Source: a virus
DNA length: 39,408 nt
Direction: 5' to 3' (one strand)
IMG/VR virus record: IMGVR_UViG_3300025093_000005
Location: 1-39,408 of that record
The position numbers were made by a program, and so were the translations under genes. The number at the start of each line of letters is the position of its first letter. Positions within the stretch are counted from its first letter, which is position 1. The notes beneath the pieces are model-generated. The model was not told where the DNA came from, did no database searches, and saw nothing but the letters and a program-made list of their open reading frames with translations. Shown here piece by piece: positions 1 through 39,408 of the stretch.

Positions 1-127
1 GTTATTGTTGACCCTGATTGGTTGGGTGATGAAACAATTGATTCGTTTACTGTTACGTCTGATACGTTGACGGTAACAGGTAGTAACACTGATAACGTTA
101 TTCAGGCGCTTGTTACAGCAGGCGCAA
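1..127. repeat. Left copy of 127-bp terminal overlap
   Basis: Identical to positions 39282-39408. A single reading frame crosses the join, so this is one locus seen twice because the circular genome was written linearly. The length of 127 equals a common maximum assembler k-mer, so it is more likely an assembly overlap than a physical terminal repeat. Confidence 0.95.
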
Positions 128-207
128 TAGGGCGACATTACGTTAAATTTGCATACAGCACAGCAACACGTAATGATTATGTAATTGGCAGAGTGGAGGT
201 TAAGTGA
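1..207 (+). CDS. Fiber-tail adaptor-like small protein (3' part)
   Basis: This is the C-terminal two thirds of a 103-residue protein whose start lies at 39180 beyond the circular join; frame 1 is open from base 1. The TTG at 22 is internal and not the true start. The layout resembles the short proteins annotated as phage fiber-tail adaptors: a DWL-GDETI segment, then alternating beta-strand-like residues (FTVTSDTLTV), then a G-RHYVKFAYST segment and a closing V-hydrophobic strand. An Ig-like beta fold is likely. It lies between tailspike-associated genes and the terminase genes, and its TGA (205-207) overlaps the TerS start. Assignment rests on motif layout only; the safe statement is small beta-rich virion protein. 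Confidence 0.5.
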   Translation, partial: VIVDPDWLGDETIDSFTVTSDTLTVTGSNTDNVIQALVTAGAIGRHYVKFAYSTATRNDYVIGRVEVK

Positions 208-566
208 TGGGCGCGGGAAGGCCAACAATAATGACCCCTGAAACTATCCAGAAATTAGAAGATGCTTTCACTTGGGGGTGCAGCGACCTTGAGGCGTGTT
301 GTTATGCCAACATATCAAAGTCAACTCTTTATGATTACTGTGTGGCTAACCCTGAATTTTCGGAGCGAAAAGAAACGCTTAAAAATAATGTGACAATGAA
401 GGCTAAACGCATTATAGACAGAGCGCTTGACGACGATGACATTAACACAGCCCACAAAGTTATTGACCGCAAAGAAGGCACCAAGGTTAAGCAGGATATA
501 ACGTCAGGCGGCCAACCTATAAACAGCTGGACAGTACTTCCGGTATCGAACAACAAAGATGAGTGA
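207..566 (+). CDS. Terminase small subunit
   Basis: DNA-recognition subunit of the packaging motor, which binds the pac site and hands DNA to TerL. The 119-residue protein opens with the GRPT...TPE signature and has an HTH with CSDLEACCYANISKSTLYDY at about residues 25-44, as in HTH-type phage small terminases; the C-terminal half is helical. ATG at 207 is chosen over an in-frame GTG at 204 because it has GGAGG at 195-199 with a 7-nt spacer and forms a TGATG overlap with the upstream stop. TerL begins 8 bp before its end. In headful phages pac often lies inside this gene; no specific site was identified. Confidence 0.85.
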   Translation: MGAGRPTIMTPETIQKLEDAFTWGCSDLEACCYANISKSTLYDYCVANPEFSERKETLKNNVTMKAKRIIDRALDDDDINTAHKVIDRKEGTKVKQDITSGGQPINSWTVLPVSNNKDE

Positions 567-2010
567 AATACAAGTACGCATACCCGAAAAGATAAGCTGG
601 CTGCTATCAAAACCAAAGCGGATTAAGATAGCTGTAGGTGGTCGCGGCTCAGGTAAATCATTAGGTGTTGGCGATATCATGCTAATGCTATGTGACCACG
701 GCGAAAGGATATGCTGTACGCGTGAATTCCAAAACTCCATTGATGACTCAGTACATGAGACGCTAAAGCAAGAGATTGACCGCTTAGGCGTTGGCGGTAT
801 GACTGTCACAAACAACAATATCAATTCATCGTCAGGCGGCGAGATATTCTACAAAGGCTTGGCCCGCAATATTACTTCACTCAAATCATTGGCAGGCGTT
901 AACCGGTTGTGGATTGAAGAGGGTGAAAGCGTATCTGAATCAAGCTTAAAGGTATTGACTCCTTCAGTGCGTAGTGGCGCAAGTCAAGACGGCGACCCGC
1001 CGGAAATCTGGATAACCATGAACCGCAACAGCAGACAAGATGCTATCGCGAAGAAGTATCTTGCAAGGGCTGAAACCGCACTGGCTGAGAAAGGCTATTA
1101 CGAAGACGACCTAATCATGGTCGTTGAGGTTAATTACCAGGATAATCCTTGGTTCCCGCCAGAGCTTGAGCAAGAAAGGCTTGACGACCTTGAAAACCTA
1201 AGCCGTGAAGAATACGACCACATATGGGGCGGTGAGTATAACGAAACCGTCGAGAATGCGATTATCAAGAAAGCATGGTTTGATGCTGCGATTGATGCGC
1301 ATGAGAAGTTAGGATTCAAGGCTAACGGCGCAGTGGTAACGACATTCGACCCCGCTGACGAAGGTAACGATAGTAAAGGTATTGCTGTTCGCAAAGGCAT
1401 GGTTTATCACTACGTTGGTGAGATTGACGCGAAAGACGGTAACGAGGCGTGCGATATTGCCACTCAGAGAGCTATCAACGAAAACACAGACCTGTTTGTG
1501 TGGGATGGTGACGGAATGGGCGCTTTATTGCGTAGACAAGTTGGTGAGGCGTTTGAGGGCATCAAGTGTGACCTTCGCATGTATCGCGGCAGTAACGAGG
1601 TTGACGACAAAGACGCTGTTTACGAAGGCATTAACGCATTAGGCAACAAAGATAAGCCTAAGACTAATCGTGAGACGTTCTACAACAAACGCGCTCAGTA
1701 CTATATGAAGCTGGCTGATAGGTTTTACAAAACGTGGCTGGCAGTCGAGAAAGGCAAGTATATCAACCCGGACGAATTAATCAGCATTTGTAGTGACATA
1801 CCGTTAATTGATAAACTGCGCTCAGAATGTTGTCGCATACCGCGCAAACAAAATCCAACAGGAAAGATTCAGCTAATGTCGAAAGAGGAAATGAAGCGGC
1901 GTTATGACATTGAATCGCCTGGTATGGCAGACTGTTTAGCAATGGGTGAGGAAATGCCAGCAATGCGCGTTGATGACAAAGAACTTGAATTCGAATCTCT
2001 ATGGGATTAA
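559..2010 (+). CDS. terL: Terminase large subunit (ATPase-nuclease)
   Basis: Motor of DNA packaging: an N-terminal ATPase translocates DNA into the prohead and a C-terminal RNase H-fold nuclease cuts the concatemer. At 483 residues it is close to P22 gp2 (about 500). Walker A is GGRGSGKS at 27-34 and Walker B is RLWIEEGE at 116-123. The nuclease acids are seen as D264 (TTFDPAD), D316 (VWDGDG) and D458 (GMADCLAM), the usual three-Asp pattern. It overlaps terS by 8 bp and is followed by the portal gene. Together with the P22-type portal and coat it supports headful packaging. Confidence 0.95.
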   Translation: MSEIQVRIPEKISWLLSKPKRIKIAVGGRGSGKSLGVGDIMLMLCDHGERICCTREFQNSIDDSVHETLKQEIDRLGVGGMTVTNNNINSSSGGEIFYKGLARNITSLKSLAGVNRLWIEEGESVSESSLKVLTPSVRSGASQDGDPPEIWITMNRNSRQDAIAKKYLARAETALAEKGYYEDDLIMVVEVNYQDNPWFPPELEQERLDDLENLSREEYDHIWGGEYNETVENAIIKKAWFDAAIDAHEKLGFKANGAVVTTFDPADEGNDSKGIAVRKGMVYHYVGEIDAKDGNEACDIATQRAINENTDLFVWDGDGMGALLRRQVGEAFEGIKCDLRMYRGSNEVDDKDAVYEGINALGNKDKPKTNRETFYNKRAQYYMKLADRFYKTWLAVEKGKYINPDELISICSDIPLIDKLRSECCRIPRKQNPTGKIQLMSKEEMKRRYDIESPGMADCLAMGEEMPAMRVDDKELEFESLWD

Positions 2011-2014
2011 TCAC

Positions 2015-4180
2015 ATGAAATATGAAAATTTAAAAACCGATTTGAAGAAGTCCCAGGATGCAGATGAGGATTTGCGCGACCATTCAAGGGAGGCAACACA
2101 CTTTGTCAATAAGCGCGACGGGCAATGGGAGCCTGAGATTGTAGCACGCACAAAAGGGCGACCACGCTACACAGACGACAGAGTAAACCCAATCGTTGAC
2201 CAGATATGCGGTGAGATTAACCAGCGTGACTTTGCGCTAACGGTTAAACCCGCTGGCGGTAACGCGTCAAAAGACACGGCCAAGGTACTTGATGGCCTGA
2301 TGCGCAATATTCAAAACATTAGCCGGTTCCAATCGTCGCAGAAAGGCATTGCACGCTCTATCGTCGAGGGCGGCATCGGTGCATTTGAGATTGTGACAGA
2401 CTACGTTGACGGTGACGCATTCGACCAGGATATATTCTGGAAGCCGATTCATGATGCCGTTGACCGCGTATGGATTGACCCTGTTAGTTATGAGCGTGAC
2501 CACAGTGACGCGGACTGGGGTGTTATTTACGAATACATAAGCTTAGAAGAATTCGAGAAGATTGCAGGCGATGACAGAAGCCCGTCAGCAGTTGACAGCA
2601 ACCGGTTAAGCAACGTGTACACGCAAAAGCCCGACTTCATCACAGTTGGGCGCTGCTACTATCGAAAGACATCACCAATCGACATTGTGAGAATGTCTGA
2701 TGGCTCTGTGTATCAGGTTAACGAAGAGTTTGAGTCAATCGTTGACGACTTAGCAGCGGCAGGCATCACCGTTCAGGATACCCGCACACGCAACGCATCA
2801 CGGTTTTATCTGCGTTACTTCGATAATGACGGGTGGCTGAACGAGGAAGAAGAGACCGTTTTCGACTTCCTGCCAATCTGTGTTGGCTATGGTAACTACA
2901 AGGTCAGTGAAGGTAAACGTTTGTGGCGTGGTGTTGTCGAGAAGCTGATGGACATTCAGCGCGTTCACAACTATGCATTCAGCCAGCAGGTTATCGAGAC
3001 GGCACTAGCGCCGCGTCCTAAGTACTGGATGACCAAAGAGCAGGCAGCAGGGAACCTTAAGTCGCTGCAATCAATGAACACCAACCTTGACCCAGTGCAG
3101 ACATACACGCACGTAGCCGGTCAGAACCCGCCGACATACATGGGCGGCTCAATTGTTAACCCTGGACTTCAAACATTAGTAGACCAGACCAACAGCGGCA
3201 TTAATCAGGCGGCTGGATTGTTTGGCGCTAACATGGGTAATAACCCCAATCTGCAATCAGGCGTTGCGCTTGAGAAACAGGTTGACCAAGGCAACAACGG
3301 GATTGATAAATGGTTTGAGGCCATTGAAGCCATGCTGCTGTACGCAGGACGCGTAACAGTTAACGCTATTCCTCGAGTCTACGACAGCACGCGCCAGATT
3401 CGCATATTAGGCGAGGATGGCTCAAGTCAGATGGTTGACATTAACCGTCAGGTTATTGACTCGCAGACCGGCCAGATTGTTACGATTAACGACCTATCAG
3501 TGGGCGAATACGACGTAGTGTGCGAAATCGGCCAGAATTACCGCAGCAAACGCGAGCAGGCAGCGGAAGAGTTTGCACGTATCGCACAGGTTGACCCTGC
3601 TGTTATGGAGTTTGGCCGAGACGTATGGTTTAGGAATCTTGATGCACCTGGATTCGATGATTTGGCAGACCGCGCACGACAGGCAATGCTTAACCAAGGC
3701 TTAATCCCACAAGACCAAATGAGTGAGGAAGAGTTAGCGCAGGCGCAGGCAGCGGCGCAGGCCAATCAAAACAAACCTGACCCAGCCATGCTGTTGGCGC
3801 AGGCTGAAATGACCAAGGCTCAGGCTGATATGCTAGGCGAGCAGAACAAACAAGCAGAGCTACAGTTAAGAGCGGCAGACATTCAGGCTAAATACCAATC
3901 GCAGAATGACAAGCTTCAATCTGAAACAGCGCTTAACTTTGCTAAAGTCGAGCAGGGCCAGCAACAGATTGACCTGCAAGCGCAGCAGCAAGCAGCACAG
4001 CAGCAACTTGAGATGATGCGTATGATGTTAGAGCAGCAGAAAGCGCAGGCTCAGGAAGTGGCACAATTGGCAAGTGCGCTGAAGTCGATAAAGGAGGCGA
4101 TGGGCGCAGATGTTGTAGTAAATGAAAGTGCGGCTAAGGCTTACGACGAAACCGCACAGGATATAACAGGGGCTAGTTAG
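2015..4180 (+). CDS. Portal protein, P22 type
   Basis: Dodecameric ring at the unique capsid vertex, the docking site for terminase and later for the tail. The 721-residue length matches P22 gp1 (725). Recognisable P22-portal segments are the opening RDHSREATHFV, GRPRYTDDRVNPIVDQ and the QRVHNYAFSQ region. The last ~150 residues are rich in Q and A and coiled-coil-like, as expected for the long helical barrel of the P22 family. The ATG at 2015 is chosen over an upstream in-frame start at 1946 that lies inside terL; the ribosome site is weak, so coupling to terL is likely. The stop lies inside a hairpin shared with the convergent gene. Confidence 0.93.
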   Translation: MKYENLKTDLKKSQDADEDLRDHSREATHFVNKRDGQWEPEIVARTKGRPRYTDDRVNPIVDQICGEINQRDFALTVKPAGGNASKDTAKVLDGLMRNIQNISRFQSSQKGIARSIVEGGIGAFEIVTDYVDGDAFDQDIFWKPIHDAVDRVWIDPVSYERDHSDADWGVIYEYISLEEFEKIAGDDRSPSAVDSNRLSNVYTQKPDFITVGRCYYRKTSPIDIVRMSDGSVYQVNEEFESIVDDLAAAGITVQDTRTRNASRFYLRYFDNDGWLNEEEETVFDFLPICVGYGNYKVSEGKRLWRGVVEKLMDIQRVHNYAFSQQVIETALAPRPKYWMTKEQAAGNLKSLQSMNTNLDPVQTYTHVAGQNPPTYMGGSIVNPGLQTLVDQTNSGINQAAGLFGANMGNNPNLQSGVALEKQVDQGNNGIDKWFEAIEAMLLYAGRVTVNAIPRVYDSTRQIRILGEDGSSQMVDINRQVIDSQTGQIVTINDLSVGEYDVVCEIGQNYRSKREQAAEEFARIAQVDPAVMEFGRDVWFRNLDAPGFDDLADRARQAMLNQGLIPQDQMSEEELAQAQAAAQANQNKPDPAMLLAQAEMTKAQADMLGEQNKQAELQLRAADIQAKYQSQNDKLQSETALNFAKVEQGQQQIDLQAQQQAAQQQLEMMRMMLEQQKAQAQEVAQLASALKSIKEAMGADVVVNESAAKAYDETAQDITGAS

Positions 4181-4193
4181 GCCCCTTTATTTT
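4169..4193. terminator. Hairpin terminator between convergent genes
   Basis: GGGGC (4169-4173) and GCCCC (4181-4185) flank a 7-nt loop, followed on the plus strand by TTTATTTT. It contains the portal stop codon and the stop of the minus-strand gene at 4177. On the minus strand the stem lacks a clean T tract, so it should act mainly on plus-strand transcription leaving the portal gene. Confidence 0.65.
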
Positions 4194-4410
4194 GCAACAA
4201 GCCAACATCACTCAATTCGTTGATAACAGCCCTCACCGCATCTTCGCCGACTTTATCGATTAACTCTGTCAAAGCATCTTCATTGCCGTTTTCGATAGCG
4301 CTAAGAACCATTCGCGATAGCTCGATAGTGCTATCAATCATATTCTCTTTAATCGCCGCAATGTCTAACTGGCTGCATTCTACAGCGGTTGATAGTTTGG
4401 ATTTTTTCAT
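4177..4410 (-). CDS. Hypothetical protein, last gene of inverted cassette
   Basis: A 77-residue acidic, mostly helical protein (SAIENGNEDALTELIDKV) of no family I recognise. Its ATG overlaps the upstream stop (ATGA) and has AAGGG seven bases before it, so it is translated and coupled to the gene at 4407-4613. Its stop lies in the terminator hairpin shared with the portal gene. It is the last of five minus-strand genes inserted between portal and scaffold, so a structural role is unlikely. Confidence 0.7.
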   Translation of the reverse strand: MKKSKLSTAVECSQLDIAAIKENMIDSTIELSRMVLSAIENGNEDALTELIDKVGEDAVRAVINELSDVGLLQNKGA

Positions 4411-4613
4411 TTCATAACCCTTATAAATTCAACCAACTCAACACTGTCAATAGAAATTAAATTGCTACCATATGTTGATTTCAGCGACTCAATTACATCG
4501 GTAACTCTTTCGCCTTCCTTATACACCGCCTTTTCTGATAAAGACTTATAATCGCTTTCGTGGCCTTTCACTGTTACGGTAGTTTTATAAACTGGATTTT
4601 TAAATGCAAACAT
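4407..4613 (-). CDS. Hypothetical protein
   Basis: A 68-residue protein of unknown function, starting MFAFKNPVYK and ending in a hydrophobic VELVEFIRVMK segment. The ATG at 4613 is preferred to an upstream in-frame start because AAGGAG lies six bases before it. There is a short gap (4614-4665) to the upstream gene, the only one in the cassette. Alternating polar and hydrophobic residues suggest a small alpha/beta domain. No motif gives a role. Confidence 0.7.
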   Translation of the reverse strand: MFAFKNPVYKTTVTVKGHESDYKSLSEKAVYKEGERVTDVIESLKSTYGSNLISIDSVELVEFIRVMK

Positions 4614-4665
4614 ATTTCGCTCCTTATTTTTAAATTCACACAATAACTTTAGCGTTTGGATTTTT

Positions 4666-4914
4666 TCAATCTAAAACCTCGATAATTACAGTTCTTTTAA
4701 CCTTAACAACATCACCTTTGCAAACCTCTTTTACGTAGTGGCTACCAGGCCATGTAAAGTCTAGCGGAAGCATTACGTACCTTTGGTCGCGTAATTCTGC
4801 GTTATGTATGTCGCCGAAACCAAATTCTTTACTACGCCCATCATCGTAGGTTTCTTGCCAAGCTTTCCCATCTTTAACAAGCATTACGCCAGTTTCTTCT
4901 TTTATGTATTTCAC
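4666..4914 (-). CDS. Hypothetical protein
   Basis: An 82-residue protein with a GTG start at 4914, supported by GAGGGG upstream and a GTGA overlap with the previous gene's stop. The C-terminal third (KGDVVKVKRTVIIEVL) looks like a small beta-barrel, and a central segment is rich in D, G and aromatics. I do not recognise the family. It is the middle gene of the inverted cassette and is expected to share the promoter at 5448-5476. Confidence 0.7.
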   Translation of the reverse strand: MKYIKEETGVMLVKDGKAWQETYDDGRSKEFGFGDIHNAELRDQRYVMLPLDFTWPGSHYVKEVCKGDVVKVKRTVIIEVLD

Positions 4915-5072
4915 TTCATCCCCTCAATCATCTTGGTTAATTTATCGTGTAGCTTTTCATTTGCGCAGTAGTTGTCGTATGTGCGACGCGTAATGCCCCA
5001 ATAGTCTAAAAAATCCTGCACCTTGTAGCCCTTCGCGTGAATCTTTCTCGTGTGTTGGTTTGGTTTGCTCAT
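4911..5072 (-). CDS. Small HTH-like protein
   Basis: A 53-residue basic protein with the layout KVQDFLDYWGITRRTYDNY, resembling the two helices of a DNA-binding helix-turn-helix. The ATG at 5072 overlaps the upstream stop (ATGA), and its TGA overlaps the GTG of the next gene. It could be the cassette's own regulator or a short repressor of neighbouring late genes. The HTH is inferred by eye only. Confidence 0.6.
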   Translation of the reverse strand: MSKPNQHTRKIHAKGYKVQDFLDYWGITRRTYDNYCANEKLHDKLTKMIEGMK

Positions 5073-5413
5073 CTAAAGGACGCTCCAGGCATGCCAGCCA
5101 AACTTCCTAAGCCAGCTAGAACGCCAGGACAGCCTTGCGGCCTGCCAGTTAAAGCGGCATTCTGAAATGCTGATAATTGATTATTATGCATTGCAAGGCC
5201 AGTACTCTGACTAACATTAACCTTTGCTTTTTTAGCCTCTAGCAACTCAAGTATCGCATCATCATCATTGCAATACATTTCCATTATCCGAAGTTTTAAC
5301 TTTAACTCCGCATTCTCTTTCTCCAGCCGCTCCATTGCGTCTATCTGCTCCCTGTATTTATCGATCAATTCAGACTGCCTTTTTATTTCCGCTTTCAATT
5401 TACCGTTAAACAT
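5069..5413 (-). CDS. Coiled-coil protein, first gene of inverted cassette
   Basis: A 114-residue protein whose first ~65 residues form a clear coiled coil (IKRQSELIDKYREQIDAMER, with heptad-spaced I/L/M). The rest is Gly/Pro/Ala-rich and probably flexible, ending GMPGASFR. AAGGA precedes the ATG at 5413. It is the promoter-proximal gene, about 35 bases below the -10 of the minus promoter at 5448-5476. Function unknown; it might oligomerise or bind a host protein. Confidence 0.7.
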   Translation of the reverse strand: MFNGKLKAEIKRQSELIDKYREQIDAMERLEKENAELKLKLRIMEMYCNDDDAILELLEAKKAKVNVSQSTGLAMHNNQLSAFQNAALTGRPQGCPGVLAGLGSLAGMPGASFR

Positions 5414-5447
5414 TGTAAATCCTTCATATGAAAATATTACATAAACA

Positions 5448-5476
5448 GTATTACACCCAATTCAATATAATGTCAA
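5448..5476 (-). promoter_or_regulatory. Sigma70-like promoter of the inverted cassette
   Basis: On the minus strand, a consensus TTGACA (-35, 5476-5471) is followed after 17 bp by TAATAC (5453-5448). It points at the five-gene cassette. A plus-strand TATAAT (5466-5471) overlaps the -35 box and could help transcribe scaffold and coat, but I find no matching plus-strand -35. Confidence 0.6.
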
Positions 5477-5527
5477 CAACAGTACGCGACTGTATCGCGG
5501 GTTTGCATACCGTAATGGGGTTACAAC

Positions 5528-6349
5528 ATGAGTGAGCTAGAAAACGAAATCGAAAACGAAGTTATGGACGACCAAGTTGAAGAGGTCGAAGAGGTTGAAT
5601 CTGAACAAGATGAGCCGTCCGATTTAGCACCGGATAGTGAAACGGAACACGAAGAAAATGCCGAGGAAGATGAACACCGCGTCAATCAGGAAAAGATTCA
5701 GCAGGTTATCAATAAAAAACATCGTGAGATGATGGAAGCGAAAGAAGAGGCTGAGCGCTTACGCAAACAGTTGGAGCAATTCAACTCACAGCAGAAGCAA
5801 GGTGAGGCCCCTGAAATCCTTCCGGCACCTGACCCGTTTGATGATGACTATGATTCGAAGATTAAAGCGCGAGATGAATCTATCCAGCGCCGCGCTCAGT
5901 GGGAAGCTGAAAACGCACAGCGACAGCAAGCACAGCAGCGGCAGCAAGAAGAACTGCAACGCGCTCAGGTCGAGCAAGTGCGTTCACAGATGGAGTCATA
6001 TACCGCAAAGGCCAAGTCTTACGGTATTACCAATGAAGAGTTGCAATCAGCGGCCAATATCGTTGGTCAGTCTGGTTTAAGCGATGATATTGCGTTGGCT
6101 ATTCTCGCAGATGAGGAAGGCCCGTTAATTACAAAGTATCTCGCAGCAAACCAGCTTGAAGCATACGAGATTGCGCAGATGGCACCGATTCAGGCGGCTC
6201 AATATCTGGAGCGCAAAGTGAGACCTAAGTTAGCTGCATTGAAACCAAAACAATCCAGCGCACCTAAGCCACCAACGCGTACAAAACAGGTTGTTGGTGA
6301 CGCAGAGCTTGGCAAGTACAAGCACCTGGGCGGCGCTAAATTTGAATAA
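5528..6349 (+). CDS. Scaffolding protein
   Basis: Internal chaperone that guides coat assembly into a prohead and then leaves. The 273-residue protein is very acidic in its first 55 residues (EVEEVESEQDEP), coiled-coil and Q/E-rich through about 56-160, and ends basic (KVRPKLAALKPKQ), the usual scaffold pattern with a basic coat-binding C-terminus. Its place directly before the coat gene matches P22 gp8. Homology is by position and composition, since scaffolds diverge quickly. The gene is cut off from portal by the inverted cassette, so it may need read-through or its own promoter. Confidence 0.85.
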   Translation: MSELENEIENEVMDDQVEEVEEVESEQDEPSDLAPDSETEHEENAEEDEHRVNQEKIQQVINKKHREMMEAKEEAERLRKQLEQFNSQQKQGEAPEILPAPDPFDDDYDSKIKARDESIQRRAQWEAENAQRQQAQQRQQEELQRAQVEQVRSQMESYTAKAKSYGITNEELQSAANIVGQSGLSDDIALAILADEEGPLITKYLAANQLEAYEIAQMAPIQAAQYLERKVRPKLAALKPKQSSAPKPPTRTKQVVGDAELGKYKHLGGAKFE

Positions 6350-6360
6350 GGTAACTACTC

Positions 6361-7629
6361 ATGTCCAATTCTTTTGATAGTAACTTTACGCGCAAACTCG
6401 CAAAGGTATTTCTGAACGAGTTTGAAACAACTCGCGTAATCTCTAAGAACGTTAACACTCAGTTGTTAAGCGGCAAATTCGGCCCTGACACAGGTGAAAA
6501 CGTAGATTTTAAACGTCCTAATGACTACACAACCAAGCGTACTGCAACCGGTGACATTTCATCCGGTAGCCGTTCAGGCATCATCACCGGCAAAGCAACC
6601 GGTACTGTTCAGGACTATTTCACTGTTGACGTTGACTACGACGAAGCCGACGAAGCATTGAAAATGGACCAACTTGAACAGTTGCTGCGCCCGGCTGCGA
6701 AACGTATCGTAACTGACTTGGAGCTGGACTTCGCATCGTTCGCTATGAAGAATGCGGGTTTGATGTCTGGTTCTTACGGTACTGCAATTTCAACATGGGA
6801 CCACGTGGCGGAAGCTGGCTCAATGATGCAAGCGTCTGGTATCCCGATGGATGATGACTGGTGCTTCTTCGCTAACCCGTTCACGCAACGTAAGTTAGCA
6901 AGCAACCAACGCTCACTAGGCGGTGAGACTGGCAGCATGACTGCTAACCAACGCGCAGTGATTACTGAAATGTTTGCTGGCATGAAGGTGATGACCGCAA
7001 CGTCTCTGCCTACCTACACCACCGGCTCAGGTGCTGACCGTGCGGGCACGCTGTCTGCTAACCCGACTGTGACTTACCTTGCAGCCAAAGACACCATGAC
7101 TCAGGTACTACCTGTAACTGCTTTCCAGGCTAACCTTGAAGTTAAGGCTGGTGAGAAAATCCAGATTACAGGTCGCAATCGTCTGAACCTGTCCACCCGC
7201 CAACCTATTGTTGACGAGACTGGTGCAGTGGTTGTTTATACCGGTACTGTGGTTTCTGACGTAACGCTTGACGGCTCGGGCGCTGGTAACATCGTGGTAA
7301 CTGGTCCGGCTATCTACGAAACCAACGGCGCATACAACACTGTTGATTCTGCTCCGGTATCTGGCGACGTGGTAACGCTGTTAGGTTCAGCCTCAACGCT
7401 GTATCAGCCTAACCTGTTCTGGCACAAACAAGCATTCTCGATTGGTTCTGTTCCAATCAAGAAACTGTACAGCACAGACACCGTTGCTACCACTGAAGAC
7501 GGCCTGCAAATCCGCGTATCGAAATACGCAGATGGTGACAAGAACAAGCAGATTGTACGTTTTGACTTACGTCCGGCGTATGCTGTTCTTAACCCGTTCT
7601 TTGCTGGTCACGGGTGGGGTCGCGTGTAA
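6361..7629 (+). CDS. Major capsid (coat) protein, P22 type
   Basis: Main shell protein, HK97 fold. At 422 residues it is close to P22 gp5 (430). Features typical of the P22 coat family include the N-terminal SNSFDSN...AKVFLNEFE helix, a GENVDFKRPNDYTT segment and a C-terminal VRFDLRPAYAVLNPFFAG. An inserted beta-rich region around residues 230-345 corresponds to the P22 insertion (I) domain. It starts 11 bases after scaffold and is followed by a strong terminator at 7643-7666, which would raise its transcript level over downstream genes. Confidence 0.93.
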   Translation: MSNSFDSNFTRKLAKVFLNEFETTRVISKNVNTQLLSGKFGPDTGENVDFKRPNDYTTKRTATGDISSGSRSGIITGKATGTVQDYFTVDVDYDEADEALKMDQLEQLLRPAAKRIVTDLELDFASFAMKNAGLMSGSYGTAISTWDHVAEAGSMMQASGIPMDDDWCFFANPFTQRKLASNQRSLGGETGSMTANQRAVITEMFAGMKVMTATSLPTYTTGSGADRAGTLSANPTVTYLAAKDTMTQVLPVTAFQANLEVKAGEKIQITGRNRLNLSTRQPIVDETGAVVVYTGTVVSDVTLDGSGAGNIVVTGPAIYETNGAYNTVDSAPVSGDVVTLLGSASTLYQPNLFWHKQAFSIGSVPIKKLYSTDTVATTEDGLQIRVSKYADGDKNKQIVRFDLRPAYAVLNPFFAGHGWGRV

Positions 7630-7642
7630 TCACGCTTTGATA

Positions 7643-7666
7643 GGGCGGCTCCGGCTGCCCTTTTTT
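7643..7666 (+). terminator. Rho-independent terminator after coat gene
   Basis: GGGCGGC (7643-7649) pairs with GCTGCCC (7654-7660), with one G-T wobble, around a TCCG loop and followed by six T. It begins 13 bases after the coat stop. Partial read-through must feed the tail genes unless late transcription is antiterminated. Confidence 0.85.
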
Positions 7667-7677
7667 ATGGGTGTTTT

Positions 7678-8007
7678 ATGATAATATTTAGACCAATAAT
7701 CAGAGACATTATAGCCGGTACTGGTCAGGTTCCAGAGTTTATCGAGCAGCCGCAAGACCAAACGGCTTCAACAGGAGAGAGCGCGACTTTCGGCGCGCCA
7801 GCTACAGCCGATAATGGGAATGTAGAGTATCAATGGCAGGTTGATAGCGGTTCTGGGTTTGTAGATATTCCTGGGGCAAATTCATACCTATTATCCCTGC
7901 TCTCCCTAATCCTTGCTCAAAACGGCAATTTATACAGATGCGTGGCTAAGGCTAACGGCAGAAGCAGAAACTCTAGAGCAGCATCTTTAACCGTAACTGG
8001 ACTGTAG
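7678..8007 (+). CDS. Ig-like domain protein, probable capsid decoration
   Basis: A 109-residue protein with one immunoglobulin-like domain at about residues 20-107: FIEQPQDQTA, then EYQWQVDSGSG with the core Trp, then NLYRCVAKANG with the tyrosine-corner Tyr and a Cys, then AASLTV as the last strand. This is the I-set pattern (strands A, C, F, G). Ig-like domains on phage virions often bind host surfaces or mucus glycans weakly. Its place right after the coat gene suggests a head decoration protein. There is no signal peptide or TM. Confidence 0.75.
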   Translation: MIIFRPIIRDIIAGTGQVPEFIEQPQDQTASTGESATFGAPATADNGNVEYQWQVDSGSGFVDIPGANSYLLSLLSLILAQNGNLYRCVAKANGRSRNSRAASLTVTGL

Positions 8008-8014
8008 GTTTATT

Positions 8015-8239
8015 ATGAAGTTAGTTAACAATAAAGAATATGAGGCGCTGGGAGGCAAGATTTCTTGCATACAGTGTCAACTGAACGGTGGAACCGCTGA
8101 GATTCAATTAAGGCTAAGTGGCCTTAGCGGGTTTACTACATTCTATGTGTTTAGTGAGGATGATGCCGTGTTGGCTGAAATGCCTAGATGTACATTCAGA
8201 GTTGTAACCACAGGAGGAGCCGAACTGGCTATGCTATGA
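8015..8239 (+). CDS. Hypothetical protein, possible virion part
   Basis: A 74-residue protein beginning MKLVNNKEYEALGG, with alternating beta-like segments (AEIQLRLSGLSGF, FYVFSEDD). No recognised family. ATG at 8015 has AGG six bases upstream. It lies between the Ig-like protein and the tail accessory genes and is coupled by ATGA to the next gene, so it probably belongs to the head-completion or decoration group. Confidence 0.65.
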   Translation: MKLVNNKEYEALGGKISCIQCQLNGGTAEIQLRLSGLSGFTTFYVFSEDDAVLAEMPRCTFRVVTTGGAELAML

Positions 8240-8376
8240 TGAATAAACTAAAAAAACCAGACGGAACAATCGTGGAAGTTAACGACAAAAGCCTTGAATA
8301 TGCGTTATCATTGGGCTGGAAACCTATTAAAGAGGTAAAGAAACGTGGCCCAAGAAACAGCACAAACGCTGATTGA
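8236..8376 (+). CDS. Small basic hypothetical protein
   Basis: A 46-residue protein starting MMNKLKKPDGTIVEVND and ending with a basic tail (KEVKKRGPRN). The KPDGTIVEV...SLEYALSLGWK layout recurs in small phage proteins of unknown role and resembles the N-terminal segment of the ejection protein at 14221. ATG at 8236 overlaps the preceding stop; ATG at 8239 is an equal alternative. It overlaps the following gene by 32 bp. Confidence 0.6.
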   Translation: MMNKLKKPDGTIVEVNDKSLEYALSLGWKPIKEVKKRGPRNSTNAD

Positions 8377-8788
8377 TGACATACTGCGGGAGATATACGT
8401 CCAAGCCAATGAGCAGGACATTCCCGCTATTGAGTTTCAAACCTGCTTACGGTATTTGAACCGGTTTATGGCTGAGTTGTTGGCTAAGGAAATCGCTATT
8501 CCATGGGTTGAGCTAAACAATCCCGCTGACGTGGTGCAGGCACCTTCTGGAGCGATTAACGGCATTATCTTTAATGTTGCGCTACGTGTAGCAAATCAGT
8601 ATGACGTTCAGGTATCGCCTACGCTAGCGGAATCTGCCAGAATCGGAATGGAAACGCTAACCAGTATCGGTGTGAACTTTGGCAAGCAGAAAATGCCAAG
8701 CACTTTGCCGATTGGTAGCGGGAACGAAAGCTGGTTAGACTACAGCACGCACTTTTACGATAATCCAGATGAAGACGGGGTGTTATAA
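8345..8788 (+). CDS. P22 gp4-like tail accessory factor
   Basis: Head-to-tail adaptor that binds the portal ring after packaging and forms the platform for gp10. At 147 residues it is close to P22 gp4 (166). The helical LIDDILREIYV...LRYLNRFMAELLA region followed by VALRVANQYDV matches the P22 tail-accessory family. GTG at 8345 is chosen on AGAGG upstream and the family N-terminus. P22 gp4 has been reported to have muramidase activity; I see no motif that proves it here. Its stop overlaps the next start (TAATG). Confidence 0.88.
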   Translation: MAQETAQTLIDDILREIYVQANEQDIPAIEFQTCLRYLNRFMAELLAKEIAIPWVELNNPADVVQAPSGAINGIIFNVALRVANQYDVQVSPTLAESARIGMETLTSIGVNFGKQKMPSTLPIGSGNESWLDYSTHFYDNPDEDGVL

Positions 8789-10275
8789 TGCCTCGTGTCT
8801 CTGTCAATATCGGTAACGGGTTTTATCAATCCAACTCACTGCCATTCAGTAATCAGCGGTGTATCAACCTTTATCCTAATTTACCTCAAGCGCCTGCCTT
8901 GTCGCAGGATTCGCTATTCGGTACGCCAGGTATTCGATATATCGACGACACAGGGCTGGCCTCAACAAACGCTAATCGTGGTGCGTGGGTTAAGAATGGT
9001 GTTCCGTACTTTGTTCAGGGTGAAAGGCTATTCAGGCTTGACCGGACCGTAAGTTTTGGCAGTGAAACGTTATCAGTTTCCTACCTTGGTCAAATTCCTG
9101 GCACTGCGCGTTGTAGTTTTGCTGATAACGGCACTCAGTTGATGATTATCGCTCCAGGCTCGCCGAGTGTTGGTTATATCGTTGACGAAACACAATCACC
9201 GGTATTGCAGACGATTACTGATTCAGACTTTTTTGCGTCAGGCAACCCTCAAGCGGTTGTGTTTGTTGACTCATTCTTTTTAGCTACGACAGACGAAAAG
9301 CGCATCATTCAAAGCGCAAGCAATGACGGCACAAGCTGGAATGCATTGGATTTTGGCGCAGCCGTGGTTGACCCCGATGACATCGTTGCGCCTTTCGTAT
9401 TCCGCAACCAAGTATTCGTTGGTGGCACAGAAACCTTCGAGGTGTTCGAGAATATCGGCGTGGCTGGTTTTACATTCCGTCGCATTAACGGCTTGGTTAT
9501 GGATGTCGGCCTAGCGTCTCAGTACGCCATTGCGAGCGATAGCAATACGTTCTATTGGGTAGGTGCTCAAAAAGGCGCTGATGTTGGCGTGTGGGCATTT
9601 GGCGGCTCATCCGCTGTGAAGATTTCCACTGTTGCGATTGATGCCATTATTGCGCGGCTGCCTTCTGACGAGGTTGAGCGGTGTTTTGCTTGGTCATATG
9701 GCCAAGATGGAAACCACTTTATCGGATTTACATTCCCGTCACGGACCATTGTCTACGACTCAGTTACGCAGCGTTGGCATGAAAGAGAAAGCCGATACAC
9801 TAACGAGCTTGGCATTGATGTGGTAACGCGCTGCCGTTATAACTCAGTGGTTAATGCTTATGGTCGTATATTCGTTGGCGACTCAGTGAGTGGCAGAATC
9901 GGACAACTTGACCGTGAAGTGTATACGGAATACGACGAGGTGCTGGTTGCTACGTTCAGTCTTGCTCCATTCTATAATCAGGGTACATCATTCAGCATCA
10001 CTCAGGCTGAGTTGTTCGGAGAATCTGGCGTTGGCAATTCTGACGAGCCAGACCCAGAGGTTAGGCTAAGAATGTCGAAGGACGGAAAGGTGTTTAACTT
10101 CCCCGTTACTCGCAAGCTAGGCAAGGCTGGCGAATTCAGTAAGCGCATGATATGGCGAATGCTTGGCAGGTTTAGCCGGTTAGCAGTGGTTGAGATAAGT
10201 GTAAGCGACCCTGTTAAACGCGCTTTCTATACCTTTGAGGCCAACATCAAGGGAGGTCGTAACATTGGCAACTAA
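8788..10275 (+). CDS. P22 gp10-like DNA stabilisation protein
   Basis: Hub protein below gp4 that plugs the portal channel and holds the tail needle and tailspikes. The 495-residue length matches P22 gp10 (472) with the family's opening: NSLPFSNQRCINLYPNLPQ followed by LFGTPGI. The body is beta-propeller-like, with repeated aromatic-rich strands. It directly follows the gp4 homologue (TAATG overlap) as in P22. The next gene starts inside its last codons at a TTG. Confidence 0.92.
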   Translation: MPRVSVNIGNGFYQSNSLPFSNQRCINLYPNLPQAPALSQDSLFGTPGIRYIDDTGLASTNANRGAWVKNGVPYFVQGERLFRLDRTVSFGSETLSVSYLGQIPGTARCSFADNGTQLMIIAPGSPSVGYIVDETQSPVLQTITDSDFFASGNPQAVVFVDSFFLATTDEKRIIQSASNDGTSWNALDFGAAVVDPDDIVAPFVFRNQVFVGGTETFEVFENIGVAGFTFRRINGLVMDVGLASQYAIASDSNTFYWVGAQKGADVGVWAFGGSSAVKISTVAIDAIIARLPSDEVERCFAWSYGQDGNHFIGFTFPSRTIVYDSVTQRWHERESRYTNELGIDVVTRCRYNSVVNAYGRIFVGDSVSGRIGQLDREVYTEYDEVLVATFSLAPFYNQGTSFSITQAELFGESGVGNSDEPDPEVRLRMSKDGKVFNFPVTRKLGKAGEFSKRMIWRMLGRFSRLAVVEISVSDPVKRAFYTFEANIKGGRNIGN

Positions 10276-10525
10276 AATCACCGGCTTGCCTTACACGCGG
10301 CCAATCGTGGACAGCAGAGGCATACTGACTCAAGAGGCGCGTAGCTTCTTTAGGGTTATCATTGACAGGTCGCTAATTATCGGCACCGGTTCGCCGGAAG
10401 GCGTTATCGAAGCGGAGCAGGGCGCTGAGTACATGGACGACACAGGAACGGCTGGGAATATCAAATACATTAAGCGCGATTCAAGCGTGTCAGGCGATAG
10501 GAGTAAAGGGTGGATATTAGTGTAA
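10265..10525 (+). CDS. Short protein in tail-needle position with GSPEG module
   Basis: An 86-residue protein with a TTG start at 10265 (GGGAGG at 10251-10256, 8-nt spacer). A helical first half (ILTQEARSFFRVIIDRS) leads to a C-terminal GSPEGVIEAEQGAEYMD...GWILV module that also closes the tailspike at 15999-20324 (GSPEGNITA...GWVAK). Such modules are trimeric tips in phage fibers. It occupies the place of P22 gene 26 (needle) but is about a third as long. It may be a minimal needle or plug; this is inferred from synteny. Confidence 0.6.
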   Translation: MATKITGLPYTRPIVDSRGILTQEARSFFRVIIDRSLIIGTGSPEGVIEAEQGAEYMDDTGTAGNIKYIKRDSSVSGDRSKGWILV

Positions 10526-10992
10526 GACGCACGTTTGACCATGATGAAATACGCTCAGTATTTACCCACCCCGATATATGGGCTACAATCGCAGAAGATA
10601 ACCAAACTCCAGATTTGTTTACGCCAGACACAGAGAAAGAATTGTTTATGGCGGTTGATTCACCTGATGGGTTAATTGGAATCTACGCCTTTCGCGTTGT
10701 TAATAGTGCAGAGCTAGACATTCACGCTCAGATACTACCGGAACACCGCAAGAAATACGCCTTGGCAAGCGGGAGAGCAATACTTCAATGGTTTTACCAT
10801 GATGCGCCTGCCCGCTTTGTTAAGCTAACCGCACAAGTGCCATTCAAGTATCCAAACGTAAAGAATTTTTGTGAATCAGTGGGAATGCAGATAGAAGGCA
10901 TTAACCGTCAAAGCTACCGAAAAGGCGGTGAGATTTACGACCAATGGTATCTAGGCATAACCAGAGACGAGGTGATTAATGGGCTGGGTTAA
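10510..10992 (+). CDS. P22 gp14-like (DUF2824) GNAT-fold protein
   Basis: A 160-residue protein with the layout of phage GNAT-like DUF2824 proteins: AELDIHAQILPEHRKKYALASGRAI resembles the acetyl-CoA-binding loop and following helix, and the C-terminal half has FVKLTAQVP...NVKNFCESVGMQ. P22 gp14, in the same position, belongs to this family and is needed for head or ejection-protein assembly. Whether it acetylates anything is unknown. GTG at 10510 has GGAG six bases before it; the gene overlaps the previous one by 16 bp and the next by 14. Confidence 0.8.
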   Translation: MDISVRRTFDHDEIRSVFTHPDIWATIAEDNQTPDLFTPDTEKELFMAVDSPDGLIGIYAFRVVNSAELDIHAQILPEHRKKYALASGRAILQWFYHDAPARFVKLTAQVPFKYPNVKNFCESVGMQIEGINRQSYRKGGEIYDQWYLGITRDEVINGLG

Positions 10993-11497
10993 AGATAATT
11001 TTTTCGGCGGCGCGGCTAAAGATGCGGCAAAGCAACAAACAAAAGCGATAGAGGAAGCATCGAATATAACCCAAGAAGCGACAGAGCAGGCTCGCGGGGA
11101 TATTATGTCTATGTTCCCCATGGCTCAACAAAACTTGTTAGCAGGTAATACGGGTGCGCTGGACTTATTTAGTCAGGCTATGCCGCAGCAGATGCAGGCA
11201 ACTCAGCAGGGCAATCTTAATGCGCAACAAATGCTGCTCGCAGGCTTGCCGCAAATGCAAAATGCTTTGCTTGGTAATCAAATTGATTACTCAGGATTGC
11301 AAGCGCAACAACAGGCATTGCCGTCAATGGCATTCTCTATGCCGCAGTACCAAACGCAGCCAACCGGCCAACTGCCTACACAGCAGGAATCCACGCAGCC
11401 TGATATCGGTTCACTGGTTCAGCAACTTAGAGCGAATGGTGGCGTTCAGTCATTGCTTGGCGGCATAACTGGCTACCGCAGCGGGAGTAAATTCTAA
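10979..11497 (+). CDS. Putative ejection protein, gp7 position
   Basis: A 172-residue protein starting MGWVKDNFFGGAAKDAA, then a Q/A-rich helical stretch (11000-11300) and a Q/P/T-rich tail. This glycine-opening, low-complexity profile is common in internal virion proteins that leave the capsid with the DNA. In P22 the matching slot holds gp7, the first ejection protein. No sequence motif confirms it. The final codon overlaps the ATG of the next gene by one base. Confidence 0.6.
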   Translation: MGWVKDNFFGGAAKDAAKQQTKAIEEASNITQEATEQARGDIMSMFPMAQQNLLAGNTGALDLFSQAMPQQMQATQQGNLNAQQMLLAGLPQMQNALLGNQIDYSGLQAQQQALPSMAFSMPQYQTQPTGQLPTQQESTQPDIGSLVQQLRANGGVQSLLGGITGYRSGSKF

Positions 11498-13104
11498 TGG
11501 CGACTTACGGCTTAACAGGTTATGAGCAGGCCGCACAGCAAGGCACGGCAGGCGCACTTAATACGCTAACCAATGCGAATCAGGCGGCTCAAGGCCAAAT
11601 TGGAAATGCCATTCGTTTGTTGGCTGGTGTTGGCAATGAGGCGTCCGGCGTACTTGGTCAGGGCACCAATCAGGCTTTACAGCAACTATATGGCGGTGCA
11701 GGTCAAGGCGTTAATGCGCTAACGTCAGGGGTAAGCCAAGCGTTACAGCAGTTGTATGGCGGATCAAGACAAGGTATCGGCGCTTTGCAAAGCGGAGCTA
11801 ATCAGGCTATGAATCTGGCAGGCGCTGGATATGGTAGTGCTATTAACACGCTGAATCCATACGCTCAATCAGGCGCAGGCGCTCAGAACTTACAGGCGGC
11901 TTACAGTGGCGCATTAGGCCCACAGGCACAACAGCAGGCTTTTGCTAACTTTCAGGAATCACCGGCTACGCAGTTTTTACGCGAGCAGGGCGTAAATCAG
12001 ACGATTAACGCGGCCACGGCTACCGGTCAAAACATCGGCGGCAACATTCTTAAAGAGCTATCGCGCTACAATCAAGGTCTGGCTTCTCAGGATTTGAATA
12101 ACCAGATTAGCCAACTCGATGCACTTTCAGGTCGCGGAATGCAGGCGGCAGGACAGCAAGGTAGTTTGATGTCATCGCTTGGCGGCTTGCAAAGTAACAT
12201 TGCCCAGTCTACAGGCCAGAACATTGCTAACCTAATGGCTGGCACAGGCCAAAGCGCTGCCGGAATATCACAGCAAGGTGCACAGTCTATCGGCAACATG
12301 CTTGCTAATACCGGCCAAAGCGCTGCTGGCATTAGTCAAACCGGCGCAGGTAATCAGGCTAATTTGATGGCTTCGTTAGCAGGTCAGGGCGCTAACCTTT
12401 ACGGTCAGGGTGCAAGCCTAGCCTCGCAACTTGGGCAAACTGGCGCGGGTTATCAGTATGGCGCAGGGCAGAACCTTGCCAATACTCGATTAGGTGTAGG
12501 GCAGCAGTTATCCAGCAATATTGGCTCAACTGCTAGCGGACTGGCTAACCTACAAAACCAGCAAGGCACGTCAATCGCTGACATTCTAGGCGGCAACGTG
12601 GCGAATGCGGCCAACCTGATTTCTGGTACTGGCTCACAACTTGGCAGTAACCAGATGAACCTCGCAAGCATTCTGGCTAACCTGGCTACCGGCCAAGGCT
12701 CGCAGCTTGCCAACCTAGCCACGCAACAAGGTGCGGCGCAGGCGGCTGGCACAATAGGACAGCAACAAGGGCTTATGAGTGGCATTAGCAATCTGGCTGG
12801 CGGCGTATCGGCTGGCCTTGGCTCTTATGCTGGTGGCGCAGGCCTTGGTAGCAGCGTATTGAGTGGCGCACTTGCCTTCCTTTCTGACGATAGAGTGAAA
12901 GAGAATATCGTAGAGACAGGCGAGCAAAACGGTTACAAGACCTATAAATGGGATTGGAAACCAGAGAGCGGAAAAACTGGCAGCGGATTCGGTACTTTAG
13001 CAAGTCATGTACTGTCAAAGCTGCCTGAAGCGGTGGTTGATATGGGTAACGGTCTAATGGGCGTAAATTACAGCATGATAGGTGTTGATTATGGCAGCAT
13101 TTAA
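11497..13104 (+). CDS. Ejection protein with C-terminal S74-like domain
   Basis: A 535-residue protein, G/A/Q/N-rich, in the P22 gp20 position. Residues ~1-440 are imperfect repeats (QALQQLYGG twice at about 59-88; GTGQSAAGISQ twice at about 247-275), probably helical and membrane- or channel-forming after ejection. The last ~75 residues begin SDDRVKENI and end GVNYSMIGVDYG, the pattern of the S74 intramolecular chaperone domain, with the Ser/Lys of SDxRxK present. Such domains usually trimerise fibers and then cut themselves off. The stop overlaps the next gene by 14 bp. The ejection role is inferred from synteny. Confidence 0.75.
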   Translation: MATYGLTGYEQAAQQGTAGALNTLTNANQAAQGQIGNAIRLLAGVGNEASGVLGQGTNQALQQLYGGAGQGVNALTSGVSQALQQLYGGSRQGIGALQSGANQAMNLAGAGYGSAINTLNPYAQSGAGAQNLQAAYSGALGPQAQQQAFANFQESPATQFLREQGVNQTINAATATGQNIGGNILKELSRYNQGLASQDLNNQISQLDALSGRGMQAAGQQGSLMSSLGGLQSNIAQSTGQNIANLMAGTGQSAAGISQQGAQSIGNMLANTGQSAAGISQTGAGNQANLMASLAGQGANLYGQGASLASQLGQTGAGYQYGAGQNLANTRLGVGQQLSSNIGSTASGLANLQNQQGTSIADILGGNVANAANLISGTGSQLGSNQMNLASILANLATGQGSQLANLATQQGAAQAAGTIGQQQGLMSGISNLAGGVSAGLGSYAGGAGLGSSVLSGALAFLSDDRVKENIVETGEQNGYKTYKWDWKPESGKTGSGFGTLASHVLSKLPEAVVDMGNGLMGVNYSMIGVDYGSI

Positions 13105-14221
13105 CTATGATACAAGATGGTCGCCATCCGATACACAGGCGGCGTTTAATAACGCCTATGGCGCACAGCAGGCTCAAAGCGCAGTGCAAAAACAGCAACT
13201 CATAGAGAGCCTGTCACAAGGCGCTGTTGCTGGTGATATGAATGCATTCAACCAGCTTGCAGCCATTGACCCGCAGCGGGCGGCACAGTTAAAGCAACTG
13301 ACTCAGGGGCAACAGGTTAAAATGCCAGAAATGGAGGCTGTCGGCGCTGACTTGGCCGTTATCCAAAGACTTGCTAAATCTGGCTCATCATCACTGCCGC
13401 AAGTGTTAAATTCGCTTGCTGCAAAATATCAAGGCACTGGTTTTGATGCTGAAATTGGCAGATGGGCGCAGGCGTTTATGCAAAACCCTGAACAAGCTAT
13501 CGCTGAATTAGATAGCACGGTTAACGCATTTACTCAGCCAAGTAAGGAGTCTGATTTCGCGCCAGAGGTAAGCCCGCTACAAACTGACCCGGAAACAGGC
13601 CAGCAATATGTAGTTATGACTGACAGAAACACTGGTCAGGCTAACAGGGTTGATGTTGTTGGCGGCAAGGCTGATACCGGTGACCAAAAAATGAATCGTG
13701 AGATTCGCAAGGAGCTGTTAAAGCAGGCGGCTGATGTTTCTCGAGAGTCATTCGACCAGCTTAAAACTGTACGCTCACAGATTGGCAACTTCGATGAGGC
13801 GATTAGAGCGCTTGAGTCAGGCGCTCAATCTGGCCCATTTCAGCAGATGCTACCGAGTATCAGGCAATCAACCATTGAGCTTGAAAACGCAGCACAACGA
13901 CTAGGCTTAGATGTAATATCGGCTACCACATTCGGCGCGCTGTCTGAGGGCGAATTGCGGCTTGCCATGAGTACAGCCGTACCATTGAGCCTTGACCCTG
14001 CTGCGCTAAAAGACTGGCTGATTAAAAAGAAGAAAGCACAACAGAAATTAGGCAGTGAGCTGTATAAAATGGCAACCACGCTAGGCAAGGGCAAAACCAC
14101 TGTTGCTGAATACCTAGAGCAGAACAACTACAGCGCCGCGCCTGTTCGGCAGACTGAGCAAGGCGGCGGGACCCAGGACGACGATGTGACCGATTTTAAT
14201 AACTGGAGGAGTGGCAACTAA
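13091..14221 (+). CDS. Putative ejection (DNA injection) protein
   Basis: A 376-residue protein, start MAAFNYDTRWSP at ATG 13091 (an earlier TTG at 13082 adds three residues without a better ribosome site). It is mainly helical, with Q-rich segments and an amphipathic KDWLIKKKKAQQKLGSELYKM helix near the C-terminus. Its place between the gp20-position and gp16-position genes marks it as an internal virion protein. There is no enzyme motif and no TM segment. It overlaps the previous gene by 14 bp and abuts the next with a TAATG. Confidence 0.65.
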   Translation: MAAFNYDTRWSPSDTQAAFNNAYGAQQAQSAVQKQQLIESLSQGAVAGDMNAFNQLAAIDPQRAAQLKQLTQGQQVKMPEMEAVGADLAVIQRLAKSGSSSLPQVLNSLAAKYQGTGFDAEIGRWAQAFMQNPEQAIAELDSTVNAFTQPSKESDFAPEVSPLQTDPETGQQYVVMTDRNTGQANRVDVVGGKADTGDQKMNREIRKELLKQAADVSRESFDQLKTVRSQIGNFDEAIRALESGAQSGPFQQMLPSIRQSTIELENAAQRLGLDVISATTFGALSEGELRLAMSTAVPLSLDPAALKDWLIKKKKAQQKLGSELYKMATTLGKGKTTVAEYLEQNNYSAAPVRQTEQGGGTQDDDVTDFNNWRSGN

Positions 14222-15999
14222 TGGCGAAAGTTAGACTGCCTAATGGCACGGTTATCAGCGTGCCAGAAGATGCCACACGCGAAGAGATACAGCAGTATTC
14301 AATTGCTCGCGGATTCGCCACTGAACAAGACTTTGCTCCAATGAAAGCAGAAGCTGCGCCACCGGTTAGCACAGAAAGTGAACAGCCAGAGTTCAACATG
14401 GCTGATAGGCATATTGGCACCATGGAGAATATCCTTAGCATGGGAACCGGCGCTGTTGGTGAAGTTGCTGGCGGGCTTGCTGGGTTATTGTCTCTACCGT
14501 TCAAAGGTGCGCAAGCTGGTGATGTTGTGAATCAGGTTAGCCAAGCGCTGACATATTCGCCGCGCACAGAGGCTGGCAAGTATGCACAACAGCAAATAGG
14601 AGAAGCTTTGGCTCCAATTGGCGAAGCTATAACCACAAAGCCAGGTGATTTTTTCTTTGAAGCGGCTAGGTCGCCAAGCTTTATGGCGGCTGCGCAAACG
14701 ATTCCTGGCGCTGAGATTATCGCTAACAACCCTCAAGTGGCAGGGGCTTTTGGCGCTTCAATTATCCCTGCTACGTTAGAGCTTTTGGGCGTAAAGGGCG
14801 CGAGACAAATTAAAACCGCTAAAGATGCTCGTCAACTTCTGGCGCGTGAGATAGCGGACGGAAACAGAAACATAGACAACATCACGCAGACGCTTGACGC
14901 TGGTGGAAATCTTGTTAAAAACCCAAACGCAAAACGGCTGGCAAGCTTGATTCCTGATGACATAAAAGGCAAACAGGCTGCGGTGTTGATTGAAAACATG
15001 AACGACACGACAAAGCGCCAGTTTAACCGGATGTTAGATATCGTTGAGAATCAGCGTAATTTAGGCGCTGAGTATGCGATGGATAACCGTGTTAACACTA
15101 TTGTTGGTGGTGAGATTGCTAACCGCATTCGCGACCTTGAAAAAATCAGGAAGAAGGCTGGCGCACAACTTGACTCTGCGCTTAACAAGATAGAAGGCGC
15201 ACCGGTTGACGTAACTGACGCTGGGAATAACTTTTTTTCTAAATTACAGGAGGCTGGCGTTTCGTTTTCGCGGGATGAAAATGGCGCGTTGGTTAGCAAC
15301 TTCGATAATGCAATGCTTAATTTGGGCGATGTGCTTTCAAAGCAGAATTTCGACAAGATGATAAATATGCTTGGAGAGGGCCAAATGACAGCAAAGCAGG
15401 CGCATGAATTTAAGCGGTATATTCGTGAGTTTGTTTCATACGACAAAGGTATGCAGCCTGTTGGAGCGCCGCAAAGCAAGATTGTGTCGAGCGCAATAAA
15501 AGAATTGAGCGCAGATGTTAATAGTAAGATTTCAGAATTAAGCCCTGAATACGCGCAAGCCAACGCTAGATACCAAACAGTTGCCGACCCGCTAAACAGT
15601 GTTCAAAAGCAACTGAAAGGCATGAACATTGATGACGATATAGCAACAGCGAAACTTGGCGACCTGGCAAAGCGTATCGGCACTAACTACACGAGCAGGC
15701 AGCAGATAATTGATATGATTGATTCTATCGACGCCGGCCTTGCTGATAATGGCATTCAGTACAAGGGCAACATAAAGCAGATGGTCGCCGCGCTAGATAT
15801 GCTGGATGAGGTTTTCCAGACTTCGCGTTCAGAATCGCCGTTTGGCTTTAAGGCTGGAATTGAGAGCGGAACAAGAATGGCGGCGGGTGATAAAATGGCG
15901 GCTGTTCAGGCTATTGATAACGCCATTAAAAAACTTAAAGATAAAGACTTTAATGATAGAATGAGAATACTACGGGCAGCCACTAAGGGTAATCAATAA
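14221..15999 (+). CDS. Putative ejection protein, gp16 position
   Basis: A 592-residue protein. The N-terminus (LPNGTVISVPEDATREEIQQY) is a small module common at the start of phage internal proteins. Residues ~65-185 are Gly/Ala-rich and weakly hydrophobic (GAVGEVAGGLAGLLSLPFKG), suiting membrane insertion. The rest is long helices with charged repeats and an amphipathic C-terminus. P22 gp16, last of its three ejection proteins, has a similar length (609) and place. The role, carrying DNA across the cell envelope, is by synteny and size. Confidence 0.65.
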   Translation: MAKVRLPNGTVISVPEDATREEIQQYSIARGFATEQDFAPMKAEAAPPVSTESEQPEFNMADRHIGTMENILSMGTGAVGEVAGGLAGLLSLPFKGAQAGDVVNQVSQALTYSPRTEAGKYAQQQIGEALAPIGEAITTKPGDFFFEAARSPSFMAAAQTIPGAEIIANNPQVAGAFGASIIPATLELLGVKGARQIKTAKDARQLLAREIADGNRNIDNITQTLDAGGNLVKNPNAKRLASLIPDDIKGKQAAVLIENMNDTTKRQFNRMLDIVENQRNLGAEYAMDNRVNTIVGGEIANRIRDLEKIRKKAGAQLDSALNKIEGAPVDVTDAGNNFFSKLQEAGVSFSRDENGALVSNFDNAMLNLGDVLSKQNFDKMINMLGEGQMTAKQAHEFKRYIREFVSYDKGMQPVGAPQSKIVSSAIKELSADVNSKISELSPEYAQANARYQTVADPLNSVQKQLKGMNIDDDIATAKLGDLAKRIGTNYTSRQQIIDMIDSIDAGLADNGIQYKGNIKQMVAALDMLDEVFQTSRSESPFGFKAGIESGTRMAAGDKMAAVQAIDNAIKKLKDKDFNDRMRILRAATKGNQ

Positions 16000-18900
16000 T
16001 GTCTCGATACCAAACACCATACTTGCAATACTTTGACGGCAGCGGCAACCCACTTGCTGGTGGATTCCTGTATTTTTACGAGGCAGGCACAAGCGACCTG
16101 AAAAGCATTTATTCAGACAATGACTTGACAACGCCAGCAGTTAACCCGGTAACGCTTAACGCTAACGGCTCGGTGTCGAATGTATTTTACTCTGGTCTGT
16201 CACGGGTTCGCCTTACTGACTCTGACGGGATCCAGATTTTCGACATTGATAATGTAGGGCCAGAGGACTTGGCCGGACTGCCGCCTTTATGGGTTAACGA
16301 TTCTACCTACTCAGTGAACGACGTAGTAAAAACGGCTGACGGTTTATATTATCGCTCAATTCAAAACGGTAACGCTGGTAATACGCCAAGTGTAGCGTCT
16401 GCGTACTGGGAGAAAGTCGATTACATTTATACCTACAATGCCAATACAACTTATCGTATTGATGACGTTGTTAAGCACGGCGGTAAATTGTGGTATTCAG
16501 TTATTGATGCTAACGCAGGCAATACGCCTGGAACGTCAAACAACTGGAGAGCACTTGCCACCGGCGCAGAGTTTGAATACCTTGACGGCGGGTTGACGCA
16601 AAACAAATACGCCTATCCTGTTGGAACCAAAGTGCTAGTTAAGATGTATAACTCAACCACTCAAGGTATGGCGTCTTACTGGGTGGCGCAGGCGACCACA
16701 GGACCGGCTTCGCAATTACCTTCAGCACGTCAGGACTTACAATGTACCGATGCTGCCGGACGTGTGTGGAAACTTGACCATAACGGCACCGTCAAAATAT
16801 CGACGATTGGCGGCAATGAATCAGCCGATAACGGCTCAGTGTTTCGCGCCTTTGCTGACGATGCTGATTACCTTGATTTGGAGGGTAAAACATGGCCCTG
16901 CTCAAGCCTGAACACAGATGACGCAGGCAACAGAGTCATACTCAATAACAAGGTTGTTAACGGCAAACTGGTGCTAACCAACAGCCTATCTGGCGAGACC
17001 AACGCACAAACGTTCGCGCCTTACCTTGATTCCGAGTTACAACTTAGCCAGTCCAAAAGCCCCATCATTGATTGGGAAGGGCTTTCCGTGTTGTGGCTTG
17101 GCACGTCTATCCCACATCAAGGCGCAGGCGCTGACAGTTACCCTGAGCGATTGGCTGATGCATTGAACTTCTCTGTTCAGAATTATGCATGGTCAGGCTC
17201 ACACGCTTTCTATGATATTGATGGTGACGCGTTTGATTCGGGTACTATTCGCGCCTTATCGATGACTGAGGCTGATAGATTAGCAGGGCTTGCCACTTAC
17301 GGCAGCTCAAGCGCATACGATGACAGCTTCGACATTGTAACCAAAGCGTCTCAGATGACCGTCGAATATCGCATTAAAAACCAGTTTGACACCGCGCCTA
17401 TTGACGCTGTAGTGCTAGACCATAACCACAATGACCGTAAAAACGTGGCTGATTACACAGCGAACGACAAGACAATCACAGGCGTTACCAAAGGCACAAG
17501 CACGGTATTCAGTGTGACTGACGCAACCGGCTTTGCTGAGGGCGACGGGTGTTATGTTCGCATCACTGGTATTGACGACCTGGACTACGCAGCCGGACGG
17601 GTTACAGGCGTTTCCGGCCTTAACATTACAGTTGCTATTGATTCATCTTCAATGGCCGGCACGTTTAGCACAGGAACGCTGAAATGGGTTGACCGCAACA
17701 CCATTAAAGGCGCGTTTGATTTCCTGATTGCCTACACGAAAAACATGTTTATTCAGTACGGCAGTGCTGACGGTAAAATCATCCTGTGTGGCGCACCGTC
17801 TTACTTCACTAACGATGTGGACCGCGACCATTCTATTTGGTCATCCAATAGAGTGATTAAAGAAATTGCTGACGAATGGGGCTTGTCGTTCTTCGATGCT
17901 GCCAATGCGTTAGAGCTAACCTATCAGGACCAGTTAACCTACTTACCTGATGCCGTCCACCCGTCTACGCCAGAAACGCGTGAAGTGTTTACCAATGTGT
18001 GGTTTAAGTGGATGCGCGGTGGAGCGGGCAACTATTACAACCCAAGCAAAGTATTACAACGCAACAAGGTTATCGACAACCAGCACGACCAGCCAGCGCT
18101 TTATAGCAAGTACGACTCTGCCTATGCGTCTCGAGATGTGACTTATAAGCAAAACGACGCATTGATTGATGATGACTTTGATCCTGGTTATGGGAGCTGG
18201 ACGGCTGCCGGTACTGGTACGCCTGCCGTTGTTTCTGCTCCATGGGGTAGCGGTAACGCTGTTCAGTTTGATGTAACCGTGTCAAACACTGCGCCATATC
18301 TGCAACAATCAGCATCGGTTGGTAATTATCCTGTATTGGAGTTTGATTTCTATATGCCGGACGTCGATGTGGCGACAGGTGTAACTCAACAATGCACTAT
18401 TGCATCAATCAACAGCGGTAGCGGTGAGGGCTATTCTGTTGGCATTATCCAATCAGCCGGTGGCGCTACGTCTTTACGTGTTACCTACAACAGAGATGGA
18501 TACGGCACCGCGCCAGTAGCAACCTTGCCCAATGGCCGGTATGCAATCGCAAGCGCAACTAAGTACCGCGTTAAAGTTGATGTGATTAACGGCTACATCC
18601 AATTTACCGTCGATGGTAATGTGGTGTACGCAGGGCCACTAAGTAATTCACTGTTAACCAGTAATACGCTTGTTTTAGTTGGCCCAACGTTTAGTAATAT
18701 GGATTCTGCGTTTAGCGTTTTTATTGGCAATGTTATTGCTGCACCTAAAACTCAACGTAGTGTTGTTACAACATCGCAACTGCAAACAATCCATGAGCGA
18801 TACATCGAATCTTATGGAGCCGTTGGTGATGGCGTAACAGATGACACGGCAGCATTTAACTCTGCCATTGCGTCAAACAGGACTATTCGCCTGATGGAGA

Positions 18901-25027: not shown

Positions 25028-25407
25028 TCATCATCAAAATCGAAATCTGGTGCAGGGCTTTGCTGATAATTATTTGCCGGTGGATTACTTCTGCGCTGCT
25101 GACTGCCTTGCTGCTGATTGTATCCTTGCTGGCCGTTTCTGTTCTGCCCTCCTTGATTACTGCAACCTTGCTGGCCTTGGTTCTGGTCTGTAAATATGCC
25201 AGCCATAACATTATCCCGCATTGGCTGGCCTGCATTAGCAGCCATTACATTCTGCTTAGCCAAAATGCCAGACAGGCTTACAGATGGGTCAATTAGTAAA
25301 TATTCGCCGTTTTGATTTTCAAGGATTACGCCAATTTTAACGTATTCGCCCTTTGTTTGACCGTCCTTTTGGTACTCTCCAACTTTAGCAACTAATCTTT
25401 TAGCCAT
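25024..25407 (-). CDS. Single-stranded DNA-binding protein (SSB-like)
   Basis: A 127-residue protein. The first ~65 residues are a short beta-rich domain (RLVAKVGEYQKDGQTKGEYV and EYLLIDPSVSL). Residues ~75-115 are a Q/G/N-rich linker, and the end is acidic (DFDFDDD), the typical SSB tail that recruits partner enzymes. The domain is shorter than bacterial SSB (about 110), as in several phage SSB-like proteins. It would coat exposed strands during replication and RecET recombination. Its TAG lies in a CUUCGG hairpin, and it abuts the resolvase gene. Confidence 0.8.
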   Translation of the reverse strand: MAKRLVAKVGEYQKDGQTKGEYVKIGVILENQNGEYLLIDPSVSLSGILAKQNVMAANAGQPMRDNVMAGIFTDQNQGQQGCSNQGGQNRNGQQGYNQQQGSQQRRSNPPANNYQQSPAPDFDFDDD

Positions 25408-25865
25408 TACTTTTCACCTTTCAGTTTATTGTACGCATAGTGCGCTATCCAATACGCATCACGCGTATCCTCGTTTGTTCGGCCTGTGTAGCCGGTAAGC
25501 TGCGCGAACAGCTTTGCATTTTTCTTTGTGTGCTTGCCAATACCTGGCGGGACTAAAATCACTTTCCCGCCGTGGTGCTCGATGTAATCAACCAGTATCG
25601 TGCCCGCCGCCTTTACCATGCCGACATTCTGCGCAATGCGAGATTGAACAGCTTGATTACCTTTGCGATTTCTGGCGTAGATAGTGTTGATTGCGTTAAC
25701 GTCTTCGATTGCAAAAATATACCCACTGTTAATCCATACCGGTATATCTTCAATAATCATGGCGGTTGTGTATTTTGGCTTCAGGTCAATATAAAATTGA
25801 CCTTCCACACAATGAACCATTCCGCACTTGCGCATATCTGGGTCTATTCCGATGACTTTAATCAT
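25407..25865 (-). CDS. RuvC-like Holliday junction resolvase
   Basis: A 152-residue RNase H-fold protein. The catalytic acids are visible: D8 in VIGIDPD, E54 in FAIEDV, and D133/D136 in EDTRDAYWIA, the RuvC spacing. Length is near E. coli RuvC (173). It should cut four-way junctions made during recombination or branch-rich concatemers before packaging. ATG at 25865 is chosen because it starts the motif-bearing domain; the longer start at 25943 is within recT. It overlaps recT by 8 bp. Confidence 0.85.
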   Translation of the reverse strand: MIKVIGIDPDMRKCGMVHCVEGQFYIDLKPKYTTAMIIEDIPVWINSGYIFAIEDVNAINTIYARNRKGNQAVQSRIAQNVGMVKAAGTILVDYIEHHGGKVILVPPGIGKHTKKNAKLFAQLTGYTGRTNEDTRDAYWIAHYAYNKLKGEK

Positions 25866-26685
25866 CGGTATCACCGTTAAAAATATCGTCAGCATCAGGC
25901 ATCTCATCCGGTTGCTGCTGCGGATTATCTTCACCAAGCGCATCCAGTAGGCTTTGTGGCTTTCCTTTTTGTGTTGGCGTTATGTCGCGTGATTTTTCAA
26001 ACCTTGCATCAATGTCGCGCTCTGCAACTTCGATTAATTGCATTGTTTCGCTAGATGAAGGAAGACGTCGCGCCAACCTGTGAAGGGCTGATTTTACCGC
26101 CATTCTATCGTACCATTGCGCCCATGGACCATAGCTGCTTCCACCTGTTTTGCTGGCTGCGCGTATTCTGTCAATTTCTGCCTTGTTCATTACTTCGACC
26201 ACCATTTCACCGCCTTTTAGTTTTGCATAAGCAAACACTAATTTGAATTTGCGATCTCCGCTTGCGCCAAAATCAGGTCTATATTTTACGTGCTCACCAT
26301 CTTCATCAAACCAATAATCAAAATCATCGCCGTCAAATACTGCTTTGGCTGCAATCATTTCAATCAATCCAGACTGACGAAGTCGTTTTAATACGCCGTC
26401 AATCATTGGTTGGTACTGGGCCTTTTTACCCTGTTTGCTGTTGTAAACAACAATTGCGGCCTCTTTATTGTCTGGTATTAAACCATCCTGGGCGCAGCGC
26501 ATGGCGCTATCGTAAACGCTGACAGGGTCGCATTCAGCGATTTCTGGATTGCGCATTAATGCGTTATTTACTGCCCGCTCAAATGTATCAATCTTTATTT
26601 GCGCAGGCAGCATTTTTGCTAACTCTGTTTTTCTCGATTCGATTAATTGCTGTGTTTTTTGAACCGGCGTTAATTGCTTTGACAT
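25858..26685 (-). CDS. recT: RecT-family single-strand annealing protein
   Basis: A 275-residue annealase that pairs complementary strands after resection. The family core is clear: PAQIKIDTFERAVNNAL, CDPVSVYDSAMRCAQDGLIPD (the Q-DGL motif), YQPMIDGVLKRLRQSG and SSYGPWAQWYDRMAVKSALH. The C-terminus is acidic and disordered, as in SSB-interacting proteins. ATG at 26685 has AAGGA six bases before it. It follows a RecE-like exonuclease and precedes RuvC and SSB, forming a compact recombination operon. Confidence 0.93.
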   Translation of the reverse strand: MSKQLTPVQKTQQLIESRKTELAKMLPAQIKIDTFERAVNNALMRNPEIAECDPVSVYDSAMRCAQDGLIPDNKEAAIVVYNSKQGKKAQYQPMIDGVLKRLRQSGLIEMIAAKAVFDGDDFDYWFDEDGEHVKYRPDFGASGDRKFKLVFAYAKLKGGEMVVEVMNKAEIDRIRAASKTGGSSYGPWAQWYDRMAVKSALHRLARRLPSSSETMQLIEVAERDIDARFEKSRDITPTQKGKPQSLLDALGEDNPQQQPDEMPDADDIFNGDTDD

Positions 26686-26694
26686 AATCAATCC

Positions 26695-27495
26695 TTACTT
26701 AAATTGTGGAAATTGCTCAAACGAAATAAATTCGTTTTTGTGGTACGCATCCGCGAACCGGTCGATATTTGACTGCGTGGCGGCCCAAAATCCCATGCTA
26801 TCAAGCTCATCACGGGTAATACGGAATACCGATGCTGGGTAGCGGCCAAGTGATGACGACTTCTGAATAATTGGGAATACATACTCGTTAACGTCCTCAC
26901 CGTAATGCAGCGATAGTACGTGAAGGTAAAACGACGCGGTAAAACCGTAACCCATAGCATAAAGCGGGTTAATCCATTCGCGATCACTTCGCCACTTTTC
27001 AATGTCGTCTGTGGTCTTAATGTCACACGCAAGTTTGATGCTATCAATCAACCAATCTACGCGAATTTTTAGGTCAATATCGCGCGCTTTGTCATGCACA
27101 ACAATTGACGCTTCGCCTAAGCCTTTTGCGCTCATAATTCGCTTAAACATAGGGTTCGCCATGCATGACAGTTCCATAACTTTTAATTGGTCTATTTCGG
27201 CCTCTGTCATTACAAACTTGTCAGGGTTGCTAATCTGTTCATCAATGAACGTCTTTGTCGTGCGACCTTTGACTGATGATACAAACACTTTCTCATCAAA
27301 CTTGTGAGGCTCAACTAACATCAAGTGCAACACGCTACCAAAATCTGCGGTTTGTGCTTTGTTTGGGTCGCGTGGTGCGTCTTTGTTCCAAATATAAAGT
27401 GATGGGTCTTTAGCGAAAAGCTGCAATTCATGATTGCTTAACGCTGGCAGTGCTCGGTACTCAGTATCGCTAATGTCAAATAAACCGTATTCCAT
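26695..27495 (-). CDS. RecE-like 5'-3' exonuclease (PD-(D/E)XK)
   Basis: A 266-residue protein with the fold of exonuclease VIII's nuclease domain: H57 in GSVLHLMLVEP, then EASIVV, then RVDWLID and LACDIKTTDD, giving the D...DxK triad. It would resect double-strand ends for RecT. ATG at 27495 is preferred over 27501 because AGG lies eight bases before it and only two before the other. The start region carries a 9-bp inverted repeat (27496-27526). It is ten bases upstream of recT. Confidence 0.9.
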   Translation of the reverse strand: MEYGLFDISDTEYRALPALSNHELQLFAKDPSLYIWNKDAPRDPNKAQTADFGSVLHLMLVEPHKFDEKVFVSSVKGRTTKTFIDEQISNPDKFVMTEAEIDQLKVMELSCMANPMFKRIMSAKGLGEASIVVHDKARDIDLKIRVDWLIDSIKLACDIKTTDDIEKWRSDREWINPLYAMGYGFTASFYLHVLSLHYGEDVNEYVFPIIQKSSSLGRYPASVFRITRDELDSMGFWAATQSNIDRFADAYHKNEFISFEQFPQFK

Positions 27496-27526
27496 TGTCA
27501 TTACCTGTTTTGTTCAAGTAATGACA
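27496..27526 (-). promoter_or_regulatory. Inverted repeat over recE ribosome site
   Basis: TGTCATTAC and GTAATGACA are perfect 9-bp arms with a 13-bp spacer. On the minus strand the 3' arm contains the first possible ATG and adjoins the AGG ribosome site. If transcribed whole it could hide the start; but the -10 box below overlaps its 5' end, so it might instead be a DNA operator. Confidence 0.55.
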
Positions 27527-27554
27527 CTATAGTTAAACATTGCGTTAAACGCAA
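27526..27554 (-). promoter_or_regulatory. Promoter of recombination operon
   Basis: Minus strand: TTGCGT (27554-27549), 17 bp, TATAGT (27531-27526). It lies in the 80-bp gap between the helicase stop and recE, pointing at recE-recT-ruvC-ssb. The -35 match is partial. It lies within the palindrome 27538-27556. Confidence 0.5.
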
Positions 27555-27556
27555 TG
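27538..27556. promoter_or_regulatory. 19-bp palindromic operator
   Basis: CATTGCGTT-A-AACGCAATG is a perfect 9-bp inverted repeat with one central base. It overlaps the predicted -35 of the recombination promoter, the natural place for a repressor dimer. TTAAAC/TAAAC motifs recur next to it. Confidence 0.7.
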
Positions 27557-27574
27557 GTAAACATAAAAATAAAT

Positions 27575-29413
27575 TTAACTTGCTTTTTCTTCCCTGCCAC
27601 TTCGGAACTTTTTACGGTTTACTACACTGAATCCTTTGTCATTGATTCGGTGCGTGATGTGGGTTGGCGTATCTAGCATTGCCTGATTTTTTATCATGCT
27701 GTCAATGTGCATTTTGGCAAACGTTCGGCGAAATGCATTGCCCTGGATATGGTCAGACACAAATTTAAACCACCGCGCTTTTTGGAACTGTTTATCACTG
27801 GCGGGGTCGTAAAATTCAGTCGCCACCTCTGGCAACTCTTCACCGTTTTTGTGATAAGTGCTATCAAGCGTATAAGTTAATCGAAGCCCTCCGCTTTTAT
27901 TTTTTTCAAGAGTCATGCTAATGACCGGTTTATAGTCTGCATCACTATATGACTTGCGTGAAAGCGCTGTGTTTGGGTCGATTAGTATTGCATCGCATTT
28001 GCGGCATGTGCGCGCTGTGGGGGCGTTTTCTGTGTGGCAGTGCAGACACATCACAAATTTAAAATAATGCTCACATCGACCGTCTGTGGACGTAGAATCA
28101 ATACCGCGACACCTCACGGCATGTTCGCTGTTTTCAGTTTTACATTTTGGGCATTCTTGGGTTTTGTTATTCGCTTTTGCTTTTTCTGCAGATGCAATAT
28201 CGGTTATTGGGTGGTCGTAAATATCCCCAGCAACTTCCATTGTGTCGGTAAAATCAAGAACAAGACCATCATACTTCTGCAGACCTGATTCTATCTGGTC
28301 GTCTTTTAAAAGCCTTAAAACCCTGCCTATTAGTTGTATTAAGTATCTTAGGCTGCCTATTTTTCTTAAAATTACACAAGTATCCCAATACGGAATGTTA
28401 ATCCCTTGACCTAAGCAACTAACCTGCAGTGTGTATTTTATCTTACCGCTTTTTGCATCCTTTAAAATCCTCCTTCTTTCTGTAGCCCCAGTGCTGTCTG
28501 TAACTATTCCATAGCTTCCAACAGGTAAATGTTTGGCTACTTCCTCGCAATGTTTTTTGCCAGCGCAGGTTATAAGTACGCCAAGTCTATCTCTGGTTCT
28601 TTCTATAACTTCTTCTACAATTAACTGTGTTGTTGTCTTGTCTTTTAATATCTCCCTTTGCATGGCTGCCAGCTCTTTACTGCCAAAATCAGATCCATTT
28701 TCATTTTTTGACGGACTAAAAGATTCAAGATGATAATTGTGATCATCATCACTTCCCCATCCGAAAACAGGCGGAACTAAATACCCATCATTAACAAGTT
28801 GATAAGTTCCAACCTCTGACAGTTTTTTCTTCCAAAATCCACCTATGATGCTTTCGCTACCTCTGAATGGAGAGCCAGAGTAACCAATAATCCTTACTGC
28901 AGGGTTTATGTTTATAAAGTGAGCAAGTATAACTGCGTATTGTGAATACTTTGGCTTTCCATTTTGGTCTTTATTTTCATAAATATTAAATCCGTTTTGA
29001 TAATCATTTAGGCATTCGTAAATTTCCTGATGGTTAACCTCGTGGCACTCATCAATAGCTATAAAATGAAATTTCCTTGATTTAAATTCTGTATTTAAAG
29101 ACCTATAAACAGTTCCCTCACTTCCAAAGACTGCAGGATAGTATGACGACTTCATACCAAGTGACGCGCTAAATATTGAGCACTTACCGCCAATCATTTT
29201 GTAATCATCGGCATCCTGTTCTACAAGTTCTCCCTGCCTAGCTAATACTAAGCAACTGCCGCCTTTATCACAAACATGTTTTACTGCGAACGCTATCTGC
29301 AGAGTCTTTCCAGCTCCAACTGATTGATCGTGAATTGCATAATCTTTTGAATTCTTACAATGCTCAACTGTAGCTTTGTGCGCATCATCTTGGTAGTACC
29401 TTAGCTCAATCAT
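27575..29413 (-). CDS. SF2 DEAD/DEAH-type helicase with zinc cluster
   Basis: A 612-residue helicase. Motif I is SVGAGKT (31-37), motif II is IDECHE (120-125), and motif III is seen as GYSGSPFRGS. The RecA-2 half carries CLGQGINIPYWDT and LIQLIGRVLR (motifs V-VI). From about 418 a zinc cluster (CPKC, CEHYF, CLHC, CRKCDA) splits the second half. It is of the phage replication/repair type and may act like a UvsW or DEAD-box remodelling enzyme. GGAGG lies just before the ATG at 29413, which overlaps the HNH stop (ATGA). Confidence 0.9.
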   Translation of the reverse strand: MIELRYYQDDAHKATVEHCKNSKDYAIHDQSVGAGKTLQIAFAVKHVCDKGGSCLVLARQGELVEQDADDYKMIGGKCSIFSASLGMKSSYYPAVFGSEGTVYRSLNTEFKSRKFHFIAIDECHEVNHQEIYECLNDYQNGFNIYENKDQNGKPKYSQYAVILAHFININPAVRIIGYSGSPFRGSESIIGGFWKKKLSEVGTYQLVNDGYLVPPVFGWGSDDDHNYHLESFSPSKNENGSDFGSKELAAMQREILKDKTTTQLIVEEVIERTRDRLGVLITCAGKKHCEEVAKHLPVGSYGIVTDSTGATERRRILKDAKSGKIKYTLQVSCLGQGINIPYWDTCVILRKIGSLRYLIQLIGRVLRLLKDDQIESGLQKYDGLVLDFTDTMEVAGDIYDHPITDIASAEKAKANNKTQECPKCKTENSEHAVRCRGIDSTSTDGRCEHYFKFVMCLHCHTENAPTARTCRKCDAILIDPNTALSRKSYSDADYKPVISMTLEKNKSGGLRLTYTLDSTYHKNGEELPEVATEFYDPASDKQFQKARWFKFVSDHIQGNAFRRTFAKMHIDSMIKNQAMLDTPTHITHRINDKGFSVVNRKKFRSGREEKAS

Positions 29414-30081
29414 TTTTCCTCCGGCATATCTGGCCAATATCTATTCTTTTTTGACATATTAATTGATGGTTCCATTATCTGCAGATTGTCATAGCAATGA
29501 AGGCCGCAAACTAAATCTGAAATAATTGGAACAATGTGGTCTACTTGCCATCCTCTTTTTACAGCTTGCTTGTATACTTCATTAACTTTTTCAGATTCAA
29601 ACCACTTAGGCGTTGCTCTTAAAACAAGCTTTTTCCTCATCTTCTGGTAAGCTCTAACTTTACCCCTGTTCTTATCTCTCCACTTTTTGTGCCTTTTTCT
29701 GCAATCAGATCTCGTTTTAATAGAGTTTTCTTTATTTGCTTTATTCCTGCATGATTTACATAAAAGCACTTTTGATGAATCAGTTATTTTTGATTTATGA
29801 AAATTGTCAGAGTTATTAACTTTTAATTCATTGCATCTTCTGCAGCAAATAAACCCATTTGGAACGCCATCAGATATAAACGCAACCTCCGTTTTTCTCT
29901 TCCCTTCTCTTTTGCATCTTTTGCACTGTGACTGTCTTAAATTCCTGTTTCTGGAATTTATATAAAAATCATCAACTGACTTTTCTATTCTGCACTTGCT
30001 GCAGGTCTTTTTTTCGATGCGCGGCAACTCTGCACTTGGCACTACAGAATCTAGCCCTTTTTGTTCCGTGGAATTTTTCAT
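29410..30081 (-). CDS. HNH endonuclease with zinc clusters
   Basis: A 223-residue protein. The C-terminal HNH core is VDHIVPI with H182, DNLQIM with N199 and MSKKNRYW with N213. Ahead of it are two Cys clusters (CSKC...CKRCKR and CCRRC...CKSC) that bind zinc. The start is uncertain: ATG 30081 has a poor ribosome site and lies inside the zinc-finger ORF at 29972-30112 in another frame; a TTG near 30027 just before the first zinc cluster is an alternative. It may be a free-standing homing-type nuclease or a replication nuclease; it sits between primase and helicase, not by the terminase. Confidence 0.8.
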   Translation of the reverse strand: MKNSTEQKGLDSVVPSAELPRIEKKTCSKCRIEKSVDDFYINSRNRNLRQSQCKRCKREGKRKTEVAFISDGVPNGFICCRRCNELKVNNSDNFHKSKITDSSKVLLCKSCRNKANKENSIKTRSDCRKRHKKWRDKNRGKVRAYQKMRKKLVLRATPKWFESEKVNEVYKQAVKRGWQVDHIVPIISDLVCGLHCYDNLQIMEPSINMSKKNRYWPDMPEEK

Positions 30082-30112
30082 TGCAATTCTCGCATTTCTT
30101 TTCAGTAATCAT
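29972..30112 (-). CDS. 46-residue zinc-finger protein, overlapping the HNH gene
   Basis: A minus-strand ORF in a different frame from the HNH gene: MITEKKCENCNEKFHGTKRA, then RFCSAKCRVAAHRKKD. The CxxC...FCSxKCR...HR layout is a widespread small zinc-binding pattern. GAGG lies five bases before its ATG, a better ribosome site than that of the HNH ORF. The overlap with the HNH frame is 55-110 bp depending on the HNH start. Likely a real gene, possibly translationally coupled. Confidence 0.65.
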   Translation of the reverse strand: MITEKKCENCNEKFHGTKRARFCSAKCRVAAHRKKDLQQVQNRKVS

Positions 30113-30146
30113 AATGTCCTCATTGTAACGTAGTTGCGTAACATAA

Positions 30147-30950
30147 TCAAAGCCTATTCATTTTCGTTAATTTGTAATTATCTAATTTCACCCACCTCAT
30201 TTCGCGAGACAGCCAATCGTCATCATCTGGCCGCAATACAGGTGTTATATTCATTTCACCATTGCACCACTTGCACAAATATTTAAGCGCATACGGCGAC
30301 CATGTGACGGCGACATTGATATTGTATTTATTTGCAATGTATCGACCATCTGAAAGCGCTATGCAAGCGGCCCATTTATTTTCGTCATTCACCTTTACCG
30401 GCGTAAAACCGCTATAACTCAAACCGCCAGCAATAAATTCCATATCTTTGCCGTGACCAAAGTGCGCCGCGTTAATCAACTCAAAGTCGCTGTTATAAAT
30501 TGGTAGCATAAAGCCGGTTTTGTAGCGGTAAAAATCCACCCCGCCCACGCTTTGGAGTACGCATTTGCTCATGTATTTATTTGCTAAATCACCGTCCTCC
30601 TTGTGGTCGTCAGGTAGCTTAAATCGCTGTATCTTTGCTGCATTCTTTTGGTTTTTAATAATTTCAGCAGTTGGCTTTAAATCAATTTCGCCGCCAAGCT
30701 CTTTATATGCGTCAACAAAATCAACGCCGCTAAACTCTTTCACAAAGTCTATTACATCACCGTGAGCGCCGCAGCCGAAACAATGGTAAAACTGTTTACT
30801 TTCATCGACTGTAAACGATGGTGTTTTTTCGCTGTGAAAAGGGCAGCAGGAGGAATAGTTTTTCCCTGATTTTTTTAGTGGTACGTATCGACCAATCACA
30901 TCAACGATGTTGTGTGATGATTTGACATACTCAATATCGTGCTTATCCAT
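30147..30950 (-). CDS. DNA primase with CHC2 zinc finger
   Basis: A 267-residue protein. The first 100 residues are a DnaG-type CHC2 zinc-binding domain: C36-P-F-H39, FHS-EKTPSF, C57-FG-C60-GA-HGD. The rest fits a small TOPRIM-like half ending PVLRPDDDDW, but the usual motif with EG is replaced by SDG, so the catalytic Glu is not visible. It would recognise start sites and make or help make primers. The ATG overlaps the stop of the DUF3987 gene (TAATG), giving an ATPase-primase pair. Confidence 0.85.
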   Translation of the reverse strand: MDKHDIEYVKSSHNIVDVIGRYVPLKKSGKNYSSCCPFHSEKTPSFTVDESKQFYHCFGCGAHGDVIDFVKEFSGVDFVDAYKELGGEIDLKPTAEIIKNQKNAAKIQRFKLPDDHKEDGDLANKYMSKCVLQSVGGVDFYRYKTGFMLPIYNSDFELINAAHFGHGKDMEFIAGGLSYSGFTPVKVNDENKWAACIALSDGRYIANKYNINVAVTWSPYALKYLCKWCNGEMNITPVLRPDDDDWLSREMRWVKLDNYKLTKMNRL

Positions 30951-32503
30951 TATTTAAGCCTAGGGTTGATGTAAACATCAGTGCCAACAACAACAAGATA
31001 GTTATGCTCTTCCATAATCGGTAACACTTCATCACGCAGCTTTTTGGTCAGATTGCGGGATCCTTTAAACGGTTTAACGTTTTTTACCTTGTCTCGTATG
31101 GATGCCATCGTTGTTTTTAGCTTTCCCTTTTCAGCCATGCTGGTAATAATTACGCGTATTTTCTCAACTTCTGATTTTTTACCTACATAACCAAGCGTGT
31201 CGGATGCGCTGATAAACGTTTTTGCAAGCTCTTCAAATATTCCAATGGCCCACAAAGCGTAATCTTCGTTAATGGCGTTTGACCTGCTGCCGCCGTCCTG
31301 CCAATGGTCGGCAACATGAAAAACCGATGCTATTTTTCTGATATGCTTATCCGCTTTACCCATAAAGCCAGTGATAACCGCGTTTGAGTATTCGCCATCC
31401 TCACCAAGCTCTGGCTCTATCTTTGTTTTGTATGCGTTAATGCATTCGTTCGCTGATTCGGTAAAATGCAAACTTACATCATTTTCTCGAATAACGTTTT
31501 CTATCATCGATTCATAACGGCTGAACAAAGACTTATCAAACCTGTAAGGCTTATTCATATCACGCATACCAAGCTTTGACTTTTCACACAGTAGTAAAAA
31601 ACGCTCAGTCAAACCACGCCCGCTTGATGATGCGGAAAGTATCGTATCAATGCTGTCATCTTGCGCAATTACGCTAATAGATGCCCTCACATGGCCGCTA
31701 TAACCTTTTCGGCCAACGCGCCTGGTATTAATATACTCACCATCCCATGCATTCAAAATTAACCCGATGTTTGATTTAGACTTGCCATCATCGCCATAAA
31801 CAGCGCCAGTAATAACGTTTATTGATTCTGCTTCGGCGCTAACTATGCTGAACATTCCGTCCTGCTCGCGACAAACCATCTCAGCGGCTTCTATGGTAGT
31901 ATCCGTCAATGTGCCAGACCATTCTGGTATTTTAGATAGTCTCTCTTCCTTGTCGCGTATCTTGTCATAAATTTCGTCGTGCTCGCCTTCCTTGCTTTTC
32001 TCTTTGGTCAGCTCCTTTTCAAGCCTTGCGATTTCTTTCGTTAATGCGCGTCGCTCTGAATCGGTCTCTTCATTTATTTTTTTGTAGGCACGGAATATCG
32101 GCGCATAAAGTTTGCCATTTACCGCGCTTTTACCTGTGCTTGGCGGCTGGGCAGTGACAATGTATAAATTGCACGGTATAGAGTCGAAACCATACTCAAT
32201 TTTAAATGCCTTTGTCATTGCTGATGCCGTGCACCCCATGGCATGGAGAAAGCATGTGTTAATCGGGAATTGAACATTGCCAGCAATTTGTTTTGCTACT
32301 TCCGTTAAAATATCTCCGCGCTGACTTGTGGCTATTTCTGGCTCTGGCCGTTCAACTTCAATTTCAATCGGCACAACATTGGGCCACACGGCCACTTTTG
32401 TTATTAATGGGCTTCCGGTTGACGCTGCCGCCTGAGCAATCGAGCATCCGTTATCAACCGCATACTGCTCAAGGTCGTCTATACGGTATGATTCGTTCAG
32501 CAT
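30950..32503 (-). CDS. DUF3987 (YfjI-like) phage replication ATPase
   Basis: A 517-residue protein. Walker A-like PPSTGKS is at about 121-127; later motifs are VSAEAESIN, NAWDGEY and SSSGRGLTERFLLL, all typical of DUF3987 proteins. A coiled-coil insertion (RRALTKEIARLEKELTKE) follows Walker A. Members are paired with small primases in phages and mobile elements and are thought to be replicative helicase-like. The ATG overlaps the repressor stop by 7 bp and the gene is the first long one after the control region. Confidence 0.85.
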   Translation of the reverse strand: MLNESYRIDDLEQYAVDNGCSIAQAAASTGSPLITKVAVWPNVVPIEIEVERPEPEIATSQRGDILTEVAKQIAGNVQFPINTCFLHAMGCTASAMTKAFKIEYGFDSIPCNLYIVTAQPPSTGKSAVNGKLYAPIFRAYKKINEETDSERRALTKEIARLEKELTKEKSKEGEHDEIYDKIRDKEERLSKIPEWSGTLTDTTIEAAEMVCREQDGMFSIVSAEAESINVITGAVYGDDGKSKSNIGLILNAWDGEYINTRRVGRKGYSGHVRASISVIAQDDSIDTILSASSSGRGLTERFLLLCEKSKLGMRDMNKPYRFDKSLFSRYESMIENVIRENDVSLHFTESANECINAYKTKIEPELGEDGEYSNAVITGFMGKADKHIRKIASVFHVADHWQDGGSRSNAINEDYALWAIGIFEELAKTFISASDTLGYVGKKSEVEKIRVIITSMAEKGKLKTTMASIRDKVKNVKPFKGSRNLTKKLRDEVLPIMEEHNYLVVVGTDVYINPRLK

Positions 32504-32742
32504 TGTTCATCAATCCAGCTATCAACATCCGGTCTCAACTCGCGCTTAGTGATTGCGCCATTAGTGATGCGCTCTGCGTCAATGGCGCATGAAGCTGAAA
32601 TTCTCCCGCGCTTAATCCAGTTCTGCACAACCTGTGGTGATACATCTAAATGCCTGGCAAGTCTTGACTGATTGCCTGCGTACTCAACCAGGCGAATTAA
32701 CGCGCTGGCTTGTTCTGTTTTAATTTGTTCAAACGATTTCAT
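32497..32742 (-). CDS. YdaS/Cro-like repressor
   Basis: An 81-residue HTH protein: ALIRLVEYAGNQSRLARHLD, then VSPQVVQNWIKRGRIS, AIDAERITNGAITKRELRPDV. This is the YdaS_antitoxin/Cro layout. The ATG at 32742 has AGGGG upstream, ten bases before it. As first gene of the leftward operon beside the 32845-33126 array, it probably regulates both divergent early transcripts. In lambdoid phages such proteins turn off early genes; no CI-like partner with a protease domain is present. Confidence 0.85.
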   Translation of the reverse strand: MKSFEQIKTEQASALIRLVEYAGNQSRLARHLDVSPQVVQNWIKRGRISASCAIDAERITNGAITKRELRPDVDSWIDEQC

Positions 32743-32769
32743 TGTTAACCCCTGTGTAAAAGTACGTTT

Positions 32770-32799
32770 AATATAATTCAATATAAACAATAATTGCAA
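32770..32799 (-). promoter_or_regulatory. Leftward early promoter
   Basis: Minus strand: TTGCAA (32799-32794), 18 bp, TATATT (32775-32770), start predicted about 20 bases before the repressor ATG. The 12-mer AATTCAATATAA just inside it recurs at the cassette promoter (about 5460). Confidence 0.55.
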
Positions 32800-32844
32800 C
32801 ATTTAATTGCCAATAAAGTAAATGGGCACTTTTTGTGATTTATG

Positions 32845-33126
32845 GGGCAATTTGTACGCCCTTAGATTTATGTATATTTATCATGAGCTTACAGTTATTT
32901 GTGGGTTATTGTGGGCGCTTGTATGCCCTCTGTTTTTCCCTTTAAATACAATAATTTAAATATAAATATATATAAAAAGGGCGTAGTAGTATTTATTTAT
33001 TTATTATTTATATAATTTTACTGTTATTTGTAGGTATATACACGGGTACAAAGGTACGCCCATTTTTGCTAAAATTGACGTATATTGTTGATTTATAACA
33101 GTAATACTGTGGGCATTTAGTTGCCC
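32845..33126. repeat. GGGC...GCCC array every ~66 bp: candidate origin/operators
   Basis: Elements begin at 32845, 32913, 32979 (half site), 33044 (imperfect) and 33111, spaced 68, 66, 65 and 67 bp. Three are perfect GGGC-N8/9-GCCC (32845-32861, 32913-32928, 33111-33126). Flanks share TTATTTGT(G/A)GGT. Between them lie AT-rich runs, notably 32950-33018. The 465-bp region between the divergent early operons holds no convincing gene. Iterons plus an AT-rich stretch beside primase genes suggest a replication origin; they could also be repressor operators. Confidence 0.75.
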
Positions 33127-33207
33127 TTTTTATGCCCAGTAGCGCCCATAACTATCTGTGGTAGTATTGAAGACCAATAAAACTAAGGCTTGCGGCGTGG
33201 GCGCACG

Positions 33208-33378
33208 ATGAAACCCTACCAAATCAAACTGACCTACAAAGGCAAGCAATACCAATTCGCCATGCTATCCGACACCGACGACATCGAGCAGAGTTTGCGG
33301 GAACGGTTTCCAGGGTGTGAGTGTGATGTGGTAGGACCAGATGATAAAACACAAAAAAGTGTTGACAAACAAAAATGA
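33208..33378 (+). CDS. 56-residue hypothetical protein
   Basis: First gene of the rightward early block: MKPYQIKLTYKGKQYQFAML and 36 more residues, a beta-rich first half then an acidic, Lys-rich tail. ATG at 33208 is chosen over an earlier in-frame start at 33190. No strong ribosome site is visible. The strong promoter at 33362-33389 lies in its last codons. Confidence 0.55.
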   Translation: MKPYQIKLTYKGKQYQFAMLSDTDDIEQSLRERFPGCECDVVGPDDKTQKSVDKQK

Positions 33379-33389
33379 GTAGGTATACT
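33362..33389 (+). promoter_or_regulatory. Strong sigma70-like promoter
   Basis: TTGACA (33362-33367), 16 bp, TATACT (33384-33389): the best plus-strand promoter in the window. Start predicted near 33396, just before GAGGAG (33404-33409) and the ATG at 33419. It should drive the rightward early genes. Confidence 0.8.
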
Positions 33390-33418
33390 TGAATCATCAA
33401 CTAGAGGAGATGAGCGAA

Positions 33419-33598
33419 ATGACTACACTGAATGACTTGTTTAACGACATCAAAGAAGAGTTTTCTGATTTTGAAGGTTCTGCACCAAAGCGTGAAGAAA
33501 AGAAATCTTCTTTCATCGAACAATGGTACGGATCATCGATTGGCGCTTCAGTTGAGCGCGATTATAAATCTGGCAATGTAAAACACGTTAAAGCGTAA
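33419..33598 (+). CDS. 59-residue acidic hypothetical protein
   Basis: MTTLNDLFNDIKEEFSDFEG then a Lys/Glu stretch and a C-terminal WYGSSIGASVERDY. ATG at 33419 is best: GAGGAG nine bases before; ATG at 33410 is too close to it, and 33389 would fall in the promoter. First gene after the strong promoter, so probably abundant early in infection. No recognised family; early abundant small acidic proteins often inhibit host enzymes. Confidence 0.7.
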   Translation: MTTLNDLFNDIKEEFSDFEGSAPKREEKKSSFIEQWYGSSIGASVERDYKSGNVKHVKA

Positions 33599-33607
33599 GG
33601 GCGTATT

Positions 33608-33808
33608 ATGTTTTTTGATATTTTATACAGCCACGGAAAGACGGCAGACGAAGCAGCAACGGCGTTAATAAGAAACGTCGAAAAGCGCACAAACGTATAC
33701 TCACGCATTGTTACTTATGTTGGCCGAAATGCTAACGGCGGCGCTATTGAATATCGTTGCACCGATATGGGAAACGGCAAGTTTAAATTTGTAAGGGATT
33801 CGCTATGA
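33608..33808 (+). CDS. 66-residue hypothetical protein
   Basis: MFFDILYSHGKTADEAATAL followed by basic beta segments (RIVTYVGRNANGG, YRCTDMGNGKFKF). AAGGGCG precedes the ATG. The TADEAATALIRNVEKR helix and beta sheet suggest a small ferredoxin-like or dsRBD-like fold. The stop overlaps the next ATG (ATGA). No family named. Confidence 0.65.
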   Translation: MFFDILYSHGKTADEAATALIRNVEKRTNVYSRIVTYVGRNANGGAIEYRCTDMGNGKFKFVRDSL

Positions 33809-34056
33809 GTCCCTTTTCTCGCGCGTGGGTAAAAGTAAACAAGAAGACATGGCGAAATACTGTAAGTGGTTTCGTTATATGTAATGAAAGCTACCAAAGC
33901 ATAAATGGTAGATGGCAAAAGTCTTATTGCGTGTACATGACCGCTAAAGCCCAAGATGCAGGAGAAGTAATTTCTATTCAAGATGGTTTTTACAAGGCTA
34001 GGGCGAAAGCGAATGCTATTTTTGATAAACTAAGGAGTCAAGCAAGTGGAAGATAA
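33805..34056 (+). CDS. 83-residue basic hypothetical protein
   Basis: A basic protein (WVKVNKKTWRN, KARAKANAIFDKLRSQASG) with a beta-strand middle (GFVICNESYQSI, YCVYMTAKA). Coupled to the previous gene (ATGA). It may bind nucleic acid, but no motif shows this. It overlaps the next gene by 11 bp. Confidence 0.65.
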   Translation: MSPFSRAWVKVNKKTWRNTVSGFVICNESYQSINGRWQKSYCVYMTAKAQDAGEVISIQDGFYKARAKANAIFDKLRSQASGR

Positions 34057-34297
34057 ATACAAGTACAGCGGAATCAATGATTGCTTTGGGAATGAAATAA
34101 AGGCCGGAGACACTATAAGGGCTGGCGAAGACTCTTTCTTTGGCGAGGTCTATTATTCGGCTTGTGACGCAGCATTCAAAGTGAAGGTTGTAAAAGCGGA
34201 TACGGGATTGGAGCTTAAAAGCTTTTACACTCTGCCTAAATTCATTAAGCAGAGGGAGCGGGCAACTGGTTCTTTAATAAGCGTGGTGGCACTATGA
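34046..34297 (+). CDS. YopX-like small beta protein
   Basis: An 83-residue protein with GTG start at 34046 (AAGGAG upstream). YSGINDCFGNEIKAGDTIRAG then GEVYYSACDAAFKVKVV resembles the YopX pattern (D-GxEIxxGD...GxVxY). Such domains are common in phage early regions with no set function. ATGA overlap with the next gene. Confidence 0.65.
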   Translation: MEDKYKYSGINDCFGNEIKAGDTIRAGEDSFFGEVYYSACDAAFKVKVVKADTGLELKSFYTLPKFIKQRERATGSLISVVAL

Positions 34298-34512
34298 AAC
34301 CACTATCACAACACATCAAACAAACCTACGGCAGCGTATATCGCGCAGTAAAAGAAACTGGTATAGCTGACACGCAATTGCGCCGCTGGATTAAAGCAGG
34401 CGCATTAATCGACAAAGACGGCCAAGTATGGATTAAGTCAAAAGGGCGGTTGCCTGTAAACGGCGAGCAGGTTCTATCTGTTCGGTTAGAGAAAATGGAG
34501 GAAGGGAAATGA
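34294..34512 (+). CDS. Small HTH protein, Cro-like
   Basis: A 72-residue protein. HIKQTYGSVYRAVKETGIAD followed by TQLRRWIKAGALIDKDGQVW fits a helix-turn-helix in which TQLRRWI is the recognition helix and the DGQVWIKSKG segment a hairpin. It is a candidate regulator of the dyad promoters or of late genes. It overlaps the next gene by 4 bp. Confidence 0.7.
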   Translation: MKPLSQHIKQTYGSVYRAVKETGIADTQLRRWIKAGALIDKDGQVWIKSKGRLPVNGEQVLSVRLEKMEEGK

Positions 34513-35264
34513 AAGACGGCAAATACAAGCTAATTGATGAATATGACCATACGGTAGTTGTAGTAAGTAACGGAGAGGCCGTATGCGTCGAAGCAGAAGG
34601 CGAATCAGGATGGTCGGTTGGCGATGTCGAGCCTGTAAGCGAATTGGAAATCAGCGAATGGGTCAGCATAGAATCCCAACTACAACCACGCAAGACGGTG
34701 AGTGCGCATGATTGCGTATTGTCTGGCAATAAAGTTGTTGGCATAAATGAAGGTACACAAGCAGAAGGCAATGGCGTGACTGACGATACGGAAGCTGTTC
34801 AAGCAATGCTGGATAAGTCACAACCACGCAAGACGGTGAGTGATGCGGTTGATTATTTTGATGGAGTTTGGCCTGATGATGCCCTTGGCGTTATTTGTTT
34901 TGATGATGAGTATGGATGGCGCTGTTGGAAGGCTAACTGGATTGGATACCAAAAGTTCTACCAAGTATGCACCCGAGAAGAATTCGAGGCAGAGGTAGAG
35001 CGGAGGAAGGGTGAAGAGGTGTTCAGGCTTATCGGAAGCTCAGATTTAGTCAAAGTTGTTTACGAAGGTCGGGATGGCATTGTGTGTGTTGCTAATGAGG
35101 ATAACGATATTTTTGTTGCCAAGAAAGAGGATTTAAGAAAACGCAAGCCAATTATCAGCAAGGCTGAGGCTGACGCAGTAAAAGCTTTTTTCAGTTGGGC
35201 GGAAAAAAGACCGTGCGTAGTGTTGCGGGTTGATGATTATTTAGAACAGTTTGAGGTGAAGTGA
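34509..35264 (+). CDS. 251-residue hypothetical protein with duplicated segment
   Basis: Largest gene of the rightward block. Acidic N-terminal part, then a QPRKTVS segment occurring twice (about residues 59-65 and 105-111) because of a 23-bp direct repeat. A GDGVTD-like GNGVTDDTEAVQAML stretch echoes tailspike beta-helix starts but is too short to be one. The C-terminal half has CTREEFEAEVERRKGEEVFR, common in phage proteins of unknown role, and ends in a helix and acidic strand. ATGA overlap with upstream gene. Function not recognised; it looks composite. Confidence 0.7.
   Translation: MKDGKYKLIDEYDHTVVVVSNGEAVCVEAEGESGWSVGDVEPVSELEISEWVSIESQLQPRKTVSAHDCVLSGNKVVGINEGTQAEGNGVTDDTEAVQAMLDKSQPRKTVSDAVDYFDGVWPDDALGVICFDDEYGWRCWKANWIGYQKFYQVCTREEFEAEVERRKGEEVFRLIGSSDLVKVVYEGRDGIVCVANEDNDIFVAKKEDLRKRKPIISKAEADAVKAFFSWAEKRPCVVLRVDDYLEQFEVK
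34682..34842. repeat. 23-bp direct repeat inside one gene
   Basis: The 23-mer starting ACAACCACGCAAGACGG occurs at 34682-34704 and 34820-34842, 138 bp apart and in frame, encoding QPRKTVS both times. Recombination between copies would delete 46 residues without a frameshift. Confidence 0.9.
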
Positions 35265-35452
35265 TGAAGGTAAGAGTGACGGCAACGGAAATAATTAGAT
35301 ATTCAAAAGTGGTTGACATGACAGAGGATGAATTCGACGAGTTTCAAAATGACCTAGAAGACTTTGGTACAGATATTGTCGGAGACATGATGAGTAAAGG
35401 TGATATTCAAGACGGCGAATGGGAAGATGTTGAAGCTTGGCGTGACGACTAA
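35264..35452 (+). CDS. 62-residue acidic hypothetical protein
   Basis: MKVRVTATEIIRYSKVVDMT with a strongly acidic rest (EDEFDEFQNDLEDFGTD). ATG at 35264 has GAGGTG six bases before it; GTG at 35261 also possible. A highly acidic surface suggests DNA mimicry or binding of a basic partner, but this is inference. Its TAA joins directly to the dyad of promoter copy 3. Confidence 0.65.
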   Translation: MKVRVTATEIIRYSKVVDMTEDEFDEFQNDLEDFGTDIVGDMMSKGDIQDGEWEDVEAWRDD

Positions 35453-35489
35453 CTGGTCAAACCACAAAACAAAATTAACCCGTTATAAT
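35453..35489 (+). promoter_or_regulatory. Promoter with TGGTCAAACCA dyad (copy 3)
   Basis: CTGGTCAAACCAC (35453-35465), 18 bp, perfect TATAAT (35484-35489). Start predicted near 35496, just before GGAGGG and the ATG at 35515. With copies at 23460 and 24920 it forms a set with identical geometry. The 17 bases TAACTGGTCAAACCACA match copy 1 exactly, including the stop codon of the upstream gene. Confidence 0.75.
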
Positions 35490-35514
35490 GGGTGAAACTA
35501 ATGGAGGGAAGCAA

Positions 35515-35724
35515 ATGAAAATACCGTACAAGTTTTACAATACAAAGAAAGCAGGTGAGTCGCACCCAGTGGCCGAGAATGGCGGCGAACTTAAAAGATT
35601 ACTGGAAGAACTGCCGGACGATTTGCCGCTGGATTCTGGGTTCGAGATTGGAATGACGCTTGTTGTTTTTAATCACGGGTGTTCAGATATGGCTTTATCT
35701 TTCGAAGACCCAGACTGGAATTAG
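35515..35724 (+). CDS. 69-residue hypothetical protein
   Basis: MKIPYKFYNTKKAGESHPVA, then GGELKRLLEELPDDLPL and a beta-like FEIGMTLVVFNHG. ATG at 35515 is chosen on GGAGGG upstream; the earlier in-frame ATG at 35488 overlaps the -10 box and cannot be on the transcript. The ELKRLLEELPDDLPL segment recurs in phage proteins of unknown role. First gene of the dyad promoter copy 3. Confidence 0.7.
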   Translation: MKIPYKFYNTKKAGESHPVAENGGELKRLLEELPDDLPLDSGFEIGMTLVVFNHGCSDMALSFEDPDWN

Positions 35725-35734
35725 GAGTGCGGCA

Positions 35735-36115
35735 ATGAATCTCGAACAACACCAAACCGCATACGACAGACAGCTACCAGGCGAGCCAGAATCAACGCCA
35801 CTGACTTATGACAGTATCAGTAATGATAACCTGTGGTATATCGCCGAGAAGCTGGCAGAGCGTGTCGCAGATGGTAAAAACTTGTCATGGGGTTATCGTC
35901 GGTCATTTATCACGTCTAATCACGTTCAAACCGCGCTGGCAGAAGATTACGACACGATGTTTGAGCTAACACGCCTTACCATCGAATCTGACGCTAACGA
36001 GGCGCAGAAGTACCTGCTGGCTAAGTGGGATGAAAAGGCAAAGGATATGATTTACGATGCTATCGGCGAAGAAATGGCAATGCCGGTTGGTTATGATTGG
36101 GGGGATTTTTTGTGA
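35735..36115 (+). CDS. 126-residue helical hypothetical protein
   Basis: All-helical protein (NLWYIAEKLAERVADGK, NEAQKYLLAKWDEKAKDM) ending YDWGDFL. GGAG lies eight bases before the ATG at 35735. The stop overlaps the GTG of the next gene. No family recognised. Placed in the dyad-promoter transcript just before two HTH-like genes. Confidence 0.65.
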   Translation: MNLEQHQTAYDRQLPGEPESTPLTYDSISNDNLWYIAEKLAERVADGKNLSWGYRRSFITSNHVQTALAEDYDTMFELTRLTIESDANEAQKYLLAKWDEKAKDMIYDAIGEEMAMPVGYDWGDFL

Positions 36116-36276
36116 ACAAACATTACCGCAAAATAACAAAGGCTTTGCAATTCAAGCCGAAAACAATCCAGGGTGTAGCGAAGTTGTCTGGACTTCGCGG
36201 TCCTGATGTTACTTATCAGATGTTCAATCATCCAGAGCTTATGCGCAAATATGCAGAGAATGGGGGTAGGGTATGA
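36112..36276 (+). CDS. 54-residue HTH-like protein
   Basis: A GTG-started ORF (GTGA overlap) coding MNKHYRKITKALQFKPKTIQ, then GVAKLSGLRGPDVTYQMFNH. The TIQGVAKLSGL-GPDVTYQMF part fits a helix-turn-helix. It overlaps the next ATG (ATGA). Too short for the usual 60-residue cut-off but supported by couplings on both sides. Confidence 0.6.
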   Translation: MNKHYRKITKALQFKPKTIQGVAKLSGLRGPDVTYQMFNHPELMRKYAENGGRV

Positions 36277-36461
36277 AGCGCTACGGCACAATAGCCCCTG
36301 CAATCATCGCAGAGGCGAAAACGGGTAAACACCGCACGGTGCTGTCACTATCCAATGCGGTAGGCTGTCACCCGCAATACGCGTATCGTGTGGTAAATGA
36401 CAATATCGAGGCATTTACAGCGATACATAAGGCAAAGAAGAGTTGGAGGGCGAGGAAATGA
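36273..36461 (+). CDS. 62-residue basic HTH-like protein
   Basis: MKRYGTIAPAIIAEAKTGKH, then VLSLSNAVGCHPQYAYRVVN, a likely helix-turn-helix with QYAYRVV as recognition helix, and a basic end (KKSWRARK). With the previous gene it makes a pair of small DNA-binding candidates right before the late promoter. A late-gene regulator is an attractive but unproven idea. Confidence 0.65.
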   Translation: MKRYGTIAPAIIAEAKTGKHRTVLSLSNAVGCHPQYAYRVVNDNIEAFTAIHKAKKSWRARK

Positions 36462-36628
36462 ACGAATTCTATTACACATACATGGTAGTCACATTCGCCG
36501 GTATATCCTGGGCATCGCTTGAACTTGCATGGGGTGAATATATCGAGCAGACGAAAGGCAATGTTGCTGCGGCGTGTTTTGGATGGGCCGTGTGGCTGTT
36601 TATGCTTGGGTGGGGGTTGTGGTCGTGA
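36458..36628 (+). CDS. 56-residue membrane protein, two TM
   Basis: MNEFYYTYMVVTFAGISWAS with a first hydrophobic stretch (residues ~5-22) and a second near the C-terminus (AACFGWAVWLFMLGWGLW). Trp/Tyr-rich. ATG at 36458 has GGAGGG and GAGGA upstream and overlaps the previous stop. A small early or middle membrane protein; a holin-like or exclusion role is possible. Confidence 0.65.
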   Translation: MNEFYYTYMVVTFAGISWASLELAWGEYIEQTKGNVAAACFGWAVWLFMLGWGLWS

Positions 36629-36804
36629 ACTACCGCGCATCTACAACAATCAGCGGTAAGGAGTATACGTGTGACATATTCGACGCTCGCAATCTCCAGG
36701 AAGCCGAGCACGCATTTCAACAATGGATGTACAGCGAATACGAACTGGACTTTATGCAGTTGCCGGTAGGCGTTAGCTATCAGCCGTTAGTGGTTAATGA
36801 TTGA
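36625..36804 (+). CDS. 59-residue hypothetical protein
   Basis: GTG at 36625 overlaps the upstream stop (GTGA). MNYRASTTISGKEYTCDIFD, then helix AEHAFQQWMYSEYEL, then a beta end (VGVSYQPLVVN). The layout is that of small phage proteins with a ferredoxin-like helix-strand order. The ORF can be read longer upstream from 36574 but would overlap the membrane gene. Its stop lies inside the -35 of the late promoter. Confidence 0.6.
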   Translation: MNYRASTTISGKEYTCDIFDARNLQEAEHAFQQWMYSEYELDFMQLPVGVSYQPLVVND

Positions 36805-36829
36805 CACCACAAAGCTAAACAGCTATGGT
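36801..36829 (+). promoter_or_regulatory. Candidate late promoter
   Basis: TTGACA (36801-36806), 17 bp, TATGGT (36824-36829). Predicted start near 36836. An intrinsic terminator follows within 45 bases (36855-36880), the arrangement of lambda pR'/tR', where an antiterminator lets transcription run into the late genes. Confidence 0.65.
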
Positions 36830-36854
36830 GAAGACTGATTTGTCCCCTCCAGTT

Positions 36855-36880
36855 GCCCTGTTATCCGCAGGGCTTTTTTT
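36855..36880 (+). terminator. Rho-independent terminator before late operon
   Basis: GCCCTG (36855-36860), 7-nt loop, CAGGGC (36868-36873), then seven T. Ends the rightward early transcript and the short transcript from the promoter at 36801. A possible -10 (TAGAAT, 36896-36901) follows but has no good -35. Confidence 0.85.
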
Positions 36881-36928
36881 GTTGTGTCAAGTGCTGTAGA
36901 ATGAATTATCACCAATGAGGGCAGCGCA

Positions 36929-38947
36929 ATGGCATTCGACAAGGCATATTTAAAACTCAAAAAGAACAATCCGCGAGGCATTCCAGACGAATATACGTAC
37001 TGGGGTAGAGACGACACAATCGCAGAAATCACAGCGACTGGTTATTTTGACGAATCCGCATTTGCTCCAAAGGAAGACCCGCGCCGAAATCTAACAGACC
37101 CACCCGACACCGACGCTTATGCTATTCACGTTCAAGCCTCCGACGGCCCATACGAGGTGCAGTTGGTTGGGGGTGTGGCTAGTGTTGTTTCTGGAAGCCC
37201 TATAGAATTAAGCGCCAACTCGGTAGGAGCAAGGCCGCAAGCAGGCTTTGATAATGCTGATGCTATTGAGTTGGCTGCAAGTCGCATTAAAGAAGGCAAG
37301 ATTACTTTTGATTCCGGAGAGTACGAGATTCATCGAACGATTTATATCCCTGTTGGAGTGTGGTTAGAAGGGAAAAGCGGCAGTAGAGGCTTTGATGATG
37401 ATGCTAACGCCACTGTTTTCAAGTCCGTAGTTGGCGGCTCATACGTTGAGGATTTCCTTTTCTTTATGAATATAGACCCAGATGGTGATACTACCACTTG
37501 GGTTAAGCAGTTTCCCAACAATGACTCTGGCGGCGCCATGCACGTCCATATTGACGGCACCGCTACAGGCGGCATCCATGGATTTAAGTTTGGCGGATCT
37601 CACGTGTTTAGGCATATCACGGCAACGAAAATCGGCTCTATAATAAGAAAACCTTCCGGCCTGTATACTGACAAGCTTGAGATTAGCCAAATACATGCAA
37701 TAGAACGCTCCGACGATACGAGTTGGTTTATAGATTTACCAGGTCTTGGCGATGGCTACATAATCTCCAACATTGCCCCAGCTTATCTCAACCTTGATGG
37801 TACAGGGATAACAAATGGTGTTAATTTAGGGGCTTGCAGAAGCGGCCAGTTGATCAATCTCATAAACGGTCGGCACATGATAAATGGCGCAAAATCTGTC
37901 GAGGTTGTCGGGTGTCACATAGAGGGCGGTAATTTCACTTTCAAAGACTGCTCTGCACACATTCGTGATGGTATCATGTTTTGCGAAGAGGATGTTGATG
38001 GGCAAATTATCACTGACAGCGATAATGGCACATTCGGCAACAGATATACGCTTAAAATCAGCAATATGATTTTTGACCAGTCCATGAATAGACGTGGCGG
38101 CTTTCAGGCCACAGCACGCCCTGATGTTGTGTGCAGTCAATATTTTGACATTCAGATAGTTGACTGCAAGAGGAAAATAACCGACAGCAGCAATGTAGCA
38201 ATGCAGCAATACACAGGCATATTGTGCGGTACTGATACTACTACGATGCTTGATGATTTTAATAATTATTCTCACGTTCTTAGTAGAAAATGCAACATAA
38301 ACGGTCAGCGAGTAAATAAAACTTTTGATATTGTTAGTCAGTTTCGAACGTTTGGCGGCATCACTGGAGTAACTGAGGCTGTTGACTCTGCAACGTACCA
38401 AGGCCCTACTGGTACTTATTATTATCAAGGGCAAATACTTCAAGATCCAATTCGCATGATGGGGCGCGGGGCTACGCTAGGCGAGGTCTCGTTGGCTCTT
38501 ACAAATGGCAGCGATTTGGCTAAATTATCGATAGGCTGGAATCTTGTAGAGAACAAAACAGATGTAATCTTGAGGGTATACAAGGGCGTCTCAACTGGCT
38601 CATACAATCAGTACGTAGATATACCACTACTAAATGCTTCTTTTTTCTATGACGATGGCAATGCCATAAATGGGTACGTCTGGAAATCCAGAACAGCCTC
38701 TGGAGTATCTTCACTGAATGGCGGCATCAATGGCGCAATAAGGTCTCTCGATGGCGTCATAACATCATTTACAGATGGAGCTAACGCAACCGTAGGAACT
38801 TGGTCTAAAGGTGACTTGTTGATTAAACGGAATCCTACGCTAGGTGGTGGCGGCACTACTTTTAATGCTAGATTCCTCAGATTAACCGACGGCTCTGCGC
38901 ATGTAAAAAACACAGATTGGCTGTTTCAGCAGGATACGCAGGGATAA
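36929..38947 (+). CDS. Second tailspike, pectate-lyase-like beta-helix
   Basis: A 672-residue protein. The first ~90 residues hold YWGRDDTIAEITATGYFDES and DAYAIHVQASDGPYEVQLV, a module typical of phage structural proteins and probably the virion anchor. From about 100, FDNADAIELAASRIKEGKIT leads into a right-handed beta-helix (GVWLEGKSG, repeated N/G-rich coils) to about 480. The rest is beta-rich, ending in a receptor or trimer domain. Likely depolymerises or binds a surface sugar. First gene of the late operon; GAGGG lies before the ATG. Confidence 0.8.
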   Translation: MAFDKAYLKLKKNNPRGIPDEYTYWGRDDTIAEITATGYFDESAFAPKEDPRRNLTDPPDTDAYAIHVQASDGPYEVQLVGGVASVVSGSPIELSANSVGARPQAGFDNADAIELAASRIKEGKITFDSGEYEIHRTIYIPVGVWLEGKSGSRGFDDDANATVFKSVVGGSYVEDFLFFMNIDPDGDTTTWVKQFPNNDSGGAMHVHIDGTATGGIHGFKFGGSHVFRHITATKIGSIIRKPSGLYTDKLEISQIHAIERSDDTSWFIDLPGLGDGYIISNIAPAYLNLDGTGITNGVNLGACRSGQLINLINGRHMINGAKSVEVVGCHIEGGNFTFKDCSAHIRDGIMFCEEDVDGQIITDSDNGTFGNRYTLKISNMIFDQSMNRRGGFQATARPDVVCSQYFDIQIVDCKRKITDSSNVAMQQYTGILCGTDTTTMLDDFNNYSHVLSRKCNINGQRVNKTFDIVSQFRTFGGITGVTEAVDSATYQGPTGTYYYQGQILQDPIRMMGRGATLGEVSLALTNGSDLAKLSIGWNLVENKTDVILRVYKGVSTGSYNQYVDIPLLNASFFYDDGNAINGYVWKSRTASGVSSLNGGINGAIRSLDGVITSFTDGANATVGTWSKGDLLIKRNPTLGGGGTTFNARFLRLTDGSAHVKNTDWLFQQDTQG

Positions 38948-38949
38948 CC

Positions 38950-39192
38950 ATGCAACCACTTATCGAGCCATACCGGTTCGGTGAGATAGGCAGTACGCCG
39001 GACGAAATGACATACGATTGCTTCACGGTGCTCGTATATTTCTGGCCCGCGAATGAGGTGACTATTCACGGGCTGGATAAACAGGTTACACTGGAGCAGG
39101 CTAAAGCGTTACGCAAATATCTGCGTGACCAGGGAATAACAACAGTACGCTACGTGCGTAACGGTAGAGTGAAAATACAATGGCTGACCTAA
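38950..39192 (+). CDS. 80-residue hypothetical protein, tail region
   Basis: MQPLIEPYRFGEIGSTPDEM, then CFTVLVYFWPANEVTIHGLD and a helix LEQAKALRKYLRDQG. ATG at 38950 lies two bases after the tailspike stop; the earlier in-frame start at 38917 is inside that gene. It overlaps the adaptor-like gene by 13 bp. It may belong to virion assembly; no family recognised. Confidence 0.65.
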   Translation: MQPLIEPYRFGEIGSTPDEMTYDCFTVLVYFWPANEVTIHGLDKQVTLEQAKALRKYLRDQGITTVRYVRNGRVKIQWLT

Positions 39193-39408
39193 ACATAAAT
39201 ATTGATACTGTGCTATACAGTAAAGACGGGAACGGAAACTTTATTCGGCCTTTGTATGCTAGCACTACTGATTTATATTCGGTTATTGTTGACCCTGATT
39301 GGTTGGGTGATGAAACAATTGATTCGTTTACTGTTACGTCTGATACGTTGACGGTAACAGGTAGTAACACTGATAACGTTATTCAGGCGCTTGTTACAGC
39401 AGGCGCAA
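39180..39408 (+). CDS. Fiber-tail adaptor-like small protein (5' part)
   Basis: The N-terminal part of the 103-residue protein completed at 1-207: MADLNINIDTVLYSKDGNGN, then PLYASTTDLYSVIVDPDWLG. ATG at 39180 overlaps the preceding gene by 13 bp. The frame continues unbroken through the circular join (39281/1). See the entry at 1-207 for the family case. Confidence 0.55.
   Translation, partial: MADLNINIDTVLYSKDGNGNFIRPLYASTTDLYSVIVDPDWLGDETIDSFTVTSDTLTVTGSNTDNVIQALVTAGA
39282..39408. repeat. Right copy of 127-bp terminal overlap
   Basis: Identical to 1-127. Removing one copy gives a circle of 39,281 bp with an intact gene over the join. Confidence 0.95.

Follow-up and report, generated by a model that had tools for sequence, protein, structure and literature searches.

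An exchangeable gene cassette and a predicted scaffold-leader pseudoknot at the portal–scaffold junction of P22-like phages

Gene Organization of the Portal–Scaffold Junction

The window, i.e., the whole stretch of DNA analyzed here, is a single 39.4-kb virus record that carries the terminase, portal, scaffold, and coat genes on its plus strand. Five small open reading frames (genes A–E) are located on the minus strand at 4177–5413, between the end of the portal gene at 4180 and the start of the scaffold gene at 5528. The following features were assigned:

2009–4180, plus strand: P22-like portal gene, upstream flank (PF16510, 5.3e-145; start aligned with relatives)
4168–4186, no strand assigned: GC-rich hairpin AGGGGCTAGTTAGGCCCCT that spans the stops of the portal gene and gene A; candidate terminator where the two convergent units meet
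4177–4410, minus strand: gene A, a helical 77-aa protein without a family; L002 (57%) and L003 (96%) carry homologues
4407–4613, minus strand: gene B, 68 aa from the ATG at 4613 behind AAGGAG; no relatives found
4666–4914, minus strand: gene C, 82 aa, GTG start; a single relative found
4911–5072, minus strand: gene D, 53 aa, putative small helix-turn-helix (HTH) protein; a hallmark shared by the antiparallel cassettes of several types of phage
5069–5413, minus strand: gene E, 114 aa, predicted to form a coiled coil; neither a family nor relatives found
5442–5471, plus strand: candidate scaffold promoter, −35 TAAACA at 5442–5447 and −10 TATAAT at 5466–5471; faces the cassette promoter and overlaps with it
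5447–5476, minus strand: putative cassette promoter, −35 TTGACA at 5476–5471 and −10 AATACT at 5452–5447 with TG; conserved in L003
5479–5499, plus strand: predicted H-type pseudoknot ahead of the scaffold gene, with stems S1 and S2 and loop L1
5528–6349, plus strand: scaffold protein gene, downstream flank (phrog_8865, 5e-44)
6361–7629, plus strand: P22-like coat protein gene (PF11651, 2.8e-56)

As originally predicted, five minus-strand genes are present and the product of gene E looks like a coiled coil, but the genes do not overlap throughout: 4-bp overlaps occur at three of the four junctions (A/B, C/D, and D/E), whereas genes B and C are separated by 22–52 bp, depending on whether B starts at its ATG or at an alternative TTG at 4643, which would yield 78 aa. 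Comparison of the cassette proteins with PADLOC, Pfam, PHROG, and NCBIfam yielded only weak, chance-level matches, none of them significant, and a fold search with gene A gave no significant match. The sole relative of gene C comes from the Vibrio jumbo phage pVp-JHP1101 (39.7%, 4e-7). The GC content of the cassette is 0.403 compared to 0.502 for the portal and 0.484 for the scaffold gene, a value that is equally low in 8% of same-size windows.

The cassette had been suggested to possess its own consensus promoter and a shared terminator. The promoter sequence (TTGACA-18-AATACT with TG preceding the −10 box) is indeed present and matches the consensus at 10/12 positions, but three promoter-like sites were found in 3 kb where 4.8 are expected, so that the consensus match alone is not above chance. 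L003, whose portal is 97% identical, retains TTGACA and TGTAATACTG although the intervening spacer has diverged, which argues for a functional promoter. The hairpin at 4168–4186, which spans both stop codons, shows conservation in four phages (the window, L002, L003, and H6/1), but it is followed by a T-tract on the plus side only and by none in the cassette direction, and the number of terminator-like sites does not by itself clearly exceed chance. No good minus-strand promoter was found for the corresponding cassette of H6/1. Altogether, the conserved promoter, the opposite strand, and the lower GC content make an independent expression of the cassette plausible.

The Junction Is an Accessory Insertion Hotspot

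For a survey of the junction, 80 viral loci encoding P22-like portals were fetched and considered together with annotated phages. The portal and scaffold genes are adjacent, with nothing between them, in P22, Sf6, phiSG1, X14, and 340E47.2, in line with the earlier statement that the insert separates genes that are neighbors in relatives, and across the relatives the gap ranges from 63 bp to 4.5 kb. The non-redundant set comprises 44 complete junctions, of which 21 are empty, while 7 carry genes on the minus strand only, 10 on the plus strand only, and 6 on both strands, whereby single small ORFs are uncertain because the ORFs were called automatically. The presence/absence comparison of relatives that had been proposed thus revealed many empty junctions, others with different inserts, and a rapid turnover even among near-identical phages, as would be expected for a moron. 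In L003, three of the five genes are missing, the two retained being A and D (the latter 65% identical); the junction of this phage also contains a 237-aa gene on the plus strand, and the C terminus of its portal is altered. L002 has A and D in common with the window, whereas the genes between them differ. The isolate H6/1 harbors four other minus-strand genes (gp05–gp08), which include no homologue of D and of which gp05 alone has a relative, found in the sister phage L002. Gene content and turnover therefore identify the portal–scaffold junction as a hotspot for accessory insertions, and the five genes of the window are a real, swappable accessory cassette of a P22-like phage.

The cassette resembles the morons of lambdoid and other tailed phages in being inserted between genes that are adjacent in relatives, on the opposite strand, as well as in having its own candidate promoter and terminator; its GC content is also lower, although 8% of same-size windows are as low. 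It differs from them in that it comprises several genes in an operon, among them a recurrent HTH gene, and is exchanged gene by gene. The interpretation as a moron, which had been put forward before, is supported by the variation at the junction, whereas its promoter and terminator are retained as candidates. For the anti-defence or host-altering roles that had also been suggested, the PADLOC, Pfam, PHROG, and NCBIfam comparisons yielded no evidence.

Gene D Recurs in Cassettes of Unrelated Phages

Relatives of gene D show 28–94% identity. They are found in minus-strand cassettes at the portal–scaffold junction of P22-like phages (L002, L003, L009, L036, L042, L043, and L056), in antiparallel cassettes at the TerL–portal junction of SU10-like phages (L020–L027), and antiparallel beside the DUF4055 portal in Vibrio phage 1.131.O, i.e., in antiparallel cassettes of three unrelated head types. 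L009 was initially regarded as a T7-like phage, but a family search assigned it a divergent P22-like head, and it is therefore not counted as an unrelated head type. In other Vibrio phages, D occurs in accessory regions near genes for NinX, a Lar-like protein, or DNA methylases. Further genes are likewise common to several cassettes, for instance a 37-aa membrane protein in L036, L043, and L056 and a 52-aa protein in L034, L020, and L022. In the cassette of L034, the first position is occupied by a different HTH gene of the Cro/C1 type. These cassettes draw on one gene pool, in which D is the recurrent member. The original prediction was silent on D as a recurrent hallmark in unrelated phages and on the pseudoknot beside the promoter.

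The HTH assignment of D had been made by eye. The AF2 model, with four helices and a pLDDT of 83, is all-helical, but the structural matches to small HTH proteins obtained with Foldseek are only weak (among them EnrR and Aca1, the latter with an E value of 6–8), and searches against Pfam, NCBIfam, PADLOC, PDB, and Foldseek linked it to none of the characterized repressors at significance, either by sequence or by fold. By analogy to Aca proteins, D is most likely a regulator of its own cassette. An inverted-repeat operator in the cassette promoter of the window was not above chance (53/100 shuffles; dyad 299/2000). As an operator repeat was not found in the window, we infer repression by D from that analogy. 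Operator repeats were rejected as general evidence, as they occur in isolation in L021 and L022 (1–2/100 shuffles) and not in the window.

It could also be that D regulates elsewhere, e.g., early or late phage genes, and that the cassette is a regulatory module instead of a set of effectors. This would fit with D being the gene most often retained across cassettes and with its occurrence in ordinary co-directional accessory regions of the Vibrio phages 1.054.O, 1.112.O, and 13VT501A. However, most relatives, among them those whose junction is empty, lack D, which is thus not needed for core regulation, and its neighbors vary like accessory genes, so that we consider this explanation unlikely. 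Still less probable, in our view, is that the cassette represents a selfish mobile module, which is spread by a recombinase or by homing and is of no benefit to the phage. The same gene pool is indeed shared by two different junctions and three head types, and there is a homing-endonuclease precedent in segG of T4, located beside the gene 32 pseudoknot (PMC535899); however, none of the genes A–E matched a recombinase or nuclease family, and no long direct repeats flank the cassette within 4150–5530.

A Predicted Pseudoknot in the Scaffold Leader

Directly downstream of the overlapping promoters, the window contains the motif ACAG-TA-CGCGA-CTGT-A-TCGCG, in which the outer arms can pair (S1, ACAG at 5479–5482 with CTGT at 5490–5493; L1, TA) and the loop CGCGA at 5485–5489 can pair with the downstream TCGCG at 5495–5499 (S2), as in an H-type pseudoknot. 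The end of the element mostly lies 18–34 nt upstream of the scaffold ATG. It was also detected in Sf6, CUS-3, Shewanella X14, and Thalassomonas BA3, and both stems vary across relatives with the pairing retained, as in the following variants:

L037: AGC-ga-CTTGA-GCT-ata-TCAAG
L062: CTG-ta-CGCTA-CAG-at-TAGCG
L113: CAG-ta-TGCGA-CTG-aa-TCGCA
Shewanella X14: GGC-ta-CCAGTG-GCC-ttt-CACTGG
Sf6: AGTC-ac-CGGCA-GACT-taa-TGCCG

A scan with fixed geometry and score cut-offs of 17 and 21 was carried out, with other leaders and dinucleotide shuffles as controls. Scaffold leaders scored at least 17 in 44/54 and at least 21 in 41/54 cases, counts that are not independent since the leaders are mutually related. 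The corresponding values were 3/35 and 0/35 for coat leaders of the same loci, 1/39 and 0/39 for portal leaders, and 5.2% and 1.3% for the shuffles, while 1/23 TerL leaders scored at least 21. Because a fixed-geometry scan selects for pairing, a second test was performed with leaders anchored only on TACGCGA. Here, the first three S1 pairs are Watson-Crick in 94, 94, and 83% of the leaders, and none of 5000 shuffles was as high. In alignment A5, 99.1% of the cells are paired and the covariation amounts to 0.37 versus 0.117, with 0/500 shuffles as high and slid controls at no more than 0.13. Only S1 varies on both sides in this alignment, S2 showing one G-C to G-U change; the covariation of S2 rests on the wider leader set of the fixed-geometry scan. 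Rfam covariance models gave a best match over the scaffold leader of E 4.5, far below the gathering score.

The pseudoknot is present with or without inserts, including in L009 and L029 with their divergent P22-like portals, and is thus independent of the cassette; it is absent from the SU10-like scaffold leaders used as a negative control. In Sf6 and phiSG1 it lies inside the 3′ end of the portal gene, with its spacing to the start codon unchanged. It is not universal, since the leader of P22 offers a weaker candidate (CGGC-a-GTGT-a-GCCG-ag-ACAC), which is identical in SEN22 and Si3 and hence without covariation support, and the leaders of two Proteus relatives contain no pseudoknot.

A −10 box with at least 5/6 matches precedes the first stem by 4–14 nt, mostly 6–10 nt, in 24/36 marine leaders compared to 21.5% of shuffles, and a perfect TATAAT precedes the pseudoknot in 10/36 compared to 3% of shuffles. 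With the −10 box just upstream, the scaffold mRNA is predicted to start at the pseudoknot. In the window, the −35 box of each of the two promoters has one base in common with the −10 box of the other, and two polymerases could not occupy both overlapping promoters. Judged from this arrangement, the promoters might possibly act as a switch.

It might be that the interleaved inverted repeats constitute a DNA site, i.e., a protein operator or promoter element, since they lie directly downstream of the −10 box, the usual place of an operator, and their core TACGCGAC is conserved in many phages. Yet the stems vary freely in sequence without losing their pairing, and the spacing to the start codon is preserved even in Sf6 and phiSG1, so that we regard a DNA site as improbable. 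The conservation and the covariation are those of a predicted RNA pseudoknot, which we take to be a previously unnamed RNA element and the fixed edge of the hotspot.

Proposed Mechanism and Comparison With Known Systems

We propose, with moderate confidence, that the cassette is an exchangeable moron operon with a self-repressing gene D and interchangeable effectors, which is accommodated at a boundary junction beside a scaffold gene with its own promoter and pseudoknot control; the timing, the repression by D, the effector role, and the function of the pseudoknot are the parts of this model that we infer. The cassette would be transcribed leftward from 5476–5447, probably by the host RNA polymerase and in the same direction as the replication genes, and its transcript would end at the hairpin common with the portal stop. 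This leftward transcription is probably early and limited by D, which most likely represses the cassette promoter in the manner of the Aca proteins of anti-CRISPR operons, and the late head operon would thereby be left undisturbed. Genes A, B, C, and E may be interchangeable early effectors against the host. That the cassette is instead a remnant of gene decay, with spurious small ORFs in a filler region, is highly improbable: relatives are few or lacking for four of the five proteins, but A and D show protein-level conservation in L002, L003, and others, the 4-bp overlaps are tight, and the layout is retained in H6/1. The terminator would close the portal unit, while scaffold and coat would start from their own promoter with the 5′ pseudoknot, which most likely controls scaffold translation. 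Such a transcription boundary, made up of a portal terminator and a self-sufficient scaffold promoter and leader, would explain why the junction tolerates inserts in either orientation.

To our knowledge, the means by which P22-like phages match the synthesis of scaffold to capsid assembly has been an open question since the 1980s. The P22 scaffold is reportedly autoregulated post-transcriptionally, as is said to be known from the genetic work of King, Hall and Casjens in 1978 and of Casjens and Adams as well as Wyckoff and Casjens in 1985. Since regulation there acts after transcription, it is a natural hypothesis that free scaffold protein binds the pseudoknot. More tentatively, and with our expectation leaning against it, the pseudoknot could be an operator common to P22-like phages, from the enterobacterial Sf6 and CUS-3 to marine ones, through which free scaffold represses its own translation and which would be the missing RNA target of P22 autoregulation; in the window, transcription of cassette and scaffold would then be mutually exclusive, and the early cassette would be off when head assembly starts.

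The pseudoknot at the cassette border is the more novel result compared to the moron cassette; it may be how these phages control the amount of scaffold and offers a precise, mutable target for that question. D provides a guilt-by-association handle, since D-bearing cassettes in unrelated marine phages hold dozens of uncharacterized small proteins with a possible action on the host. Furthermore, the junction suggests a rule, namely that phages accept new genes at the boundary of a terminator and a self-sufficient downstream leader.

In its tiny unrelated genes and a conserved small HTH gene, the cassette resembles the acr-aca operons (Aca1 of JBD30, Aca2 of ZF40), but neither Aca families nor known Acrs turned up as homologues, and the operator inverted repeat that lies over the promoter for Aca1 and Aca2 (PMC8434428) has no counterpart over the cassette promoter. 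The operator of T4/RB69 gene 32 is an H-type pseudoknot of about 25 nt that precedes the Shine-Dalgarno sequence and lies at the mRNA 5′ end or close to it; it tolerates sequence divergence and in T4 has an accessory gene inserted beside it (PMC535899). The scaffold leader is similar in its conserved H-type pseudoknot upstream of the Shine-Dalgarno sequence, the tolerance of this element for sequence changes, and its adjoining accessory gene, but it precedes a scaffold gene instead of one for a single-stranded DNA-binding protein, and the window leader has no UUAAA repeats. The closest parallel in an isolate is Pseudoalteromonas phage vB_PspP-H6/1 (KX257490), which, with genes different from those of the window, has a minus-strand cassette at the same junction and the same pseudoknot leader.

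Candidate Promoters and Leader at the Scaffold Side of the Cassette

At the scaffold end of the five-gene minus-strand cassette, two candidate promoters face each other, one for scaffold and one for the cassette, whereby each -35 element has one base in common with the opposing -10 element. They are followed by an H-type pseudoknot in the scaffold leader, which covaries and is kept across P22-like phages, and for which no counterpart was found in Rfam.

Window 5442-5476, +/-: overlapping candidate promoters, scaffold (+) versus cassette (-)
Window 5479-5499, +: H-type pseudoknot of the scaffold leader

In L005 (7262-7362) and in the leaders of L093, L112, and L099, this pseudoknot is present more than once, with the copies arranged in tandem or overlapping.

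Other Inserts at the Portal-Scaffold and Terminase-Portal Junctions

A conserved minus-strand gene for an acidic protein of 57 aa stands alone directly 5' of the scaffold leader, after a large plus-strand insert, in L072 as well as in L078, L082, L087, L091, L096, L103, and L104.

L072 4627-4800, -: 57-aa acidic protein gene (MSDLYEVFETDDPEQMHD...)

Large plus-strand inserts of up to 1415 aa also lie at this hotspot, in the portal-scaffold gaps of L047, L052, L055, L069, and L085. In L003 (1-2546), the portal C terminus is unlike that of the window and is followed by a plus-strand gene of 237 aa, downstream of which the former portal-end hairpin is retained. Between terminase and portal, the same junction that the cassettes of SU10-like phages occupy, an HNH endonuclease gene lies antiparallel in Salmonella phage SEN22 (L127 934-1434, -).

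Relatives and Neighbors of Cassette Proteins

Protein C (window 4666-4914, -) has a relative in the Vibrio jumbo phage pVp-JHP1101 (39.7% identity). In Vibrio phage 1.131.O, a homologue of D, the predicted small HTH protein, is adjoined by a 269-aa protein (L013 4181-4990, +), which gave a weak DndB match below the cut-off (E 0.004).

Follow-up and report, generated by a model that had tools for sequence, protein, structure and literature searches.

What is the function of the noncoding gap that divides two divergent operons in this phage genome? The window analyzed here is a 39,408-nucleotide stretch of viral DNA (IMG/VR record IMGVR_UViG_3300025093_000005), and the gap, 465 bp long and 67.5% AT, runs from an HTH gene that starts at 32742 and is read leftward to the first rightward gene, which starts at 33208. 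The HTH gene encodes a YdaS/Cro-type regulator (32497-32742, minus strand; PF15943, E 1.2e-18, and PHROGs) and lies between the gap and the gene for a DUF3987 protein (30950-32503, minus strand; Pfam PF13148, E 2.5e-43; phrog_2373, helicase), just downstream of which is a primase with a DnaG-type zinc ribbon (CHC2; 30147-30950, minus strand; Pfam and PHROGs). Among the rightward genes, a 672-aa ORF at 36929-38947 had no Pfam or PHROGs match. A first-pass annotation had described the gap as carrying GGGC...GCCC dyads phased at about 66 bp, and proposed that these form a replication origin or serve cooperative repressor binding. The AT-rich, noncoding setting between divergent operons was correctly described; the anatomy of the array and its likely function required a closer look.

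The enrichment of GGGC in the gap is real. Counting both strands, there are 12 sites, whereas 5000 dinucleotide shuffles averaged 3.3 and reached at most 9 (p 2e-4); of 419 tiles of 465 bp across the window, none elsewhere reaches 12. The word is only four bases long, and dyads by themselves are not unusual: GGGC-N6-12-GCCC occurs five times across the window versus 2.3 expected, and 9 of 100 shuffles reach five. Nevertheless, the density of the sites, the bias in their conservation and the independent recurrence of such arrays in relatives make it exceedingly improbable that GGGC simply clustered by chance in an AT-rich gap. GGGC does start at 32845, 32913, 32979 and 33111, and the three full GGGC-N8/9-GCCC dyads (32845-32861, 32913-32928 and 33111-33126) are exact, but the fifth claimed GGGC, at 33044, is actually GGGT, and the spacer word said to be shared (ACAGTTATTTGTGGGT / ACTGTTATTTGTAGGT) is present in only two of the four spacers. 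The five starts on which the phase was built are indeed regular (68, 66, 65 and 67 bp), but this regularity does not extend to all 12 GGGC/GCCC sites, for which a Rayleigh test of periods from 40 to 100 bp finds none that is significant (p 0.11). Among the omitted sites that fall off the phase are one GGGC (32824) and two GCCC (33134 and 33144); another GGGC, at 33199, lies close to the beginning of the next gene. No 5-, 6- or 7-mer of the region is significant alone, the iterons being short and degenerate.

Which parts of these sites matter was suggested by the nearest relative, L001, an IMG/VR contig whose helicase is 70% identical and whose gap could be aligned with this one (75% identity, aligned columns only). 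Of the half-sites that face the AT-rich core, L001 keeps seven of eight, and of those that face away none of four (one-sided Fisher p about 0.01, calculated by hand from these counts). The inward half-sites on the left are on the plus strand, at 32824-32827 (GGGC, which is GGGT in L001), 32845-32848, 32913-32916 and 32979-32982, with GGG kept at the last three; the one at 32979-32982 is the inner iteron AAAAAGGGCGTAG and sits inside the AT-rich core. Those on the right are on the minus strand, at 33058-33061 (TACGCCCAT, conserved), 33123-33126 (GCCC conserved), 33134-33137 (GCC kept) and 33144-33147 (CCC alone kept). Not conserved are the outward halves of the first two dyads and of the last one (32858-32861 and 32925-32928, both minus strand, and 33111-33114, plus strand) and the GGGT half-site at 33044-33047 (plus strand), which had been called an imperfect dyad. 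Because the outward halves are lost and the inward ones retained, the palindromes are probably incidental and the conserved unit is a directional half-site, with GGGC as its core and AAAA(A/T)GGGCGTA as a fuller form. Spacings of 68 and 67 bp on the left side, counted on the sequence, are retained in L001. More distant relatives space their iterons at 9-10 bp or irregularly, however, and the 66-bp phase therefore does not hold in general. With the outward halves unconserved, the period at p 0.11 and the spacing different in relatives, we rejected the description of the array as phased dyads.

The same alignment bears on the reading of the dyads as intrinsic terminators or RNA hairpins. Two of them, 32913-32928 and 33111-33126, are followed by T runs and score as weakly terminator-like on the plus strand (2 vs 0.4 expected), but their stems have just five pairs, there is no upstream plus-strand gene for them to terminate, the dyad at 33111-33126 is lost in L001, and an Rfam search returned nothing. 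We therefore regard such a role as very improbable. A search for distant DNA similarity to the array region among phage records was likewise without a match.

Between the two inverted iteron sets lies an AT-rich core (32938-33041) that is a candidate DNA unwinding element. It contains short tandem repeats of AATATA (32953-32978) and TATT (32990-33011), and the 60 bp centered at 32990 are the most AT-rich 60-bp stretch of the window (AT fraction 0.88). The cumulative GC-skew minimum, at 33000, is in line with an origin here but is confounded by the switch in gene strand that occurs there too. On the basis of the GGGC enrichment, the alignment with L001 and the comparison with other phages presented below, the whole structure, 32824-33147, is annotated as a candidate replication origin.

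The layout recurs in other phages. Loci were collected by helicase scans and tblastn in phage records, and the layout is shared by about 17 phages that encode a homologue of the DUF3987 helicase (26-70% identical), each with its own iteron. The array is found upstream of the regulator-helicase-primase operon, and where it is present the core is 80-93% AT and frequently holds short tandem repeats (GATA, TTAC, TA or TATT). The iterons are AAAGG in L002, AAGGA in L005 and L007, GGGTA in L003, L004 and L010, GGGTAA in L008, GTAAG in L006, L012, L014 and TW1, AGGGG in L013, GGGGTA in Vibrio phage D93, GGGGC in XCL1123 (L018), TGGGGC in IME207, GGGGA in Avpx2 and GTGTCAT in Vibrio phage 1.256.O. In TW1, a Pseudoalteromonas phage, the predicted array is at about 27652-28169 of its record. 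Nearly all of the relatives' regions tested have a 5-, 6- or 7-mer that is enriched relative to shuffles (p 0.05 or less), the exceptions being L001 and XCL1123, which are not enriched at p 0.05. Of 172 sites across the set, 133 face the core and 39 face away from it; the nominal p of 3e-13 for this bias is an overstatement, as the seed motifs were picked by eye and the loci are related rather than independent. What the first-pass annotation had suggested looking for in related phages is thus partly there: the inverted iteron layout recurs, but the 66-bp phase and the dyads are not general. Similarly, its proposal that iterons and AT-rich DNA mark an origin is well supported by the relatives, with the phased palindromic anatomy falling away.

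Not every phage with a helicase homologue has this layout. Plesiomonas phage phiP4-7 (L016:3501-3758) carries one-sided AGGGA direct repeats and no AT core, and no array was found beside the helicase in L011, L015 or AAS23. Outside the phage records, a scan of genome contigs with the helicase alignment yielded no relative, and a search of plasmids with the helicase gave just three weak matches. Long imperfect inverted repeats span the flanks in most relatives, with best scores of 30-46 versus 19-29 for shuffles and lengths of 64 columns in L013 and 45 in L003. A large inverted repeat around the core was nevertheless rejected as a general rule: most relatives show a strong one, but that of T1 is ordinary, and so is that of the window, whose inverted arms rank at the 80th percentile for the genome.

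A second sequence element may accompany the core. GCTACAG occurs seven times in 17 origin regions, compared with 0.67 expected from the flanks, and is found in 6 of the 17 loci. It lies next to the AT core in L005, L012, L014, L017, L002 and L013, despite their differing iterons, and could possibly be the site of a second, common protein. The window has a variant, GCTACTG, within GGGCGCTACTGGGC (33134-33147, minus strand).

The comparison extends to the T1-like phages. E. coli phage T1 (MK213796.1; L031:29851-30378) has TGTAAC/GTTACA seven times where 0.2 are expected; these repeats surround a core of 90% AT that lies upstream of the gene for exodeoxyribonuclease VIII, and their pattern makes 29851-30378 a candidate origin of T1. 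We did not find a T1 origin in the open-access literature searched. At the equivalent place in Salmonella phage PHB07 (Tlsvirus; L032:11726-12186) there is an AT core with weak TGTTC-type repeats.

If the array were instead an operator, its distribution should follow the regulator. According to this alternative, the YdaS/Cro-type HTH protein (32497-32742) would bind the phased GGGC dyads cooperatively and control both divergent operons, as might be expected from the adjacency of its gene, the three palindromic sites and the position of the region between the operons. In most relatives, the helicase does have an HTH gene as its small neighbor, but this neighbor is RHH-like in L012, L014 and XCL1123, AP2-like in IME207 and unrecognised in TW1 (the RHH and AP2 labels were read from the sequences, without a profile search), and the array is present at all of these loci whatever the small gene. 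In turn, five phages outside the helicase group, whose HTH proteins are the closest to this one (48-55% identity), have no GGGC in gaps of only 117-151 bp and carry other replication genes next to the HTH gene; the sites are thus not kept wherever the repressor is kept. The dyads' outward halves are not conserved, and the promoter-like sites, which are consensus matches only, flank the array on either side with none within it. For the leftward operon the site is at 32770-32799 (minus strand; 9 of 12 matches, which is not above shuffle expectation), and for the rightward operon at 33362-33389 (plus strand; TTGACA-16-TATACT, 11 of 12), about 215 bp beyond the array; TTGAC promoters are seen by eye at the equivalent place in several relatives. 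The sequence comparison thus indicates that the array goes with the helicase, independent of the neighboring HTH regulator, and this pattern of presence and absence makes cooperative repressor binding unlikely as the main function. In L002 (4467-4973) and in L005 and L007 (both 4470-4974), two tandem HTH genes rather than one lie between the helicase and the array.

We therefore turn to the DUF3987 protein, which had already been predicted to be a mobile-element helicase in a 2018 survey (PMC5862659). An AF2 model (pLDDT 86), for which 15 sequences from the window and IMG/VR were used, had only MCM subunits as top Foldseek matches (E 1e-4) and aligned with MCM 6mii_B over 270 residues (VIA-align, Z 17.8, 3.7 A), so that the model, a prediction, has the MCM AAA+ fold. 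A PDB sequence search with the helicase profile gave no credible match. The C-terminal 81 residues (about 437-517), modelled alone, form a winged helix whose top match is that of MCM4 (Z 11.2, 71 residues, 1.7 A), with other winged helices at Z 8-10. The protein is thus predicted to be an AAA+ helicase of the MCM-like kind that ends in a winged helix. There is a precedent in SaPI Rep and SCCmec Cch2, where the C-terminal domain recognises the origin iterons, probably with two hexamers at the origin (PMC7581432). Over 15 loci, similarity of the iterons rises with identity of the winged helices (Mantel r 0.31, p 0.003); because the covariation is not significant beyond that with the AAA+ part (partial Mantel p 0.09), we take it as only a hint that the iterons track the winged helix specifically.

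Taken together, the array, the inverted orientation of its iterons, its recurrence and its link to the helicase make it fairly probable, in light of the predicted structure and the analogous systems, that 32824-33147 is a phage replication origin bound by a self-loading DUF3987 initiator helicase. We infer that helicase subunits would bind each of the inverted iteron sets through their winged helices, and that a ring would be assembled at each set, giving two facing rings. These would melt the AT core and depart in opposite directions for a bidirectional start, after which the phage DnaG-type primase (30147-30950) would prime and the host polymerase would begin synthesis. Alternatively, the region may be an origin at which the small regulator or host DnaA recognises the iterons as initiator or loader and recruits the DUF3987 helicase. 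The small DNA-binding proteins are swapped among these phages and the iteron words change too, as this alternative would allow. However, GTAAG is common to L012 and L014 (RHH), L006 (HTH) and TW1 (neither recognised), so the iteron word does not follow the class of the regulator. Iteron similarity tracks, if weakly, the winged helix of the helicase, and inspection by eye showed no DnaA box. On balance, we think recognition by a regulator or DnaA unlikely and favor direct binding by the helicase.

How does such an origin compare with known ones? The lambda origin resembles it in having iterons that adjoin an AT-rich element, in a phage that like this one lacks its own polymerase. In lambda, the iterons bound by the O protein are inside the initiator gene and adjoin the AT-rich part on a single side, and the loader P brings in host DnaB. 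The window array is noncoding rather than within an initiator gene. The Drexlerviridae (T1 and TLS) have a homologous DUF3987 helicase and primase and, in T1, the TGTAAC repeats around an AT-rich gap. In T1, however, the repeats have no clear inverted arrangement, and for TLS a 2024 paper that sought iterons reported none anywhere in the genome (PMC11447400).

The SaPI/PICI origins (pri-rep-ori) go with an initiator helicase whose C-terminal domain binds DNA and with a nearby primase (PMC6092414, PMC7581432); in the window a primase is likewise near, and the counterpart of that domain would be the predicted winged helix. In PICIs, the origin invariably has two sets of iterons around an AT-rich region (PMC6092414), and it is to this two-set layout that the likeness applies; the window iterons are inverted about the core. 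There are also differences. These elements are satellite islands, whereas the window is a complete phage, and their Rep ATPases belong to the DUF927 and D5/Primase_Cterm families rather than to DUF3987. Moreover, their origin is directly downstream of rep, whereas the window array is not immediately 3' of the helicase gene but upstream of the HTH-helicase-primase operon, facing the divergent operon; owing to this difference in position we do not class it as PICI/SaPI-type. The self-loading SCCmec helicases, Cch (MCM-like) and the initiator helicase Cch2, recognise their iterons specifically by a C-terminal domain (PMC7581432), as the window protein may do, but their ATPase families are different, the Cch2 site has three direct iterons, and the element is not a phage.

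A broader proposal, which we hold only tentatively, is that DUF3987 phages widely use SaPI-like, two-sided inverted iteron origins. The MCM-like helicase would read the iterons with its own winged helix and load as a facing pair without the host DnaA/DnaB loaders, and iteron and winged helix would diverge together to give each phage a private origin code. We found no description of an origin of this kind for DUF3987 phages in the open-access literature searched, which is not proof of novelty. A DUF3987 homologue is encoded in more than 1100 GenBank phage records, T1-like phages included. For phages that lack their own polymerase, again including the T1-like ones, the origins are mostly unknown. 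A recognisable origin anatomy tied to so widespread a helicase family would make both the origin and its initiator directly testable in many phages.

Follow-up and report, generated by a model that had tools for sequence, protein, structure and literature searches.

A promoter element (P1) that is followed after 25 nt by an intrinsic terminator (t) lies between the early and the late genes of the phage of record IMGVR_UViG_3300025093_000005. Sequence comparison identifies this P1-t pair as a real, evolutionarily kept early/late junction of marine (Alteromonadales-type) phages. Very probably, the late genes are switched on at this junction. The single most likely reading is that it works like pR'-tR', by readthrough of the terminator, and we hold this reading tentatively, at a little below an even chance. 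To our knowledge, few phages other than the enteric ones have had their late-gene control worked out. In the present case, a single small cassette lies at the early/late border in front of unrelated late modules, in isolated Alteromonas and Pseudoalteromonas phages as well as in metagenomic relatives. A late switch of this kind, which would operate without a known antiterminator, is directly testable in these phages, with two proteins named as candidates and a choice of two start sites.

The window, that is, the whole stretch of DNA that was analysed (39,408 nt), begins and ends with the same 127 bp (1-127 and 39282-39408). Because of these identical ends, we take it to be a complete genome of ~39,281 bp, which is circularly closed or circularly permuted. 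An end overlap of 117-127 bp is also found in several relatives. The phage has P22-like structural genes, and its nearest isolate by portal protein is Pseudoalteromonas phage vB_PspP-H6/1 (hereafter H6/1; 77% portal identity). Replication and recombination genes form a leftward block, and small genes make up a rightward operon, which runs from the probable promoter at 33362 to 36804 (Table 1). The late genes are ordered tail gene (36929-38947), small gene, join, small terminase, large terminase and portal; since the 127-bp repeat connects the ends, the late operon continues across the circular join. This bears out the first-pass annotation, which had placed the late operon directly behind the promoter and terminator. 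A PHROG search with the product of the tail gene gave no match.

In the window, the last early gene ends with a stop codon (36802-36804) that lies within the -35 of P1. Folded as RNA, t has an energy of -12.3 kcal/mol (z = -3.3), and equally stable shuffles were not obtained (0/200). Promoter-like matches in this region are at chance level (14 observed, 14.7 in shuffles). A promoter with at least 10/12 matches and a strong terminator within ~70 nt occur together once in the window, and such a pair was found in 2 of 300 simulated windows (first-order Markov copies). By a position-weight model, P1 ranks among the best 0.1% when compared with random 70-nt stretches drawn from these genomes (p = 0.001). 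If transcription starts 7 nt after the -10, the hairpin would begin at about +20 in the window and at +33 to +41 in most relatives, and the predicted leader of ~40-60 nt agrees with the short leader RNA proposed in the first-pass annotation. A 13-nt inverted repeat that flanks P1 and t (36801-36813 and 36878-36890) is absent in the relatives and was dismissed as a coincidence.

The last early gene and the terminator were used as queries, and these searches yielded sequences closely related to each other, here called class 1, which comprise the window and at least five distinct phages: A (G022), B (G025), C (G024), D (G027) and E (an end of G026). P1 is present in all of them as TTGACA, 17 nt and TATGGT (TATGTT in C), and it is the best promoter at this place in a position-weight scan (p 0.001-0.002). 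Compared with the window, the other members of class 1 have 4 changes in the 17-nt spacer but 0-1 in the 12 hexamer positions. The stem and loop of t, together with the 11 nt before them, are identical in all class-1 phages, and a 30-nt stretch (CCCCTCCAGTTGCCCTGTTATCCGCAGGGC) is invariant; between P1 and this stretch, a 13-nt insertion or deletion separates the class-1 phages. The downstream genes diverge completely: the window, D and E have tail genes, and A, B and C each have a terminase-type gene of a different kind. In phage E, the upstream gene is ~48% identical to those of the others, and the shared DNA begins exactly at TTGACA. As judged from these alignments, this is the behaviour of a control cassette at a module border. 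The promoter and the hairpin with seven T that the first-pass annotation described are present as it stated, and the strongest support for them comes from this comparison, since at least five other phages with unrelated downstream genes retain them.

Some contigs of this class show further features. Two different junction-bearing phages in the same orientation are found in G023 (73,523 bp; B plus A) and in G026 (67,220 bp; B plus E), which are either tandem prophages or chimeric assemblies. In G025, extra genes are inserted just before the last early gene, after the membrane-protein gene, and one of them resembles a DNA methyltransferase (DGLSCGQIALNRIGI..GGSPCQGFSFAGKQ).

A second class of phages has another leader at the junction. 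In G001, which is closest to the window by terminase (88%), a homologue of the last early gene precedes a different leader (ACTTTCACAATCTCCCT) and a hairpin with T8. Alteromonas phages PB15 and XX1924 and IMG/VR relatives have this leader in the corresponding position (class 2). The class-2 stems vary in sequence with pairing kept (GCCCGT/ACGGGC, GCCTGC/GCAGGC, GCCTGT/ACAGGC and GGCCG/CGGCC). In a position-weight scan, the best promoter is at the same site in XX1924 and L161 (p 0.005) and in L166 and L171 (p 0.03); the promoter at the P1 site is weak in G001 and PB15 (p 0.14-0.18). Class-2 P1 lies inside the end of a coding region, and codon constraint may be an alternative explanation for it. 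A putative boxA in class 2 (CTCCCTTTAA) was rejected, as it is not kept in XX1924 or class 1. In H6/1, TTAACT-18-TATAAT (p 0.009) and then a T8 hairpin lie between gp55 and gp56, almost without a leader; the hairpin would start near +4, too near the start for H6/1 to be counted as clean support for P1. A terminator scan of the more distant P22-like relatives G002-G007 and G017 gave no clear copy of the junction, and a literature search found nothing on transcription of H6/1 or PB15.

Table 1. Features of the window that bear on the early/late junction and on late transcription (positions in the window).
Feature	Positions	Strand	Remarks
Terminase small subunit	204-566	+	phrog_4102, E 7e-17
Terminase large subunit	559-2010	+	phrog_3717, E 1e-41
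Hairpin at portal gene end	4169-4193	+	Convergent gene end; portal meets leftward gene
Promoter-like TAAACA-18-TATAAT before scaffold gene	5442-5471	+	Aligned -10s TATAAT/TATCAT/TACAAT in window, H6/1 and G001
Terminator after coat gene	7643-7666	+	Conserved in H6/1 and G001
Probable early-operon promoter, TTGACA-16-TATACT	33362-33389	+	11/12 consensus matches
62-aa HTH-like protein, candidate trans factor	36273-36461	+	AF2 pLDDT 84.6, all-helical
56-aa hydrophobic (membrane) protein, perhaps holin-like	36458-36628	+	Conserved in class 1
Last early gene, 59 aa, GTG start	36625-36804	+	Candidate RNAP-binding factor
P1 promoter, TTGACA-17-TATGGT	36801-36829	+	-35 at 36801-36806, -10 at 36824-36829; 10/12 consensus matches
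Direct repeat AAAGCT/ACAGCT, 8 bp apart	36811-36824	+	Between -35 and -10; possible factor-binding site
Predicted leader RNA before hairpin	36836-36854	+	CCCCTCCAGTT invariant in class 1
Intrinsic terminator t: 7-bp stem, 5-nt loop, T7	36855-36880	+	GCCCTGT-TATCC-GCAGGGC at 36855-36873
P2, -10-like TAGAAT	36897-36902	+	23 nt after T-tract start; no -35
First late gene, 672 aa, tail/tailspike-like	36929-38947	+	N-terminus common to first late genes of D and E

In the mechanism that we favour, P1 would be recognised by the sigma70 of the host and be active as soon as infection begins. Polymerase from P1 would make a leader of ~45 nt (~58 nt in most siblings) and stop at t, which would also end the early operon from 33362. 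As an early protein accumulates, polymerase that started at P1 would be modified, read through t and transcribe the tail, terminase and portal genes; the candidates for this protein are the products of 36625-36804 and 36273-36461. Several lines of evidence argue for terminator readthrough. The P1-t pair is the only one of its kind in the window and is rarely produced in simulation. At least four kinds of downstream genes are found behind the conserved cassette, which is what one would expect of a switch for the late operon, and the identity in phage E from TTGACA onward, the invariance of t in class 1 and the retained pairing in class 2 point in the same direction. A consensus-like promoter that only feeds a terminator ~20-40 nt on makes little sense unless readthrough is controlled or the short RNA itself has a function. 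The hairpin positions resemble the targets of AlpA, whose promoters have terminators at +54 and +26 (PMC7969949), and the direct repeat in the window resembles, in its 8-bp spacing, the Q binding element (QBE) of phage 21 (PMC6606751).

Other observations weaken the readthrough reading. Q proteins depend on a binding site within the promoter and on a -10-like pause element (PMC6606751), and AlpA also requires a pause element (PMC9371919). No pause element (at least 4/6) was seen in the initially transcribed region of the window or C, but real ones may be degenerate; AATCAT is found near +6 in A, B, D and E, and CACAAT near +18 to +22 in class 2. The repeat in the spacer of the window has C at -21 and -13, and the siblings retain parts of it only, so that the full repeat is lost. 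The weak P1 of G001 and PB15, the codon constraint that may account for class-2 P1 and the H6/1 hairpin, which is very close for a leader, also count against it. Known Q families are absent, as the first-pass annotation had remarked: PF03589 and PF06530 gave no hit over cut-off in 11 phage records, and the control E. coli genome was positive. The two candidate proteins, of 62 and 59 aa, are smaller than Q and AlpA. Of the Q-type layout proposed in the first-pass annotation, the tandem at the early/late junction holds and is conserved as a cassette; the pause element was not seen in the window, and P2 offers another start for late RNA.

P2 competes directly with antitermination, as a possible alternative start site. 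The main rival explanation is that t is an insulator, which ends the early operon and stray RNA from P1, and that late transcription starts at P2, where a phage activator would be needed because P2 has no -35. Of 15 junctions, 14 have a hexamer that agrees with TATAAT at 5/6 positions and begins 21-23 nt from the beginning of the T tract (chance of such a hexamer at that place, 0.022 per junction), and these hexamers fall into three separate classes, TAGAAT, TATATT and TATACT. Its context is conserved (AAAGCGTATACT in class 2, AGCGTATACT in H6/1), and the downstream block common to the window, D and E begins at CTGTAGAAT, i.e., at the -10 of P2. The terminator and P2 are the most constant elements across the classes, which is consistent with insulation by t and a start at P2. 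On the other hand, when scored as a full sigma70 promoter, P2 stays within background in 13 of the 14 junctions that were scanned (p 0.05-0.5; the p of 0.036 for L159, with which the equally long contig PAPM01000040, L182, was counted as one record, belongs to another site), and it is poor as such a promoter because the T tract occupies the place of the -35. In addition, no activator is known, P1 is left unexplained, and G018 has the terminator but lacks P2. It was considered unlikely that the class-2 leader contains a DNA site for an activator of P2, as the spacing to P2 varies by 6 bp. From its conservation, P2 is possibly a factor-dependent late promoter, or it may serve another purpose. 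We regard insulation by t with a late start at P2 as a serious possibility, somewhat less likely than readthrough.

The RNA that ends at t may also have a function of its own. In this explanation, P1 and t would form a small-RNA gene, the C-rich single-stranded stretch of the short terminated RNA (CCCCUCC in class 1, CUCCC in class 2) would pair with ribosome-binding sites, and readthrough would be incidental. The leader segment adjacent to the hairpin is the most conserved part of the RNA, whereas the hairpin sequence in class 2 and the leader length in class 1 vary, and the T tract gives a strong Rho-independent end. However, the predicted targets are generic Shine-Dalgarno sites that are inconsistent between siblings, and an Rfam search gave no match. 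We consider a small-RNA gene distinctly unlikely. It is even less probable that continual transcription from P1 as far as t keeps polymerase over P2 and thereby blocks it, and that a repressor of P1 (e.g., the HTH-like product of 36273-36461) frees P2 with no antitermination; the -10 elements of P1 and P2 are ~73 bp apart and the T tract lies in the -35 position of P2, but the P1-P2 spacing varies among phages and the argument is purely structural. That the promoter hexamers arose by chance and only the early-operon terminator is real is very improbable as well: promoter-like matches are as frequent as in shuffles and P1 is weak in G001 and PB15, but the P1 hexamers are kept while the spacer changes, the shared DNA of phage E begins at P1, and P1 itself is exceptional in the position-weight model.

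If terminator readthrough operates, its factor may be encoded by the small genes upstream of the junction. Among the candidates named in the first-pass annotation, 36273 alone is nearly invariant; 36112 is a poor one, with 57% identity in A and B although both have the cassette, and 34294 is divergent and far upstream. The product of 36273-36461 is 95-100% identical in four class-1 siblings (E is cut off by the contig end), with 0-4 amino-acid against 5-13 synonymous changes relative to the window. This pattern of substitutions indicates that the gene is under purifying selection. Its family is absent from class-2 phages, and a product confined to class 1 would fit a factor specific for the class-1 site. 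No relatives of this gene were found in GTDB genomes or annotated phages, and fold searches with the 62-aa protein gave weak, generic HTH matches, with no Q or AlpA among the matches listed. Antitermination profiles from Pfam, NCBIfam and PHROG had no match to the small genes.

The gene 36625-36804, which was not mentioned in the first-pass annotation, is always next to the junction except in H6/1; its family is present in 12 of 13 upstream regions. The AF2 model of its product (pLDDT 83.6) has a beta-beta-alpha-beta fold. In a Foldseek search of the PDB, T7 Gp2 bound to RNA polymerase of E. coli ranked first (E 0.034, prob 0.97), ahead of LX-type ribosomal proteins of archaea and of YkzG, which interacts with RNAP, and VIA-align prefers eL20 (Z ~8, 57 residues, 1.6-1.7 A). 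Sequence searches gave no support for a relationship with Gp2, and the resemblance of the predicted fold is a weak lead only. It may be that this product of 59-60 aa, which accompanies several late-gene types, is a novel RNA-polymerase-binding late regulator with a Gp2-like fold, which would load on polymerase at the adjacent P1-terminator-P2 and switch on the late genes, as an antitermination or promoter-switch system without a known Q; we think this unlikely. At the position of 36458-36628, class 2 and H6/1 also have short membrane proteins, and that of H6/1 is annotated as 'putative class 2 holin'. Farther upstream, the gene at 34509-35264 belongs to a mosaic family with a QPRKTVSDAV-type motif that is present in almost all phages of the group (11 upstream regions), and its H6/1 member, gp46, is annotated as 'putative transcription termination/antitermination protein'. 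It was not chosen as the preferred factor, as it is mosaic and has no profile support.

The first-pass annotation had also taken two terminators inside the late unit, after portal and after coat, as support for antitermination. The one after coat is real and conserved. The portal hairpin lies at a convergent gene end; it is conserved in H6/1 and G001, and the T tract is absent in both. As support for antitermination the two say little, since the T tract at portal is not conserved and the scaffold-coat genes have their own upstream promoter-like region. Four small leftward genes lie between portal and scaffold (4177-5413), as they also do in H6/1 (gp05-gp08). The stretch at 5480-5532 before scaffold (GTACGCGAC..TCGCGGGTTTGCATACCGTAATGGGGTTACAACATGAGT) is near-identical in the window, H6/1 and G001, its 5' untranslated part included; on alignment, this is strong noncoding conservation. 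Because leftward genes fill the portal-scaffold gap and a conserved stretch bearing a -10 precedes scaffold, the late genes need not form one unit. Another hairpin, with a T-rich tail, overlaps the start codon of gene 33805 (33796-33824; GGGATTCG-CTA-TGAGTCCC), and its counterpart near the start of H6/1 gp42 (AGGCTTCA-CTA-TGAAGCCT) has compensatory changes. Translational or transcriptional control by this hairpin is possible.

Several known systems can be compared with the junction. T7 Gp2, an inhibitor that binds the beta' jaw of RNA polymerase, weakly resembles the product of 36625-36804 in predicted fold; no sequence similarity to Gp2 was found, and eL20/LX ribosomal proteins match the product as well or better. 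GafZ is a further example of antitermination (PMC11150451); in the Caulobacter GTA cluster, as here, a late-type structural cluster lies behind a terminator, which the antiterminator overcomes there. That terminator follows the first gene, whereas t precedes the whole late operon. At the alpB and PA0807 promoters of Pseudomonas aeruginosa, where AlpA acts, the terminator lies 26 or 54 nt downstream, compared with ~20-41 nt here, and a small DNA-binding candidate is likewise encoded nearby. Q and AlpA carry a nozzle segment plus an HTH. The 62-aa HTH candidate is too short for the AlpA nozzle segment, and no AlpA-binding element was identified at the junction. The lambdoid pR'-tR' systems with Q (lambda, 21 and 82) differ from the junction in that here no Q homologue and no clear pause element were found, the repeat is not conserved, an extra conserved -10 follows the terminator, and no integrase (PF00589) was found in the phage records searched. 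What they have in common with it is the arrangement itself: a strong host promoter where the early region ends, a short leader, an intrinsic terminator and then the late genes; in the window, the repeat between -35 and -10, a possible factor-binding site, resembles the phage 21 QBE in its 8-bp spacing and its C at -21 and -13 (PMC6606751).
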